From Cristatella mucedo (lineage: Eukaryota > Bryozoa > Phylactolaemata > Cristatellidae): a stretch of 64,000 nt of DNA. This document shows, in pieces, positions 1 through 64,000 of the stretch; positions within the stretch are counted from its first letter, which is position 1; every line of letters begins with the position of its first letter. The DNA is taken from the NCBI GenBank assembly GCA_009760855.2, contig WPIO01000001.1, positions 16,965,001 through 17,029,000 on the forward strand. Direction: 5' to 3'. The notes below the pieces were generated by a model, which had not been told where the DNA came from, searched no databases, and saw nothing but the letters and a program-made list of their open reading frames with translations. The position numbers and the translations under genes were made by a program.

Positions 1-8
1 TTGCGACC

Positions 9-270
<262 letters not shown>

Positions 271-285
271 GGCGGCATACCGAGT

Positions 286-318
286 GAGGCACTCGGAGCG
301 CAGAGGAGCGAGTGCCTC
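286..318. other. Perfect 10-bp inverted repeat (small hairpin)
   Basis: GAGGCACTCG at 286-295 is the exact reverse complement of CGAGTGCCTC at 309-318, with a 13-nt loop between them. It lies at the junction of the purine-rich array and a GC-rich unique stretch. No function is assigned; a short perfect stem like this can arise by chance. Confidence 0.6.
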
Positions 319-492
319 CCCATACGTCTCGTCGTCGTAGCCTTCACTCGGGCTCGCCTCGCAGTCTTGCTTGTTTCCTCTGCTGCGACAGTGCAGCCAA
401 TCGCCTCACTGAATCTTTTTCGTCTCGGTCCGAAAAAAGCGAAACTCGACACTCGATCAGATAACGGCTACGAGCTCAATATTCATCATTAG

Positions 493-632
<140 letters not shown>

Positions 633-1395
633 CTGCCGGGCGCGCTAGCCTAAACAGCTTTGATGAACTCGGCTTGGAATGTCCTTCGACCGTGCGCCCC
701 TGCCGTCGGTCGCACCGGCATCGCTTCTGCCGGGCAGGCTGTGCAGTCATTGGTCGACGGCGCCGAGACGTCCCCATCACACTGACGAGCGCGAGTCGTG
801 CAAGGAACCTGTGCGTACCCCTAGTGGCTCGAGCATCGTTGAGCACAAACTCACTGTCTCCCCAGCTAGAGCCGGCAGCCGCAGTGACAAGGGGAACGTA
901 ACCACTGGGGAGGGGGAGGGGCTTCGGATCGCGGCTGCCCTCGAGCTCCTCGATTCGGCGAGCACCTGCTATCTAAGCCGTCAGGGGGCAAAGTAAATAG
1001 CTTTGCAAAAGAGCGGCCACCAAAACCGTTAGTAGTGAGCCTGAGAGTGAGTCGTTGCAATGATGGCGACGCTTGCAGGTCTCGCGTCGGTCTGTGACTT
1101 CAGATCGAGCCTGCAGTAGGACGTCGCCAGTGTACCGAAAGCGCGCGTCGTCAGCCGTCCAAGCGACTGCTGACTGCTAGGAAGTTTAAGGACGGACGGA
1201 CGGAGTGTAGGGGGCAAGGTGTCGTCAGGAGTCAATACTTCTGCAGGCTAGATTAATGCAATCGTTATTTATCGAGGAATTTGCCGCTCTTACCGAATTA
1301 GGCTGGTGAGCTTCGAGCTCTCGGTAATAGCGGGAAAGACATCAGATATGCCCTAGCGAATGCCTTTCGTTATAGGAACGACGCGGGCTTTTTCC
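633..1395. other. GC-rich, CpG-containing unique stretch without a recognised gene
   Basis: Several overlapping frames of 60-105 codons are open on both strands, as expected of GC-rich non-coding DNA. None shows a domain I recognise, and no convincing splice-flanked exon was seen. A short GACGGACGGACGG run lies near 1190. It could be regulatory or an exon of an unknown gene; I cannot tell. Confidence 0.4.
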
Positions 1396-1526
1396 AGAAA
1401 GACAAAGACAGATAGGAAGAGAGGGATTAGAGAGAGGTAGAAAGAGAAGAGAGGAGAGAGAAAGGGAAAGAGAGAGAGAGAGAGAGGGGATAGAGAGAGG
1501 GAGAGAGAGAGGGAGAGAAATGGCCG
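1396..1526. repeat. Imperfect (GA)n / purine-rich low-complexity tract
   Basis: A purine-rich tract of GA runs broken by AAAG and GGGA units. The stretch after it (about 1530-2370) is AT-rich unique sequence in which I see no gene or repeat. Confidence 0.9.
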
Positions 1527-2371
1527 AGAGGGAGATCTTTGGCAGACAGTTCTTTCGTCGGTTAATCGAGTAGTTGGAATGTAAAAACTCAACGTTTCAG
1601 ATTTTCTCAGGGAATGCCACGTAGAAATCAAAATAGAAAAAATTAAAACAGATTTCAGGACTTCACATATACAATCTCAAGGAAGGTTTACGTAACCATA
1701 GATAAGAATTGCCAATTCTCTTATTCCTTTAAAGAGGCTCTTATCGAGGCTAAAGAAATGTCACCCATTAAGATTTCCGGGAGCACGTTCAGGAAGGGAG
1801 CCAAGAGTCACAAGTCACAGAGTACTTTTATACTATTGCTCCGATCCATAAAAAATCATAGAAACACTGAACAAATAAGCCAGGTTCGCATGCACTAATA
1901 ATTATTTCGCGTGGTTAATAATTAAAATTCAAGGAAAGGCAGCACGTGTCAGTTATCTGAGTAGGTAAAATAGACGGCGACCTCATTAGGGAAGCCACCG
2001 ATAGAGGTCACTACTGGGAGAAACTTTCGCTCTAAATCTCCGAGGTATTTTAAAAAGAGGTTTGGAAGGGTTGCCGGATGAGGATAGCGGGCAATCAAAG
2101 GTCAGTTTGGACAGGCAATTTGGTTCTGAGTTTGATTCATGAAACCAGCATTGAAGCCTCCTCGTCTTCTGCTTCTACGTCTTCACCTTGGGACCTAAGC
2201 AGCTCATTGGAGACTGTACCACCTGCATTAGCCGTTTCGATCGCACTGCGTAGAAGAAAATCTTCCTGATATGCTATTATGGCTAATTTTTTTTCGAGGT
2301 TATTTAATTGTCGTGTTCTTTCACATTGTCAGAGAAAAAATAAGTCAGGTCAGAATGAATGCTTAAAGGCT

Positions 2372-2394
2372 GATCACACACACATACACACACA

Positions 2395-2487
<93 letters not shown>

Positions 2488-2503
2488 AAACACACACACA
2501 AAC

Positions 2504-2538
<35 letters not shown>

Positions 2539-2545
2539 CACACAC
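2372..2545. repeat. (CA)n microsatellite
   Basis: About 170 bases of CA repeats with a few CAAA and CATA interruptions, ending in CTCACTCTCTCTC. His-Thr and Cys-Val frames across it are artefacts. The following 2546-3060 is unique sequence without a recognised feature. Confidence 0.98.
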
Positions 2546-3059
2546 TCACTCTCTCTCATGTCGTGTGTGATTGCACTGGCCGTCGCCACCGAGATTTGGT
2601 TACGAATCTAATGTTGGAACGGTACCCTTCTTGCATCACGTTTCCCTAAAAATTTAAGCCTCACAGTTTTCGGAAGCGTTTGTAAACTAATCACCGTTCT
2701 GCGGAGGGCACGTCTCGCAATATCAATTTTTTAGCCCCGAATCAAAGCTGTGTGGGAACACTGGGGGGTGGGAGGTTTTGTGAGCAAGCGACCGTACTCG
2801 GCCGTATGAAGTATCATCGTCGTTGACGGGCACGAAAGCATGGCATTTGAAGAATTCACGTAAAGTAAAGAAGTCAGCACCCGGAAATTCTTTACGAAAA
2901 CTCGCAATGCCTTGTACAATAAAGCAAGTCAAGCATTGCATCTAACGACACCAGCACTGCCAAGTCAGTCTTCTAACGCGTATGAAGCATTACAAATATT
3001 CACGCTTGGTTAGGATACAAACGCCACAGCCAAGCTAGTCCATGCATTCGCACCATTCT

Positions 3060-3705
3060 GATTAGTCTTATGAAACTTGCGCTGCTTGTGGATATCCCTG
3101 CCTGAGCCAAAAGAAGCGTAAAGTATGAGCAGAAAAACTTTCAGCAAGGCTGTGCGTCTGTGATAAAAGTCGCAACAGCTCCATCACAACACTTCTCACC
3201 GACATGCACTGGCTCCCAATCCAGCAGTGTAAAGCCAGCCAGTCCAGCAGCACTTAAAGATCCTGTCACTCACCGTCAGGGAACTCTACTCTCCAGCTCA
3301 GGCCCACCCATCTGCACTGCTTCATCGGCAGGGAATTAATCCAAGCTTGAGTTAAAGCACCACCAGGTCTTCTGACTCTGGTTGTTTGGCTAGGTCTTCA
3401 ATGACCTTCGAAACCCTCTGAGACTGTGCCTAAGCTTACTGAGCTCCGAAGCCCGTAGCTCACCACAGACTGAATTCACGTCATCTCCTAGTTAGACTAC
3501 AGTAAAAAAGAAGCTACACATTTAAGTGCTCCAAAAAGCCTTTGCTCCGTCCGAGTGAAGTGTTTTTTGCATGACGTGTGATCTGAAATTGAGCTTAAAA
3601 GACTCACTAATCGACTGGGTTCTTTTCCAGCAAATATAAAGTACCTGAAAAAATTTGGTTCTCAGGTGGCGTTATGTAAATTTTGTATTATTAAAATTAT
3701 TATTA
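3060..3705 (+). mobile_element. Decayed non-LTR retrotransposon 3' end (RT C-terminal region plus tail)
   Basis: Around 3175-3260 the plus strand reads SSITTLLTDMHWLPIQQ-like residues. These match the conserved block downstream of the RT core in Jockey/CR1/L2-type LINEs, where the usual wording is 'ITPLLADLHWLPV..RI'. The frame is then broken by stops and shifts. The copy ends in GGCGTTATGTAAATTTTG followed by short TTATTA-type repeats near 3690-3710, a normal LINE 3' end. It is a dead, 5'-truncated copy. The family is not certain; it could be an old LINE-A or LINE-B relative. Confidence 0.6.
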
Positions 3706-4356
3706 CCATCAGTCTAATAGAAGTGCTTATAGGCAACAACAAGAGCGACACAAGTTACAGACCTGAAGTGTGTGACAATATGCTACAAAATTCTCGTGCG
3801 AATCCAGTAGTGCAAGTGTACTAGCAACAATTGTGCTTGGTCATCGTGCGAGTGCGAGTACACAGGTCACGTGAAAACGAATGAGATTAGGGAAATAAAA
3901 GACGCATCTAGCAACCACATAGAGCATTCTTCCAGGCCAGATTTTGCCATACATCTGATAACATGAACCACCTCACTGAGATGTTACACTTCGTGTCCTT
4001 GACTTCCCTCACTCTCTAACTGCCACAAAGATTCTGATGACAAAGAAAAGCTAGAGCATAGTAAATGGTCAATGGATGGTGCTGTAATGAGTTGATACAG
4101 CGAAGCTCTTTGGTTGCTACGATACAGCTGACTACTATGCTGACTGCTAGGACTAGAGTGGCATCGGATACAGTGATGTGAATGTATGGACAACAAACTG
4201 AGCCCTTCTAGCTTATATTACCAAGTAGGAAGACCTACGAGTTCGGAGAAAGCCTTATAGCAGCTTTATGAATTGTAATATAAAACGACGAAGCAGTCTG
4301 CTGGAAATATTACGGCCAAGCCTAACTAGCTATACATATCTGACTCTCGTCAAAAG

Positions 4357-4358
<2 letters not shown>

Positions 4359-4411
<53 letters not shown>

Positions 4412-4430
4412 GAGAGAAAGATAGAGAGAG
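4359..4430. repeat. (GA)n microsatellite
   Basis: About 50 bases of pure GA followed by a slightly broken end (GTGAGAGAGAAAGATAGAGAG). Confidence 0.97.
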
Positions 4431-7400
4431 TTACACTGACTCAATCGATACATTTAGACATCTGGAAAAGGCTCCTCCTAGTTCGGAGCAGGTGCACACT
4501 CACTTAAGCAACTTGTTATTAATAAATTAACAGCAGACCTTTGTACTCAGTGTCGTCTACGTTGAACAGACTTGAAATTCAATTCACCGACGAAGGTGCA
4601 AGAGGGTTCAGAACAATGTGAGCACTGTGCTCAACAACTTGAGTCAAAGACATGGCAGCGGCATTGAGCCTGACGCAAGAGATACCGACACTTCGGCAGA
4701 GAAAAAGTAATCAAAGTATAGCAACGTGGGCTACACTTTAATCGGTACAAGGTTTCCCTATTCTGATGGGCAATAAGTCAGCTAAACGTATTAATTGGTG
4801 TTAGATTTATAGGCACTCCTCGTGGTGCGACGTTCGGCTTCATTGATTAAAAGAAGTAAAGCCCAAGCAGCAGTGAGTGAGCTACTGCACGCGTGATAGT
4901 TTGGAGGCGTGTGAGTGAATTGGCCGTGCGTGATAGTGCGTGTGAGTGTGATAGTGTGCGAGGGAGAAAAATCGAGCAGTAACTCGGAGAGAATGAGAGA
5001 AGACGAAAAGGAAGGATTAGCGGGGGCAGAGAAAGAGGGAGAGACAGTACAAACAGTACAACTATCTAGGCAACATTAGCAGCCCCGTACGGCTAACCGA
5101 ATGGATTGGAAGCACAAAGTCAGGCGGTGGTATCGATATGGCACTTGAATAGGAGCAATAAGGCGTTCAATAACGAGTTTTCCTAATCCTGAATTACACC
5201 TTGAATGCCTATCTGAAACACAGCCAGCTAAACAGTTTTATAGCTTCCCAGCTCCGGCCAGCTGCTGGGGGACTGCTTGCTGAAGCCGATTAATTATCGA
5301 GTAGCAAATTAACTCTCGGAACGGAGTGGACATGCAAAATTGAATGGTGTCATAGAGTTCAATTTTTCAACAATCGAAAGAACGAAGGCCTTCTGAAGTA
5401 AGGCTGAGACCAAATATTAAATTCGCCTCTAACTGAAAATGAAAGCCCAGCCTCTGGTTTTTTTGAGCCCGAACCTTGCCGATTTAACTTTGCGAGACTC
5501 CTCACTCTTACTCTCAACGTCACGTGGCTCAACTCGCCACGGCTTTAAATACATATCGGCGTGCTACAATCGAAGTCTGGCGTATTTCCTCAATGCACTG
5601 GAGAGTTTTTGCAAACGGGTTCCGAGTTGCCTTTCGCTACGCCTGCTGTCCACTGAGCTCGACTCGTGCCATCTTCCATGCAACTGCCTACTCGTCGGTG
5701 TTACTAACTCCTCGGAGTAGCTAACTCCTACGAGTACCTCCTCGCCCGCTCTCGCTCTTCTGCTGCGTCCAGCAGCTCGGCTAGCTTTTCGTTTTGAAAA
5801 AATAAAGTTTGACTGTCAAAGACACCGATTGCGAAATTTGAATAGGCTACTTGCTTTCTAAGAGCGGGCTGAATTGCGTATAACAGTAGTCGTTAGTAGC
5901 TGCTGCAATTCATAGTTAAGCCTATATATGGAATAAATTACCATGCCGGGCTGAGCGTGTAAGTGTTACTGCCTTCAAAAAGCAATTTATGACGTGTCTC
6001 AGTGGTTTATAAATTAAATGAACTATCGAGAAGTTCAATTACGGATTTGGAGAGAACTTGCAAGCTAATAATACGTTTCGAGGTGTTGATCTGTCGATTT
6101 TTAAGAGTGCGACTAGATCAGTTCATTTTTGAATCTAGAAATGTCTCTGCAACTCTCTAGTTTGTAATTCGAATTTCTAAGACAGCAGGTGGTCTAACAT
6201 TTTCACGACGCTAATTCTCTAGCTTTGACCGGATATAGAAGAAAGCGGTAGTTGCATTCAACCAGCAGCTCAACGCCTGGACAACGGTAGCTGCAGGATG
6301 GACGCTGTATTTGCTCAGCCGGAAGCGATCTACAATACCTTCCTACGGAGCAGTGAAATCTGTTTTCGGGTGGCCTATAGGGGCCATCTCACTCCGCAGT
6401 TAATTGCCAATTATGCAGTCTAGTAGTAGCCGACATCCTGCTTAGTTGCTTGGCGTCTTCAGGCTGACGTCGATAAAGCCTGTTCAAGCCTCACCCCAGC
6501 TTCCGGGAGAAAACCCCATTTAGCGGCCTCTATGCTCACATCTCCTCCGGGATGGCTGCTGGGATCCCAGACTACAAGGGAGAGGCTACCAGCAGGTTAT
6601 GAAAGATTTGCACGATCGCTTTTTCTCTTGGGTCTGCGCATCGGTCTACTTCCGTTTTGGGTCTGCCCAACTAGTCTGCGTTGCATCCGGTCACAACGAC
6701 TGGGTAGGCGGTCCATGAGGGTGAAAGATCGACGACTCGAAGCACGGTTTTACTTGGCCAAAACCCGGCAGAAAATCGACGAAAACCTGGCACGCAGGAG
6801 CATAACGATAAGTGCCGTCTCAGGAGCGTCCTCTGTGTACCTAGGTCTTGGCCCAGAGACAAGCTGCACCCTCTACACGAACCGGCTTGTCGGTTCCATC
6901 CCTCCAGTGGTCAATCCTTTCTGACCAATGGAATCGTAGGTAATCAACCAAGTTGTTATGGCTTGCTCGAGCGTGGGAATGCATTCGGACCAAATGAAAA
7001 AAGGTCCGTGTAGCCTTTAGCTCTTACCCTCCAAAAAATTGTCTACAGGGTTTACTATGCAGGAGAGAAAAACTTCTCAGGCTTGTTAGGCTGCACGCCG
7101 TCTGCGGATGAAGGCAATAAGTTGAGGGTTGCTAACAAGGCGATAATCTTTGAGCAGTTCTACAAGAGCCGGCTGAGACGGGCTTTACCATTAGCTAGTG
7201 CAGTGACACGACTTCTCTAGAGCCTCAAAAGAAGCTTTCGGGACAGTTGCACAGAGCTTCCAGCTCTCCGAAAAAAGGCTACTTGAGGTAAACCGGCGAG
7301 CTTAAATTTAAAAGAATTTGAAAGAAACGTTAAACTAACAATGCGAATAAGTTTTTAGAGCGGTCGACGAGCTATTCCAGCGGATTTCGATTCGACGGCC

Positions 7401-7685
7401 AGAATCTTGTGTGCCATTACCCTCTCAAAATCGTGGTTTAACTCTCCTCGTACCTAAAGGCTGGCTAATCCCTATAACTCAACAGGTTCTCGGCAATGCG
7501 TCAGTAGAAATCCTTTTGGCTCAAGTTTTGCACCAATTAAATAGTATACTGGTTGCCTAGGGCTACCTTGCAATGGATCGGTGGTAAGGGAATACCCTTT
7601 TTACTGGCCGAAATAGTCACCCGCTGACGCGCAATCTAGTAGCAGATGGCAGCAGTCACGAAATGGTTACAGCTTGACACTTGAT
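4431..7685. other. Unique sequence, no gene recognised
   Basis: Scattered frames of 63-130 codons occur (for example the plus frame at 6532-6924), but none has a recognisable domain. Codon content looks random and no splice-bounded exon stood out. Short GTGATAGT-like near-repeats occur near 4890-4950. I see nothing else supportable. Confidence 0.5.
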
Positions 7686-7688
7686 TCG

Positions 7689-7830
7689 GAATAATAACAA
7701 TACTAATAAAGATAAATGTGTAGAGCGCCCTCAGAGAACTTCATCTCTTTCTAGGCGCTTCGCAAATGTATTAAGGGTAGCATGAACAAGGTCACACCCA
7801 AGGTCAGGCACAGTACATTGGAATTCGTAC
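7689..7830 (-). mobile_element. LINE-A 3' tail fragment
   Basis: The plus strand shows AATAATAACAATACTAATAA followed by the block AGCGCCCTCAGAGAACTTCA and TCTAGGCGCTT. This is the same block, in the same order, as at 14.6, 42.0, 47.8 and 59.1 kb, where it follows LINE reverse-transcriptase remnants read on the minus strand. Only the 3' untranslated end is present here, so this is a severely 5'-truncated insertion. A CTG run of about five units lies slightly downstream at 7869-7885. Confidence 0.75.
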
Positions 7831-8039
7831 AGAGCCCGAGAATGCGTGGTCAAGTTAAGACATCAAGCTGCTGCTGCTGCTGCTGCGCTGAGAGTGGGGG
7901 TAGTGGAGTCCCGGTAGCTCTGTCGGCAGTCAATCGCTAGCTAGTCAGAAAACCATCGCTCGAGCGGTTTCGTTGGCTGCTCGAGCAGAAATTTCATCCT
8001 CTCGCTCTCCCGTCGCCCGGCAGCTATTTTAGAATAATA

Positions 8040-8745
8040 AAGCGCCCGCTCCGCCGATGCTTTCGCACTCGGCGGCGAGGCATGCGGCCATCGCCAGCGA
8101 TATTGGCCGCAGGAGTGCTTGCGATAAGAGTACCGAGGTGGTAGAGGTGGATGCGAGAGCCTACGTCACTGTCTCCGCCCCGTGCAGCTCAATCCCAAGC
8201 CATTCGCTTTTTTTGTTTCTCAGCGAGCAATTAGCGGCCGGCACTCGAGAGCCGGGTGCGAATCGAAGGTGGCCGACGGCCGAGTGGTGTCCGAGCTAGT
8301 CTTGCCGCGAGGTCAAAGCGGGCGGGGCGCTCAACCGATCGCTGATCCCACGGAACTGCGCACGGGACGCCGCTTCGGCCGAAGCCTTCCCCTAGGGGGG
8401 AGGGGAGCGGGGCGGCGGCGGCGTGGCGGCTCGCTCGGCGCGAGTGCGATTCTCGCTCGAGCGGAAGGGTACAGAGTCGAGCGAGAAGCCGACTGTCGGG
8501 CGTCCCTTAGGGTGCGAGGCGAATCAGACGGAGGGGGAATCAGCATCGGGGCCTCGTGTGACGAGCGCGGAAGACTGCGACGAACTTCCGACGGCGACGG
8601 AAATGCACGACGTCCACTCCCGCCGCAGCTAGCACTGGTGACGGGAGCGGCAAAACACCGTTGGGGTGGGCACACGTACGTACGTCGCCGAGACTGGGCT
8701 GTAGCGCGGGCGCTCAGGCTGACACTAGAACGTACATGAGACGAA
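8040..8745. other. CpG-rich island-like block, no recognised exon
   Basis: A GC-rich block of about 700 bases, rich in CpG and CGGCGG units, with long frames open on both strands (the longest is 185 codons on plus). No known domain is seen in any frame, and the frames on opposite strands are equally open, which points to base composition rather than coding. It could be a promoter or enhancer island or part of an unknown gene's first exon. Confidence 0.4.
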
Positions 8746-8917
8746 ACGCCGAGAGGAGGGAGGACTTTGGATCCACCGTTTCGACTTCTCGGTAGCTAGT
8801 AAGCGTGGAGCGCAGTATGCAAGATTAAAAATCCGAGCTAACCCAACAGTGAGGCTAGCAACATAAAGCACATCAAGACTTGCAAAGCTACAGATGCCAA
8901 GAAGCACATATAAATAA

Positions 8918-8950
8918 CACACACGCATACACACGCACACACACACATGC
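8918..8950. repeat. Short (CA)n tract
   Basis: About 30 bases of CA repeats with single-base interruptions. The surrounding 8750-9830 contains no other feature I can support. Confidence 0.85.
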
Positions 8951-9832
8951 ACGTATATACATAGATAAAGAGTAGGCCGCGAGCAGGCTACGTAGACGAT
9001 TACCCGAAGCACTTTCGTCGATCTACGAAGTGAGATAAACACTCCGAGAATTCTCGATTGAGACCCATTTCCCCATCTTGCGGTCCTCTCGTGCCTCTGT
9101 ATAGCGGGCCACGAGACAACTGGACTTGCAGAACGTTTGGCTGACATTGCCGTATCTAAATTGCAAGGAGCCATAACGGGATTCACTGAGCTAAAGGAGC
9201 CACCGCAGAGTTGACCGGGTGAGTTCATTCGGGCGAAGTTTTCCTGTGCAGCCAGCGCAGCGGTGCACTCATATCATAGTGTTAATCGATATTAAGTATC
9301 AGTTTTCCGGCTGGCAAGCAGGTATATGAGTGGGGATGTGAAGGGGATAAAAGGACGAAAGATTTATGCATTCGGCCCAACTGGACTTTCCAGGACACTC
9401 CATGGCACTTCCGAGTGCACACGTATTTCCAGGAGTACGTCAAAGAGCGAAAGAGAAACTCGAGTCTGTTGCCATGTCTAGCCGGAAAATCTTAAAAATA
9501 AAACTTTCCATTTAGCAAATGGACGAGCTCATGTTTACAACTGACATGTGAGCATGCGTGACTATGAGGTAACCATCTGAATATGGGTGGGTCATATGAT
9601 TTCTAGAGTTAAATATCTCGATGGTGGTGTTCACGTTAGAGAGTGTCTGATTCTACAGAAACCATGGTAGTCCAACCCATTGTGCCTATGCTCTGGCTAA
9701 GCTGCTACTGAGGCAATCGTAGTGGAACAAAATACGTAGACAAGCGTGCATGCATAGAAAAACAGATTGATAGACACTTTTGTGCACGCCCAGGCACCCG
9801 TGCTCACTCACAAGACAGTTCGTGTGTACAAG

Positions 9833-9834
9833 CA

Positions 9835-9884
<50 letters not shown>

Positions 9885-9923
9885 CACACACAAACACACA
9901 CACACATATACACACACACACAT

Positions 9924-9960
<37 letters not shown>

Positions 9961-9964
9961 CACA
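9833..9964. repeat. (CA)n microsatellite with CAAA and CATA interruptions
   Basis: About 130 bases of CA with AAAACA, CAAACA and CATATACA interruptions. His-Thr and Cys-Val frames on the two strands are artefacts. Confidence 0.98.
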
Positions 9965-10529
9965 GTACGCAGGTAAGTATATGCCTGCATATATCTGTAG
10001 CATTCTGGTGCATCAATATACACGAGCTGATGAAATGCATGAAACTTAATTGGAAACCTGCCTCTTTATTTTAATATAATACAAACTAGCATGTGCACGT
10101 ACACGTCTGCCCTGGCAAACCGAGAGAAAATTCTCAACAAAGTTTAAAAGTTCCCACGATCGACGGACGCGTAGCACGAGGAGAATTTGAACGCGGTGAT
10201 TCCTTCTTGGCACAATTGGTTCTGATGCATCAAATTCGAGGATTTAAAGCTAACTTTTAGGTTCCTTTATTCCCTTGCTTTAGCTAATTTATCAGAATTA
10301 CCCCTCCCCAATCAGGCTAGGCGCCGTCCTACACGCTATTCTGACTCAACTCGTTTGGCTGTGCTTCGATCCATACTCTAATATTTCGAAAGACTCACCT
10401 TCATTTCGTCTGCTTCCAAAGCCTGAACAAAAACCCCATCTGACTTCATGACATCCCATGACTTGAAATTTAAATGGAAGCAAGAAACATATCTGTAACA
10501 CTCGTAACGTTTGCTCCGTGGTTGTGAAT

Positions 10530-10672
10530 TGTCTTCTGCGTGCTCATGCGCACTGACACTATGCATGTTCTCATTAACCAATTGGAATGCTACCTTTTCA
10601 GCAAGTGACCGGAATGAGATTTAGTTCTCCCAGGGTTCAATACAAGTTTCTTATCGTTCTTATTATTAGCTA
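10530..10672 (+). mobile_element. LINE 3'-end fragment
   Basis: GACCGGAATGAGATTTAG near 10607 recurs at about 51095 (CCCGGAATGAGATTTAGC). There it follows decayed RT sequence and precedes a (TTA)n tail. Here the tail is CTTATCGTTCTTATTATTAG. The preceding TGCATGTTCTCATTAACCA resembles 16395-16415, downstream of another RT remnant. The fragment is therefore the untranslated 3' end of a LINE in plus orientation, truncated at its 5' side. Confidence 0.55.
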
Positions 10673-11670
10673 CGCGAAAATTGAGCATGCCAATGGGGTT
10701 GGAAAAAGCAGCAGACACATGAAGAAAGCAAGCCAAGAGGAGCTACAGCTCGTGTTTCCCATGAGCTAAGACCTGCGAGGCTGTAAAGAAAGCGAGCCAA
10801 ATGATGGTGCCTACACGGGTGTCTGAGTAAAATGCGCCCTTGAATGTTCCTGCGTTGTGGCTTGGTATCAAAATTGGACACTGCTCGACGCATTTATTCT
10901 ATGATTTCGAAGAAATTTAAAAAGGATTTCTCCGGAGCTTTTATGTGTGAATGACCAAAGATTAACTTTTTGTTCACGAACGGGACTGATGCAGAATAAG
11001 AAAAAACCTCACTCTTCCAAATCGGTCTCCAGTAGTGAGCCACATAAATGATTTTCTGTTAAGGGCAGTCGCCACTGCGAGGTTACGCCCGCTACTGACG
11101 GCCCCGCTATGCGGTGCAATAGGTCTGGCAGAAAGCCGGATTGGGCTAAACCACACAGAGTTTCGCAGCAAAATACAAGAACAGCTAAACTAACAGCGGC
11201 GCTGTTTCGTTTCTCAGACGGCGACTGCACACCGAGAGCACTTGAAGCGAACCGCAGTAAAAAGTAATCAATACGATTGACCTTCGGATTGCAACCAATC
11301 GGAATCTCGAGACACTCTGCAGGAGCGTTCGCTTTCAGTTGGCGACAGTTGCACTTCAGGAGGCTCTCGCATCAATGTGTGAAACCGTTGCTGTGGCACG
11401 GCGAGAGATCTTTTACGAGAAGCCACTGAGCGACGAAGCTTCATCGAAACACGCTCACGTGATAGGTCTCGATACTGGCTACCCAATCGCCGCACGTGCC
11501 TGCCGTGCTTTCGACCACGTGACCACCAGCCAGCTGAGCTGCTCCCTCGCCTGATGGATCGCCCGCTTCGCAAGAGTGACAACAGCTAGAGCGTGGAGTC
11601 GTGCAATTGAACAGTTTGACGTACAATTTAGTTCTGTGCAACATCACCGTTCCCTCCTTTGACACTTTTA

Positions 11671-11800
11671 CCCATGGTCTTAGCCCAAGGGGTAAAGTGC
11701 TCGCTCTTCGAGATCCAGGTTGTGGGTTTGAGTACTACAGTGGGCGATTCTTTATTTCCCGCTGCAAGCGGTGGAGACAGCAGCCGTTATTTAAATGAGG
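11671..11800 (+). mobile_element. tRNA-derived SINE, subfamily SINE-2
   Basis: TTAGCCCAAGGGGTAAAG fits an RNA polymerase III A box (TRGYNNANNNG). About 45 bases later GTGGGTTTGAGTAC fits a B box (GGTTCRANTCC). The spacing is that of a tRNA gene. The body that follows (TGGGCGATTCTTTATT, then GCAAGCGGTGGAGACAGCAG) recurs in altered form at 20.5 kb and partly at 41.9 kb, which marks a dispersed family rather than a working tRNA. No intact acceptor stem is seen. Confidence 0.7.
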
Positions 11801-14360
11801 ATGTTGACATCAGCCGACTTTGTTTTTGGAATGACTACTTCTGCCCCTATGTTGCAAAGAATTTCGGCAGGGGCGTTCAGTTTTCCCACGTATTTATTCG
11901 TGGAATGGAAATGCTTATGATGAGCTCGAGATATTAAGTTTTCGCGGCTCAACGTCGCGAAGCCGTTTGGCACAATATGAGACCTTACATCCGATACCTG
12001 AGCTCGGCGATTCACTCAGCACACGGAGAACAGCCGATAGAAGTGATACCGGTGAAAGTTATATACATTTAGTGATGGCGAGCGAGCCTTTCCTAAGGGA
12101 AAATGGGGAAAGGTGAAAGAGCAAACGAGTGTAGAAAAGAATGTGGCTAATCACTCAGCGAGCGATTTGAAAATGCACGAAGAGCGCAGTTACCGCTAAG
12201 AAATAGGTGTAGCTTATGCGTCCAGGTACTAGCCGTCACTAGCAGGCACTAGCCGTCACCGTCAGATACATGCACTTGCACCCACATCCAACGCTTTAAA
12301 TCAAGCATACGTGCGCACTACTTCGTTTAAGTCACAGTATTGAGTTCGCGAATGAACGCTAACGCAACGGGTGAGGGAGGGCCAAGAGGCAAGTGAGAAG
12401 CGCTTTGAGTCCCCCCATGCATGCTTCACCCTCTGGTGCTCTAAGTTACTATCGAGTGAGCCTGTCAGTGAGGCGGGCTTCGTCGCTAGAAAGTGACTTG
12501 CCAAGCCTGCTTTAACACGCAGAACAGCTCTCTCTGTCCTTCTTGTTTTCAAAAAGATGGAGAAGATCAGGCCTCCGTCCGTGATATTCGCCAATTCTGG
12601 CTGCCACCGGTTCCCTCCCGGATACTTCGGAATTCACGTGGAGTTTTCGAAGCAAAATGAAAGCTCATGAGCTACCGAACGGAGCGGTTGCAGGTGGTAG
12701 CTGTTCCAAGCAATTGGGTGGACGAAAACTGAGTTGGGACTCGACAGGGTTAAGGAAAGCGGCGGTTGGCCGTAATGTGCTACTGCCGAACCCCGGCGGG
12801 TAGGCAGGCGGGTGGGTGGGCGGGCGGGTTGGCGAACGTCTAGAGCAAATTGCTGGCTCTCAGCAGACGTATGACTCATCAGACAGTTAATGAAGGTCCA
12901 TGCGGACAGAGACTTGAGCGACGAGCTGTAATGACCGAGGTGAGAGAGCTAGCGCAGCAGCAGCAAGGCAGTGGCTGCGGTGACAGAGCCCTAGTTTGGC
13001 AGGCAAGCTCGTGGGCTTGCTGCTACTTCGTGCTGACTCGCTCGCCGCGTCGTCCCGTCTAGTCAATCTGTAAAGCCTCCTCGTTCCAGAAACGGCTCGA
13101 TTGGCGCTTCGGCGGTGGCGCTTTCGCCTAGCTCTGGTCAGACCGAAGCTTAAAAGCATCTCGTAAGAATGCACTACTGAGGCCGCAATTGGGCGCCTAT
13201 CCAAATTGGGAGCAGGGCCCTGGGAAAAAGAGAGCCGCAGATTATGTTCGTCGCTCGCCCGTGAAAGCGAGCGACGATGACGGTATCGCTGAGGCAGACT
13301 ACATCATTACACTGAATGCTCTTTGTTTGCCGGCCATTGAATGCCGACCTAGCCACAACAAAATCTTCCATTTTGAAGCAGAACCTTTAGACGGTACGTG
13401 ATACGGCCTTTCATATTTCCAGCCTCCTCTTCTATCAGCGGAATAACAATTGTCTCGGTCAATATTATTAGGAGTAGAAGAATGCTACCATATTTGCAAG
13501 CCTAAGCGGACCACCCAGGCGCTGGAAGGACGAGGGGAGGGTCTACGCTCGAACCGTAGTCATCGGCGACTTTCGAAGTGCACGTTCAGCTAGCCCACCT
13601 GCACCGCCACTTGGCATACGCCGCCTGGCCACGCCTCCCCTGCCCCCCTCCCCCGCTGCTTGGCATGGCATTTGGAAAAGAAGAGAACACTGCTACTGTA
13701 CAGCTGAGCACACAAGTTCTCGAACGCCGGCGCTACTTAGTGGCAGACAGCGAGAGGTTTCGATTCTACTTTGTAATGTTTCAGATTGTGCTTTTTCTGC
13801 TGCTCGCTGGCCGTGCGATCGCTCGAGGCTGAGCCCCGCCACGGCTCTCTCGTCAAAACTCGATGGAGGAATATCGAGAAGCCTTCGGCCGAGAACTGTG
13901 GACAGCGCCGCTACACGCCAGGGTGCCCGTTTTGGGGAAATGAGATGGTGCGCAGCGAGGCATGTGCTGGATCTAAATATGGCTGCACAATGATTTGAAG
14001 GCTCGAGGCTCGAGTGTGACCGCAGACGTTCGCACCAGATGAATTCGTGCGTTCGCGAGTTAATGCAGAGAGAGCTACAATTAGTATCGTGCTTTGCCGA
14101 AAGCTACCGTGCGGGACCAATTGCTGTAGGCGTGTCTATATTGGTCAAAAGGGGGTCTGAACTTTGGCGTTTAAAGTAGATTTGTTTTGCCTATAAGTCA
14201 CGGTAAGAAAGCCCACCCACAGGTATGCGAAAATCTGAGTGGGTGTTACACGGAGCTGTCTAGAGGACGCTTGCAAGGTTAGTATCTTTCGATTCACGCT
14301 CGGCACAAATACGATACGGCGTGCATATACAGGCATAAGGCTACTTACATATATACAGAT
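11800..14360. other. Unique sequence, partly GC-rich, no gene recognised
   Basis: Several mid-length frames occur around 12.6-13.9 kb, in moderately GC-rich DNA, without any domain I recognise. Short direct repeats containing CACTAGCCGTCAC occur at about 12235-12260. A G-rich tract is listed separately. No splice-bounded exon could be supported. Confidence 0.45.
12810..12828 (+). other. Canonical G-quadruplex motif
   Basis: Five consecutive GGG runs are separated by single T or C bases (12810-12828) and flanked by further GGCGGG units. Sequences of this form fold readily into parallel G-quadruplexes in vitro. No gene is recognised beside it, so a role is speculative. Confidence 0.8.
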
Positions 14361-14368
14361 GCATTCAC

Positions 14369-14515
14369 GCATACATGCATACATACATGCATACATACAT
14401 ACATACATACATACATACATACATACATACATACATACATACATACATACATACATACATACATACATACATACATACATACATACATACATACATACAT
14501 GCATAAATACATTCA
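14369..14515. repeat. (CATA)n / (TATG)n microsatellite
   Basis: About 145 bases of CATA tetramers with a few GCAT variants at the edges. Repetitive Tyr-Val-Cys-Met and Ile-His-Thr-Tyr frames are artefacts. Confidence 0.98.
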
Positions 14516-14607
14516 TACCAGATTTTTTGCAATATTAGTCTCACTCCGCATACGGGAATAATCCGCTTAAAAGAATGCCCATTTGCCTGCCCGATTGCAT
14601 TCTTATC

Positions 14608-14778
14608 GGAATAATAATAATAATAACAACACATCTGTTATAGCATCCTCATAGAACTCAATATCTTTCAATGCACTTTACATTTGCTGCAAAGAAAGCA
14701 TGATCCAATGGTTAGGGGTAGCATGCTCAATAAACAACAAGAAAAACATGGTTAGGGGAAGTCGCCTGCACGACGTAC
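14608..14778 (-). mobile_element. LINE-A 3' tail fragment
   Basis: On the plus strand GGAATAATAATAATAATAAC is followed by CTCATAGAACTCAATATCTT, then ACATTTGCTGCAAAGAAAGC, then CCAATGGTTAGGGGTAGCATG. These blocks match, in order, the 3' untranslated region of the LINE-A copies at 47.8 and 59.1 kb. Read on minus, the element ends in (ATT)n. It abuts a short CATA run at its 5' side. Only the 3' end is present. Confidence 0.8.
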
Positions 14779-14845
14779 ATACATACATACGTAAATGCAT
14801 GCATAGATACATAATACACGCACACACAAATATATTTACTTATGC

Positions 14846-14850
14846 AGGGA

Positions 14851-14913
<63 letters not shown>

Positions 14914-14932
14914 TGTGTGTCTGTCTGTTTGT
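14846..14932. repeat. Compound (AT)n(GT)n microsatellite
   Basis: About 20 bases of AT followed by about 60 bases of GT, with a TTTG/CTGT end. Confidence 0.97.
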
Positions 14933-15714
14933 GCATGTATTACGTATCTACGCATGCATGTACGTACTTATGTATGTATGCATGTACAGTCAATTCCAGT
15001 TATAAAAACATAAGAGCGGGCTTCGAGATCAAGCAGCGATCAAGTAGCAGTCAAGGGCAGCCTGTGGGGAGGAAGGCATAGGTGAGTCACGAGTATTTGC
15101 GGTAGGAGCAGCTGTGCATTGAAAGTTGCTCTGTCGAGGACAAATAGAGCGCAAGGCTCAGGCACTCGCCTTCGCGCTTTAGGAGAAGGAGGAGGAAAGC
15201 AGCGAATTGCTGCCTGAAGGCTCTGAAGGCTGACGGAAGATTTTTTACGACGACGGCAGCAGCCGGAAGTCACCATCAAGCGGAAATGGAAGCAGCTCGG
15301 CTGAATAAGAAGTGGCCAAGCGGTGGCAGGCTATTCAGGCGTACGTCGGAAGATGACCCTCAGCTTCAGCTTCAGGCGTGGCCACTGCACCTTCTTTCGT
15401 CACGGCCGCAGCGGCACAAGTCCTTTACAAATTTTCGATGGTTAAAGAACAACATATTGCCTTGTCAGCTAATGATCGCTCGCAGAGGCACCCAAATTCC
15501 GCAATAAGTTGTTTCAATATTTTACCAAAAACTTGTATGCTGCCCAGAGAGGCCGGTCGTTGGAAGCATGGCCCAAACTAGTCGATCCAAGATGAATCGA
15601 ATGACGATAAAACCAATTTAGAAATTATGGGAAAACCTAGTGTTACTAGGATATTCGGGAAAAATCACCCTCAGATATTCGGAAAAAATTACTCTCAATG
15701 TCGGCATGGTCCTG

Positions 15715-16345
15715 TGTATTTCCAGTTACACCTTACGCAATCTGGGTGCCTAGTTTGACCGTGACCTTTCACTAGACGGTCACATCAGATCCAAAGTCAG
15801 GTCTGGCTACTTTCGGCTACGTAGCAGTATGAAAACTCAGGTCTGCTTAGACAAAGATACAAAATTTGAGTTAGCACATACATTTTTTAATGTCTCATCT
15901 TGAATTTTGCAACAAACTGCTACTAGCATGTATTCTGGCATGTGCAATAAGGCTCTCCGAGTTGGAGCAACATTCATCGTAAGAGATTTTCTGCCATGAA
16001 CCTTGTCATTGAACCTTTAGTCACATCTCACTAGCCTGGGATGATTCCCTGTCAAGCAGTGGGATGACGTCAACCTTTGTCACTCATTTTCGGCCAGTTA
16101 ATTCACTTGCGTTGGCCTACCTATCAGAACTACTTGCTAATCAGGCAAGGCATTGTACCGAGCTATCTTTCTAATCAAGTCGTTTAGCTGCCCCTCTAAC
16201 TAAATTCAGATCCTTTGGAGACCGCGTCTTCAGTTCGTATGCTCCTAACGTCTGGAACTCACTCCCCAATGACATCAACGTTCAATTAATTAATAAAATT
16301 TAAGAAACAGCTGCAATCACGAACGTGTTCCGCACGGTATTTTCC
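15715..16345 (+). mobile_element. LINE-A-type RT C-terminal fragment, heavily decayed
   Basis: Plus-strand translation gives pieces in the order expected for the end of a Jockey/CR1/L2-type polymerase: FDRDLSLDGHI-like residues near 15755-15785, then a VCLDKDTKFELAHTF block, a poorly preserved middle, and PPLAYLSELL-like and GDRVFSSYAPNVWNSLP-like pieces near 16110-16275. Frameshifts and stops separate them. The same blocks appear intact in the copy at 47970-48596. This copy is inactive and lacks the catalytic core. Confidence 0.7.
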
Positions 16346-16554
16346 GGGTTTGCCTGATCTGTATTTTTGTACTTATGCATGCTTCCCTACGAGGTGCATG
16401 TTATCACCAACCATTTGAATGCTAACTTTTCAACACACCTAAAGTACATAGGCAGAGATGTCTTTTTCTTCGTGCGCCGTACAATTTCTCAATAGGTTGT
16501 TTGAAAGAGCAGAAATAATCGACTTACGGTCATTAAACGAGACTGTAAATTACG

Positions 16555-16928
16555 ACATGCTCAAGAGACCCATTTTTAGGTCCACTATTTTTTACAATAT
16601 TTCACCTTCTTCTAATGTAATCATAAAGCCCAATTCAAATTTATTTGTAGGCAGATGATGCCCAGCTATACATGTGTTTTGATCCTTCGCTGATTTTAGG
16701 CTTCTCTATTTTTCTCAGCTCCGTCACCGCTTGCATTCTGATATCTCAATTGGAAGACATTATCTCAAAATGAAAGAGTACAACACCAACTTACTTTTTT
16801 TAAGCAAATCAAGTGTTACTCAGAAGCTAGAAAGCCCAACCGTTCGAATAGGCTCGACCAGCACATCTACTGTAGCCTCTACACAAAGTCTGGGTGGCCG
16901 GTTAAAAAATAACAGACAAACTGATTTG
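16555..16928 (+). mobile_element. LINE RT core fragment containing a damaged YADD motif
   Basis: Codons 16651-16671 read ADDAQLY, directly preceded by TAG (16648-16650). The tyrosine codon of the reverse-transcriptase catalytic box (YADD-QLY) has become a stop. Upstream residues fit the usual 'GPLLF..YISPLSDVI' stretch. Downstream, 16790-16900 reads LLFLSKSSVTQKLESPTV-like sequence, the region after the catalytic box. The copy is inactive. Its 3' side is cut by the SINE at 16930, and it is separate from the fragment just upstream, which is a later part of the protein. Confidence 0.75.
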
Positions 16929-16929
16929 G

Positions 16930-17042
16930 ACAGCACCGTAAGAGAGCTTAATCTCTCTATCCACAAGGCTCATCATATGTGCCGTTGGTCCCGAGCCCAC
17001 GAACTTGTTCGTCAATGGCGAGCTCTTTAACCCCAGGGTGGC
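16930..17042 (-). mobile_element. tRNA-derived SINE, subfamily SINE-1, with LINE-A-like tail
   Basis: On the minus strand the order is a head ending GAGCTCGCC, a B-box-like GTGGGCTCGGGACC, then a tail containing GATAGAGAGATTAAGCTCTC. That tail matches the 3' end of LINE-A and of the SINE at 46457-46598. The A box is degraded. Inserted in the opposite orientation to the LINE fragment it follows. Confidence 0.7.
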
Positions 17043-17056
17043 ACGAGCACCTCTGC

Positions 17057-17199
17057 TGACTACAGCGACGAGACTCTCTTTTTTAGAAACGGTTCAAGTA
17101 AAGGCACAAGCTCCTTTTCACCTACACTCGCACTGTTCGCGAACGAAGCTCGCTGGGTAGACGTCCCATGCCGCCGCAGCGGCGGTAAGAACAGCGCGA
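17057..17199 (+). repeat. REP-C, unidentified GC-rich dispersed repeat, copy 1
   Basis: Matches 20844-20997 along its whole length in the same orientation. Shared blocks include GACTACAGCGACGAGACT, AAGTAAAGGC, CGCACTGTTCGCGAAC, GTAGACGTCC and ATGCCGCCGCAGC. The two copies differ by substitutions and small indels. It contains a GTTCGCGAAC palindrome. I see no tRNA boxes, RT remnant or long inverted ends, so its class is unknown. Confidence 0.75.
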
Positions 17200-17309
17200 G
17201 CAGCGTCGACTGCTCTGCAGTCGAGTCGGCCTCCACTTCCGCCTATTTAAAATTTTAAAGAATTCGAGCTTGCCAGAGAAGGACACGACGGCCAAGCTGG
17301 TCCATGCAT

Positions 17310-17395
17310 TCTTAATAATAATAATAATATATATATATATATACACAATATATACATATATAAATATAAAAATAATAAATAATAATAATCCCGAC
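17310..17395. repeat. AT-rich AATA/TA low-complexity tract
   Basis: AATAATAATAATA followed by TA runs and AATA units. This is simple sequence only. Confidence 0.9.
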
Positions 17396-17429
17396 CTGAC
17401 TTTTGTAGCTCTCAACTCGGTCCTCTTGT

Positions 17430-17850
17430 CGATGCAATAAGACGCTTACATAGCTGGTGCAACACCCCAACAGCTAAGCTTGTCTGCTTTAAATGTCGCA
17501 ACGATGTCTCATAACACCACTTCTCAGCAATCCGAGCTGGTTCTCCAATTAGCGGGGTATCGAATACTTCAAGATCCTGTCAGTTACCTTGAGTTTCATT
17601 CATTCTCTAGCTCCGACCAACCGACGTGAATTAGTTTCAGAGTAGCATGACTCTGTCCTAGCACTCTCTCTCTCCTGACTCTGGTCAATGGGTAGCACAT
17701 ATAATGAACTTAAAATCCCTGTGGACAGTAGTGTTCAGCTACTATCCTCCCAAAGCCTGGAGATCGTTAGCGACAGAAACCATGCCACATCCCGATTTGA
17801 CGATATTAAAGAAGAATCTATGAAACACGCTTTTCTCATCGCCCTGCTCT
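17430..17850 (+). mobile_element. Decayed LINE RT C-terminal fragment
   Basis: Plus-strand pieces include an ITPLLSNPSWFS-like start near 17510-17545, ILSVTLSFIHSLAPTN near 17570-17620, and LKSLWTVVFSYYPPKAWRS followed by LTILKKNL near 17705-17830. This is the order of the last part of LINE-A-type polymerase proteins ('GDRAFS.YAPKAW.SLP ... FKK.LKTHLF'). Stops and shifts separate the pieces. Inactive. Confidence 0.7.
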
Positions 17851-18720
17851 GTCTGAGTGAATTGCCATTTGCTTGCTTGAATGTTCTGAAACTTCGTACC
17901 GTGCAACCAAGTACAAGAGCGATACTCGTGCCTAGAATGAGATTGAGTTTGCTGAGGACACTATGTCAAGTGTATTGTTACAATTATTTCATTACGCGTG
18001 CTTTGATTATTTATCTTTGTCTAATTTAGTGCATTTTACTAATCAAGAGTCCATCCAACCTACCAGCTACCGTAAGTATCTTCTTGCCGGCTTGGCATGA
18101 TTAACAACGCACGATACCTCGCTTGCAATTATCTCTTATTTATCGCTTCTCTTATAGCGAGTTGTCAAGCACCTGTCTACATATTCGGCTCTCTCAGCAC
18201 ACTGCACAAATAATTAATGCCATTAATTTCGAAATAGGTAAAGAGCCACTTGTGCCACTTTAATAAATTCAAGAAAATATGCGAGGGTTTTGGTGTCTGA
18301 AGACACAGCACCAAGTGTGACTGCCTGTGAATCTAACGCAGTTACAGCCACAGAACTGAACTATCCTTAGCTGACCAGCGATTGCCAATTAAATGCTGGC
18401 TTGTCGTGGCTTTGCAGACGAGATAAATTCCTAGAACAAACTTTAAACTTGAGGCTACAAGTGACGAGATGATTGATTACAGTTGATTTGGTTTTTGAAG
18501 TGCACTAGATGAGCATATGCTGATGAGGTTCAACTAGCTTCTCTACGAGTTACCGGTTTGGAGGGGATGTAGAACTTCTTTGGACGAGGTTTTCTGAAAA
18601 TACATGGGCTCAAAGTTGTTTGAATTAGAGCTTGAGTCACGATCAGACGACTTCGGGCTAAGCAGTTTGGTGAAGACATATTTTTTTATGAATTTTACTG
18701 CTTTCGATTGCAAAACTCGG
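17851..18720. other. AT-rich unique sequence, nothing recognised
   Basis: No open frame of note and no repeat recognised by eye. It lies between LINE remnants and a long (GA)n array. Confidence 0.5.
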
Positions 18721-18727
18721 AGGGAGA

Positions 18728-19235
<508 letters not shown>

Positions 19236-19713
19236 CCTGTTCAGCATAGGGGAAAGCCGAGGACGATTAATATACACACGAAAACGATATATGCATTGGG
19301 AAACCATGAATCTGTGGTAACCTTCCTACCTCTTTTTTAGGCATGCCATTTCCCAGTCTTTCCAAAATGAATATGCGATCGGCACATAAAATCATGCCGT
19401 TACAAACGAGCGCATGCTAAAGTTCGGCAAATGTGCAGGCGTTTGTTCACGCTCATGAACGCATCCTCACAAGCACTTGCTCAAGCCCTAATCGATCAAT
19501 GCAGAAGCTTATATCCGTCGATCAGTCTCGGTAGTGTGAATTAAGCATTTATGACTCAATTGTAACTGGTATGGTTATCAGCCGTAGATCGCAGCTGGGG
19601 TACGCTGTACTGCGAGCTCGTAACAACCGAAGGGTTACTCTTACTAATTTACCAAAGACTACTAAAACTGCCAAATAACCTGCACGCACAGGCCATCACC
19701 TGAAGCCATGCCA

Positions 19714-19830
19714 CTCTGGTTTGGCCTAGGGGTAAGCTGCTCGCCTTTAAATACTCGGGTCTCGAGCTCGAGCAGTGAGGCACATACAAAGCGCCCAGAT
19801 AGAGATTAGGTTCTCTTAGAGTGCTATAAA
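19714..19830 (+). mobile_element. tRNA-derived SINE, subfamily SINE-1, with LINE-A-like tail
   Basis: The head TGGTTTGGCCTAGGGGTAAG resembles an A box in its tRNA context. A B-box-like GGGTCTCGAGCTCGAG follows at about 19765. The tail has AGCGCCCAGATAGAGATTAG and TTCTCTTAGAGTGCTATAAA. Head and tail match the minus-strand copy at 46457-46598. The tail is the LINE-A 3' block, so the element was probably moved by LINE-A enzymes. It is not a functional tRNA: the acceptor stem is not conserved. Confidence 0.8.
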
Positions 19831-20427
19831 ATGAAGTATTGTCCGCTTTCAGGTCAAGCACTGCAGCAAATGGTGGTCCTCTTACTGTCCAGTTGTCGCA
19901 GCGAGGATGTAGAATCCCAAGGGAGTGGTCGCTTTGACGAAGTGTTGGAGAAGCTGTTTTGGGGATTTTTCAGGTTACCTTCTCGCTCACAAGTGCTATG
20001 CCTACATTTCGGATGGGGTCCCTTCGATGTCGCCTCGTTAATGGACTGGCGACAAATGCTAGCGACGATATGATGCTGACCGCACAAATCAGGCTCCATC
20101 TATTATCGAGGAAACCGACTAGTCGGCCTCCAGACTGGCGGCGGGCGGTATTCCGAGTTTCCCAGAAGCACGTGCCAGCTAGCTGCCAATACTTCTCTGA
20201 CTGCCCTAGCGCCTCCTGGAGACCTCTGGTTTCCAACTTGTCCTACGGAGGATTATGATGCCGAGATGAGATTATGCTCTGACCCCAGGAGCACAGCGAG
20301 CGCCAGCAAACCAAAAGGGAGTCGTAGCTTCCATGGTGGCGGCCCAGGCGCTGCTAAGCAGTAAAAAGTGCGAAGAGCGGCAGTCGGAGACTGCAGCTCA
20401 AAGTCTGCTGCTGCTTCTGCTTTAGCT

Positions 20428-20572
20428 CTTTGGTCACGGAACGGTGGTAAGGTGCTCGAAAATCTCACGACCAAGGTCGTGCGTTTGAATCCCACAGATG
20501 GCAATTCTGTATTGCCCACCGCAAGCTGGAGCGATAGCTGCCACGGCTCTTGTGTCGCTTTATACAAACAAG
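20428..20572 (+). mobile_element. tRNA-derived SINE, subfamily SINE-2
   Basis: GAACGGTGGTAAGGTGCTCG lies at the A-box position, and GTGCGTTTGAATCCCAC is a good B box. The body is GGCAATTCTGTATTGCCCAC then GCAAGCTGGAGCGATAGC, which parallels the copy at 11671-11800. The 3' end (TGTCGCTTTATACAAACAAG) is degraded. Two subfamilies share the tRNA-like head but differ in the body. Confidence 0.75.
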
Positions 20573-20843
20573 GAATGTTGAATGTGCTGAAATTTGCAGT
20601 CTTTTTCACAGCGTAGCCACACTGACCAAGCTCTGCCCCAGCGCCCGAGCTGGTGAGCCTTCACAGAACATCCGGCCATCGAAGAACAGCCGCGTTTCTG
20701 TAAGCACTAGCTTCCACACGACTCGTGACTGCTGCTGGCTTACTACTTTGGTGCTTGCCGCTAATGTGCTCGGTATCCGAGAAGCGACGGTTGCTCGCGA
20801 TCAACTTCTGCATTCGAGCTGACGTCGCCGTGGCTCTCCTACA

Positions 20844-20997
20844 TGACTACAGCGACGAGACTTTTTTTTATAGATACGATTAAAGTACGAAGTAAAGGCG
20901 CAAGCGCCTTTTCGCCTACATTCGCACTGTTCGCGAACAAAGCTCGGTGAGTAGACGTCCGATGCCGCCGCAGCCAGCGGCTGTAAGAACAGCGCGG
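20844..20997 (+). repeat. REP-C, unidentified GC-rich dispersed repeat, copy 2
   Basis: Second copy of the repeat at 17057-17199. Its right end runs into the CpG-rich block at 21-22.8 kb. It contains CGCACTGTTCGCGAAC and GCGCAAGCGCCTTTTCGCC. The class of element is not recognised. Confidence 0.75.
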
Positions 20998-20999
20998 CA

Positions 21000-22840
21000 T
21001 TGGACCGTCGAGGCGTTTTCGACGCGGGAGGTTGCTGCGTTTCACCACTGTCGGCTGACGCACGGCAGTAATCGAGGAGGATATGCCGCACACGTCCCAG
21101 AGGGCTGCGAAGGAGAATCGCTGGTGAAGCCAAGCGAGTGAAGCGATGGCTGCACGGCTCTGAAGCGGCACACCGTACGGGAACCAATCCATACCCAGTG
21201 TCCGCTGGGCTGGCTGGGCTTCTCGACTACTGGCCCGCCCGCCAGTGGAAGCTGTGGAGCTCGAGCAGCGAACTGTAGCTTACACGAAAGTCGTCGGGGC
21301 AAAACATGTGCGCCCCCTTTCTTTTCTTTGTACTTCCTTCCTTTTTTCTCTCTCCTCTTTGTTGTCGCCTGCCCAGAGCTCGGCAGACAAAGACGATTCG
21401 GCGAGCAAAAGAGCATGCAGGTGGCGCCATCTTGAAAGAGCCCACCCATGCCGTCCCGTCGTACGCGTGAGCTGCCTGCCGCCCTGTAACCGAGGCACTC
21501 GCAGCCGCAAGGCTGAGCCGCTAGCTCGAGCTGCCCAGCCGAGAGGTCGAGAACAGGACTAGGCGGGGCAGGCTTGGTGGCCTTGGCAAAAGAGCCAGAA
21601 GGCCTTGACCGGCCTATAGGGCTCAGAGGCAGACAACAGCCGTGAAAGCGAAAAAAGGTGCCGACGAGGTCGGGCGGTGGCGGGATTGAGAATAGGAGCG
21701 GACTGGGAGCGTCGCCGCCTATAAAGCCGCTTTAAAGCGCAGCAGCTTCCTTTTCGCGTCGTCCTGGTGGCAGAAGCGCGAGATGCCGGGTAGATTTAAT
21801 CGGCTTTGGCATTGTGTTCGCCCGAGCAGGTCTTCTTTGCTTTGTGGTGAAGCTGTATCTAAACTCTCGCGTTGCTCAACGCCCGCCATGCTCGCCCCTC
21901 TAGCAGCCGCATACATGGGACAAGCCGGCCTTGATGGCTGCGGTCAGCCGCGCGTCGGACAATAATTGGACTTGACCGCCGATGCTGCAGCATCAGCAGC
22001 AGCATCAGCAGCAGGAGCAGCAGCAGGAGCAGCCGGGGAGCAGCGTCAAGACGAGAGGCCAAACACTGAAGCGCATTGGGACTTCGAGGCTGCCGCCCCC
22101 GCCGGGCAGCAGAGCCGCGGTGGTGGCCTCGGCGGCCTTTACCTGGAGGAGTAGGGCGCCGAAGTTCTCCTCGGTAGAGCAGGATGCCTTGCGTCGGTGT
22201 CCCCAGGCGTTGCCAATGCCTGCCGAACAGACCAATGGGAAGAGCTAGAGAACCGTCGCTCGCCGAAACGCCGGCTTCCGCAGCCTTGGAGATCTTGCTC
22301 GGCCGCAAGCCGCAAGCGCCGCCGCCGCCGCCCGCCAAGCGAGTGTGCAAACGGACGGACGGACGGACGAGAGCTGACCCGCCGGGTAGCCGGGTGGGTG
22401 GGACTCGCCGGCTGCGCCGACGACTTCTTTCGAACGTCCGCCAACGCCGGCCAACATGGCGTTGCTACGATCATTACGCTCTCATTTCGCGCTCGCGCTC
22501 TCGCCGCTCGAAAGGTCGAAGCTCTCCGGTTGAAGCGCTTCTTGGAAAGTGCCTCCATTTGACGGGAGAGGGCCGGCGTGCGCCCGGAGCAGCTTGCCAA
22601 TGATGCGGCGTCGCATGGCCGCAGCCCGTGCCAACTGGCATGGCCCCGAAGCGAATTCTCACTCTACCGCGCTGCTTCGGAAAAAAATATCAGAGAGCGA
22701 AGACGACCAACCGGGCCAGCGTGGCGGCTGCGTTTTCGGGGACATGGTGCGGCAGCACCAGCTTGTCAAAATGCAGGACTTTTGTCGGGACGGGCATAGT
22801 GCTGCTATACGGCTGCTTAGCTGTGGCACATAACCATACG
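21000..22840. other. CpG-rich block with overlapping open frames and a CAG-rich tract
   Basis: A GC- and CpG-rich region about 1.8 kb long with many frames of 60-160 codons open on both strands. At 21982-22035 CAGCAGCAT/CAGCAGGAG units encode poly-Gln (plus frame from 21982) or poly-Ala or poly-Leu in other frames. A GACG tetramer run occurs near 22345-22370. No domain is recognised in any frame. Either a CpG island (promoter or enhancer) or unknown exons; I cannot separate these from sequence alone. Confidence 0.4.
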
Positions 22841-23397
22841 AGTGAGAAAAGAGAGCGGCAGCACAAGCTAGGCGCCCGAGTTGCCAGAGGGACGTTCGAC
22901 GCTACGTTCCAATTATTAGTATTAGCTCCTAGCCTGTAGTGGAGTCAAAAATATTTTTGCACCATCCTGCTTTCCAGTCTACCCATTTCATGCGGGTGCG
23001 TAGCAACGAAAGGCGGCCAAGCCCACAATCTTTAAACGAGGCTTTTCTTTTAGAATCATCGTGACCTCACAGGTTAAAGGGCGGAGGCGCTAAAGAATGG
23101 ATGTAAAAGTGAGCATAATCCACGAGTAGGCGTGTAGCCTAAAGCTCAAGCGTCCAGTAACGAAACGTACGGCGTATCGAAAGTGTACGGCGATCGTATT
23201 GTTCTGATTCTGTGTGTGCCTCAAACACAAACCCATAGCTTCGCCTGCTGCCGTTTCTGTCTACTCCCAGCCCATTTCAATTTACTTTTACGTCACTGGA
23301 GTACGAAAATCCGAGAACTCAGCTACCCATTTCTCCTTAGAAACAAGTATCTTCCACCCCGATGAAATCAAGTGCTGGTGCACTGCATAACGGTGAT

Positions 23398-23928
23398 AAT
23401 CCGACGGGGACCTGAGAGGTGCTCTCAATGGCTTCATACAGAGCAAAGTTCTCACGCTGACCCACAAGGCCAAGGCCACGGCTTGGCCCCTTCGTACCTA
23501 GCTGAACTGCTGCACTAGTTTTAGCTTCTTCGTGCCATCAGGTCCTGCATGGACAATAAATTAGCTGCTCCACTCCACTTACAGACCGTTGGCGACAGAA
23601 GCTTGAGCTCTGCAGGTCCTAGACTGTGGAACTCGCTTCCACAAGTCTTACGCAACGGCAACTACTCTCCTGCTTCCGACTATGGCTCATCCTTTTCAGC
23701 GGCCCTGAGCTGATACTTCCATGCTTCTCACTACCTGAACTGCTCTCATGACTCTGCTATGCTTCTCACTTTCTCTTTGATGTGTGAGACGAAGTCTATT
23801 GACTACCAAATGCGTTCCGAAAACTGCTTAGGCTGTGAGTGTGCTATACAAAAGCTCTCCTGCGTTAACACCCACATTGTCTTTATGGCTTTGTGGAGGG
23901 AGTTGCAGACGGAGATACATACATTCAC
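23398..23928 (+). mobile_element. LINE-B 3' region, decayed
   Basis: On plus, CAAAGTTCTCACGCTGACCC begins a region that matches the minus strand of 63125-63860. It is followed by GLAPSYLAELL-like residues, then LSSAGPRLWNSLPQVLRNG-like residues near 23600-23660, then a 3' untranslated region ending GTCTTTATGGCTTTGTGGAG, GTTGCAGACGGAGATACATA. The LWNSLP block is the conserved last motif of this class of LINE polymerase. Frameshifts are present. The 3' end differs from LINE-A, so I treat it as a second family. Confidence 0.75.
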
Positions 23929-24334
23929 TGCATACATTCGCGTCCTCGCTCGGGCACTTGCATGCACCTGCTCAAACACGAGTACGAACAAACACACACA
24001 CGTGCACACATACCTGCATATATAAAGCATATGTCAGTGCTTTTATAGATCAGCGCCCGGATAGCTGTCCTCTGCCTTATCAGGGCTGTTCCTGCACAAT
24101 GATTGTCTAATCGCTCGCCAAGTCTTCGTGTATTTGCAAGCCGCTGACACCATTGCCTTCGGTATCGCATTGATATGCATCCCTGAGTGGCACGCTAAAT
24201 ACTAGGAGAGGGTTAAAAATCAAAGATCTGATACACGTATGGGAAAATTAAGAGAGCCGTACGCGGATTAGCTTTGAGGCATTAGCATTTTCACCGAGTA
24301 ACTGTCGAACTTCAGCAGCCCGTACTTTACTGCC

Positions 24335-24410
24335 GAGGTCGTGGTGCAGCATCTGAAGCACACAGATTGACATTAGGTTCTCTCAGGAAGCTATACATAT
24401 AAATCATATT
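24335..24410 (+). mobile_element. Degenerate SINE-1 copy (tail half)
   Basis: GAGGTCGTGGTGCAGCATCT, then AGATTGACATTAGGTTCTCT and AAGCTATACATATAAAT, follow the order of the SINE-1 consensus (GAGGTCGTGGGCTCGAG, AGAGATTAAGTTCTCT, GCGCTATATAAAT). The head is lost or unrecognisable. Confidence 0.5.
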
Positions 24411-26610
24411 GTATACTCGATTTATTGATAAAAAAGGGTGAACGATACTTTGGGAGTCACTCTGCTCATGTCGTGTAAGCCTAGTGTAAGTGTAAGCCCA
24501 TTTCGTTTAAACTGCGTTCAAGTGGTTAGACTGGGAAAGCGGCCCTGACATCGACGCCATAAGTGCTGAGTCACGGAGATGTTTAAGTAAAGTATTTACC
24601 TTCCTACAATTAATGAGACTCACTCACATACTCGTGAGCGTTACCATCGAACTGAGTTTGAACTCTAGTGTCGAAATGGTTGACGGTCTTGCTGAAAAAC
24701 TAAAATTGTGATCTTGAGCTATAGATATTTATCCACCGAGTTTGAAATTCGAAACTTTATAGTCAAGTCAGTAGAAAGGCTACGCGATCTCATGAACTCC
24801 CAGATGCCTTTATCGTTTACTTGGAGGCCAATTCGTGCTTGTAAGCAGTGTTGACATTCAGTATGCGTGCCCGTGCCAATGCCGACCGTCGATATGCTCA
24901 CATGAGACCAATTTCCTTTCTTTAGAGGTAAAAAAGACACACACAAAAGCCGGCCTCGCAAGCTAGGTTAGGAAGAAAGCAATCGGTCATCGCCTCATTT
25001 CTGTCAAGCAGCTTCAAGCAACGCGAATAATAGAACTCGCAAAATAAAACGAAGTTGCCCAAGCACGTCACTGCTGCTCACAGTTTGATAATTAAAAAAA
25101 CGTAGTTGATGCACCCCAACGCAATTAAATCTACAACTAGTTGAGAAAGCATTAGAATTTGCCTCAGCCATTACGTTGGTACGGAAAGCCGACAGAGCCA
25201 CACGGTGTACACTTTAATTTTTAAACAATAGATTGTAGTTTAGACCGGCAACGAATCAGAAGTCCTGTCATAAGCGAAGCTATGTCCTTGAGAACTAAGC
25301 TCCGCCCCTTAAGCAGACGCCCTCAAGAGGAACAGTGCATACTTGTTAACAAAGAAGAGCGCGAATTTTCAGTTGGGGTTCTGATTTTAAGTATATTGAT
25401 TTTACTCATTTGCGGTTGTACGAAATTCAGGCAGGTAGACAGCAAAGATTGTTGCAGAAAGAGTAGACGGCCTCGCTTCGATATGAAAACACCGTGCTTC
25501 ACTTGATAGCACGGATAAAACGCAAGGTCGGCCGAAGCCTCACAGCCACAAACACTAGCACCAGACCAAATTCTAGTTTTGGTGACGCTTGCCTTGCAAC
25601 GAAAGCCCATATAGCCGCTGCGACTGAGCAGCATTGCTGGCATCGAGGTCACAGCTCCCCGCGTTGGCAATCGGTGATCGGACGTTAATGTAGATTCATC
25701 GCGTAATGCAACACTCTAATACCTCGTAGAACCAGGGGACCTGTCTCCTGAAGGAGTATCATGGGACTAGCAAAATGGCATGACTTTCAAGAGGAAGCGA
25801 TGTAAATCTCACTTTTATCTAGAGCCACATGTGGCTTCGCATGGCATCATAAGGCTGGTTTAAAGTGAGTCTTGCTGAGGGTGTTTGTCAACGATTGATG
25901 ATGTATGATTAATGCGACGAAGTGACGCTGCTTTCTGTCACCAATGCAAGATCTGTAATTCTCGCACCAGCAGTGTCTCCAGGAAGTTTCCCTACTTACA
26001 TTTAAACAATTTCAAAGTGCTGAATAGATCTCAGCTTGTGGTCAAGCCCGAAGTAGGGAGATCGACATTAGCAAGATAGGTATCACCTAATTTTCAGTTG
26101 TTAATCATTGATTTGAGAGGCTATCAAAGATTGCAAACCATCACCCAGATGAGATGCCGTAGTCACTAGCAGATCCCAGATGATGCTTTGCTGTTGCCGT
26201 TTGTCCAATCGAATTTCGTGAAAAGTGAAATCCTTCATTGTGCTAGGCGAATGGGTGAATGAATTTGTCTACGTAGAAAATGTGTACCATAATGTTGTTC
26301 TCCAGAAAAAGGTTACCTCGTTGATCAGAAATTCTAGGATATGACATTGCTCTCTCATTTGCACCAGGCTTGATAAGAGTCTGCTATCACACAGCCTCTG
26401 AGTTCGACTAAAGAGGTACACTTCTATAGGACGCGGCGTCACGCACATCACGATCCGGTGTAGTGCATTCCTTAAGAGCAGCGACTGTAAATGTTGAAGG
26501 TTCACATTTCTTGGTAAATTAATGGCCACCTGAAGAAAAATTAGGGTTGGTGAGGAGAGTGGCTAGACAGGTGGCAAAACGTCCGTGGAGCTAAATTCTC
26601 GCTCCTCAGA
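24411..26610. other. Unique sequence, no gene recognised
   Basis: Frames up to 115 codons (minus, 25323-25670) show no recognisable domain. No repeat or RNA gene was recognised by eye. Confidence 0.5.
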
Positions 26611-26613
26611 ATC

Positions 26614-26800
26614 AAGCGGCTCTCAGCCCGTGGGTCGCGATTTCTTTGGCGGTCGAACGACTCCTTCACAGGGGTCGCCTAAGACTGTCGGAAAACGCGC
26701 ATTTCCACATTTCGCACACAACAATTTTACGGTTGGGGGTCGCCACAACATGATGAACTGTATTAAAGGGTCGCAGCATTAGAAAGGTTGAGAACCACTG
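26614..26800 (+). mobile_element. SPIN-like hAT miniature inverted-repeat transposon (MITE)
   Basis: The right end, read inward on minus, is CAGTGGTTCTCAACCTTTCT. The left end on plus is AGCGGCTCTCAGCCCGTGGG, the degenerate partner of the same inverted repeat (CAGYGGTTCTCAACC). Internal blocks GGTCGCCTAAGACTGTCGGA, ACGGTTGGGGGTCGCCACAA and CTGTATTAAAGGGTCGC follow, in order, the sub-terminal sequence I recall for SPIN ('Space Invaders') hAT elements. The middle, including any transposase, is missing, so it is a non-autonomous 187-bp element. SPIN is known for horizontal transfer between distant animals. A perfect 8-bp target duplication is not visible: AGCTAGAT on the right, and only AGCTAAAT at 26589-26596 on the left, about 18 bases away from the inverted repeat. 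Confidence 0.85.
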
Positions 26801-26954
26801 AGCTAGATAGACAATCGTGCCAAACGCTAATGACAAGAAGAACTTAAGGAGTGCTGTATTAACCCACGGCCATAATTTCCAGCGAAAATTCAAAGATATA
26901 TGCACCGGATATCGGGTTAGGATCATTAAAATTTCAGATGAAAAGTAGGGTGAA

Positions 26955-27000
26955 ATCTCTGGCTTAGCCCAGGGGCAAGGCTCTCACCTTTAAAGCTCAC
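26955..27000 (+). mobile_element. Truncated tRNA-like SINE head
   Basis: TGGCTTAGCCCAGGGGCAAG closely matches the A-box region of the SINE at 11671 (TTAGCCCAAGGGGTAAAG). CTCTCACCTTTAAAGCTCAC follows, then the copy is interrupted by the (CA)n array. No B box remains. Confidence 0.55.
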
Positions 27001-27172
27001 ATACACAAGCACGAACTTACGCACACGCGAACTCGCGCGCACACACACACACACACATACACACACGCACACACACTCTCTCACACACAAACACACACAC
27101 ACAGACGAACGCATAAGCAGACAAACATACACACACAAACACACACATACACACACACACACACACACAAAT
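27000..27172. repeat. (CA)n microsatellite, interrupted
   Basis: CA-rich tract with CG, CT and AGACGAACG interruptions. It starts directly in the SINE head fragment. Confidence 0.95.
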
Positions 27173-27174
27173 GC

Positions 27175-28148
27175 TCTCACTCGTTTTCTCTGAATCAGGC
27201 AGAGGAAGGTTCTAGCATCTAAGAATCAGCTTCTTTCACTTGCGGTTGAAGAAAATTTCGCTATATAGCAACCATTCAAAGTCATTCGTCAAACCCACGA
27301 CGACAGACCGATGGAACTCTAGCGAGCTGCTAGACTGATATGCAAGCCAAAGCTCAGCATGGGCATATTTAGCGCAGACTCTCAAGTGCAGGGTGCGAGT
27401 CTAAGAGCTCGCCCAGCTCGAGCCTATACGCCAGCAGCCATAATGAGCGAGGGGAGAAAAGCGAAGCGAATCGCGAGGCCAGCATCAAGAAGTAAGACTA
27501 AGCGGAAGTACGTGGAAGAGACAGCTTCTGGCCCAGGTCTGCCTGGCTGTACTCTTAAGTTCGCCTTGTCGCAGTTTGTTTTTTTGTTTTGTTTTTCGCA
27601 GTTTGGGTTACCTCTACAAGACTTTCGTGCAACTTAAACTGCCCACCCGTATTTTTTGTGGAGCGAGTATGAAAAGGGTGCTCGAGCTCAATGAAACCAT
27701 GCTCGTCTGGGAACTTCTTCGAAGGTGGCAGATAGAAGGTATGCGATCGCTGGCTTAGTCGGTTGTATCTACGGAGCAAGAAGTATACTATTGTAATGAT
27801 GTAATGATGGTCCTACTACTAAGTCTACTTTCACGACTTAGTTTCCAAAGACGATCCATTATATTTTATCGCTATTATTTTTTAACTCCCCTTTTACTTC
27901 CCCTTGCTGGGTGCCATCTAGCTTCAAGGTAATAGCAGCGAGCACTAATATTGCATATTATATTATCAGAATATGAAGGATTTAGGCTCGAGATGTACTA
28001 AACATAAAACCAAGTTGCCTAGTAACTTCTACCGCATCCACCCTGAGTTTAAGACAACGGGTCTTCAAAATAACGAGACCTACGTAGCCTTTGAAAGATA
28101 GCTCAACTAGATGCATGCCACAAAACAGCTCGTAGATTTAAGCCTCGA
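27175..28148. other. Unique sequence, no gene recognised
   Basis: Frames of up to 92 codons are present (plus 27359-27637), without recognisable domains or supported splice sites. The second half is AT-rich. Confidence 0.45.
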
Positions 28149-28149
28149 A

Positions 28150-28592
28150 AGAAGCCTTGCATTCAACCTAGCCGAACTGCTGCACAGGTTTTAGCCTCCT
28201 CCTTCGCGCCTCCAGGGCCTCAACGGAAAATTCATTAGTTGATACATTCCCAAGCTTGAAGACCTCAGCAACAGAAGCTTTGCTAGGTTGTTCCTAGACT
28301 GTGGAACTAACTTCCACAATTCTTACGCAAAGACATCTATTTTCCTGCTGCCAATTATGGCACATACGATCCAGCGGTCCTGAGCTGCTGCTTCCATGTT
28401 ACTCACTACCTCAATTTCTCTCCTGACTCAGCTATGCTTCCCACTTGCTCTTTTTTGTGAGATGCAGTGTCTCTTGGCTACTGCACGCGTACCAAACGCC
28501 ACCTAAGCTTTGAGTTCGCTATAGCAAAACCTCATAAGCAAACCCTTCTCAGTCTTTGTGGCTTTATAGAGTTACAGGCGGAGACACACGAC
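28150..28592 (+). mobile_element. LINE-B 3' region, decayed
   Basis: CTAGCCGAACTGCTGCACAG matches the YLAELLH block of the copy at 23.5 kb. GAAGCTTTGCTAGGTTGTTC and CTAGACTGTGGAACTAACTT follow (the LWNSLP region, mutated). The copy ends GGCTTTATAGAGTTACAGGC, GGAGACACACG. Many stops; inactive. It lies about 1.9 kb beyond the sim exon donor, inside the presumed first intron. Confidence 0.7.
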
Positions 28593-28599
28593 GTCACAT

Positions 28600-29720
28600 T
28601 TCTAAATAGTGGCGACTCGGAGCTTGTTCAGCTCAGTGATTTGACCTTCAGAAAATATTTCTAAACCGCGACGTGCCACAAGAATACTTTAGTAATTTCA
28701 ATTTTAAGTCTAATTTTGACCAGAGTGAAGCCTCGAAGAATTTTTCAGTCTGTGCCTCGCGAATCGCCTCTCAAGCTTGCAAAGCTCTAAGGCGCCACGT
28801 CTTCTAGACTGGCATTAGCTTTTGGGTAACGTGGTGTATCTATGCGGGCATGAGCGGTGGGGGGGGTTCGATACAGACAGGATCGGGAGCACCGAGCCGA
28901 TTGCAGCTAAGAGAGAGCTCAATGAGAGAAACCACCGACGCAAAGTCGCTGCGAGCGAGCCAGCCACGATCCTTTTCCTGATAAGTGTAACCAACTGAAG
29001 ATGAAGAGTGACAGCGAGTCTCGGCGAGCCCCATTCCTTTGACCGAATTCGTCTCTTGTCGTGGCTCAAGGTAGAACCTATCCTTCTAGTCGACGCGATA
29101 CTGTTCGCATGCCGGAAAATGAGTTCTGAGAGTTTGCTAGAAAGCAAGTTCATAACGGCAGTCCGACGTGGGCTACATTAAGCAATCCCAGCAAACTAGG
29201 GTTCTCTTAGATGTATTTAATTAAGCATTTACCAGCCGTTTTTTGAGCCCTCAGGCTAAAAGTTGCGTAAATTGGGAAAATTTTCTCAGATCTGAATGCC
29301 AGTTTAGATGGGTTTTGCAACAGGACGTTATTTCAGAATTGCACATTTGGCACTTAAATGTTTTCTTAGCCTAGTCGTCAGTTTTAGTACTGAACATTTA
29401 GTACGAAATTAAATATTTAAGGCAACACGAACGCTCCTGCTGAAATGCTATGCTAATGCTGTTGGTAATTTAGCAATGGTGGAGCGTTTAATGGTATAAG
29501 AGCGAACCGTCACCTTGAAATGATCTCATATTTCCGGCACTCAGATTTTATGCGCTGCATTAGAAAACGCTCCACTTTTTTTCCAGTGTAAGCAGTTGAA
29601 ATACCCTAGATCGCTGGAACAGCGAGCGCAGGGTGAGCTGTCGTTGGGTGCGTCACCATTGGTAACGCTCCCGCGAACGCCGCTGCACGGCCGGCCCCGC
29701 CGGAAACGAGGCTCTTTTTC
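28600..29720. other. Unique sequence in the presumed first intron of sim
   Basis: No second exon of the bHLH-PAS gene was recognised here. At 29157-29222 a degenerate SINE-like stretch (GACGTGGGCTACATTAAG ... AGGGTTCTCTTAGATG) may be an old SINE-1 in plus orientation; support is weak. Confidence 0.35.
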
Positions 29721-29723
29721 TTA

Positions 29724-29858
<135 letters not shown>

Positions 29859-30438
29859 GTCTCTGAACTGCCGCATATGTGCGACCTCTGAACAGACCGA
29901 GTAATGCCGCCCGAGGTCCAGCGCGCTTGTCACGCGTAGCAGGAGACAGGCGGGGAGGGAGAGGGAAAATAGCAAAAAAGAGCTGCCAGGCGGGCGTAGA
30001 CAGTGGGCGCGTTCGAGCCGCTAAACCTCGCGCGCGCGCGCGCGCTCAAACGGCAGCGTTCACACCGCTCCTCGCTCCGTCCTGGCTCCGTCGCCGGCGC
30101 TCGACAGCGAGCGGCCGACATTCGATTCGAAACCGACGGCGGCGGAAAGTGGACGACGCTCTTCAGCGCCGGCTGCAGCGTGCACGACCTACCCACCCAC
30201 CCGCCCGCTCTGCCGCCACCACCGCCGGTTGGAAGGAGAGAAGGAAGGAAGGAAGGGAGGAAGGTCCGCGCAAGTGCGTCGGGTCGCGCTGGTCCCTCGG
30301 TCCTGGCTGGCTGCTGGCATTCCTGCCGGCCGGAGACGTCAAGTGACGGCCGGTCGCCAGCTCGGCGGTCGGGCGGGCGGGCGGCGAGAGGCGAGCGCGC
30401 GCGCGCGAGCGCGGGGTCTTCCATTTCCGAGCGGCAGC

Positions 30439-30445
30439 ACGTACC
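30439..30445 (-). other. Splice donor of sim exon 1 (G|GTACGT)
   Basis: On the minus strand the exon's last base is 30445 and the intron opens GTACGTGC from 30444. The conserved bHLH reading ends here. Beyond it the frame continues into Arg/Pro/Ala-rich sequence unlike any SIM protein, which supports splicing rather than read-through. The intron start also contains TACGTG, the core that SIM:ARNT dimers bind; this is probably coincidence with the donor consensus. Confidence 0.8.
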
Positions 30446-30619
30446 GTGGGGGTAGGCGCCCCGCAAGCGTAGGTAGGACGTGCACAGGCGTATTATGGAC
30501 GCCTTGTCCAGCTGCGACGTGACACTCGACGGCAGTGGAAGTAAGGCGGCCAGGTCGCCGAACGCTTGGCTCTCCTTTTCACGACGGGTCTTGGCAGCGC
30601 TTTTGGGCTTTTCTTTCAT
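30445..30619 (-). CDS. sim: First coding exon of a single-minded (SIM) type bHLH-PAS transcription factor
   Basis: SIM proteins are nuclear bHLH-PAS factors that pair with ARNT/Tango and bind ACGTG-core sites; in animals they direct midline and neural development. The exon begins at the ATG at 30617-30619, giving the MKEK start shared by SIM proteins, and encodes 58 whole codons plus one base. The basic region is [12 protein letters not shown] (residues about 6-17), helix 1 about 16-27, the loop [15 protein letters not shown] about 27-41, and helix 2 [18 protein letters not shown] about 42-59. TRREKE and C/TTSYL separate SIM from trachealess/NPAS1/3 (SRRGKEN, TISYL) and HIF (SRRSKES). It ends on minus at CACG|GTACGT, a phase-1 splice donor at the glycine of the FPEG-like position where vertebrate SIM exon 1 also ends, as I recall. 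Divergences such as GDLAAL for ELAKL and CTSYL suggest a fast-evolving lineage. PAS exons were not found here. Confidence 0.9.
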
Positions 30620-31160
30620 ATTCTGCAGCTGAAAGCGAACGCGCGAGGGGTGTGGCTCGGCGCGCCGCCATCGACCGGGCTAGCCTGGCGGGTGCAGGCG
30701 ACGCGAAGTGTCGTCTCCGGCGGCAGCGGCGGCGGCGCTGCCGGCTGAGCGTGCTCGTCGGCCGTCTCGGCTCGAGCTGACGCGGAGCGGCCGGCCGCTC
30801 AGAAGAGCCTGTACGCGGAGCGCGCTGGACCGGAGACGCAGTGCCGGCGCACCGCGCCTCTCGCATCCGACGCAGATCCGTCGCGGCCGTTTGGCGCGCC
30901 AAGCGGCGCGTCGAATGGCCGCGCGCGCGCGAGCCGACGGCGGCGCGCGCGCGCGGCCAGCGAGCGGATGAACATGCGTGAGGTGCCATCCTGTGAAGCT
31001 TACCATCTTCGGCGGCGCGTACGTCCATGGCCTTGCTCCAGCGGCATCGTCGCTGCCCACCGTAGGCGGCTATTGGCCTGTTGCTGAGGGCCTATACTTC
31101 GTGCCGGCCGCCATGTTTTACCGGTAGTGCTCCGTTCTATGGCCGCATAGTGCGCGCGCG

Positions 31161-31170
31161 TATATAATGG
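31161..31170 (+). promoter_or_regulatory. Candidate TATA element in the CpG island
   Basis: TATATAATGG sits in an otherwise CGCGCG-rich context, about 540 bases upstream of the sim ATG (which is on minus). It fits a TATA box best on plus; read on minus it is CCATTATATA. No start site can be assigned, so this is a weak call. Confidence 0.25.
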
Positions 31171-31604
31171 GCAAGGCGCCCGGGACGGCCCGTCTCTCCT
31201 CACGCCGACTACTTTTCAAAGAGTGAAAGGCCTTTTTCTCGTGGCCTCGAATTCGATTTGCGAAGTTGGCACGCGGTCCGTCGTCGCGCGCGCCGAGTCG
31301 CCGACGTGGGTGGCGTGTTTGTTTTGGATTGATGCTTGCGGACCGCACAATAGATGACTTGCGAGATGCGTAAGCGTGCACCTGTCCCGGTCCTACCGCC
31401 GGCATTGCTACATTTCAATAAAGACCCGCCGGAGTGCCGCGGTGGTCAAAGTCTCGCGTTGCGGTAAATAGCTGGTGTGTGCAAAAGGACGACCGCAGCG
31501 ACCAGCTTTTGTCCTAGCCGGCAAACAGTTGGGAGGCTGCTCTCATGCGAAATGTCGCGAGGGCAGGACCGAAAGGCTGCTGGACACGCCCTTGCTGGGG
31601 CCCG

Positions 31605-31627
31605 CGGCGGCGGCGGCGGCGGCGGCG
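31605..31627. repeat. Short (CGG)n tract
   Basis: Seven or so GGC/GCG triplets in the sim upstream island. It is not in a recognised coding frame. Confidence 0.85.
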
Positions 31628-31946
31628 TCGGCATAGCCGAGAGCTCTATCTCCGCGAAAATCCATCGGCGGAGAATGCTAATTGGAGTCTCGACTTCTCT
31701 CGGCCAGATCTCATGTAAAACAAGGTTTTTCATTGCGGACCACCGCCGTAGCTATTGTTGCGGTGTGTTTGAGCCATAGGCGCTTTTTCGCTTTTCAAGA
31801 ATAGGCGCCGAAGACGGCGATCGAATTTCAGCCGTGGTCATTAGTGATGGCATCATTACAAAGGAGGGAGTCGCCAGGGAATAAGGATTTTTTGAAGTGG
31901 CTCTTGTAGCCGCATCACCTGGCAAGCGGTATTGACGAAACGGAGA

Positions 31947-31951
<5 letters not shown>

Positions 31952-32025
<74 letters not shown>
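31952..32025. repeat. (GA)n microsatellite
   Basis: About 70 bases of pure GA within the island, about 1.3 kb upstream of the sim ATG. Confidence 0.97.
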
Positions 32026-32027
<2 letters not shown>

Positions 32028-32413
32028 TTGCACTATCTTCTCATTTCGGCCGATGTTCCTTTGCGAACGTGTATTTCTATTGAAATCAAAACGGTGCTTT
32101 GAAAGCGTACGCGTATCCGGAGTCACTCGTACATTCGTGCATTTTGAGGACCGGCTATTAAAGGCTAGCTCGGTGGACGCACTTTCTGGCACTCACGCTC
32201 ATGGACTGGCGTCGCCCCAGACTACTCCAGCTTGAGGGGACTTTCTTCGGCCTTCTTCGGCTACTTTAAAGCGCACGAGCGCGCCCAGTGAATGTGCGCG
32301 CGTGCGCGTGCTCGCGCGAATGTCGAAGCGCCGGCGTCGTGCTCCGGCTCTCGAGGGCGCATCTCGGAACTGGGAAGAGGGAGTACATAGAGGGCGGATA
32401 GCACTCGAACGCT

Positions 32414-32414
<1 letters not shown>

Positions 32415-32444
<30 letters not shown>

Positions 32445-32445
32445 G
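32415..32445. repeat. (CCG)n trinucleotide tract
   Basis: About ten GCC/CCG triplets in tandem, within the CpG island. Confidence 0.9.
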
Positions 32446-33126
32446 TGTTTGCTCCGCCACTTCGCGAGCTCGCGACCAGTCTAAGCTCGACGGCAAATAC
32501 GAGCTTTTTCTAGATGCCGCCCGAGCGAGCAGAAGGGTCAACTCAAGATCCCCGCTTTTAGCAAGCCAATTATGTTTGCCAGCAGAGGCATTGTGCTCGT
32601 AACGAGTTAAATTAAATGTGTGCACTTCTACTCAGTCGGTCTTTGAACTGTGCGCCGCCTCCGGCGGCGCGGCTTCCGACGGGGGAAGCCGTGCGAAGGA
32701 TGAGCGCCTCGTCGCAGATGACTCGCCACGAGTGGCTGCACTCGCGCGACGAGTGACTCGGTAGCCGTAGTCGGGCAGCGGATAGCGAGCGCACTTGTGA
32801 TCACGTCAACTGTGCGCGGGGCGACTACTCCTTTGCAGTCGCCGGCCTGGTTAATAATTGAACCGCGATTTCGTCGTCGGCGTTTCGCTCAAAAAGCGCT
32901 TTCCTTCCTTGGAATGTGAAGAATGCTCGTCGACAGCGGGGGGGGGGGGAGGGGCGCACGCGAGTGTGTTTGCACGTGAGACTGTGCAGTTCTGCTCATT
33001 CGTTGTCGTGGCGGTAGAGAGAAAAAAAACGACACGACGGCGTCTGGCTCTCACCGAAGGCACGAGCTCGAGGCCGCAGAAGAAGGAAAGCAGCCACTTT
33101 CTCTACTACGGCCCCCCAACCGGCCG

Positions 33127-33153
33127 GTGCCTGCCTGCCTGCCTGCCTGCAGG
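33127..33153. repeat. (TGCC)n short tandem repeat
   Basis: Six TGCC units in tandem followed by CTGCAGG. Low-complexity sequence in the sim upstream island. Confidence 0.85.
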
Positions 33154-34091
33154 CCGCCCCCCACCCGCCGGCAGGGCAGCGTGGCGCGTCAGCACGGCCA
33201 CTCTGACAAAGGCGGAACGCTCTTCTCAAGATCTGCACTTGCAATTCGGTGCGAGCAGCCGCTCCGATTGGGCGGTGATTGTGAGGTCCGGTCGGCCATC
33301 GAACCGTAGATGAGTAGGCGAGCATCTGCCATTGTGCAGCTGGGCGGACTAAAGAGGCCGCCTTGAGCTCGCTATCGTCGACAGTTAGACGGTGCGATCC
33401 ATCGATTAGTAATTCTTCTATTTCGAGTTTCTACGATTTGACCCGTCCGAGGAGGAAAGCCTGTCTATTTTGGACTGTCGGCTGGCCATGCGGGGGCGCC
33501 GGACACTCAAAATGGGACGGCGGCAGCTGCAGCCGAGGTCCCGAAGCACTCGGGCCGCTATAGCGCTCGTCGGCGACGGCTACGACGAGACGTGAGGGAC
33601 AGAGGAGGCTGGGCGCGCGCAGGACGCGCGGAGAGAGACGCTGCGCTCGCCTCGTGTTTATCTCTCTCGCAGGTGGCAGGTGGCGCTTAAAAGGTGAGAA
33701 ATGTAGTTTCAGATATGATAAGACCTGTCACGTTGATTGAGGCGAGCTCTCAATTATATCTGATCAGAGTAGGAGTAACGCTCGCCGATACAGGCGTTGA
33801 CACAGGCGACAGTCAAACACGCCGGGCGATCGGACGTTGACAGGAGCTGGCGCGGCGGCGCGACTCGTGCCCCCGCCTCCCGCCTTCCCGCCCGCCGCGG
33901 CCGCCCGCCTCCGCGGTGGCCGCGGCGCTTCGTCTCCTGGCGAGCGGCGTTCGGCGACCCGCCGCCGCCGTCCCCGTCGCGGCCGCTCAGCTGCCGCGGT
34001 ACGGGATGCGCGCGAAAGAGCGAGTGCGCCCACCCCGAGCGGCAGCCGCGTAGCGTGCGACGGACAGACTCGCCTGAGGGGACGGCCGCGG

Positions 34092-34109
34092 CGGCTGCTG
34101 CAGCAGCCG
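34092..34109. other. Perfect 18-bp palindrome
   Basis: CGGCTGCTGCAGCAGCCG is its own reverse complement. It lies in a GC-rich stretch of the sim upstream island, beside (CGG)-type repeats. No known site is assigned. Confidence 0.7.
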
Positions 34110-34660
34110 TTACCTGTTAGGCCGCGGCGGCGCCGGCGGTGCCGCCGCTAGCCGTTGGCGCGCGTCCTTCCGTCTGGTCCGGCGAGGCGGCGCGATAGCG
34201 AGCGGGACACGGATGAGCGCGCCGGTTGCGGGGCGTCGGCCGCCCCTGACGCGCTGCCCCGCCGAAATCTACCGTCGGCCCTCTATTTCCGGCCGCTCCG
34301 ACCGGCTAATAAGTAGCTGCGAACGATAGCGCGCGATAGGCGGGCGGGTGAAGCATGATCAAACACCGGCTGACACCTGTAACGCTCTAAATAAACTAGA
34401 TACGCGCACACTGATACAATAATCTCTGTTTACCGACTACCTAAGCAACGCATTTCAGTAGCATGTCGCAGCCATTCAGGAAACGAGCTCGCGAGCTCAC
34501 CGAAAATCGAACGTTCGAGTCGACCGTCGCGTTCTGAACGCCTAATTTGCAGCATCGCTTCTTCTTCGGCGATTTCCCTCCAGCCACCGTGCGATGCTTG
34601 CGCACGTCTCGCCCTAGGTGACGGCGCAGCAACTTTTTAGGCTGGAGGCAGACGACGCCG

Positions 34661-34727
34661 GAGCGCGCCTTGAGAAGCGGCGAAGCGTCGCCCCAGGCGA
34701 CGCTTAGCCGCTCCTCAAGGCGCGCTC
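34661..34727. other. Near-perfect 32-bp inverted repeat (67-nt hairpin)
   Basis: The left arm 34661-34692 and right arm 34696-34727 are reverse complements over 32 positions with only two mismatches, separated by three bases. The arms start GAGCGCGCCTTGAGAAGCGG and TTAGCCGCTCCTCAAGGCGC (the second is the right arm's inner and middle part). Such a stem-loop is far longer than chance would give. It could be a young fold-back element, a hairpin RNA precursor or a cruciform-forming site. It sits about 4.1 kb upstream of the sim ATG in CpG-rich DNA. No open frame of interest crosses it. Confidence 0.85.
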
Positions 34728-35924
34728 TTTAGTATGCGGAGGCTCGGACCGCCGAGGGCTCTCTCTCTGCTTCGCCGCTCGTCTTGGTTCGCGCGAACTG
34801 ACGCCCGGCTCAGCATACGGGCTAGACACGTTTTGACTTACTTTCGCGTTTCGCTACCTCGCTTCTCGTCCGCAGCCAGTTGCAGCGACATCGAGAAACT
34901 TGCTCCTGGCTGAGACTCTCGCATTCAAGTTTACCTTAGAGCAATTGTAATCCCCGTTAGAGTGAGGGAATTTTTCGCGGTAAGGGTCTTGGCTGCTGCG
35001 AGCGAAGTTTGACCGAAAGCGCGGTTAATGGTTGCAACGTTCCCACGGAGCGACGCCCCAAAAGCGGACTAGGGTATCGCGTCGACGTCGACCGCCTCAC
35101 AACTACAGCCACTGCAAGTCGGCGTACCGTCAGCTACCTAAATCACTTAGCTCAAAGTTTTAGTAAAGAAAAAAAATAACCTTCTTTTTGCCTTCTCGCA
35201 TGGTCGCGACAGTAGGGTTTGTGCTAAGGACTTCGTTTACGGAAAACTAGCCTTAACGACAGGCGGATCGAAGACCGGAAGTCTCTGCCGTACGGCGGCA
35301 ATTAGGGACTTTCGCAGCCTATTAAATTCGAGCTTGACAAATTTCATTCTACCAGACTTTATTTTAAGACTGGTAATCTTTTCTTAGTAATAACATACAA
35401 TTTTAAAGCGATTTTTCCGCAAACAGTTGAATCTAATGCATCATACCGACGGGGGGCCTTGGACAAGGCGTCAGCGAATACGGCCTACTGACGGTCGCTG
35501 CTAAAATTGGTCGCAAGTGAAAGAGATCAATATAGAAAGACCACGGCGTTTCACAGCGTACTGTCGAATGCAGGAGACGTCGTGATTGGAAAAACTACCA
35601 CTAAAACGCTTTGCAAGGCTTAACTGTGGGTGGCAAAGTGCGTCACTGTTGCGCACCGAAGCGCAGCCCGTGTAAGCATCGACGGATTGCCCAAGCACTC
35701 TTGCTTTAAAGCTTTTCGAGGAATGTATCCAAAAAATTTCATTTTTAAATTCGTCGCTCAGACTTAGGCTGAGTATGTTGGTGGTCAAGTTGACGTCGCA
35801 GCTGCCCATGCGAAGTGGTGGGAGGGGAAGCAGTGGTCGGAGGCCTACGCAGCCACCTCGAGCGACAGCGGAGAAAATCCCTCGCGAGCTGCCCTGCGGC
35901 CGTAGGCGTTACCCCTCGTTCCGC

Positions 35925-35938
35925 TGCGGCGGCAGCGG

Positions 35939-35985
<47 letters not shown>

Positions 35986-35988
35986 AAG
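35925..35988. repeat. (CGG)n trinucleotide array
   Basis: About 60 bases of GGC/CGG with two GTG/CAG interruptions, followed at once by GAAGATTAATTTCGG. Poly-Gly and poly-Ala frames across it are artefacts unless an unseen exon covers it. It lies about 5.3 kb upstream of the sim ATG. Confidence 0.95.
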
Positions 35989-36389
35989 ATTAATTTCGGA
36001 ATTTAAACGCAAAAAGAAGCTTCCGCTCGATAGATTTTGACTGCCGTAAAGCTCGTACGAACTGGCATGTAGCGTTGACTCGCTCGCAGCAGCCGCTCGA
36101 TTCCGTCGCGCATCATCAGCCTCGGCTTGCGCGACAGTTCGCCAAAGCGTTCCTACCTGATGTCACGCTTCCACCGCCGCCGCCGCCGCCGCCACCGCCG
36201 TTGCTATCCAACCTCGGTGTCCAGGATGGAGGCAGTGCAGCTCAGTTTAATTAGCGCTGCAAAGCTCCTCCCTTATCGGCCGGCCTCTGCGCCGCGTGGA
36301 GGCGGCGTCATAAGTAGGTCGCTCCGCCTGGCGTTAGAATTTGCTCGAGTCCTTGGGACTCGCGCGCGGAGGTCCCATCGAGGAGTGCA

Positions 36390-36397
36390 TATTTATA
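36390..36397 (-). promoter_or_regulatory. Candidate TATA box on minus strand
   Basis: On minus the sequence is CCTATAAATATG, containing TATAAATA, an excellent match to the TATA consensus inside otherwise GC-rich DNA. Transcription from it would run towards the sim exon, 5.8 kb away, and would need a 5' untranslated exon and intron. A 3' splice-like CTTTCAG lies just upstream of the sim ATG, which makes this possible. It remains a single-motif call. Confidence 0.25.
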
Positions 36398-36699
36398 GGC
36401 GACTTGAACGGAGTTTCGCTGCCGCTTGCCGAACGTAATGAGCGATGTCAGTTCGGGTAAACCGCAACTGCGATCGAGGGTTCGGCTGTAGACTGGCAGT
36501 ATTTTCGCAGCATCTCAGCTCCCATTGTTTAAAGTGGCAGCTACAATGAGTGCAGCCGTTTGTACGCACGATCGTCTCCGCTCGGATGTTGCGCTACTAC
36601 TCCGATCAAGCCACCCTCCCCAGCCCTAGACGCCGCGGACTGTCAAAGTGCCTCCGGTCTGCCGTCACCCAGCAGTCTCTCCTTGCACGCGCCGCTCCG

Positions 36700-36724
36700 T
36701 GCGTGCGTGCGTGCGTGCGTGCAA
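36700..36724. repeat. Short (GTGC)n tandem repeat
   Basis: About six GTGC units. A run of ten or more C follows at about 36971-36984. Confidence 0.85.
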
Positions 36725-36929
36725 ACTCGAGTCGAATCCTCATAGCTGCCTGCGACAAGCCCGCTCCGTCAGCTTGCCTCGGCAAGTCGCGCAGCGGCCA
36801 CGCAGACGGCGTGGCCGCGCACGATATTCCTGCAGCCGATTGCCGAACGATTGCAAAGTTGCGCGTGACGTAACGCTACTCTCGTTTCGCCCGTTGCGGC
36901 TAGCGAACGACCGGAGCGTGGCGGAAGGG

Positions 36930-38930
36930 CAACGTATACTGGGCACTCACTGGGTTTGTCCAGTAGTCGCCCACCCCCCCCCCCGCAGGCTCCTAGCGTT
37001 CGGGCGGTGGGTTGGCGAGAATATGCCTCTACGTAGCGTTCGCCGCTCGGCTTTGCACTGCTGGGTTATGACCGGCCCTAGACTGACGATTATTCATGAA
37101 TGCATTTGGGTAGTCGCGCTACGATATTTTCCGGAGCATAGAGGTGACCTCAAACGCTCAAGGGTGAGTGTGGGTGAGTGTCGTGCCTAGTTTAACACTA
37201 CCTAATGACCTAATGCTTATAGACTGCCTAACGACGAGGACGCGTCGGTTGGCGTGAGCGCCATTTTTTTTAGAATAAAATCTATAGCTGAATAGCTTCC
37301 GAAGTTTCCACCTCAGCAAATGACCCACGGTCTGACGATCGCCCACTTTAATGCTGGTCCTCTTTTCGCTGAAGTGCTGCAAGCTCTTAGCCCTCTTTCA
37401 GCTCATCCTCAGCGAGTATGGTTGGTTCGGCACACTCCTAGAAGCCATTGTTCGCGTCGCTCCAGTGACTGGCGATCCACAGTGCAGATTCTTCCGCTTA
37501 GGCATGCTCGTACTCTTTCTTTGCTTTGCTCAGGCGTGAGCTTAAGATCGTTGAAGTCTCTTCGACGTGAGCTACCACAAAGGCATGCTGGCTTAGGCGT
37601 GCATGCAGACTTTTTCGAATATTGTACAGCTTTCGCTTGCTCTTCGCAAGGTTTAATCGGAATGGCATTTCAAGACTTCCATGGAGCTCATGGATTTCTC
37701 TTTCTTACTATGAATGAATAAGTGATCGAGTACCGACTGTGATGATCTGCTGCACTGAATGGAAGCAAGGTTCTAAGCCTAGCTTTCTGCTACGTGCTTT
37801 ATTATGGACTCCAAAGATGAGCCTCGCTGAACCGTAGATTCTGGCGTTAAGTGAAACCGGCAACAACTTCGACTTTTGCTTTCTCACCCGCTTGGAGGAC
37901 GAGGCATGAACACTTGTGCACCTGCATTTATTTAGCCAAATATCATTCCGACCAAGCAAAGCGAGATTGGAATCGCTGCACGCACACACTACATGTGACA
38001 CGCTGAATGGATCGACAAGGTCCGCAGTGCAGCTTTGAAGAAGAGACAGAAAGCGTAATATTGGAACTGCCATTAGTCTTATGCTTAGTAGCAAGTTTTA
38101 ATTGTCATCTTAACCCATCAGCACCCCGTGTATAGACTAAAAAGCTGGATGCTTACCTTGCAAGTATTGATCTTACATAGTGGCCAGTTTTTGCTCGTCT
38201 CTTCAAAACTGCACTCCAGACCATGGAGACTCCTTCATAGTGTCGCAGGTAATGTGTACAGTGCAACCGTTCTAATCTTCACGTGGTGCTTCATCTTGCT
38301 AGAGGTACCGTTGTGTGTGCTTCATATTCCAAGCGATTGTGAAAGTTGGAAGTAAAAGTCGGCTATCCTTTCTGTGCTAGTAATGTCCACTTTTCATGTA
38401 AACCATTGAAATATGCTGCAGCAACTGACAGAGTGAATGCTTGCCTTACAGACATTCTATCGTTAATTTCAGCCAATTTACTTATGCTTGATGATGGATG
38501 ATAGAGTCAAACTCTAGTTGGTAGGATACCATAAGCGTTTGGTTGAATTAAGACACTTTGCTCTTGCAATGGCTGCTGCTTTAGTGCAACCATAATCACG
38601 AGCTCGGAATTTAGCTGTCATTGTTGGTAACTGCACCGCTGTTAACAATATACTTTCAGATGACCGCTTCTGTAGCTAGTCATTATTTCTACCCCTATCC
38701 TAGATTATGGACCGTCCAGAAGGGTTGCTCCATAAAGATCTTACTAGCTCCTTGGTTTCTTCAAGGCTAGGCTTCTGTATATCATTTGAGGTTGGGCTAA
38801 CACTAAGGCAAACAGCGTGAGTGGCTGACGATGACTATAGCTGCAAGATGGTCAACTCGTCCTAGAGGTTCAGCCTTGTGTCATTTTTTTCTGAAGAGGC
38901 TGAAATGGCTTCTATTTGATCCCCAAATTC
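36930..38930. other. Unique sequence; weak LINE endonuclease-like reading at 37320-37400
   Basis: A plus frame at 37320-37721 (133 codons) begins LTIAHFNAGPLFAEVLQAL. This resembles the 'L.IAHLNARSL..K..EL' opening of LINE APE-type endonucleases, but the rest does not align convincingly. It is offered only as a possible LINE remnant. Nothing else is recognised. Confidence 0.3.
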
Positions 38931-39820
38931 AGAGCAAGGTTTTACTCTGATCGACGAGGATCGCTGTGTCTTGGCTCTTCGCTACTTAGCTGAACTGCTT
39001 AGCCAGTTTCAGTCTCCTCATATCCATAGGTCCTCCACGGACAATATATATATATATGAGCTTTTCTATTCCTTCGTTTCTTGAATGTTGGTTGTAGGAT
39101 GTGGAGCTCTCCTCACAGTTCTTCTCTCCCGCAGTACACTATAGCACATAATTTCCAGCCATTCCGTTTGGCCTCTGCCACGTTACTCACTACACAGACT
39201 GCCCGCCCGAATCAGCTATGCTTCTAATTTTGTTTCTGTTTCGCGGGATAGAGTTTTTTGGCTACCGTATTCATCACCAAAAGCCGCTCAAGCTTTCGGT
39301 TCGTTATACGTAACTCACCAGCATACCACCCACTTAGCTTCTTCTGTTCAATTCCAGCCAATACCCGTCTATTAGCCTAGTTGAACAGCTTCAGCTATTT
39401 TAACCACTACGTTATAAATGAAATCTAAATATCAGCTTCCACAGTAATTCTGGTCTCAGGTACAAACTAATTTAGAATTTGGTATCACATTTAGCTTGTT
39501 TGGCTTGTCTCCAAAGCATTGAGTGTCGCATATCAAGCAAGTATTCGTCACGAATTTAATAAGTTTCTTTGATACTTTACATTACACGACAAGGATTGGA
39601 ACGTTGGCTTGTATAACGCTGCTAAAACCAATAGGCAGGCTGTAATGATGACCATACAGGCAACCATATTGTCGTTTAGAGAAGAAGTCTGTTGGCTACC
39701 GAATGCTTACCGAAAGCCGCTTAGGCTGACCGTGCGCTATACAAAACTCTCCTGCGTAACACCCACATAGTCTTTATGGCTTTGCGGAGTTACAGACGGA
39801 GATAAATTACATTACATTAC
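38930..39820 (+). mobile_element. LINE-B 3' region, interrupted copy
   Basis: CTTAGCTGAACTGCTTAGCC matches the YLAELL block, followed by a decayed LWNSLP region and 3' untranslated sequence to about 39365. Unrelated sequence intervenes (39365-39685). The remaining 3' end then appears at 39686-39820: GTCTGTTGGCTACCGAATGC, CTTTATGGCTTTGCGGAGTT, ACAGACGGAGATAAATTACA and further ATTAC units. The last is the cleanest 3' terminus of the family in the window. A TATATATATATATAT run at 39043-39057 sits at the same point of the element where the 63-kb copy has a large (TA)n array. Confidence 0.75.
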
Positions 39821-40429
39821 AAGCCAAAATTCAGGGCTTGCCTAAAGGGATTGGTATGCTAGCCGCATAAAATGTCACCTGATATAAAAGCCTATCAGAT
39901 GCATACAACAGGTAGCCAATTAATATGGATGAATATAGCAAAGGAGCCACATTAATTAAGTGTAGTTTAGAGGTCAGCATCCATCTCATCGTATGGCGTA
40001 GACAAGTACAAGCTACTTTCTTACATCATTCTGAGATGAAATGACTGAAATAACAGAAATGGGGCAAAATATTTTCCAAAGTGAAGGCAGGTAACTCAAA
40101 CTATCCTCAGCGCCTGTAAGAAGACCGGTTGTAGACGAAGAGACGTGGAACATAGTGGATCACTGGAACATAGTGGCCTGCAGTCAGGAAAGGCGCTAAC
40201 ATTCAACATGCCACGTTTCCTGCTAACATAGAATTAGACAGACTCGTGCGTTTGGCTGCTTGGTGTAGCTGCGACCTATTGTCGATAGTATTGAGATTAA
40301 GATTGCCAGCAATCCCTAAACCAGACTGCTTCGCCACACTGCGACACTTTATCTGACAATTAAGCAAAGCCCAGTCGATTCAGTAGCCTGCTTTATATTG
40401 AGGCAGCAGAACCTACGAGGTGTTTACTC

Positions 40430-40535
40430 TGCTTGCGGCGAAAAGTTAAGATTTGGCGGCTGCAGGATCCGAAACCACGATCTGGCTGTGAAGTGTAAGC
40501 ATCCTGTCTGGGAGCCAAGGCCGTAAGATAATTGT
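40430..40535 (-). mobile_element. Possible tRNA-like SINE of a third type
   Basis: On minus, CTTGGCTCCCAGACAGGATG, then a stretch ending CAGCCAGATCGTGGTTTCGG and ATCC, is arranged like a tRNA head with A- and B-box-like parts. ATCTGGCTGTGAAGTGTAAG (plus) resembles ATCTGGGCTGTTAAGTGCAA at about 56776. The box matches are imperfect. Confidence 0.3.
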
Positions 40536-40539
40536 CAGC

Positions 40540-41860
40540 GAAACTTCTGAACTCTAACGTAGAGCGTTTAGGCAATGCGCGCATATTCAGTACGAGTTCC
40601 AGATTTTCTTAAATACGGAGTCTGGTCTCAAGACTCCACTAGATGTAAGCTCTCTCGATGGACTGCATTCTACGAGGAGAATCGCCCTGCTTGGCCAGCC
40701 TCTGCATGTCACCATTGCAGCAGTGTTCTGCAGCACCCAATCGGCAAAATTGCAGAGGAAATCTCCCCAAGCTCCACGTTTCCTTTGCGGAGAGAGGAAC
40801 AGCCAGTTTCTGACAGTTTGGCTGGATCTCAAGGACTTTCTTGTTGAATCATCTGAGAAGTGACTTGTAAGTCACATGCAGTACGGCCTGCTACACACAC
40901 AGTGAGTGAGTGACCTTCGCTGTCCAAGGCATATCTCAAAGGTCTCCAAAGTAAGCGACCGAGCCAGCTCCGGTGCCAGACAGGAAGCCTAGCCAGAAGG
41001 CGCTGCTAGTTCTGGTTTCACCGCTGTTACCAGCCCTCTCGGAGGCATCGGAGGTGACCTGAGAGAGGGAGTAATGAAGCCGCGGCTTCTTATCTGCAGG
41101 CGCTCTGGACGTGTTCCTCTAAAAAGCAGTCCATGCTGCCCGGTGCGGCCGTGCGCTGCTGCTGCCTACGGCCCTCCCCGTATGTGCAGTTTCGCCGAGA
41201 TTCCGAGAGACCCGAGCAGAAGCTGAGGTTGGAGGTGACACGTTTGGCGCATGCGACGAATCAGCAAGCTGAGCCACGTCAGCAGAGTCCGCAGGGCTGC
41301 GTAAAGCGACGAGGGTGTGCACCGCCCCGTGTGATTTACCTTTCCGGCGGGCTGTAGACGCTGTAATGCACTTTGGCGGTCTGGCGCCGCTAGATTGATC
41401 GCGGCGGCTATGAGATAGCACAGTGCGCAGTGGGTGGTCTATTATTTCACAGTTCCATTCAGCCGGCGCCGGCTGCCTGCTCTTTTACCAGCTAGCAGCT
41501 GGGGCACTGCCTGAGCTGGGGGTGTGGCTTTGACCGTTGGGTGCTTTGTGATTCGGTTGACTGCTTTAGGCGTATGGTATTTGCCACCCGATTATACTAG
41601 CTGTGTCGCGGTAACGTCTACTGACTTTGTTCACTGCATTTCGTTTCGCCCTGCACAGGACGGTAAGGTGACAGTGAACAGCTTTCACAGTCTAAAGCGG
41701 TCACTGCCGAGAGGTTCGCACGATGCTTACTCATTACGATGGGATCAAAAAGCTTCGGGACTGGTTTGTGCATGCTAAGGTGGAGATCATCAGAGCCTGC
41801 CCCCTCCACTCTGGCGAAATGGTCTAGGTAGCTGTGCTGCTTATGTCGCGGATTCTTTGC
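40540..41860. other. Unique sequence with a small GC-rich patch, no gene recognised
   Basis: 41.0-41.5 kb is moderately GC-rich with frames open on both strands. CAGCCGGCGCCGGCTG at 41460-41475 is a perfect 16-bp palindrome. No domain or exon can be supported. Confidence 0.4.
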
Positions 41861-41867
41861 CCCCCCC

Positions 41868-41963
41868 AGGGTCTTCGCCCAGGAGGTAAGATACTCGCTC
41901 TTCACGACCCAGTAAGTGGGTTTGAGTCCTGAGGTGGGTGATTTTTTGTTGTCCAAGGCAAGC
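41868..41963 (+). mobile_element. tRNA-derived SINE, subfamily SINE-2
   Basis: GGTCTTCGCCCAGGAGGTAA matches the head at 11676 (GGTCTTAGCCCAAGGGGTAA). AGTGGGTTTGAGTCCTGAG is an excellent B box. The body TGGGTGATTTTTTGTTGTCC is a shortened form of the SINE-2 body. It abuts, on its right, a LINE-A tail inserted in the opposite orientation, with the TAATAATAATAA run between them. Confidence 0.75.
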
Positions 41964-42110
41964 ATTAATAGTAATAATAATAATAATGCACTTGATAAAG
42001 CGCCCTCAGAGAACTCAATCTCTTCCTAGGCGCTTTACATTTGCTGCAAAGGGAAGCATTGGTGATAGCCATTAAGGCTCTTCTGCCGCTATATCAATGA
42101 GGCGGTTAAA
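41964..42110 (-). mobile_element. LINE-A 3' tail fragment
   Basis: The plus strand reads TAGTAATAATAATAATAATG, CACTTGATAAAGCGCCCTCA, GAGAACTCAATCTCTTCCTA, GGCGCTTTACATTTGCTGCA. This is the best-kept copy of the shared LINE-A/SINE tail in the window. Read on minus it is an element ending in (ATT)n. Its 5' side is lost beyond about 42110. Confidence 0.85.
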
Positions 42111-44550
42111 TCAGCTAACCGTAACTGCAACACTGGCATTAAGAGAAATCTCGGCGGAAAGCCGGGTCTATTTAGCTTGGGAGGAGCCGTAATTGACATT
42201 AACGCCTCTGCCTGCCCGGAGTGCACCTGCAATTTCCAGAATTAAGAGTAGGTCTGACTCGCTATGTCTTGTAGTTGCTTAGAATGATTGCTATTCCAGA
42301 TCTTTAGCAATTCATGATTTCAAACGTAATTGAAATATGCTTCACATAGCCATAACTAGGAGCGGAAGACACGAAATTATTTCTCAAGATAAAAAGTCAC
42401 GTGGCTTATTATATCTATGAACTGCACTCAGGGGCCTACAGATGCAAGCCAAGTCGTCATATTGCACTCTTAAAGGCTATCTGCCGAAGAAGTTTTTCCG
42501 ATCACCCTTCTAAGCATTTCTCAGGGGTACGCCGAAACGTACAAATCCTAGCAAGATTTCAATTTATCAGTGCAAATAATCCTGCCTGTGGAATGAACGC
42601 AAGAAGAGTTTGAGTTCCAGAATAAGCGGCACTAATCTTTCGACCACTGGTGCATAGCTTCGGCCGCCAACTTCATTCACGACGAAGGAATCTATAGAAA
42701 TGCGTCATGACACCATTCCGAGAAATTCGACAGCATGGAGAGAAAGACAGCGGCAACAGTAGCGGCGGCGCAGCCTCAGTCGCGGCCGCAGAGGAAGTAG
42801 TGGGTTTTGCATTCGAGTACCTGCGAGTGCGCCACTTTGTAACTGAACCTCCTTGACTAATTTAAGCAACTGTTTCTTTGTCTAGCTTTCACGTGCTCGC
42901 ACTTCACAACTTTTTTTTTTCGGGCGAGGTCATGAGCCCGAGCCACGCATCAGGCAATTACAAAATACCTGCAGCGATCGGGACAGAAATTCACCACAGC
43001 TCTTCAGCCGCTGAATAAATAAAGCTACTGAATAAGCTGGTTTTAATTCGTTCCTAAAGCTGCAAAGCTCACCGCATCAGTGGGAAGGTGCCTGGCTGAT
43101 GCATTAATTCATCAAGATTGTGCAGGTATCTACAAGTCTAGTCAAATTAAAGTTTAATTTTAAATATTATAAGTTTTGACATATTAGTAAGATTCACTTC
43201 AGTAATGAACAATAATTTTTAGGAATTCATTGAATCAATGTTTGTATACACAAAAGCCATGCATATTTCTTACCAAATTATTCTTACCATCTAAGTACCA
43301 TACTAATATCTACGGTACCGTATTGGGCATATTTATTGTAATATCGAGTATATAACGAGTATGCACGGTTTAAGCGAGCCATATTATGCTCCACGGAATC
43401 GAAATTATCAAATTCGTATTAGAATGTTGGATAGAAGACTGCAAAATAATAACTAAAATGACTTTTCCATTGCAACTATTTGTCTAGACTCAAACCTATC
43501 ACTCAAACCGGTCACACGAAATCTGAGGAAAAAGAAAGTTCGTGAAAGTTCTACAGAACAAGGCCAAAGTCCGGGCAAAATTATCGTAAAAAATGCCCAA
43601 ATGTGTGTAAAAATTAAAATTAAAAATAATAGATATGGGATTTGAATTTATTCTTGTCCTGAGGTGCATTGTATGTTTTTCTAATCAATGATGCATGAAA
43701 TAAATAAAAAATAACTAGTTCCACAGCAACTTAGTTTCCGTGGTCAGGAAAAAGTACTTTGAAATTATCTTGTTTCGCTGTTTGGTACCTGGCTAACATC
43801 GCATTCACATATTTAGCACGCGTTGTGCCATTCCATAATTTAGGCCAACCCTACACTTGACAGTAGTACTGATTAAAAACGTACCAATACATGGCCATAA
43901 ACAAAATTTGTAGTTAATGTTTTTGCAGAGAATGGGAATAGTTAGTAGCGAAATTTGATTGGCATGGTATCACGAGGTTGCAGGCACCAAGCAAATTCAA
44001 TTTGCTGCATGTTTTTGCAATTTATCAACAAAAGAACAAAAAAAAAGACCGCAAAAGCTTCTATAAAAATTTGTTAGGCCTATAAAAAGAGCCTTCGGCA
44101 CGCCTCTCAGGGATCGAGACAAGTCCTGGGCACCTCATATTCATATGCGGAAACTGCGGCAGAACTTAATGAAGATGACAGGCTGAACAATTGGTACTCA
44201 CCAGAGGGGAATTTTGTGCTCAATATTGGGAAAGATCGGGGATTTAATTTTTTAATTTGAATAGTTCTGGTTTGCTTACTGGCTGGCACAGGGCAAGAAT
44301 GAGAAATCACCAAGCGATTGCAGTCTCAAGAATTTTGCGGGAACTGACTGACCACAAAAATGCTACTTCTCCATGTTGGACCCTTTCAAACGTCCTAGTG
44401 GTAAGACTCACGCCCTATCATGCATCTACCAGTTTATACCGCCCCTGAAAGACACTGCCTACTCGGCTACCATACTCTTACCCTGCGAAAGGGGATTGGC
44501 CGGAGAGAGCAGCCAGTCGGAAAGGGAGAAAGATATTGCAGATCAAGATT
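42110..44550. other. AT-rich unique sequence, nothing recognised
   Basis: Short frames only. I recognise no repeat family or exon by eye. Confidence 0.5.
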
Positions 44551-44559
44551 CGAATTTCA

Positions 44560-44790
44560 CCGATGATGCAACCGAAACGAGAAATCCACGCCTATCTAAC
44601 CAGAAAGACCTCAACGATGTGATCCAAGACATTGCTTCGTCTTATCAGGTCAAATGCTGAGCTACCGATACTTTGGCTCATGGAGTGGAATTTCTCAGAT
44701 AGAATTGTCAAAGTAACAGATAAGAAAGTGTCACCAACTTCTTTTTAACTTCTCCAGTCGGCAAGATGGGTGGTGTTTCTGCTGCAATCT
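44560..44790 (+). pseudogene. Decayed repeat-borne coding fragment of uncharacterised type
   Basis: Plus frame 44373-44660 ends RNPRLSNQKDLNDVIQDI. After a frameshift near 44645 the reading continues RSNAELPILWLMEWNFSDRI, then VKVTDKKVSPTSF before a stop. The pattern 'LS..ELNDL.RDL.LSK..AELL.SRL.EWN.L' is one I recall from an uncharacterised ORF family repeated in arthropod and cnidarian genomes, probably transposon-linked. This is from memory and unchecked. Here it is broken by at least one shift and one stop, so it is a relic. Confidence 0.35.
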
Positions 44791-45239
44791 GACTTGACTA
44801 TTCGAAGCTATTTAAGTAACCTGTAATCAGAGTAAATAGGTACAATGCATAGTCATTTTACAAGGGAGCCACAAACAAATTAAGTGCTTTTCCTCCCACA
44901 CTAGAATAAAAAATCCATAAAAATCAAGCTGAAAGTTGTGGTTTAGGCTAAAGAAATTTGATGGGCAGAATAACTGGCTGACGATTCAATCTTCCGCAAT
45001 ACGTCGTAACACCCCATTTTATGTTTAGTTACAAAAAGAGCTTGATCACGTCCGATGTTAAACGATCTGTCTCTCAGTAAAATATTTTATATTTTCCATG
45101 ACCTGACCTCAACTGCACACGTAAATTCTGAGAAAAAATCTCGAGGTTTCTCGGTATTAGTAGTCACGGATGGTCAAATACTCCAAGCCAGGAATTTTGA
45201 CGGCCGACGTGTTCGAACTGGAGCAATAGGCTATCTTGA

Positions 45240-45469
45240 GTTAGGTGCGCTGTTAATTCCCATAAGTCTACGAATTGTCTACGGTGCTTTGGAGGAATGG
45301 CTAATAAAATGCAATTTACGAGACAGACAAGCTGGTTTAAATTCTGGGTGGACGGAGAGATCTCCGTACGAGACGCAGCAAGCTTGCCAAGCAAATTGCA
45401 TGAATTGAGCGAGGTGCTTGGACTTTCAAATGCACAACTGAAGACTTTTTTGTATAGCTATCTTCATAA
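45240..45469 (+). other. Orphan open frame ending at a splice-donor-like site
   Basis: A 77-codon open frame runs from 45240 to a TAA at 45471. It includes an ATG at 45297 that would give 58 residues. The sequence is protein-like, with TRQTSWFKFWVDGEISVRD and PSKLHELSEVLGLSNAQLK, and without low complexity. It ends CATAA|GTAAGA, a near-ideal splice donor, just before the stop. A possible acceptor (AATTCCCATAAG) lies at about 45254-45265. I do not recognise the protein. It may be an exon of an unknown gene or a relic of the same element as the fragment at 44.6 kb. Confidence 0.35.
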
Positions 45470-45474
45470 GTAAG

Positions 45475-46455
45475 AAATTCTCAACCCAACGACAGTTTCT
45501 ATCGCCGAGTTGAAGATAGTTGCACAGTTAAAATCATCCGGAAACTTTAGTGATAACCGCTTTGCTTAAGCACAATCATACACGCCAGCTTAAAGTGGCG
45601 GAACAGCTTTCCAGTGGCTGATCATAATTTGGTCGAATTTTACATAAAAGGGATTTAAAATGGTCACGCTTGTTAGCACTATTGACATAACCGGGTAGCA
45701 GCGATTTTCCCTAGCGAGGATGCTGGTGCATCACCTCTTTGGTTGATGCATGTTACTGAAAGCTGTATAAGATTGGATTTTTCTCAGATGGGATGTCTGC
45801 TTGAGCGAAAAAAAATTTAGCCAGATTAAGCACACAAATGACCAGATATGCTATTAAAGATCTGGCAAAGAGCTCTTAGTTATTTTTGACTACACACTCA
45901 GTGCACTTTCTTGGAGAGCTACCTCCCGTGCAGGTATCAGAACTTGACTCACTGTACGACGCACAGTCTCTGTACTGTACTGAATGCTACCATAAAACGA
46001 AGGTAAAACTGAATAAACATCTTAACCTCCAGGAGCATTAGGGAGAATATTCTTACTGCTGTTATTTGGTGCAGCTTATTCAAAGCCAAGTGCTCCAAGG
46101 CAATTGGAGAATTTGCCAAATGCCATTCCTCTGGCAGGTCATAAATATGACAGGGACCCGGTGTGTCTTTTGGACGCTGATAATTGCAATTGTGCTTTCT
46201 TTTTCCAGGGTCACGGGCATAGCTATTCGTAGATTGGCTAGCATCCTTCAACATTTATTGACAGCTCAGTCATATTTTGTCAGGTATACCTGCTTTCCTG
46301 CACCGCAGGGATGCTGCTGGTAGCCTCGCGTTCTAGGCGACAACCCGAGCTTGAAATGTCATTATGATAGGGTTTTTAAATTTTACCACAGTATAAGGCT
46401 TCTATAAATATTTTTATAAGAGTGTACTGACATGGGGATAGGTATTTTCCAGTGC
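45475..46455. other. Unique sequence, nothing recognised
   Basis: Frames of up to 101 codons occur on both strands around 45949-46323 without recognisable domains. Confidence 0.45.
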
Positions 46456-46456
46456 T

Positions 46457-46598
46457 AATAATAATTCATTTATATAGCGCCCCAAGAGAACTTAATCTCT
46501 ATTCAGGCGCTTCACATTTGCCTCAGGGCTCGAGCCCACGACCTCAGTCAGACCTTGGTCGGGGCGAGCACCTTTACCGCTAGACCAAACCAGCTCCA
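46457..46598 (-). mobile_element. tRNA-derived SINE, subfamily SINE-1, full-length reference copy
   Basis: On minus: head GGAGCTGGTTTGGTCTAGCG with A box TGGTCTAGCGG (46577-46587), then B box GGGCTCGAGCCC (46526-46537), about 40 bases on as in a tRNA. The tail follows: AAGCGCCTGAATAGAGATTA, AGTTCTCTTGGGGCGCTATA, TAAATGAATTATTATTAGC. The tail block matches the end of LINE-A (47.8, 59.1 and 42.0 kb), including the ATT-type terminus. Such tail sharing is the classic mark of a SINE that borrows a partner LINE's reverse transcriptase. Confidence 0.9.
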
Positions 46599-46599
46599 C

Positions 46600-47750
46600 A
46601 GTGCTGTTGGTTTACGAATCCCCATCGGCTTGGCGAGACAACCAGGATAACAGTACTATTTCTAATCTGCAAGCACTTCCCGTTGTAAAACTTCCTGAGA
46701 CAAGTACTATGTGCTACCAGCCTTATACTCAAATACGTAGCGTCCAATGAAAGCACCGGGTTTTACCACCCAGAGAATCTCGTGTCTATAGTGGCAAGGC
46801 TGGAATTGCGATCATAGGATTGCTGGCTAGTTTTTATTTTCCATCTCATAGCAGGAGATAGAACCAAACCTTCGTCCATCATCATTTCGTTATTACTGAC
46901 TAACGGCAGCATGCTAAATAAGTCCAACTATGTCTGATATTAAATGTTCGCAGCTCCCTAATTGTAACAGCTAGGAATCAATTAAGCAATGATCCCTCTA
47001 TGGTCAAGGCGGCAATTAAGCCGAAGCCATGCAATAGGTGGTGAATATAGTGCTGTAGGAGCTGACCTTGGCATTTGAGATAAGTTGTGCGTCGCCTCAT
47101 TGAGCCTTACGAGAGTTTTTATACGTCGGGGCCGCTATTGAACTCCTGTAGCCCTCCGTCAGGGCCAAATTGACAACTCGACGCTATTGATACGAATTTT
47201 TGAAGTTAAACTATGTTCGCCCGTCGTTGCTGCCGTGTTCTGCTACTGTTGGCGTACCTGAATGCATCTCTGCTCTACCTTCGAGTCAAAAGCCGCCATT
47301 TCAAGGCTCAGAGCTTGACCGGCATGCCTCACGCTAGCGGGTTGACCAGAATTATATTTGCTATTAAGTTCTGTCTCACCACACCCGCATTTAGAACGAT
47401 AGCAATGCTCATATGTTTTACTGTCTTTTAATACAGCTATAGAGGTCAGACACCCCATATAAAAAAGTGCAACTTCTTAAATTATATTTAGCGCATATGC
47501 TTGATACCGATATATGCATATACTTACTTCTACGTATTCCTCGACCAAGCGGAATAGGAAGGTGCTTGGCTGGGGAGCTTTCTAGAGCCCGCATTGGAGT
47601 TCAAGGCGGCTTTTGATGCACATATAATAGCCATCACACTTTGTCTCACACAAACAGAAAAGGGGGAATAACTTCTGAACCGGAATCGGGAGAACTGTCA
47701 AGGAAGAAGATGGCTCGGAAAGGGTCATTTTAAGATGATATAAGGAGCTA
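46600..47750. other. Unique sequence, nothing recognised
   Basis: A short plus frame (47213-47431) has no recognisable domain. No repeat recognised. Confidence 0.45.
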
Positions 47751-47754
47751 GCAA

Positions 47755-49575
47755 TAATATTATCAAATAATAATACACTTTATGAAGCGCCCTCAGAAAA
47801 TTCAACCTCCTTCTGGGCAATTTTCATTTGCTGGAAAGGAAGCACGATCGAATGGTTAGCGGTTGCATGCTCAATAAACAACAAGAATAACAATATCAGG
47901 GGTGACATGCACAGCTTCAGCATGCAAGCATGGGTAGTGGCAGCATGCACAGTTTCAGCGCCCAACACCTCATAAAGGTCGAATTATAGAGACCCCACTA
48001 AATGCTGTCCTAAATAGGTGTGTTCTTAAGTTCTTTTTAAATGTCGTCAAGTCAGTGGATGTTCTGACGCAAGTCGGGAGTGAGCTCATGGCTTTGGGAG
48101 CATACAAGCTAAATGCACGGTCTCCAAAAAATTTCAGGTTTGTACGAGGTATTGGTAAACTGTTGGATTCCGAAAAGCGGGTGGTACGATGTTTGCCCTG
48201 GTGGGGAAGTAAATCTGAGAGATAGGCTGGAGCCAAAGAATGAAGTGACCTAAAAGTGAGTGACAAAACTTTGAAGTTGATCCGTTGCTTGACTAGTAGC
48301 CAGTGCAGGTCGGCGAGAAGTGGAGTAATGTGGCAACTGCGACGCTCACGACAGACAAGCCTAGCTGCCGAGTTTTGCACCAGCTGCGATCGCCTGATCG
48401 CACATGCTGGTAGGCCAGTAAGCAGTGAGTTGCAGAAGTCGAGACGAGATGTCACGAATGCATGGACCAACTTAGTCGTGGTATCCTTATCAAAACAAGC
48501 CCGAATTTTAGCAATGTTATTAAGCAGAAAATAGGCAGATTTGACTGTGGAGCTGATATGGTCGTCTAACGAGAGGTCAGTTAGAAAAAAGGACACCTAG
48601 ATTTCGAGCTGATTCAGCAGGAGATATGCTGGAAGAGCCAATTTTGAGCGTCAGCCTTCCCAATTTCTGAATCACACTGGGTTTGCCCATAACTAGTAAG
48701 TTAGTTTGATCATCATTAAGTTGTAGAAAATTTGTTGCCATCCATGTGCGGATGTCATCAATACATGCAGCAAGTGAGTTGAGAGAATTCGAGGTGCTAA
48801 TGGCAAATTATTGATGTTAGTTTTGTATGGCAGCAAAAGGTCAATGCGTCGTAGAAGCAGGGCAGCGGGAATAGGGTCCAAACAACTAGTTGTCGTCTTT
48901 GATTGGGATATGAGTTTCAGGACGACGTCACTAGTGACCTCTTTGAATGTAGACATTGAGGTGCTGCATGTAATTGAGGGACAGCATTCTAGGGGGAATG
49001 CTGCCATCTTAGGATAGACTCCCTGGTCTTGTCTATCCTGTTGACAAAGAAGCTAGAACAGCGATCAGCTAGGTCGTCACAGGGATCGTTACGTAAGGAG
49101 CTAACCTGGGAGTGGTTGAAGAGATGATTTGTCGTCGACATAAGCTTTTATGGATAGTGTATTGGTGATACAACAATTTTTTTTATAGAAGTTGGACTTT
49201 GCCTCTTTTAGGATCAATTGGTACGATATACAATAGTCCTGCATGCCCGTCGATGGACATTCAGTCCTGATCTTTTCTTTATACTTTTTCAAGCTTGTGC
49301 TTGGTAGACCTAGCTAGTTTAATGTCTGTAGTAAATTATAGGCCGTCTGGACAAAGGCGTACAGTGAGCTTTTTCAGGTGCTAGTTTCGTGTTATATCAA
49401 TCTACCAATGATGATGGGTCGGAATAGGGATTGAGCAGAAGAGGCGAAACAGATATCCTCGCAAGGACAGCATCGATGTCAAGGGTCATTCGGTTTCGTG
49501 ACTCACAGGTGATTTTAGAGGAGCAGGAGGGCACACATTGTAGACTGAATGAGATCTGCATGTGGTGAGATAAGC
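47755..49575 (-). mobile_element. LINE-A copy, longest in window, internally deleted
   Basis: Read on minus from high to low coordinates. 49300-49520 gives endonuclease-to-RT linker residues (PLLLNPYSDPSSLVD, YNTKLAPEKAHCTPLS). 49101-49292 gives KKYKEKIRTECPSTGMQDY. 48840-48990 gives the RT entry block FKEVTSDVVLKLISQSKTTT, SCLDPIPAALLL. The frame then jumps to sequence that normally follows the catalytic box (ACIDDIRTWMATNF-like, with a frameshift), so the RT catalytic core is deleted near 48800. 47970-48596 is an open 208-codon frame for the RT C-terminal region, from LTDLSLDDHI through HWLLVKQRINFKVLSLTFR to FKKNLRTHLFRTAF. The 3' untranslated tail and (ATT)-type end follow to 47755. Jockey/CR1/L2/Rex1-type superfamily; inactive. 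Confidence 0.9.
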
Positions 49576-49609
49576 AGGATTTGGTAATAAATAAAGTCTA
49601 TCATGACAG

Positions 49610-50545
49610 GGCCTATGTGCCGGTTCTCCTAGATTTCTCTATATCATTGAACGCAATTGACCCCCAGATCCGACTGGAACGTCTTTCGACTTGCCTATGA
49701 ACTACTGATGTGGTGATCAACTTGGTTAGGTACTGCCTCAACAAGATATGTCAATTTGAAGATACAACTACCTGTCTTATCGGGAAAACTTTTAAATTAT
49801 GATACAAAATGGGTTTCGATCGTAGATCTTCTATTGTCACTATTTAGACCCTCCCTTTGGCCGGTGTGTACATCAAACATAATCTTGTCGGCCGCCTCCA
49901 ACCCGAAGAAACTAAACTCTACCTATCCTTGGACCTTTCAAGTCCCAGTACTTTATCTGGATAATCTAGCTTTTCTGTGGTCTGCATCGCTGAAATTCAC
50001 TCTTGGATAGTTTCTAATTGTCCAAATATTTTCGATGAGAAGAATAAATTGATAGCTGTGGTTGAACTTAGCTGCATCCATAAGTTGGAACATATCCCCT
50101 TCAAGATATAGCCTTATCTAGCGCTACTCCAGCAACGTTGCCCGTCATCTTAGCGTGTCTAAAAAAACTACTCGCCATCAGATTAGCATACTGCCCCCAT
50201 TCTCAATCCGTGTGAATATCGTGTGTATATCAAGCAACAAATTAGCTCCGAGCTTTTATCATCTGCCTGCACAGGTTGCTTCACTCGCTTGAACCATTTT
50301 AATCATCCAACCTCCTTGTTCCTCCAGCTTGATGTAGCACCTCCTCGGCTTCCAGGTATCTTTCCGTTTCCCGACTCAGTTAAAATCTGCTGTTGGTAGA
50401 ACCTCAGTTAGCACGCACCCTGAATCTGCAGCTCGCTTGTGAACATAGTTACCAACTGCGTTGACTGTGCATGAGTATAAGTCTTAGCTAAAGACGCACC
50501 TGTTCTTCTTAGCCTTCCTTTCTTCCACTTGTCTTGTTTGTTGCC
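49610..50545 (+). mobile_element. Decayed LINE RT fragment (core to C-terminus)
   Basis: Plus-strand pieces in order: VPVLLDFSISLNAIDPQIRL and ERLSTCL near 49615-49700 (the 'LLDLSAAFDTIDH..LL.RL' RT motif); KLYLSLDLSSPSTLSG near 49910-49960 (after the lost YADD box); CIAEIHSWIVSNC near 49980-50015; APSFYHLPAQVASLA near 50250-50300; and KTHLFFL near 50490-50510. Stops and shifts throughout. It is head-to-head with the minus LINE-A copy just upstream. Family assignment is uncertain. Confidence 0.65.
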
Positions 50546-50639
50546 GTATTTATCGTATGCTTGCTTGTGCATTATGCTGTGCATATGACTAACTAAGGGG
50601 AGGGTTCGGAGGTCCTACGAAAAGAGCAGTGTGTTTTCT

Positions 50640-51165
50640 TTTTCGTGCTTACCCTAGAGCACGAATTCTTGTCACCAGCTTGTGGCTATTACTGGTTTTG
50701 CGACGAGCAGTTGAGGACACCAACCGTATCGAATCCAAGTTTTTTCATTTACCTCTAGGTCCATTTATTTGTTTGGCACCAGCCTACCTATATGAACTAC
50801 TTCCAAATCAGGCTAGGCATTTGAAAAAACCCTCTTCTAACTCAAGTTGTTTCACGTGCCTCAACCGACCTTAAATCGGGTGGAGACCGTGAATTGCGTT
50901 GAGTTACGCTCAAGCACCAAACTGAATCCTTACTGATGCCATGGTACATTCTATACAAAACCTAAAATGAACCTGCTTCTCAGAGAATTTGATGAATTCA
51001 TGTGAATCCCATTTCTGTGTTTATGCGTGCTGACGATTCATGTCTTATTGCAAACCATATTTACGTAGTTCTATAACTTACTTATGTAATGTCCCCGGAA
51101 TGAGATTTAGCTTTCTGACGGCGAAATAGAAATGCCTTAGTATTGTTATTATTATTATAATTAAA
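50640..51165 (+). mobile_element. Decayed LINE 3' fragment with (TTA)n tail
   Basis: SLWLLLVLRRAVEDTNRIES, then PFICLAPAYLYELLPNQARH, matches the 'LHWLPV..RI ... LAPAYLSELLPNQAR' block of LINE polymerases (50680-50820). KSGGDREL at about 50876 is the 'K.FGDRAFS' block with a shift. The 3' end carries CCCCGGAATGAGATTTAGCT and finishes TATTGTTATTATTATTATAA near 51145-51165. The GGAATGAGATTTAG block is shared with 10.6 kb. Confidence 0.7.
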
Positions 51166-51279
51166 AACAGGGCAATGGATTTTGAGTCTTATACTGAGCT
51201 TGACTTATCTAACTGCTACTAGCTATTTTCCACCACGTGCTACCGGGCATAACTTGCCAGGGTATTTAGTAGCAATGCA

Positions 51280-51550
51280 AGTGCGGTGGGCATGGAAAAT
51301 ACACAAATTTATGCCATTTTATGCTGACTACAAACATAATCGTATGCAGAAGCGAGATGTATGCCGGCTAGAGGACCAATTTGTAATGGCACCACTGAGC
51401 AGCAGTTTTTACTCCTCTTTAATGGATCAAAATCACAATTCCTTCAGCGCATCATACTGATCTTATCTGACGAAGATCGGACATCAAATAATGTACCCTG
51501 GTGGTTTAACGTTAATGCGATGGGAGCTAGATCTTCCCACAGCTTATAAG
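51280..51550 (+). mobile_element. Possible LINE RT core fragment
   Basis: KFMPFYADYKHN at about 51308-51345 resembles an RT catalytic box with the second aspartate lost. EQQFLLLFNGSKSQFLQR at about 51390-51445 resembles the following 'KTE.LLFGSKSQL' stretch. The frame between them is shifted. The match is short and from memory. Confidence 0.4.
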
Positions 51551-51559
51551 CCGTCTTAG

Positions 51560-52485
51560 AAAATATCATGCTATGAGCTACAATTCCTTAACCGCAGCGA
51601 ACTCTAGGAGCTAGCGCTCGTAGGACAGCTTGGTTGACAGAAGCTAACACATGTTTCCGGCAGCTGCAGCTGAGCTAGAAAGCTGCCGTCATAAGGATTG
51701 TTAGGTGTTGCATTTCCTAAAACGGCTAAGTCAAGCGTATAACAAGAAAACCTACTTAATTATCTTTTTCAACTATTTCCAAGAGTAACTAACTTGAAAA
51801 ACCGGCTACAAATAATTATCAATGATATCTAAATTTCTTAGGTTTGGCATCGAGTGCAGCACAGCTTATGGAAAGAACCGAGGTCGTAAGGCAAGGTGGA
51901 TCTAAGATTCACTAGATTTTCTAAAAGAGCACTCCTTAATCGGGAAGGTACCCAAAGATTATATTCTCAAACATGATTTTATACATCCAAAGCGTTTGCA
52001 TTTGAGGAGTTAGTGCAAGCTGTACATTGGCTATTCGACACAATTTGTTGCTAAGCTTTCTATTTTTTTATGTAGTGTAAAAATTGATCTGCAAAAAGCA
52101 TGAACTTGAAGAATTAGCTTTTTGCAAGAGGAGCAGTGAGAACATTATCAAAGCGGTTGCTAGCCGGGCGTGACATGGGGAGGGTGTACGATTGGTCGAT
52201 CGGGGATTTCCGGTTGCACAAAACTAGACTGCCAATTTTAAACAAAGCCCGAGAAGGACTGAAGCCCCTCGTACCGTCGAATTGGTAAGCTTGCGTTTAG
52301 CACCACATTGACGTACGCAACTGACAGTAAATTTATCTGAAATAATTTTATTATTTTAAGCATTCGTAAATCGTGAGAGAATCCAAAAAAACAGTCCCTG
52401 AATACTAAGTCGACTTGCAGCTTGAGTCTTCTAGGGTAACGGAACTTTAGTCCTGCAAAGGATAGCAGGGGTGAAGAAGGCAATT
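51560..52485. other. AT-rich unique sequence, nothing recognised
   Basis: No open frame of note and no repeat recognised. Confidence 0.5.
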
Positions 52486-52489
52486 ATGA

Positions 52490-52875
52490 GCGACAGCAGT
52501 GGTGGCGGCGGTGGCGGCACCGGCAGCAGCAGCGGGAGATGCACGAGAGGCAGCAGCAGCAGAAGCAGGTGCAGGCGCTGGCAGGAGCAGCGGTGGCAGT
52601 AGCAGAGGTAGCAGCAGGAGTGGCAGCAGCAGTAGCGGCGGTGGCGCTGGTGGCTGCGTTGGCGGCACCAGCAGCAGCATGAGTAAACGTACGAGCAGAA
52701 GCACAGACAGGAGCAGGAGCAGGGACAGTAATCAAAACAGCAGGACCAGGAACATGAGCAGCAGGAGCAGGAGCAGGTGCAGGAGGAGGAACAAAAGCAG
52801 CAGGAGCAGGACCGGCCGGAGCAACACGAGCAGGAGTAGGAGCAGGAGGAGCAGCACAAGTAGGCAGGCGCCTGT
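52490..52875. repeat. Imperfect (GCAGGA)n-like minisatellite, low complexity
   Basis: About 385 bases made of GCAGCA, GGAGCA, GGTGGC and AGCAGG units, progressively diverged. It is open in several frames on both strands, including a 134-codon Ser/Arg-rich plus frame (52499-52903) and Cys/Ser- or Ala/Pro-rich minus frames. Openness in many frames at once is what hexamer-based simple sequence gives. A true Ser/Arg-rich exon cannot be excluded, but nothing flanking supports it. Confidence 0.7.
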
Positions 52876-52879
52876 CCGA

Positions 52880-55800
52880 GACTCGAGCGCCTCGGAGGGT
52901 TAGTGTAGCCACTGGTGGCGCGACACAAAGGAATCAAGCTGGTGAATAAAACGCATTAAGGAAGGCTTAAGAGACAAGTTGTTTGCTGACAAGAGTTTGG
53001 TGGGTCGAGTGCTTGCAGAGAAGGATTAGTTCTTGCCGAGTATTTGCCCTGCCCAAGCTGAAAAGAAAGCAGCACTGTGGCGAAATGCCCACCTCAATTG
53101 GCCCGCACTGCAATAGCACACCACTTTATCCAGAGCTAAGCAGAAACCGCGAAAATACTTCAGATTCTTTTGTGCTGCCGCCGATAAAAATGGAGCCCTT
53201 TAAAAGAGAGCCTAGACCGAGATTTGGATGCCGAGACCAGGTCGCTGATGTACGGCTTCAGCTCCCTCGGCAAACCCTATGGTACGCGTTTATCCCTAAA
53301 TCATACAAGCAAGTGCTCAGTCGATACATTTATCTCACATGTAAAAATTAACCTACGTCTGCCCAGCCCGAGGCTTTTGCACAAGCAATCGTGAAAGTTG
53401 CAGCTTAGGTCAAAACAGTAGATCGCGTTGACATTCAATGGGGAGGGAGAATAATGCCACCTAAAAGGGCAGCTCTGATATATTCTAGACCCTCATCTAA
53501 CCAGTTCAAATCCCTCTCGCCTTAGGCTGACATAGGCTAATTAATCCTACTGAATTGATCACAGTATTGATTAGTGACCAGTGACCATGGACCCTTGGCG
53601 GAGTGAGAAGCAATACACTAGGGATGCCACACGGAGCAGCCGTGCAAGTGGGAGTGAATGCTAATGCCCCTTGGAATCTGCCTGAAAGGGTAAGCCAGCT
53701 GCCTTGCTCCGGATACGCCCTATCCAGCCTTCCAATGGGTAGTTTTCCTGCAAGGTCAAGGCTTAGTCCAAAGTCCAGTTCATTGCTATAGTTCTGAACG
53801 AAACTTGAAGTGGCCACTGATTGGTGCAAAATGTTTTCGCTGTGAACATGAAACATGGTCTCAAGAAATAGTGTCATAGTTTTTCCCGAGAGAGACCACC
53901 GTGGCACTAATGCGAGCTATTGAGCTATCTACCAGTCGTGTCAAGTATTTCTTTAACTAGGTGGGAACCTGTCAAAAAAACAGCGCCACAAGTTCATTCT
54001 AGTAAAAATTTGGGATGCATTGTGGGGGTTGTAGGATTCAATTAGTAGCCGATCTCAGATCTTGAACAATTTGATATACTAGCTAAAAATATGGAAATGT
54101 ATTTCTTATTCATTCTCAAATTCATAAGGCGTTTTTCAAACAACCTTAACATTTTTACGCAGGATCTAAATTTGCTCACCGTGAAGTTGAGCACCACTGC
54201 TAAAAAGTAAAAAAAATTCAGTACCTTAGAACTCTGCTCGAAGTGCTGGTCGTACATGCTGCAACGAACGCACATGAAACCGCGACGTTTTACTCCACTC
54301 CTTACGCTGCAAGTACAGGACTCACATCAGTGCTTATACTTGCCGAAGAAGGTTAATATTGGTGAATAAGTGAACGTTTAGGTGCTGTACCAATGCTCAC
54401 TAGTACACAAGCCATTGTGGAACCCAGAAGGAACGAAGAGCACCCTCGACCTTAAGGTAACAGGTCTAAATTCATTGAATAGACAAGTCTAATCGACGGC
54501 AACGGTGGATTAAATGCATCCAGCAACAGCAGTGGTGCACAGCAACTCTTGAACGACGCCCAGCGCACCGCTGGAATGCTGACTAGCTCAGAGTTTCGGA
54601 TGCAACTTCAGGTTGGCACAGAGCCTGAAGCTTAACTGTTGTCTGGCTCAAAGCCAAGAGCAAAAGTGACTTAGTATTGCATGAATCCGGCGTTTTCACC
54701 TCGCAACCCTGGATTATGCCATAAATGGCTACCAGTCATTAAAGTTCCGGAACATGGAAAAACCTTCGGTCGTCAAAAACTGAATTATCTAGCCCGCCAC
54801 CACTTTGATTTGCAAACTAAATAGGAAGACACAATTTAAATGACGACCAGACTTTTATCATACCATACATTTATTTACGAGGCTTTCTATTAAGGCCTCG
54901 AGTTGATCACAAAGCCGTCTATAAGTGATCTCCAAAACACATATTGCACATTCCTAAAAATAAAGCTATGCCAGCTAATCTACAACGCCTCACTTGAACC
55001 CACCGAGGCAAGATGCGATTACATTTCCATGTAGAAACCTGAAATTAATCTACTATGCAAAATGTACGTCTATGTAAAGAAGTGGGGTGAGCTGGTCTAC
55101 TTGGCCGATCAAAAATTCGTTAAAGCAGGAATATTAAACCAATTTTAGCAGTCAATGCACTCATCTAAAGGTCCACAGCCAATCTGCATTATGTGATAGG
55201 CAATGCCTAAAATGATTATTATCAAGCGTATAGTATTATTTATAAATATCAAAGTACACTATGTATTTTGTATTTTGCCGCTAATCTATGGTTATAGAAG
55301 AGGTAGAACAGAGGGGTTAGCTTTGGATTTTCTAGGCATTTATTTTACCACAATTAAGTCACTATGTGTTGCACGATTGCCCTCTTTCACTATGCAATGC
55401 CGCCTGCAGCTAAGATAAAAACTCTGCGAAAGAATACAGCAGGAAGGTTAATCTGAAAATCTTGACAACATGGATAGTTTCATTTTCTTTTCAAGTGAAA
55501 ACCGAAACAGTAGGAACCCACACGGCTGAATTAACTAGATTTTTCAGATCAATATTAATAAAATAACCCGATGTAACCATCTTGAAGGAGGTTCAAGGAA
55601 ATGCTGAAGCCCAATACTATCTGAGGCAGCCGTACAGGGAGATGTGCGATCTAATGTTTCTAATGATTCTAGTGTTATTTACATACAATACTATCTATGC
55701 TCCAAGCCTAATTTTAAAATTAAATTAAATAAATCTAAGGACAGGCTTACGGTGTTGTTAAAGCCTTACCTCATGGACCGTCATCATCCGAACAACTTTT

Positions 55801-56470
55801 TAATCTCACTAAATTGCCTTAAAAGACGTGCAGTGTAGCAGGGGCTATCATTTAATTTCTGTTAAGCTATTTTTCAATGCTTTTCTCTTGAGCTACTTTT
55901 ACATTTTATGCATCAATCTACCATGTACGACTATATAAATGAACTGTACTTATATGTACGGTACTTATAGAACTCATTGGTTTTACTTATGGATTTTAAG
56001 GCCTACACGGCTTTCGGTCCTGCTATTTTTATCTTTAAGCTATAGTCTTGACCTTAAACCACATGTCAGTGCACCAAGAGTCATTGTTGAGCTGATGAGA
56101 GATCTCCCAAGCTTCGTTCGTTCTCTATTGGGTTGAATTTAATTTTACCTAAGCCCAATGCGAAAAGAAAGAACAGTAGTTACAGTAGCTCGGCCCCTCG
56201 GTCGGACCCTCGTGAATCTCCTCGGACGCACCGCCTCGATGTGAGCCGACTTTCAGAGGTGAACCCTCTCAGAGAGTGCTGACCCTACTAGGTACCATTG
56301 AAGATTGTAGACTTTCAGGGGACAATATGCAAGCTAAAAGTCTGATAAATAATTTTGTGAGAGTCAAAGCCTGAGTGAGCTTTATATAGAGCTAGTTTTG
56401 ATTTTTTTTAATGCAACTCGGGCTTTTTTTGTTAATCATCACCGAGCGGAGTTCGCGGTTTCGAGATTTC
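52880..56470. other. AT-rich unique sequence, no gene recognised
   Basis: Frames of 122 (plus, 52983-53351) and 133 codons (minus, 53506-53907) lack recognisable domains. Nothing else of note was seen by eye over this 3.6 kb. Confidence 0.45.
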
Positions 56471-56474
56471 ATGA

Positions 56475-56600
56475 TTTGGAGGTCACAAACTGGAGCTAAC
56501 ATTCTGGGGTCATAATCTGTGGGTCGCAAACTGAAGGCTCATTATCTGGGGTCATAGTCAGGGGGTTATGACCCGGTGTCATTATCAAGGATCGTAGCGA
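56475..56600. repeat. Degenerate short tandem repeat around GGGGTCATAATCTG
   Basis: Repeated units of about 20-25 bases: GGAGGTCACAAACTGGAG, CTGGGGTCATAATCTGTG, GGGTCGCAAACTGAAGG, CTGGGGTCATAGTCAGG. They form four to five diverged tandem copies on plus. Confidence 0.6.
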
Positions 56601-56734
56601 CAGAGACAATTTTTCGCAGCAGTCCTTGATTACTGCGCCCCCTGGAAAAATGCTGCAAGCTTGCGTGTTTATGTTAATTGGGAGATTTATTGCGGCATAA
56701 GAGAGTTTTTAGCTAATATCCCTCGTGCTGTCAG

Positions 56735-56890
56735 TGGGGTAAACAGAATTACCCGCTGGAAGACATGAATCTGCAATCTGGGCTGTTAAGTGCAAGCGCT
56801 TGACCAGTGAAATTCGACGAACTTCGGTGTTCGAGAGCACCGACTCTCAAGCTCTCATGGCGGCAAGACAAAGGGCAACCTCCTTGAGTA
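56735..56890 (-). mobile_element. Possible tRNA-like SINE of a third type, copy 2
   Basis: ATCTGGGCTGTTAAGTGCAAG (read on plus, near 56776) parallels the stretch at about 40480. On minus a TGGTCAAGCGCTTGCACTTA part lies where a tRNA A-box arm would be. CGACGAACTTCGGTGTTCGAG and GAGAGTCGGTGCTCTCGAAC mark a small hairpin at its 5' side. Weak. Confidence 0.25.
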
Positions 56891-59050
56891 AAGATAAGAT
56901 ATGGAAAGCTTTTATTGACCGGATCTTCAATTGAATGCACAAAAGGTCTAAAATATCGTTTCCGACTTTTATCACCACCTTCATTGAATTTTTATAATTA
57001 AAGTTTCAGCTAACAACTTGTCTGTTCTGCTCAGCTACCGCTGCAGCCCAGCGAAAGTGTCTTTTCTTTAGCGTGCTTCGGATGTGTAACCCTAAACGAT
57101 TCAGTGCATATTACTAATTAGGGTCCAGCTGACTGGTGGCCCCGAGGCTCATCGTTTTTTGGATTTAGCATGTTGGTACAAGCATGAAAATTTGTGCTGT
57201 ATATAATTTTTACTTTTCTAGTTTTAAAGCTGTGGGACTAGAATTTCTTCTCCAAGGGCCCTACACACAAATTTTTATAATAATTTAGGCATCTTCGACG
57301 CACGGAAGGCGTCAACAGAAACGGTGACTTAAAATCGTGGCTAATGAGCTTGTTTCTAGACTTTAGGCACTTCAAAGCCTAACAAAAAAACATTTTGCAC
57401 CATAATTTTAAGTGTCCGTATTGACAAAATAAGTGTGTGTAGCAGTCTTCTTATTTTTCAATTAATCCGTAATTTAAGGTGGAGCAATTTCTTGGACTGC
57501 CTTCTTGCATCGCTGGATAGTTATTGCATAATGTAAATTGGGATGATTCCGTGTATGTGTATTTTAAATTATGTACTTGCATTATTTATGCTACTGAAGA
57601 ACAACAAGAATAATTTCTAAACTTAAAGTTATAAATATTTTATAGACAAAGAACTAGCGAAGCCATACACATATTCAGTGCAACAGGCACGACATAGCAT
57701 GCACACTCAATGTCTGATTATTTATCTTCAGAAACTCAAGTGGCTACGTAGAGTAACTTTTATTACAGCTAATATCAACAAAAACCAGCAATATCTGTTG
57801 ATACAGCAAACGATAAGGTGCCGCTATATAACTAAGCTTCCTATGTACCCCCTGGTCGATTCCCACTTCACGAAAGTGGGCCCACGTGCTGGGATTTTGC
57901 GTTCGTAAAAAACAGTTTGTAGTTCATTCGGACAGAAGTTTCTGAAAACTCGTTGAGCTTCTTAGTCTCGCAAGGATTGAATGAGATAATTTTTCTATCG
58001 CAAACAAAATGTTTCAGGTTGCTTGAACACAATTTAAGCTGTGTGCTCAGCCTCATTGAAAAGTTGAAGCTATCAAATTAAATAGTCTGATCAATTGAAA
58101 GAACTATTTAGGCCAAGCTCTATTTTAGTTCCAAACAAAAAAGAAACTGAAGCAGCCAGTAGGCTTTCAGAACCTTCGTAATTAGCACAAGGCCTAGCAT
58201 CACACTGGGTAGCTATGCAAGTCAAAGTGGTGGAATCCCAGTCTTTCAATCGCTTTGCTACGTGTAGTCGGGCGGCTGATTAAGCCATAGTAAGAGGTGA
58301 CGAAACTGCGTGTGCCCCTGAAAATGGAGGGTATGTAGGGATTGGTCTTGGGCAAAAACAGGCATTTTGGAAGCTGAAGCTCTTTTTTAGCCTCGCATTT
58401 AATGAAACATATAGAAAGTCGCAGAATATAAAATGCTTTGCCTGACATGACCAGCACATTATTGGCTTCATGAAGAGGTTAGGACACATCTGATCGCTGT
58501 AGTAATTTTAATATATGGTTTTCCAATGATAGCTATAAATAGGGTCTTGCATCGTACAGGAAATCGTGATAAGCTACCAGTAATGGTGAAAATTACAGCA
58601 TTTTAAAAAGATATCCAAGGTGTGGGCGTGCGTCACTCTCTTTATAGCCGACAGTATTGCTATGTGGCTAGGTGGAAGTGTAGCAAACGCTGGCCACCCA
58701 ATCGCTTGCCAGCTCTGAGGTCAATCCTTCGAGATCAGACACGCCCGAACCCACATCTATCTTGTTAGGGCAGACGTTGTTATATATTATAGACGTTATT
58801 ATATTATCATATGTTATTGAATGATAGTTCTTTCCCGCCGCTTGAGCTAAGTGGACGCACCCTTCTCTGCATGCTGGTCAGCATGATTGGACATCTTCTC
58901 TCTGTATCCGTCTTTCTACTACGATGGCTGAATAAATTATCATAACCTGACTATGCGTTAACAACCGTCACCTAGCGCTAACATAAGCATCCTAATTTTC
59001 AATTTCCCGGAAATCTGGCTGACGTCCTTCAATTGATTACTTCACTCACG
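56890..59050. other. AT-rich unique sequence, nothing recognised
   Basis: Short frames only, none with a recognisable domain. Confidence 0.5.
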
Positions 59051-59057
59051 TTTGACA

Positions 59058-59600
59058 GAATAATAATAATAATAATACTGCACTTGATAAAGCGCCCTCA
59101 GAGAACTTAATCTCTTTCTAGGCTCTTCACATTTGCTGCAAAGGGAAATGCAATTGAATGGTAAGTAAAATCATGCTTGAATAAAAAACAAAATGAGTAG
59201 TATGGTTAGGGGTGACATGCACAGGGTCAGCATGCAAATGTGGTTAGTGGCAGCATGCACAGTGTCAGCACGCATAAGCACACGAAGGACGAATCACAGG
59301 GACCCACTAAATGCTGTCCTAAATAGGTGTTTTTTTAAGTTCCTTTTAAATGTGATCAGATTAGGGGATGTTCTGACGCAGGTCGGGAGGGAGCTCCAGG
59401 CTTTGGGAGCATATGAACTAAATGCACGGTCTCCAAAGGATTTAAGGTGTGTACAAGGTATTTGTAGACTTTTGGATTCCGAAAAGCGGGTGGTACGATG
59501 CTTGGCCTGATGGGGGAGTATATCGGAGGGATACGCTTTAGCCATAGAATGAAGGGACATAAGGAATAAAACTTTACCTGAAACTTTGTAGTTAAAAACG
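59058..59600 (-). mobile_element. LINE-A copy, 5'-truncated
   Basis: On minus, 59294-59560 encodes SMAKAYPSDILPHQAKHRTT, RFSESKSLQIPCTHLKSFGD, RAFSSYAPKAWSSLPTCVRT and FKRNLKKHLFRTAF, the last part of the LINE-A polymerase in one open frame. The 3' untranslated region (GCATGCTGACCCTGTGCATG blocks) and the shared tail follow, ending (ATT)n at 59058-59080. 5' truncation near 59600 is typical of target-primed insertion. The minus frame beyond (59711-60010, 99 codons) is not recognisably part of it and is unassigned. Confidence 0.9.
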
Positions 59601-60009
59601 TTGTACTGGTTACAAAGTTTGGCATATATGATTCCATAACTCCATACAATTTTTATATTTGCTTGTAACTTGTGGCACGTAGTCATTTTTAGCACGCCCT
59701 TGTCTAAGAGTTAATGGGAATGCTGACATAACTGGACCGCTAGGCCGAGAATCTCAGAGAGCTGGTCGAATTGAGGCATGTTTGATTTAATGACCATTTT
59801 AGTTAATCTATCGGGCAATCCAAAGAAACGCACAGTTTTTTGCATACAAGCGCAGTTTAAACGTATAAAAGCCAATAAAGCATTCGAGCCAAGGAGCATG
59901 GATGAGACCTGGAGATGGGAACAGCAGCACATTATCCTTAGGTGATGATATTGGCGCACCAAATCTTGATGCATGGCATTTCCTGCTATCCTGACTGTAT
60001 CAACTATCA

Positions 60010-60477
60010 AGGCTAATTTCAGCTGTCAAGTCATGCATCAAGAAACATGCAGAAAGTAATAGCTACCCTGTGAAGTCTAAATCTGCGTGACGAATATAAT
60101 TAAAAGAACTTATTGAGTCTCATTGTCAATTAAATCACTTATAGCTTTATCCCAGAAAGGGAAAAATAAAGGCATTTATCATTATAAATTTAGTGTTATT
60201 GGAGTTACGTTTCTATTTATAGTTAATATCATAGTAAATTTATAATGGATAAGTTTTACATCTGAAAAACTAATATCAATTCATTTCTTTAATATTTACA
60301 TGTTGCCTGAATGCTGAACATTTATTACCAATGGAATCTTTCAAAGTTGGAGAAGCTATTGTTTTTATCTTAGTGATTGATAAAATTAGTTTTAATATTA
60401 AGTGAAGTAATTAGAAGTAAGCTGTTTTAGAAGTTTTACAATTATGATATAATAAGAGTATTGATTTAATAATACTA
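60010..60477. other. AT-rich unique sequence, nothing recognised
   Basis: Strongly AT-rich with no open frame of note. Confidence 0.5.
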
Positions 60478-61470
60478 TTAATATTTATAAATTTGTATAG
60501 TGCCATCAAAGAACTTAATCCGAATCTCTTTCTAGGTGTTTTTTATGCTGTAAAAGAAGCACCATCGAATTATTAGTGGTAACATGCACAATGCTAACAA
60601 GCATACCATGGTTAGGGGCAACATGCTCAATGTCAACATATAAAATATGGTTAGTGGAGATATTTATTGTGTCAGAACGGATAGTCACAAAAAGGAAGAT
60701 TCACAAAGATCTACTAAATCTGTCATTCACAGATGCGTTTGAAACTTATTTTTTAAATGTCGTCAAGTCAGGGGATGTCTGTTGGAAGCCGGTTTCAGGA
60801 TTTCGGTAGCATGCGAACTGAAGGGATGGTCTCCAAATGATTTGAAGCTCGTGCGAGGTATAGATGAAGGATTCAAGTAAGAAAAGTGGATGGTCCAATG
60901 CCAAGCCTGAGGGGAATATTTCCGATAGGTAGGTTGTAAAAAGAGAATAAAGGAACAGAAAAGTCAGTGACTACACCTTGAAGTCGATACGCTGCTTGAT
61001 CGGGAGCCAGTGAAAAGTGGTGAGGTGTGGTGTGGCAACTGCGACTCTCCTAAAAGACGAGCCTACCTGCCGAGTTTTGCACCAACTGTAAGCACGTCAT
61101 CGCACAGGTCGGTAAGCAATCAAGTAGCGAGTTACAGATGTCGAGACAGGATGCCAAAAATGCGTGGAATGATTTGAATTGAGTATCGTTGTCTAAGGAA
61201 CCGCGAATTTTAGTAATGTTGCGTAGCTGGAAGTAGGCACATTATGCTGTGGAGCTAATGTATTCATCCACTGACAGATCGTTTTTTGGAACAGACCATA
61301 GATTTTGTGCACATGCAGGACGAGATATACAGGCAGTTCCAATTTTGTTAGTCAATCTTTTCTATTTCTGGGTCACGCTTGGTTTGCTCATTACTATTAC
61401 GATGATTTCATGTTTATTCAATTTAGGTAAGTTTGCAGTAGTCGATTAGTGGATGTCAACAGTACACTAC
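60478..61470 (-). mobile_element. LINE-A copy, more diverged
   Basis: The plus strand shows the diverged tail (GAACTTAATCCGAATCTCTT, TCTAGGTGTTTTTTATGCTG). It is followed by repeats of ATGGTTAGGGGCAACATGCT-type untranslated sequence, then the complement of the polymerase end (GGTCTCCAAATGATTTGAAG; CGAGTTTTGCACCAACTG) up to about 61470. All blocks are in the same order as at 47.8-48.7 kb but with many stops and shifts. It abuts the next copy head-to-tail. Confidence 0.8.
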
Positions 61471-61474
61471 TGCT

Positions 61475-63010
61475 ACTACTGCTAATAATACATAAGCAAT
61501 TGTGCCTTGGGGATCTCAATCTTTTTCTAGTCACTTAAAATTTGCTGCAAAGAAGCACGATCGAATAGTTAGTGGTATCATGCTCAATGAACAAAAAGAA
61601 CAACATGGTTACGAGTGACATGCACAGGGTCAGCATTCAAGTATGGTTAGTGGCAGCATGTGCAGTGTAAGCAATCATAGGCGCATACAAGTGGAATCAA
61701 AGAGACCCACTAAATACTGTGGTACATATATGCGCTTTTAGCTTCATTTTAAATGTGGTCAAGTCAGGGATGTCGTGACGGAAGTCGGGAGTGAGTTCCA
61801 GGCTTTGGGAGCATGCAAACTTAAGGCATAGTCTCCAAAAGATTTCAGGTTTGTACGAGGTATAGATAAGCAGTTAGATTCCGAAAAGTGAGTGGTACGA
61901 CGCTTAGCTTGATAGGGCAGTCGATCTGATAGATAGGCTGGAGCAAAAGAATGAGGGCACCTAAAAAAAGTGATAAACCTTAAAGCCGATGCATCGCTTG
62001 ACTCGGAGCCTGTTCACATCGACGAGAAATAGTGAGCTGTGGCAATTGCAATGCTCACGACATACATGCTTAGCTACAGAGTTTGGCAACAACTCTAAGC
62101 GCCTAACTGCACAGGCCGGTAGACCGGCAAGCAGTAAGTTACAGAAGTACAGACAGGGTGTCACAAATGCATTGACCAAAATAAATGCGGTATCCCTGTC
62201 TAAACAAGCCCGAATTTCAGAAATGTTATGTAGCTGGCAGTAGGAAAACTTTACTGAAGAGCTGATGAGGTTGCCTTTTGAAAGGTAACATTGGAAAATG
62301 ACACCTAGATTTTGAGCATATTCAATGGGAAATAGGCTGGTAGAGTCCATTTTAAGCCTTAACCTTTCAAATTTATAAATCATACTTGATTTGCCGATAA
62401 CCAGTAAGTTAGTTTTACCATCATTCAATCTAAGAAAATTTGCTTCCATTCATGTGCGAATGTCATCAATACATGCAGCAAGGGAGTTGAGATAATTCGA
62501 CATTCTGGAAGGCAGGGAGGAATCAAAGCAAAGGTATAGCTGGGTGTCATCAGCATACAAGCGAAAGCCTAGATTTTGCCTCACAATGACATCGGCTAAA
62601 GGGAGTTTATAAACAGTAAAAAGAACGGAACCGAGACCTAAGGTACCCCATATTTCAGAGTTTCCATGGATGATCTTTGTCCGTTCACCTCAATACTCTG
62701 GAGTTTCCCACTGAGATAGAACCTGAACCATCCCAGTGCAGTGCCAGCAATGTCGAGGGATGATAAGAGGCGCTCAAGAAGGACATAGCTATCGATAGTA
62801 TCAAAAGCTGCCGAAATATTGATTAAAACAAGCAGAGATATGCTACCCAAGTCTGCATTTCTTAGTAGTTTGTGATACACCCAACTTAATGTTGACTCCG
62901 TGGAGTGATTAGCTCTAGAACCTGGCTGGAAGTTGCTAGCAATGTCCAAAGTTTTTATACATTAGTTCAGCTGGTCTGTCATCAATCGTTGCAGATTCTT
63001 CGATAGTAAC
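61475..63010 (-). mobile_element. LINE-A copy with recognisable RT catalytic box
   Basis: Minus 62638-62949 encodes NFQPGSRANHSTESTLSWVY, then VLINISAAFDTIDSYVLLER, and LGWFRFYLSGKLQSIEVNG, up to KYGVP followed by a stop where the 'GVPQGSVLGP' motif belongs. 62534-62557 encodes YADDTQLY, the catalytic box. 61961-62449 is a 162-codon frame: FLRLNDGKTNLLVIGKSS, YAQNLGVIF, DTAFILVNAFVTPCLYFC. The remainder is decayed down to the tail at about 61480. It lacks the endonuclease and is inactive through the stop in the GVPQG motif and later shifts. It supplies the RT core that the 47.8-kb copy lacks. Confidence 0.88.
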
Positions 63011-63124
63011 GGTGATATTCAGAATGGGTCGAATTTGCTCAAGTTCTCTTAGTTTAGTGTTGCTTTCTTGAACCATGGCTTGGCGACAGGCTTTTGAAAG
63101 TGCTAGCACGTGACCTGATGCCAG

Positions 63125-63488
63125 TTTAATCTCTCTCCGCCTGTAACTCTACAAAGCCACAAAGACTATGTGGGTGTTAGACAGTAGAGTTTTGTAAAGT
63201 TCACTCACAGCCTAAGCAGATTTCAATATCCATTCTGTATCCAACAGATTTTGTCTCACGCAAAAGAGAGAAAGTGAGAACCATAGCAGAGACAGCAGAG
63301 CAGTCAAGGTAGTGATTAGCAAGAAAGTAACAGCTCAGGACCGCTGGAAAGGATGTGTTATAGTCGGCAGTAGGAGATTAGTTGCCATTGCGTAAGAATT
63401 GTGGAAGTGAGTTTCACAGTTTAGAATATGCAGAGCTAAAGCTGCTGATGCCAACGATTTTTAAGCGGAGAAAAGAAACACCTGATTA

Positions 63489-63581
<93 letters not shown>

Positions 63582-63900
63582 GTAATACGGGATTAGAGGG
63601 CACAAGGAGAATGAAACTGGTGCAAAAGTTCAGCTAGGTATCGAGGAGCGAAGCCATGGTGGTTCTTGTGGGTCAGCGTGAGAACTTGGCTCTGTATACA
63701 TTGTTCAACCAGCAGCAACACCAGCTCATTTAACAGTGGAAACGGGTAGTCAAAACTCTGGGACTTGAAAACTAGCCGTGCAGCCCTATTCATAGCCAGC
63801 TGCAGTGGCCTAGTTGCTTTCTTGTAGCCCAACCAAAAGGGACTTATAAAAATCAAGCCAAGACAGAACTAAGGAGCTAGTTAAATTTTTGGAAGGTACC
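63125..63900 (-). mobile_element. LINE-B 3' region split by a (TA)n array
   Basis: Minus 63593-63856 encodes FWLGYKKATRPLQLAMNRAA, RLVFKSQSFDYPFPLLNELV, then QCIQSQVLTLTHKNHHGFAP, RYLAELLHQFHSP: the RT C-terminal block in one open frame. The (TA)n array follows (63492-63578). The LINE-B sequence then resumes (63125-63480) with a degraded LWNSLP region and the 3' end GGCTTTGTAGAGTTACAGGC, GGAGAGAG. It matches the plus-strand copy at 23398-23928 on both sides of the array. Confidence 0.85.
63492..63578. repeat. (TA)n microsatellite inside LINE-B
   Basis: About 87 bases of pure TA at a point where other LINE-B copies have a short AATAAATTAG-like or short TA sequence. Confidence 0.98.
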
Positions 63901-64000
63901 ATGGAAGAAAGCTCCGTTTCTCTTAAAGGAATAGGACGTGATAGCAAGCTGTAGAAGTAGTCTTCTGAATGAAGCTTTTAAAATTTAGGCAGCTGTCGAA
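63900..64000. other. Window end, nothing recognised
   Basis: The last 100 bases show no feature I can support. Confidence 0.5.

Follow-up and report, generated by a model that had tools for sequence, protein, structure and literature searches.

Among transposons that have crossed between phyla, SPIN is a textbook example. According to excerpts of published reports, SPIN was acquired horizontally by Rhodnius prolixus and is also found in vertebrates, with non-autonomous SPIN_NA sequences described (PMC11614815), and it is present in a turtle (PMC4054807). In the snail Biomphalaria glabrata, a SPIN-like hAT with significant identity to SPIN is present at about 1,000 copies in an assembly without an intact transposase (excerpt of PMC5440852). 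Buster1 and Buster2 produced MITEs by internal deletion and are patchily spread across animals (excerpt of PMC4298943), and OC1 (OposCharlie1), which spread horizontally, has a non-autonomous form of 192 bp with a middle of unknown origin (excerpt of PMC3621081). The family described here is a further example of the known SPIN-type elements, SPIN-like elements having already been reported from a snail. It resembled the SPIN of tetrapods and Rhodnius in its ends, sub-terminal blocks and interior (as judged against a provisional SPIN consensus), and in its many non-autonomous derivatives. Unlike that SPIN, most of its sampled copies were of a 187-bp form whose middle is private to it, it resided in another invertebrate host, and its coding DNA was decayed where read. 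Like the Biomphalaria glabrata element it is a SPIN-like hAT in an invertebrate, a likeness of description rather than of compared sequences. Like OC1, which is another element and was likewise compared by description only, it has a short non-autonomous form.

The copy under study was located in the window, which is the whole 64-kb stretch of DNA that was analysed. The first-pass annotation had proposed a SPIN-like hAT MITE here, and the element is real and lies within two bases of the range it had given (Table 1). Matching inverted ends had also been described. The right end was exact, the last bases up to 26800 (GGTTGAGAACCACTG) being the exact reverse complement of CAGTGGTTCTCAACC, but the left end was decayed, with 3 mismatches to the 15-base end motif. 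At up to 3 mismatches the window contains three matches to this motif, where 2.66 would be expected; since this count is close to chance, the ends by themselves prove nothing, and the end motif was rejected as proof on its own. The SPIN reference in all comparisons was a provisional consensus rather than a database sequence. Against this provisional consensus the whole element gave an alignment score of 116.5, compared with a maximum of 18.8 among 1000 dinucleotide shuffles and 17.4 for the reverse complement; elsewhere in the window, no place clear of the element scored above 17.1. The whole element is thus far above chance, with its internal blocks in SPIN order. Compared with a longer form of the provisional SPIN, 164/186 bases agreed. 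The copy differed from its family consensus by 18 substitutions in 186 aligned bases (K2P 0.112), plus an extra A near the left end. As the annotation had noted, the copy has no transposase inside it; a Pfam profile scan of ten window reading frames gave no hAT match, and among the matches listed in a genome profile search with PF05699 none lay within the window. No second copy of the element was found in the 64-kb window. An unusual hairpin in the window copy was also considered and rejected (z -0.77; 46/200 shuffles folded equally well). The window element is a dead copy, ordinary in itself.

Table 1. Positions of the window copy and its parts, and of genomic loci referred to in the text.
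Feature	Position	Strand	Remark
SPIN-type hAT MITE copy	26613..26800	+ (family consensus orientation)	aligned core 26615-26800
Left terminal inverted repeat, decayed, CAAGCGGCTCTCAGCC	26613..26628	+	
Right terminal inverted repeat, minus strand reads exactly CAGTGGTTCTCAACC	26786..26800	-	
Sub-terminal block CACAGGGGTCGCCTAAGAC	26667..26685	+	257 exact copies genome-wide, reversed control 0
3' sub-terminal SPIN-like block, limits approximate	26726..26785	+	
Right flank AGCTAGAT, near the family's nTCTAGAn-like target site	26801..26808	.	
AGCTAAAT, 7/8 match to right flank, 16 bp outside element	26589..26596	.	possible displaced left duplication
Full-length copy, ~3.29 kb	C111:23756955-23760240		5' end, coding blocks, 3' end in order
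Full-length copy, ~3.1 kb	C133:3519333-~3522440		5' end, coding blocks, 3' end in order
Separate hAT family locus (L115)	C668:1-4800		
Separate hAT family locus (L116)	C110:3940000-3944500		
Separate hAT family locus (L117)	C19:1007500-1012500		
Separate hAT family locus (L118)	C222:7449000-7453500		

The genome searched has 688 contigs and a total of 572,011,866 bases. With the element as query, at least 41 matches were obtained including the window copy, a lower bound because 40 of 2094 first-look candidates were scored. The diagnostic 19-mer CACAGGGGTCGCCTAAGAC occurred exactly 257 times in the genome, whereas its reversed control did not occur. We used 71 loci for further analysis: 50 came from the 257 19-mer places, 20 from the 40 element matches elsewhere, and one was the window copy itself. 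The consensus, built from 64 copies, was 187 bp long with TCTAG-like flanks, and its ends were CAGCGGTTCTCAACC and CAGTGGTTCTCAACC. About 93 bases of the left end and about 80 bases of the right end surround a private middle, and the short form is read as a putative internal-deletion derivative. Taken over all 71 loci, the K2P distance to the consensus had a median of 0.074; the corresponding value for the 19-mer sample of 50 loci was 0.089 (loci with at least 150 aligned bases). Both samples were biased to well-kept copies. Most sampled copies were 4-14% diverged, and 64/71 loci lay at K2P 0.143 or less. The seven outliers (K2P 0.17-0.27) comprised two longer copies, L009 and L022, and loci truncated or altered past the 5' part. 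Since most sampled copies were 4-14% from the consensus, the burst would lie in the past, and, with 64/71 loci within K2P 0.143, the family is not freshly arrived. If the neutral rate is assumed to be 2 to 5 per billion years, this divergence would correspond to roughly 15-45 million years.

The wide distribution of these copies also bears on whether vertebrate DNA carrying SPIN contaminated the assembly. The exact 19-mers were spread over many contigs, among them the one of 24.8 Mb on which the window lies, and the middle of the common short form was absent from the provisional SPIN. We found no support for vertebrate contamination of the assembly, and its probability is close to negligible.

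The family shows both hallmarks of the hAT superfamily: its target duplications are 8 bp long, and its terminal inverted repeats are short. Flanking 8-mers matched at 7/8 or 8/8 in 36/71 loci. When the comparison was restricted to the 32 complete copies (39/71 loci being excluded as incomplete), 22/32 had a duplication of at least 7/8, compared with 14/992 swapped pairs and 0/32 when the comparison was shifted 16 bp outward. The preferred target of the family was an 8-bp nTCTAGAn-like site, as is that of SPIN. The window copy failed in this respect, its adjoining 8-mers matching at 1/8, or at 3/8 by eye if the start is placed at 26613. The 7/8 match 16 bp further out may represent a displaced duplication of this copy.

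The 187-bp family consensus agreed with the provisional SPIN at 179/187 aligned bases, and terminal inverted repeats CAGYGGTTCTCAACC, the SPIN motif also given in the annotation, were present in it. A 35-mer from the interior of the provisional SPIN consensus, fixed independently of all genome sequence outside the window, was found once exactly and at 40 places within 3 mismatches genome-wide, with none for the reversed control. Four of these 40 places were read; three were longer copies of ~316-332 bp, and the fourth (L120) contained only the 3' part. L122 carried CTCTAGTG on both sides, and in L022 a longer interior was flanked by SPIN-type ends. Four longer copies (L022 and L121-L123) agreed with the longer provisional SPIN at 85.8-88.5% over their whole length; the ends of this reference repeat the shorter provisional consensus, and its interior is not fully independent because it was drawn up with L009 and L022 already known. 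Searches of viral_contigs, genome_contigs, phages and plasmids, all of which are non-eukaryotic collections, turned up no external SPIN sequence. Six element 15-mers had no match in a literature search, and five others matched mouse papers via the bare ends, which was little informative.

These comparisons bear on the alternative that the element is a different Buster-family hAT, its ends looking like SPIN since transposase binding constrains Buster ends to stay alike. Buster elements are alike over ~106 bp of their ends, and Buster1 has subterminal repeats TGGGTCGCG near its ends (excerpt of PMC4298943); TGGGTCGCG was present in our family consensus too. However, the terminal repeats given in that excerpt, CAGGGCTTCTTAAAC for Buster1 and CAGGGGTGGCCAACCT for Buster2, were absent from the consensus, which has CAGCGGTTCTCAACC instead. 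Moreover, the provisional SPIN matched 179 of the 187 positions of the short consensus and the four longer copies throughout at 86-89%. Membership in a different Buster family is therefore unlikely.

A transposase source for SPIN-type ends was sought among the longer loci. The element in L009 (1448-2570) had SPIN-type ends with CACTAAAT on both sides, and these ends enclosed a frameshifted stretch. By its motifs, we take this interior to resemble the C-terminal end of a hAT transposase of Charlie/Buster type; the label rests on these motifs because none of the broken transposase pieces tried had a hAT match in Pfam, NCBIfam or PDB. A DNA search of the genome with the L009 middle gave 34 matches from 33 candidates. 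At C111, C133 and C676 two query blocks lay 1.85-2.16 kb apart, the spacing expected if L009 lost the intervening part. C658 carried the 3' block, and C528 carried both blocks adjoining each other. The 5' end was joined at C111, C133, C676 and C528. Among the 40 matches scored for the 3' end, it was joined at C111, C133 and C528, the 3' ends of C676 and C658 lying outside these 40. Judged from their sequence, the ~3.1 and ~3.3 kb copies (Table 1) appear to join SPIN-type ends to hAT-transposase-like DNA that is broken where read.

The coding DNA of L124, a 1.4-kb piece of the C133 copy, read as broken pieces. With 150 of 267 candidates scored, a protein search with 104 joined L124 residues gave at least 149 matches. 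Among these, four loci were 56-98% identical to these residues, with a second C676 row at 40%, and their open frames were 93-135 aa long. Stops interrupted the match at 3/4 of the loci; the C111 match, in a copy read in part, had no stop (open frame 120 aa), so that extinction of the family is a presumption. The other 144 rows, among the matches listed, were 23-31% identical and were taken to be probable other hAT elements. The annotation had called for a search for a full-length transposase copy; two copies of ~3.1-3.3 kb were found, with coding DNA decayed where read. The consensus, the nTCTAGAn-like duplications, the SPIN-like interiors and the transposase-bearing copies with the same ends support the assignment of the element as SPIN-type. 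The SPIN-type identity put forward in the annotation is supported by the 179/187 agreement with the provisional SPIN, the target duplications, and the longer and transposase-bearing copies.

A second hAT family was encountered in the same genome. This family (L115-L118) was very homogeneous, with open frames of ~640 aa and many equal PF05699 scores, and it looks recently active. This abundant PF05699 hAT, with frames to ~640 aa, was considered as a partner of the short elements and was rejected, since no SPIN end within 2 substitutions occurred at any of the 30 loci (each 3,237 bp, with limited flanks) that were examined.

The host was characterized by its mitochondrial contig. C688 (L082, L083, L114) was mitochondrial and 21,008 bp long, with exact repeats of 1.8-2.1 kb in direct and inverted copies and one half rearranged between large repeats. 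Self-comparison of C688 showed no cox2-length repeat beside cox2. In cox1, AGA/AGG stood at sites where Ser is expected, while ATA and AAA stood at expected Met and Lys sites, respectively; this fits code 5, which argues against vertebrates and echinoderms. The gene runs F-nd5-H-nd4-nd4L-T-S-cob-nd6-P-L-nd1 and cox3-K-A-N presumably fit a mollusc-type lophotrochozoan order. These features point, with moderate confidence, to a lophotrochozoan host. Phoronids, brachiopods, nemerteans and entoprocts are a few changes away from the consensus mollusc mitochondrial order (excerpt of PMC4189740).

In the window, a minus-strand bHLH exon (30443-30619) is followed 3.6 kb downstream by the element. The exon matched Pfam bHLH_HIF1A (E 4.5e-14), had NPAS3 as its best PDB match, and was 71% identical to a provisional SIM-type protein sequence. 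This exon looks like the first exon of a SIM/NPAS/HIF-type gene and lies in a GC-rich stretch. No further (PAS) exon of the gene was found in the window with this SIM query, and the element may lie within the first intron of this gene. Other features of the window include a GC-rich self-complementary palindrome of 67 bp, ~90% matched (34661-34727), and long AG/GA microsatellites (11-263, 496-632 and 18720-19232). Repeat copies 67-80% alike (47753-48792, 59058-59562 and 60468-62500) resemble the C-terminal part of a non-LTR retrotransposon; the minus-strand frame 47970-48596 within these repeats had no Pfam match. A second interspersed repeat family, 73-84% alike, was present at 23436-23925, 28166-28588, 39679-39813 and 63127-63697.

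Beyond what was observed directly (common ends, copy number, target duplications, and full-length copies with coding DNA decayed where read), a history of the family can be proposed. A full-length element of ~3.1-3.3 kb with a Charlie/Buster-looking hAT transposase would have entered the lineage, most likely horizontally, and would have cut and pasted itself and its deletion derivatives into nTCTAGAn-like targets. One derivative of 187 bp, which kept both SPIN ends around a short middle of its own, would have reached hundreds of copies with transposase supplied in trans. The burst would since have ended and the family would be extinct. The rival to this entry is that a SPIN-type element was passed down vertically over a very long time, which would accord with copies that are not very young. 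Against this, a non-coding identity of 179/187 between an invertebrate consensus and the provisional tetrapod SPIN is hard to keep for several hundred million years, and 64/71 sampled loci lie within K2P 0.143 of their consensus; vertical descent is very unlikely. Because non-coding DNA is nearly identical between phyla (as compared with the provisional SPIN), we infer that horizontal transfer would be its best explanation. With high confidence, then, the window element can be regarded as a dead MITE derivative of a SPIN-type hAT whose full-length parent would have entered the lineage, most likely horizontally, and whose 187-bp form would have spread in trans.

More tentatively, and with slightly less than an even chance in our estimation, the family may stem from an independent invasion by SPIN of a lophotrochozoan lineage other than the snails in which SPIN is already known, one that had a 187-bp MITE burst of its own and whose full-length parents persist in decay. 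If this were true, arrival, burst and loss would all be datable in one genome. An invertebrate host that retains both the short derivatives and their full-length parents would help to show the breadth and timing of the SPIN wave.
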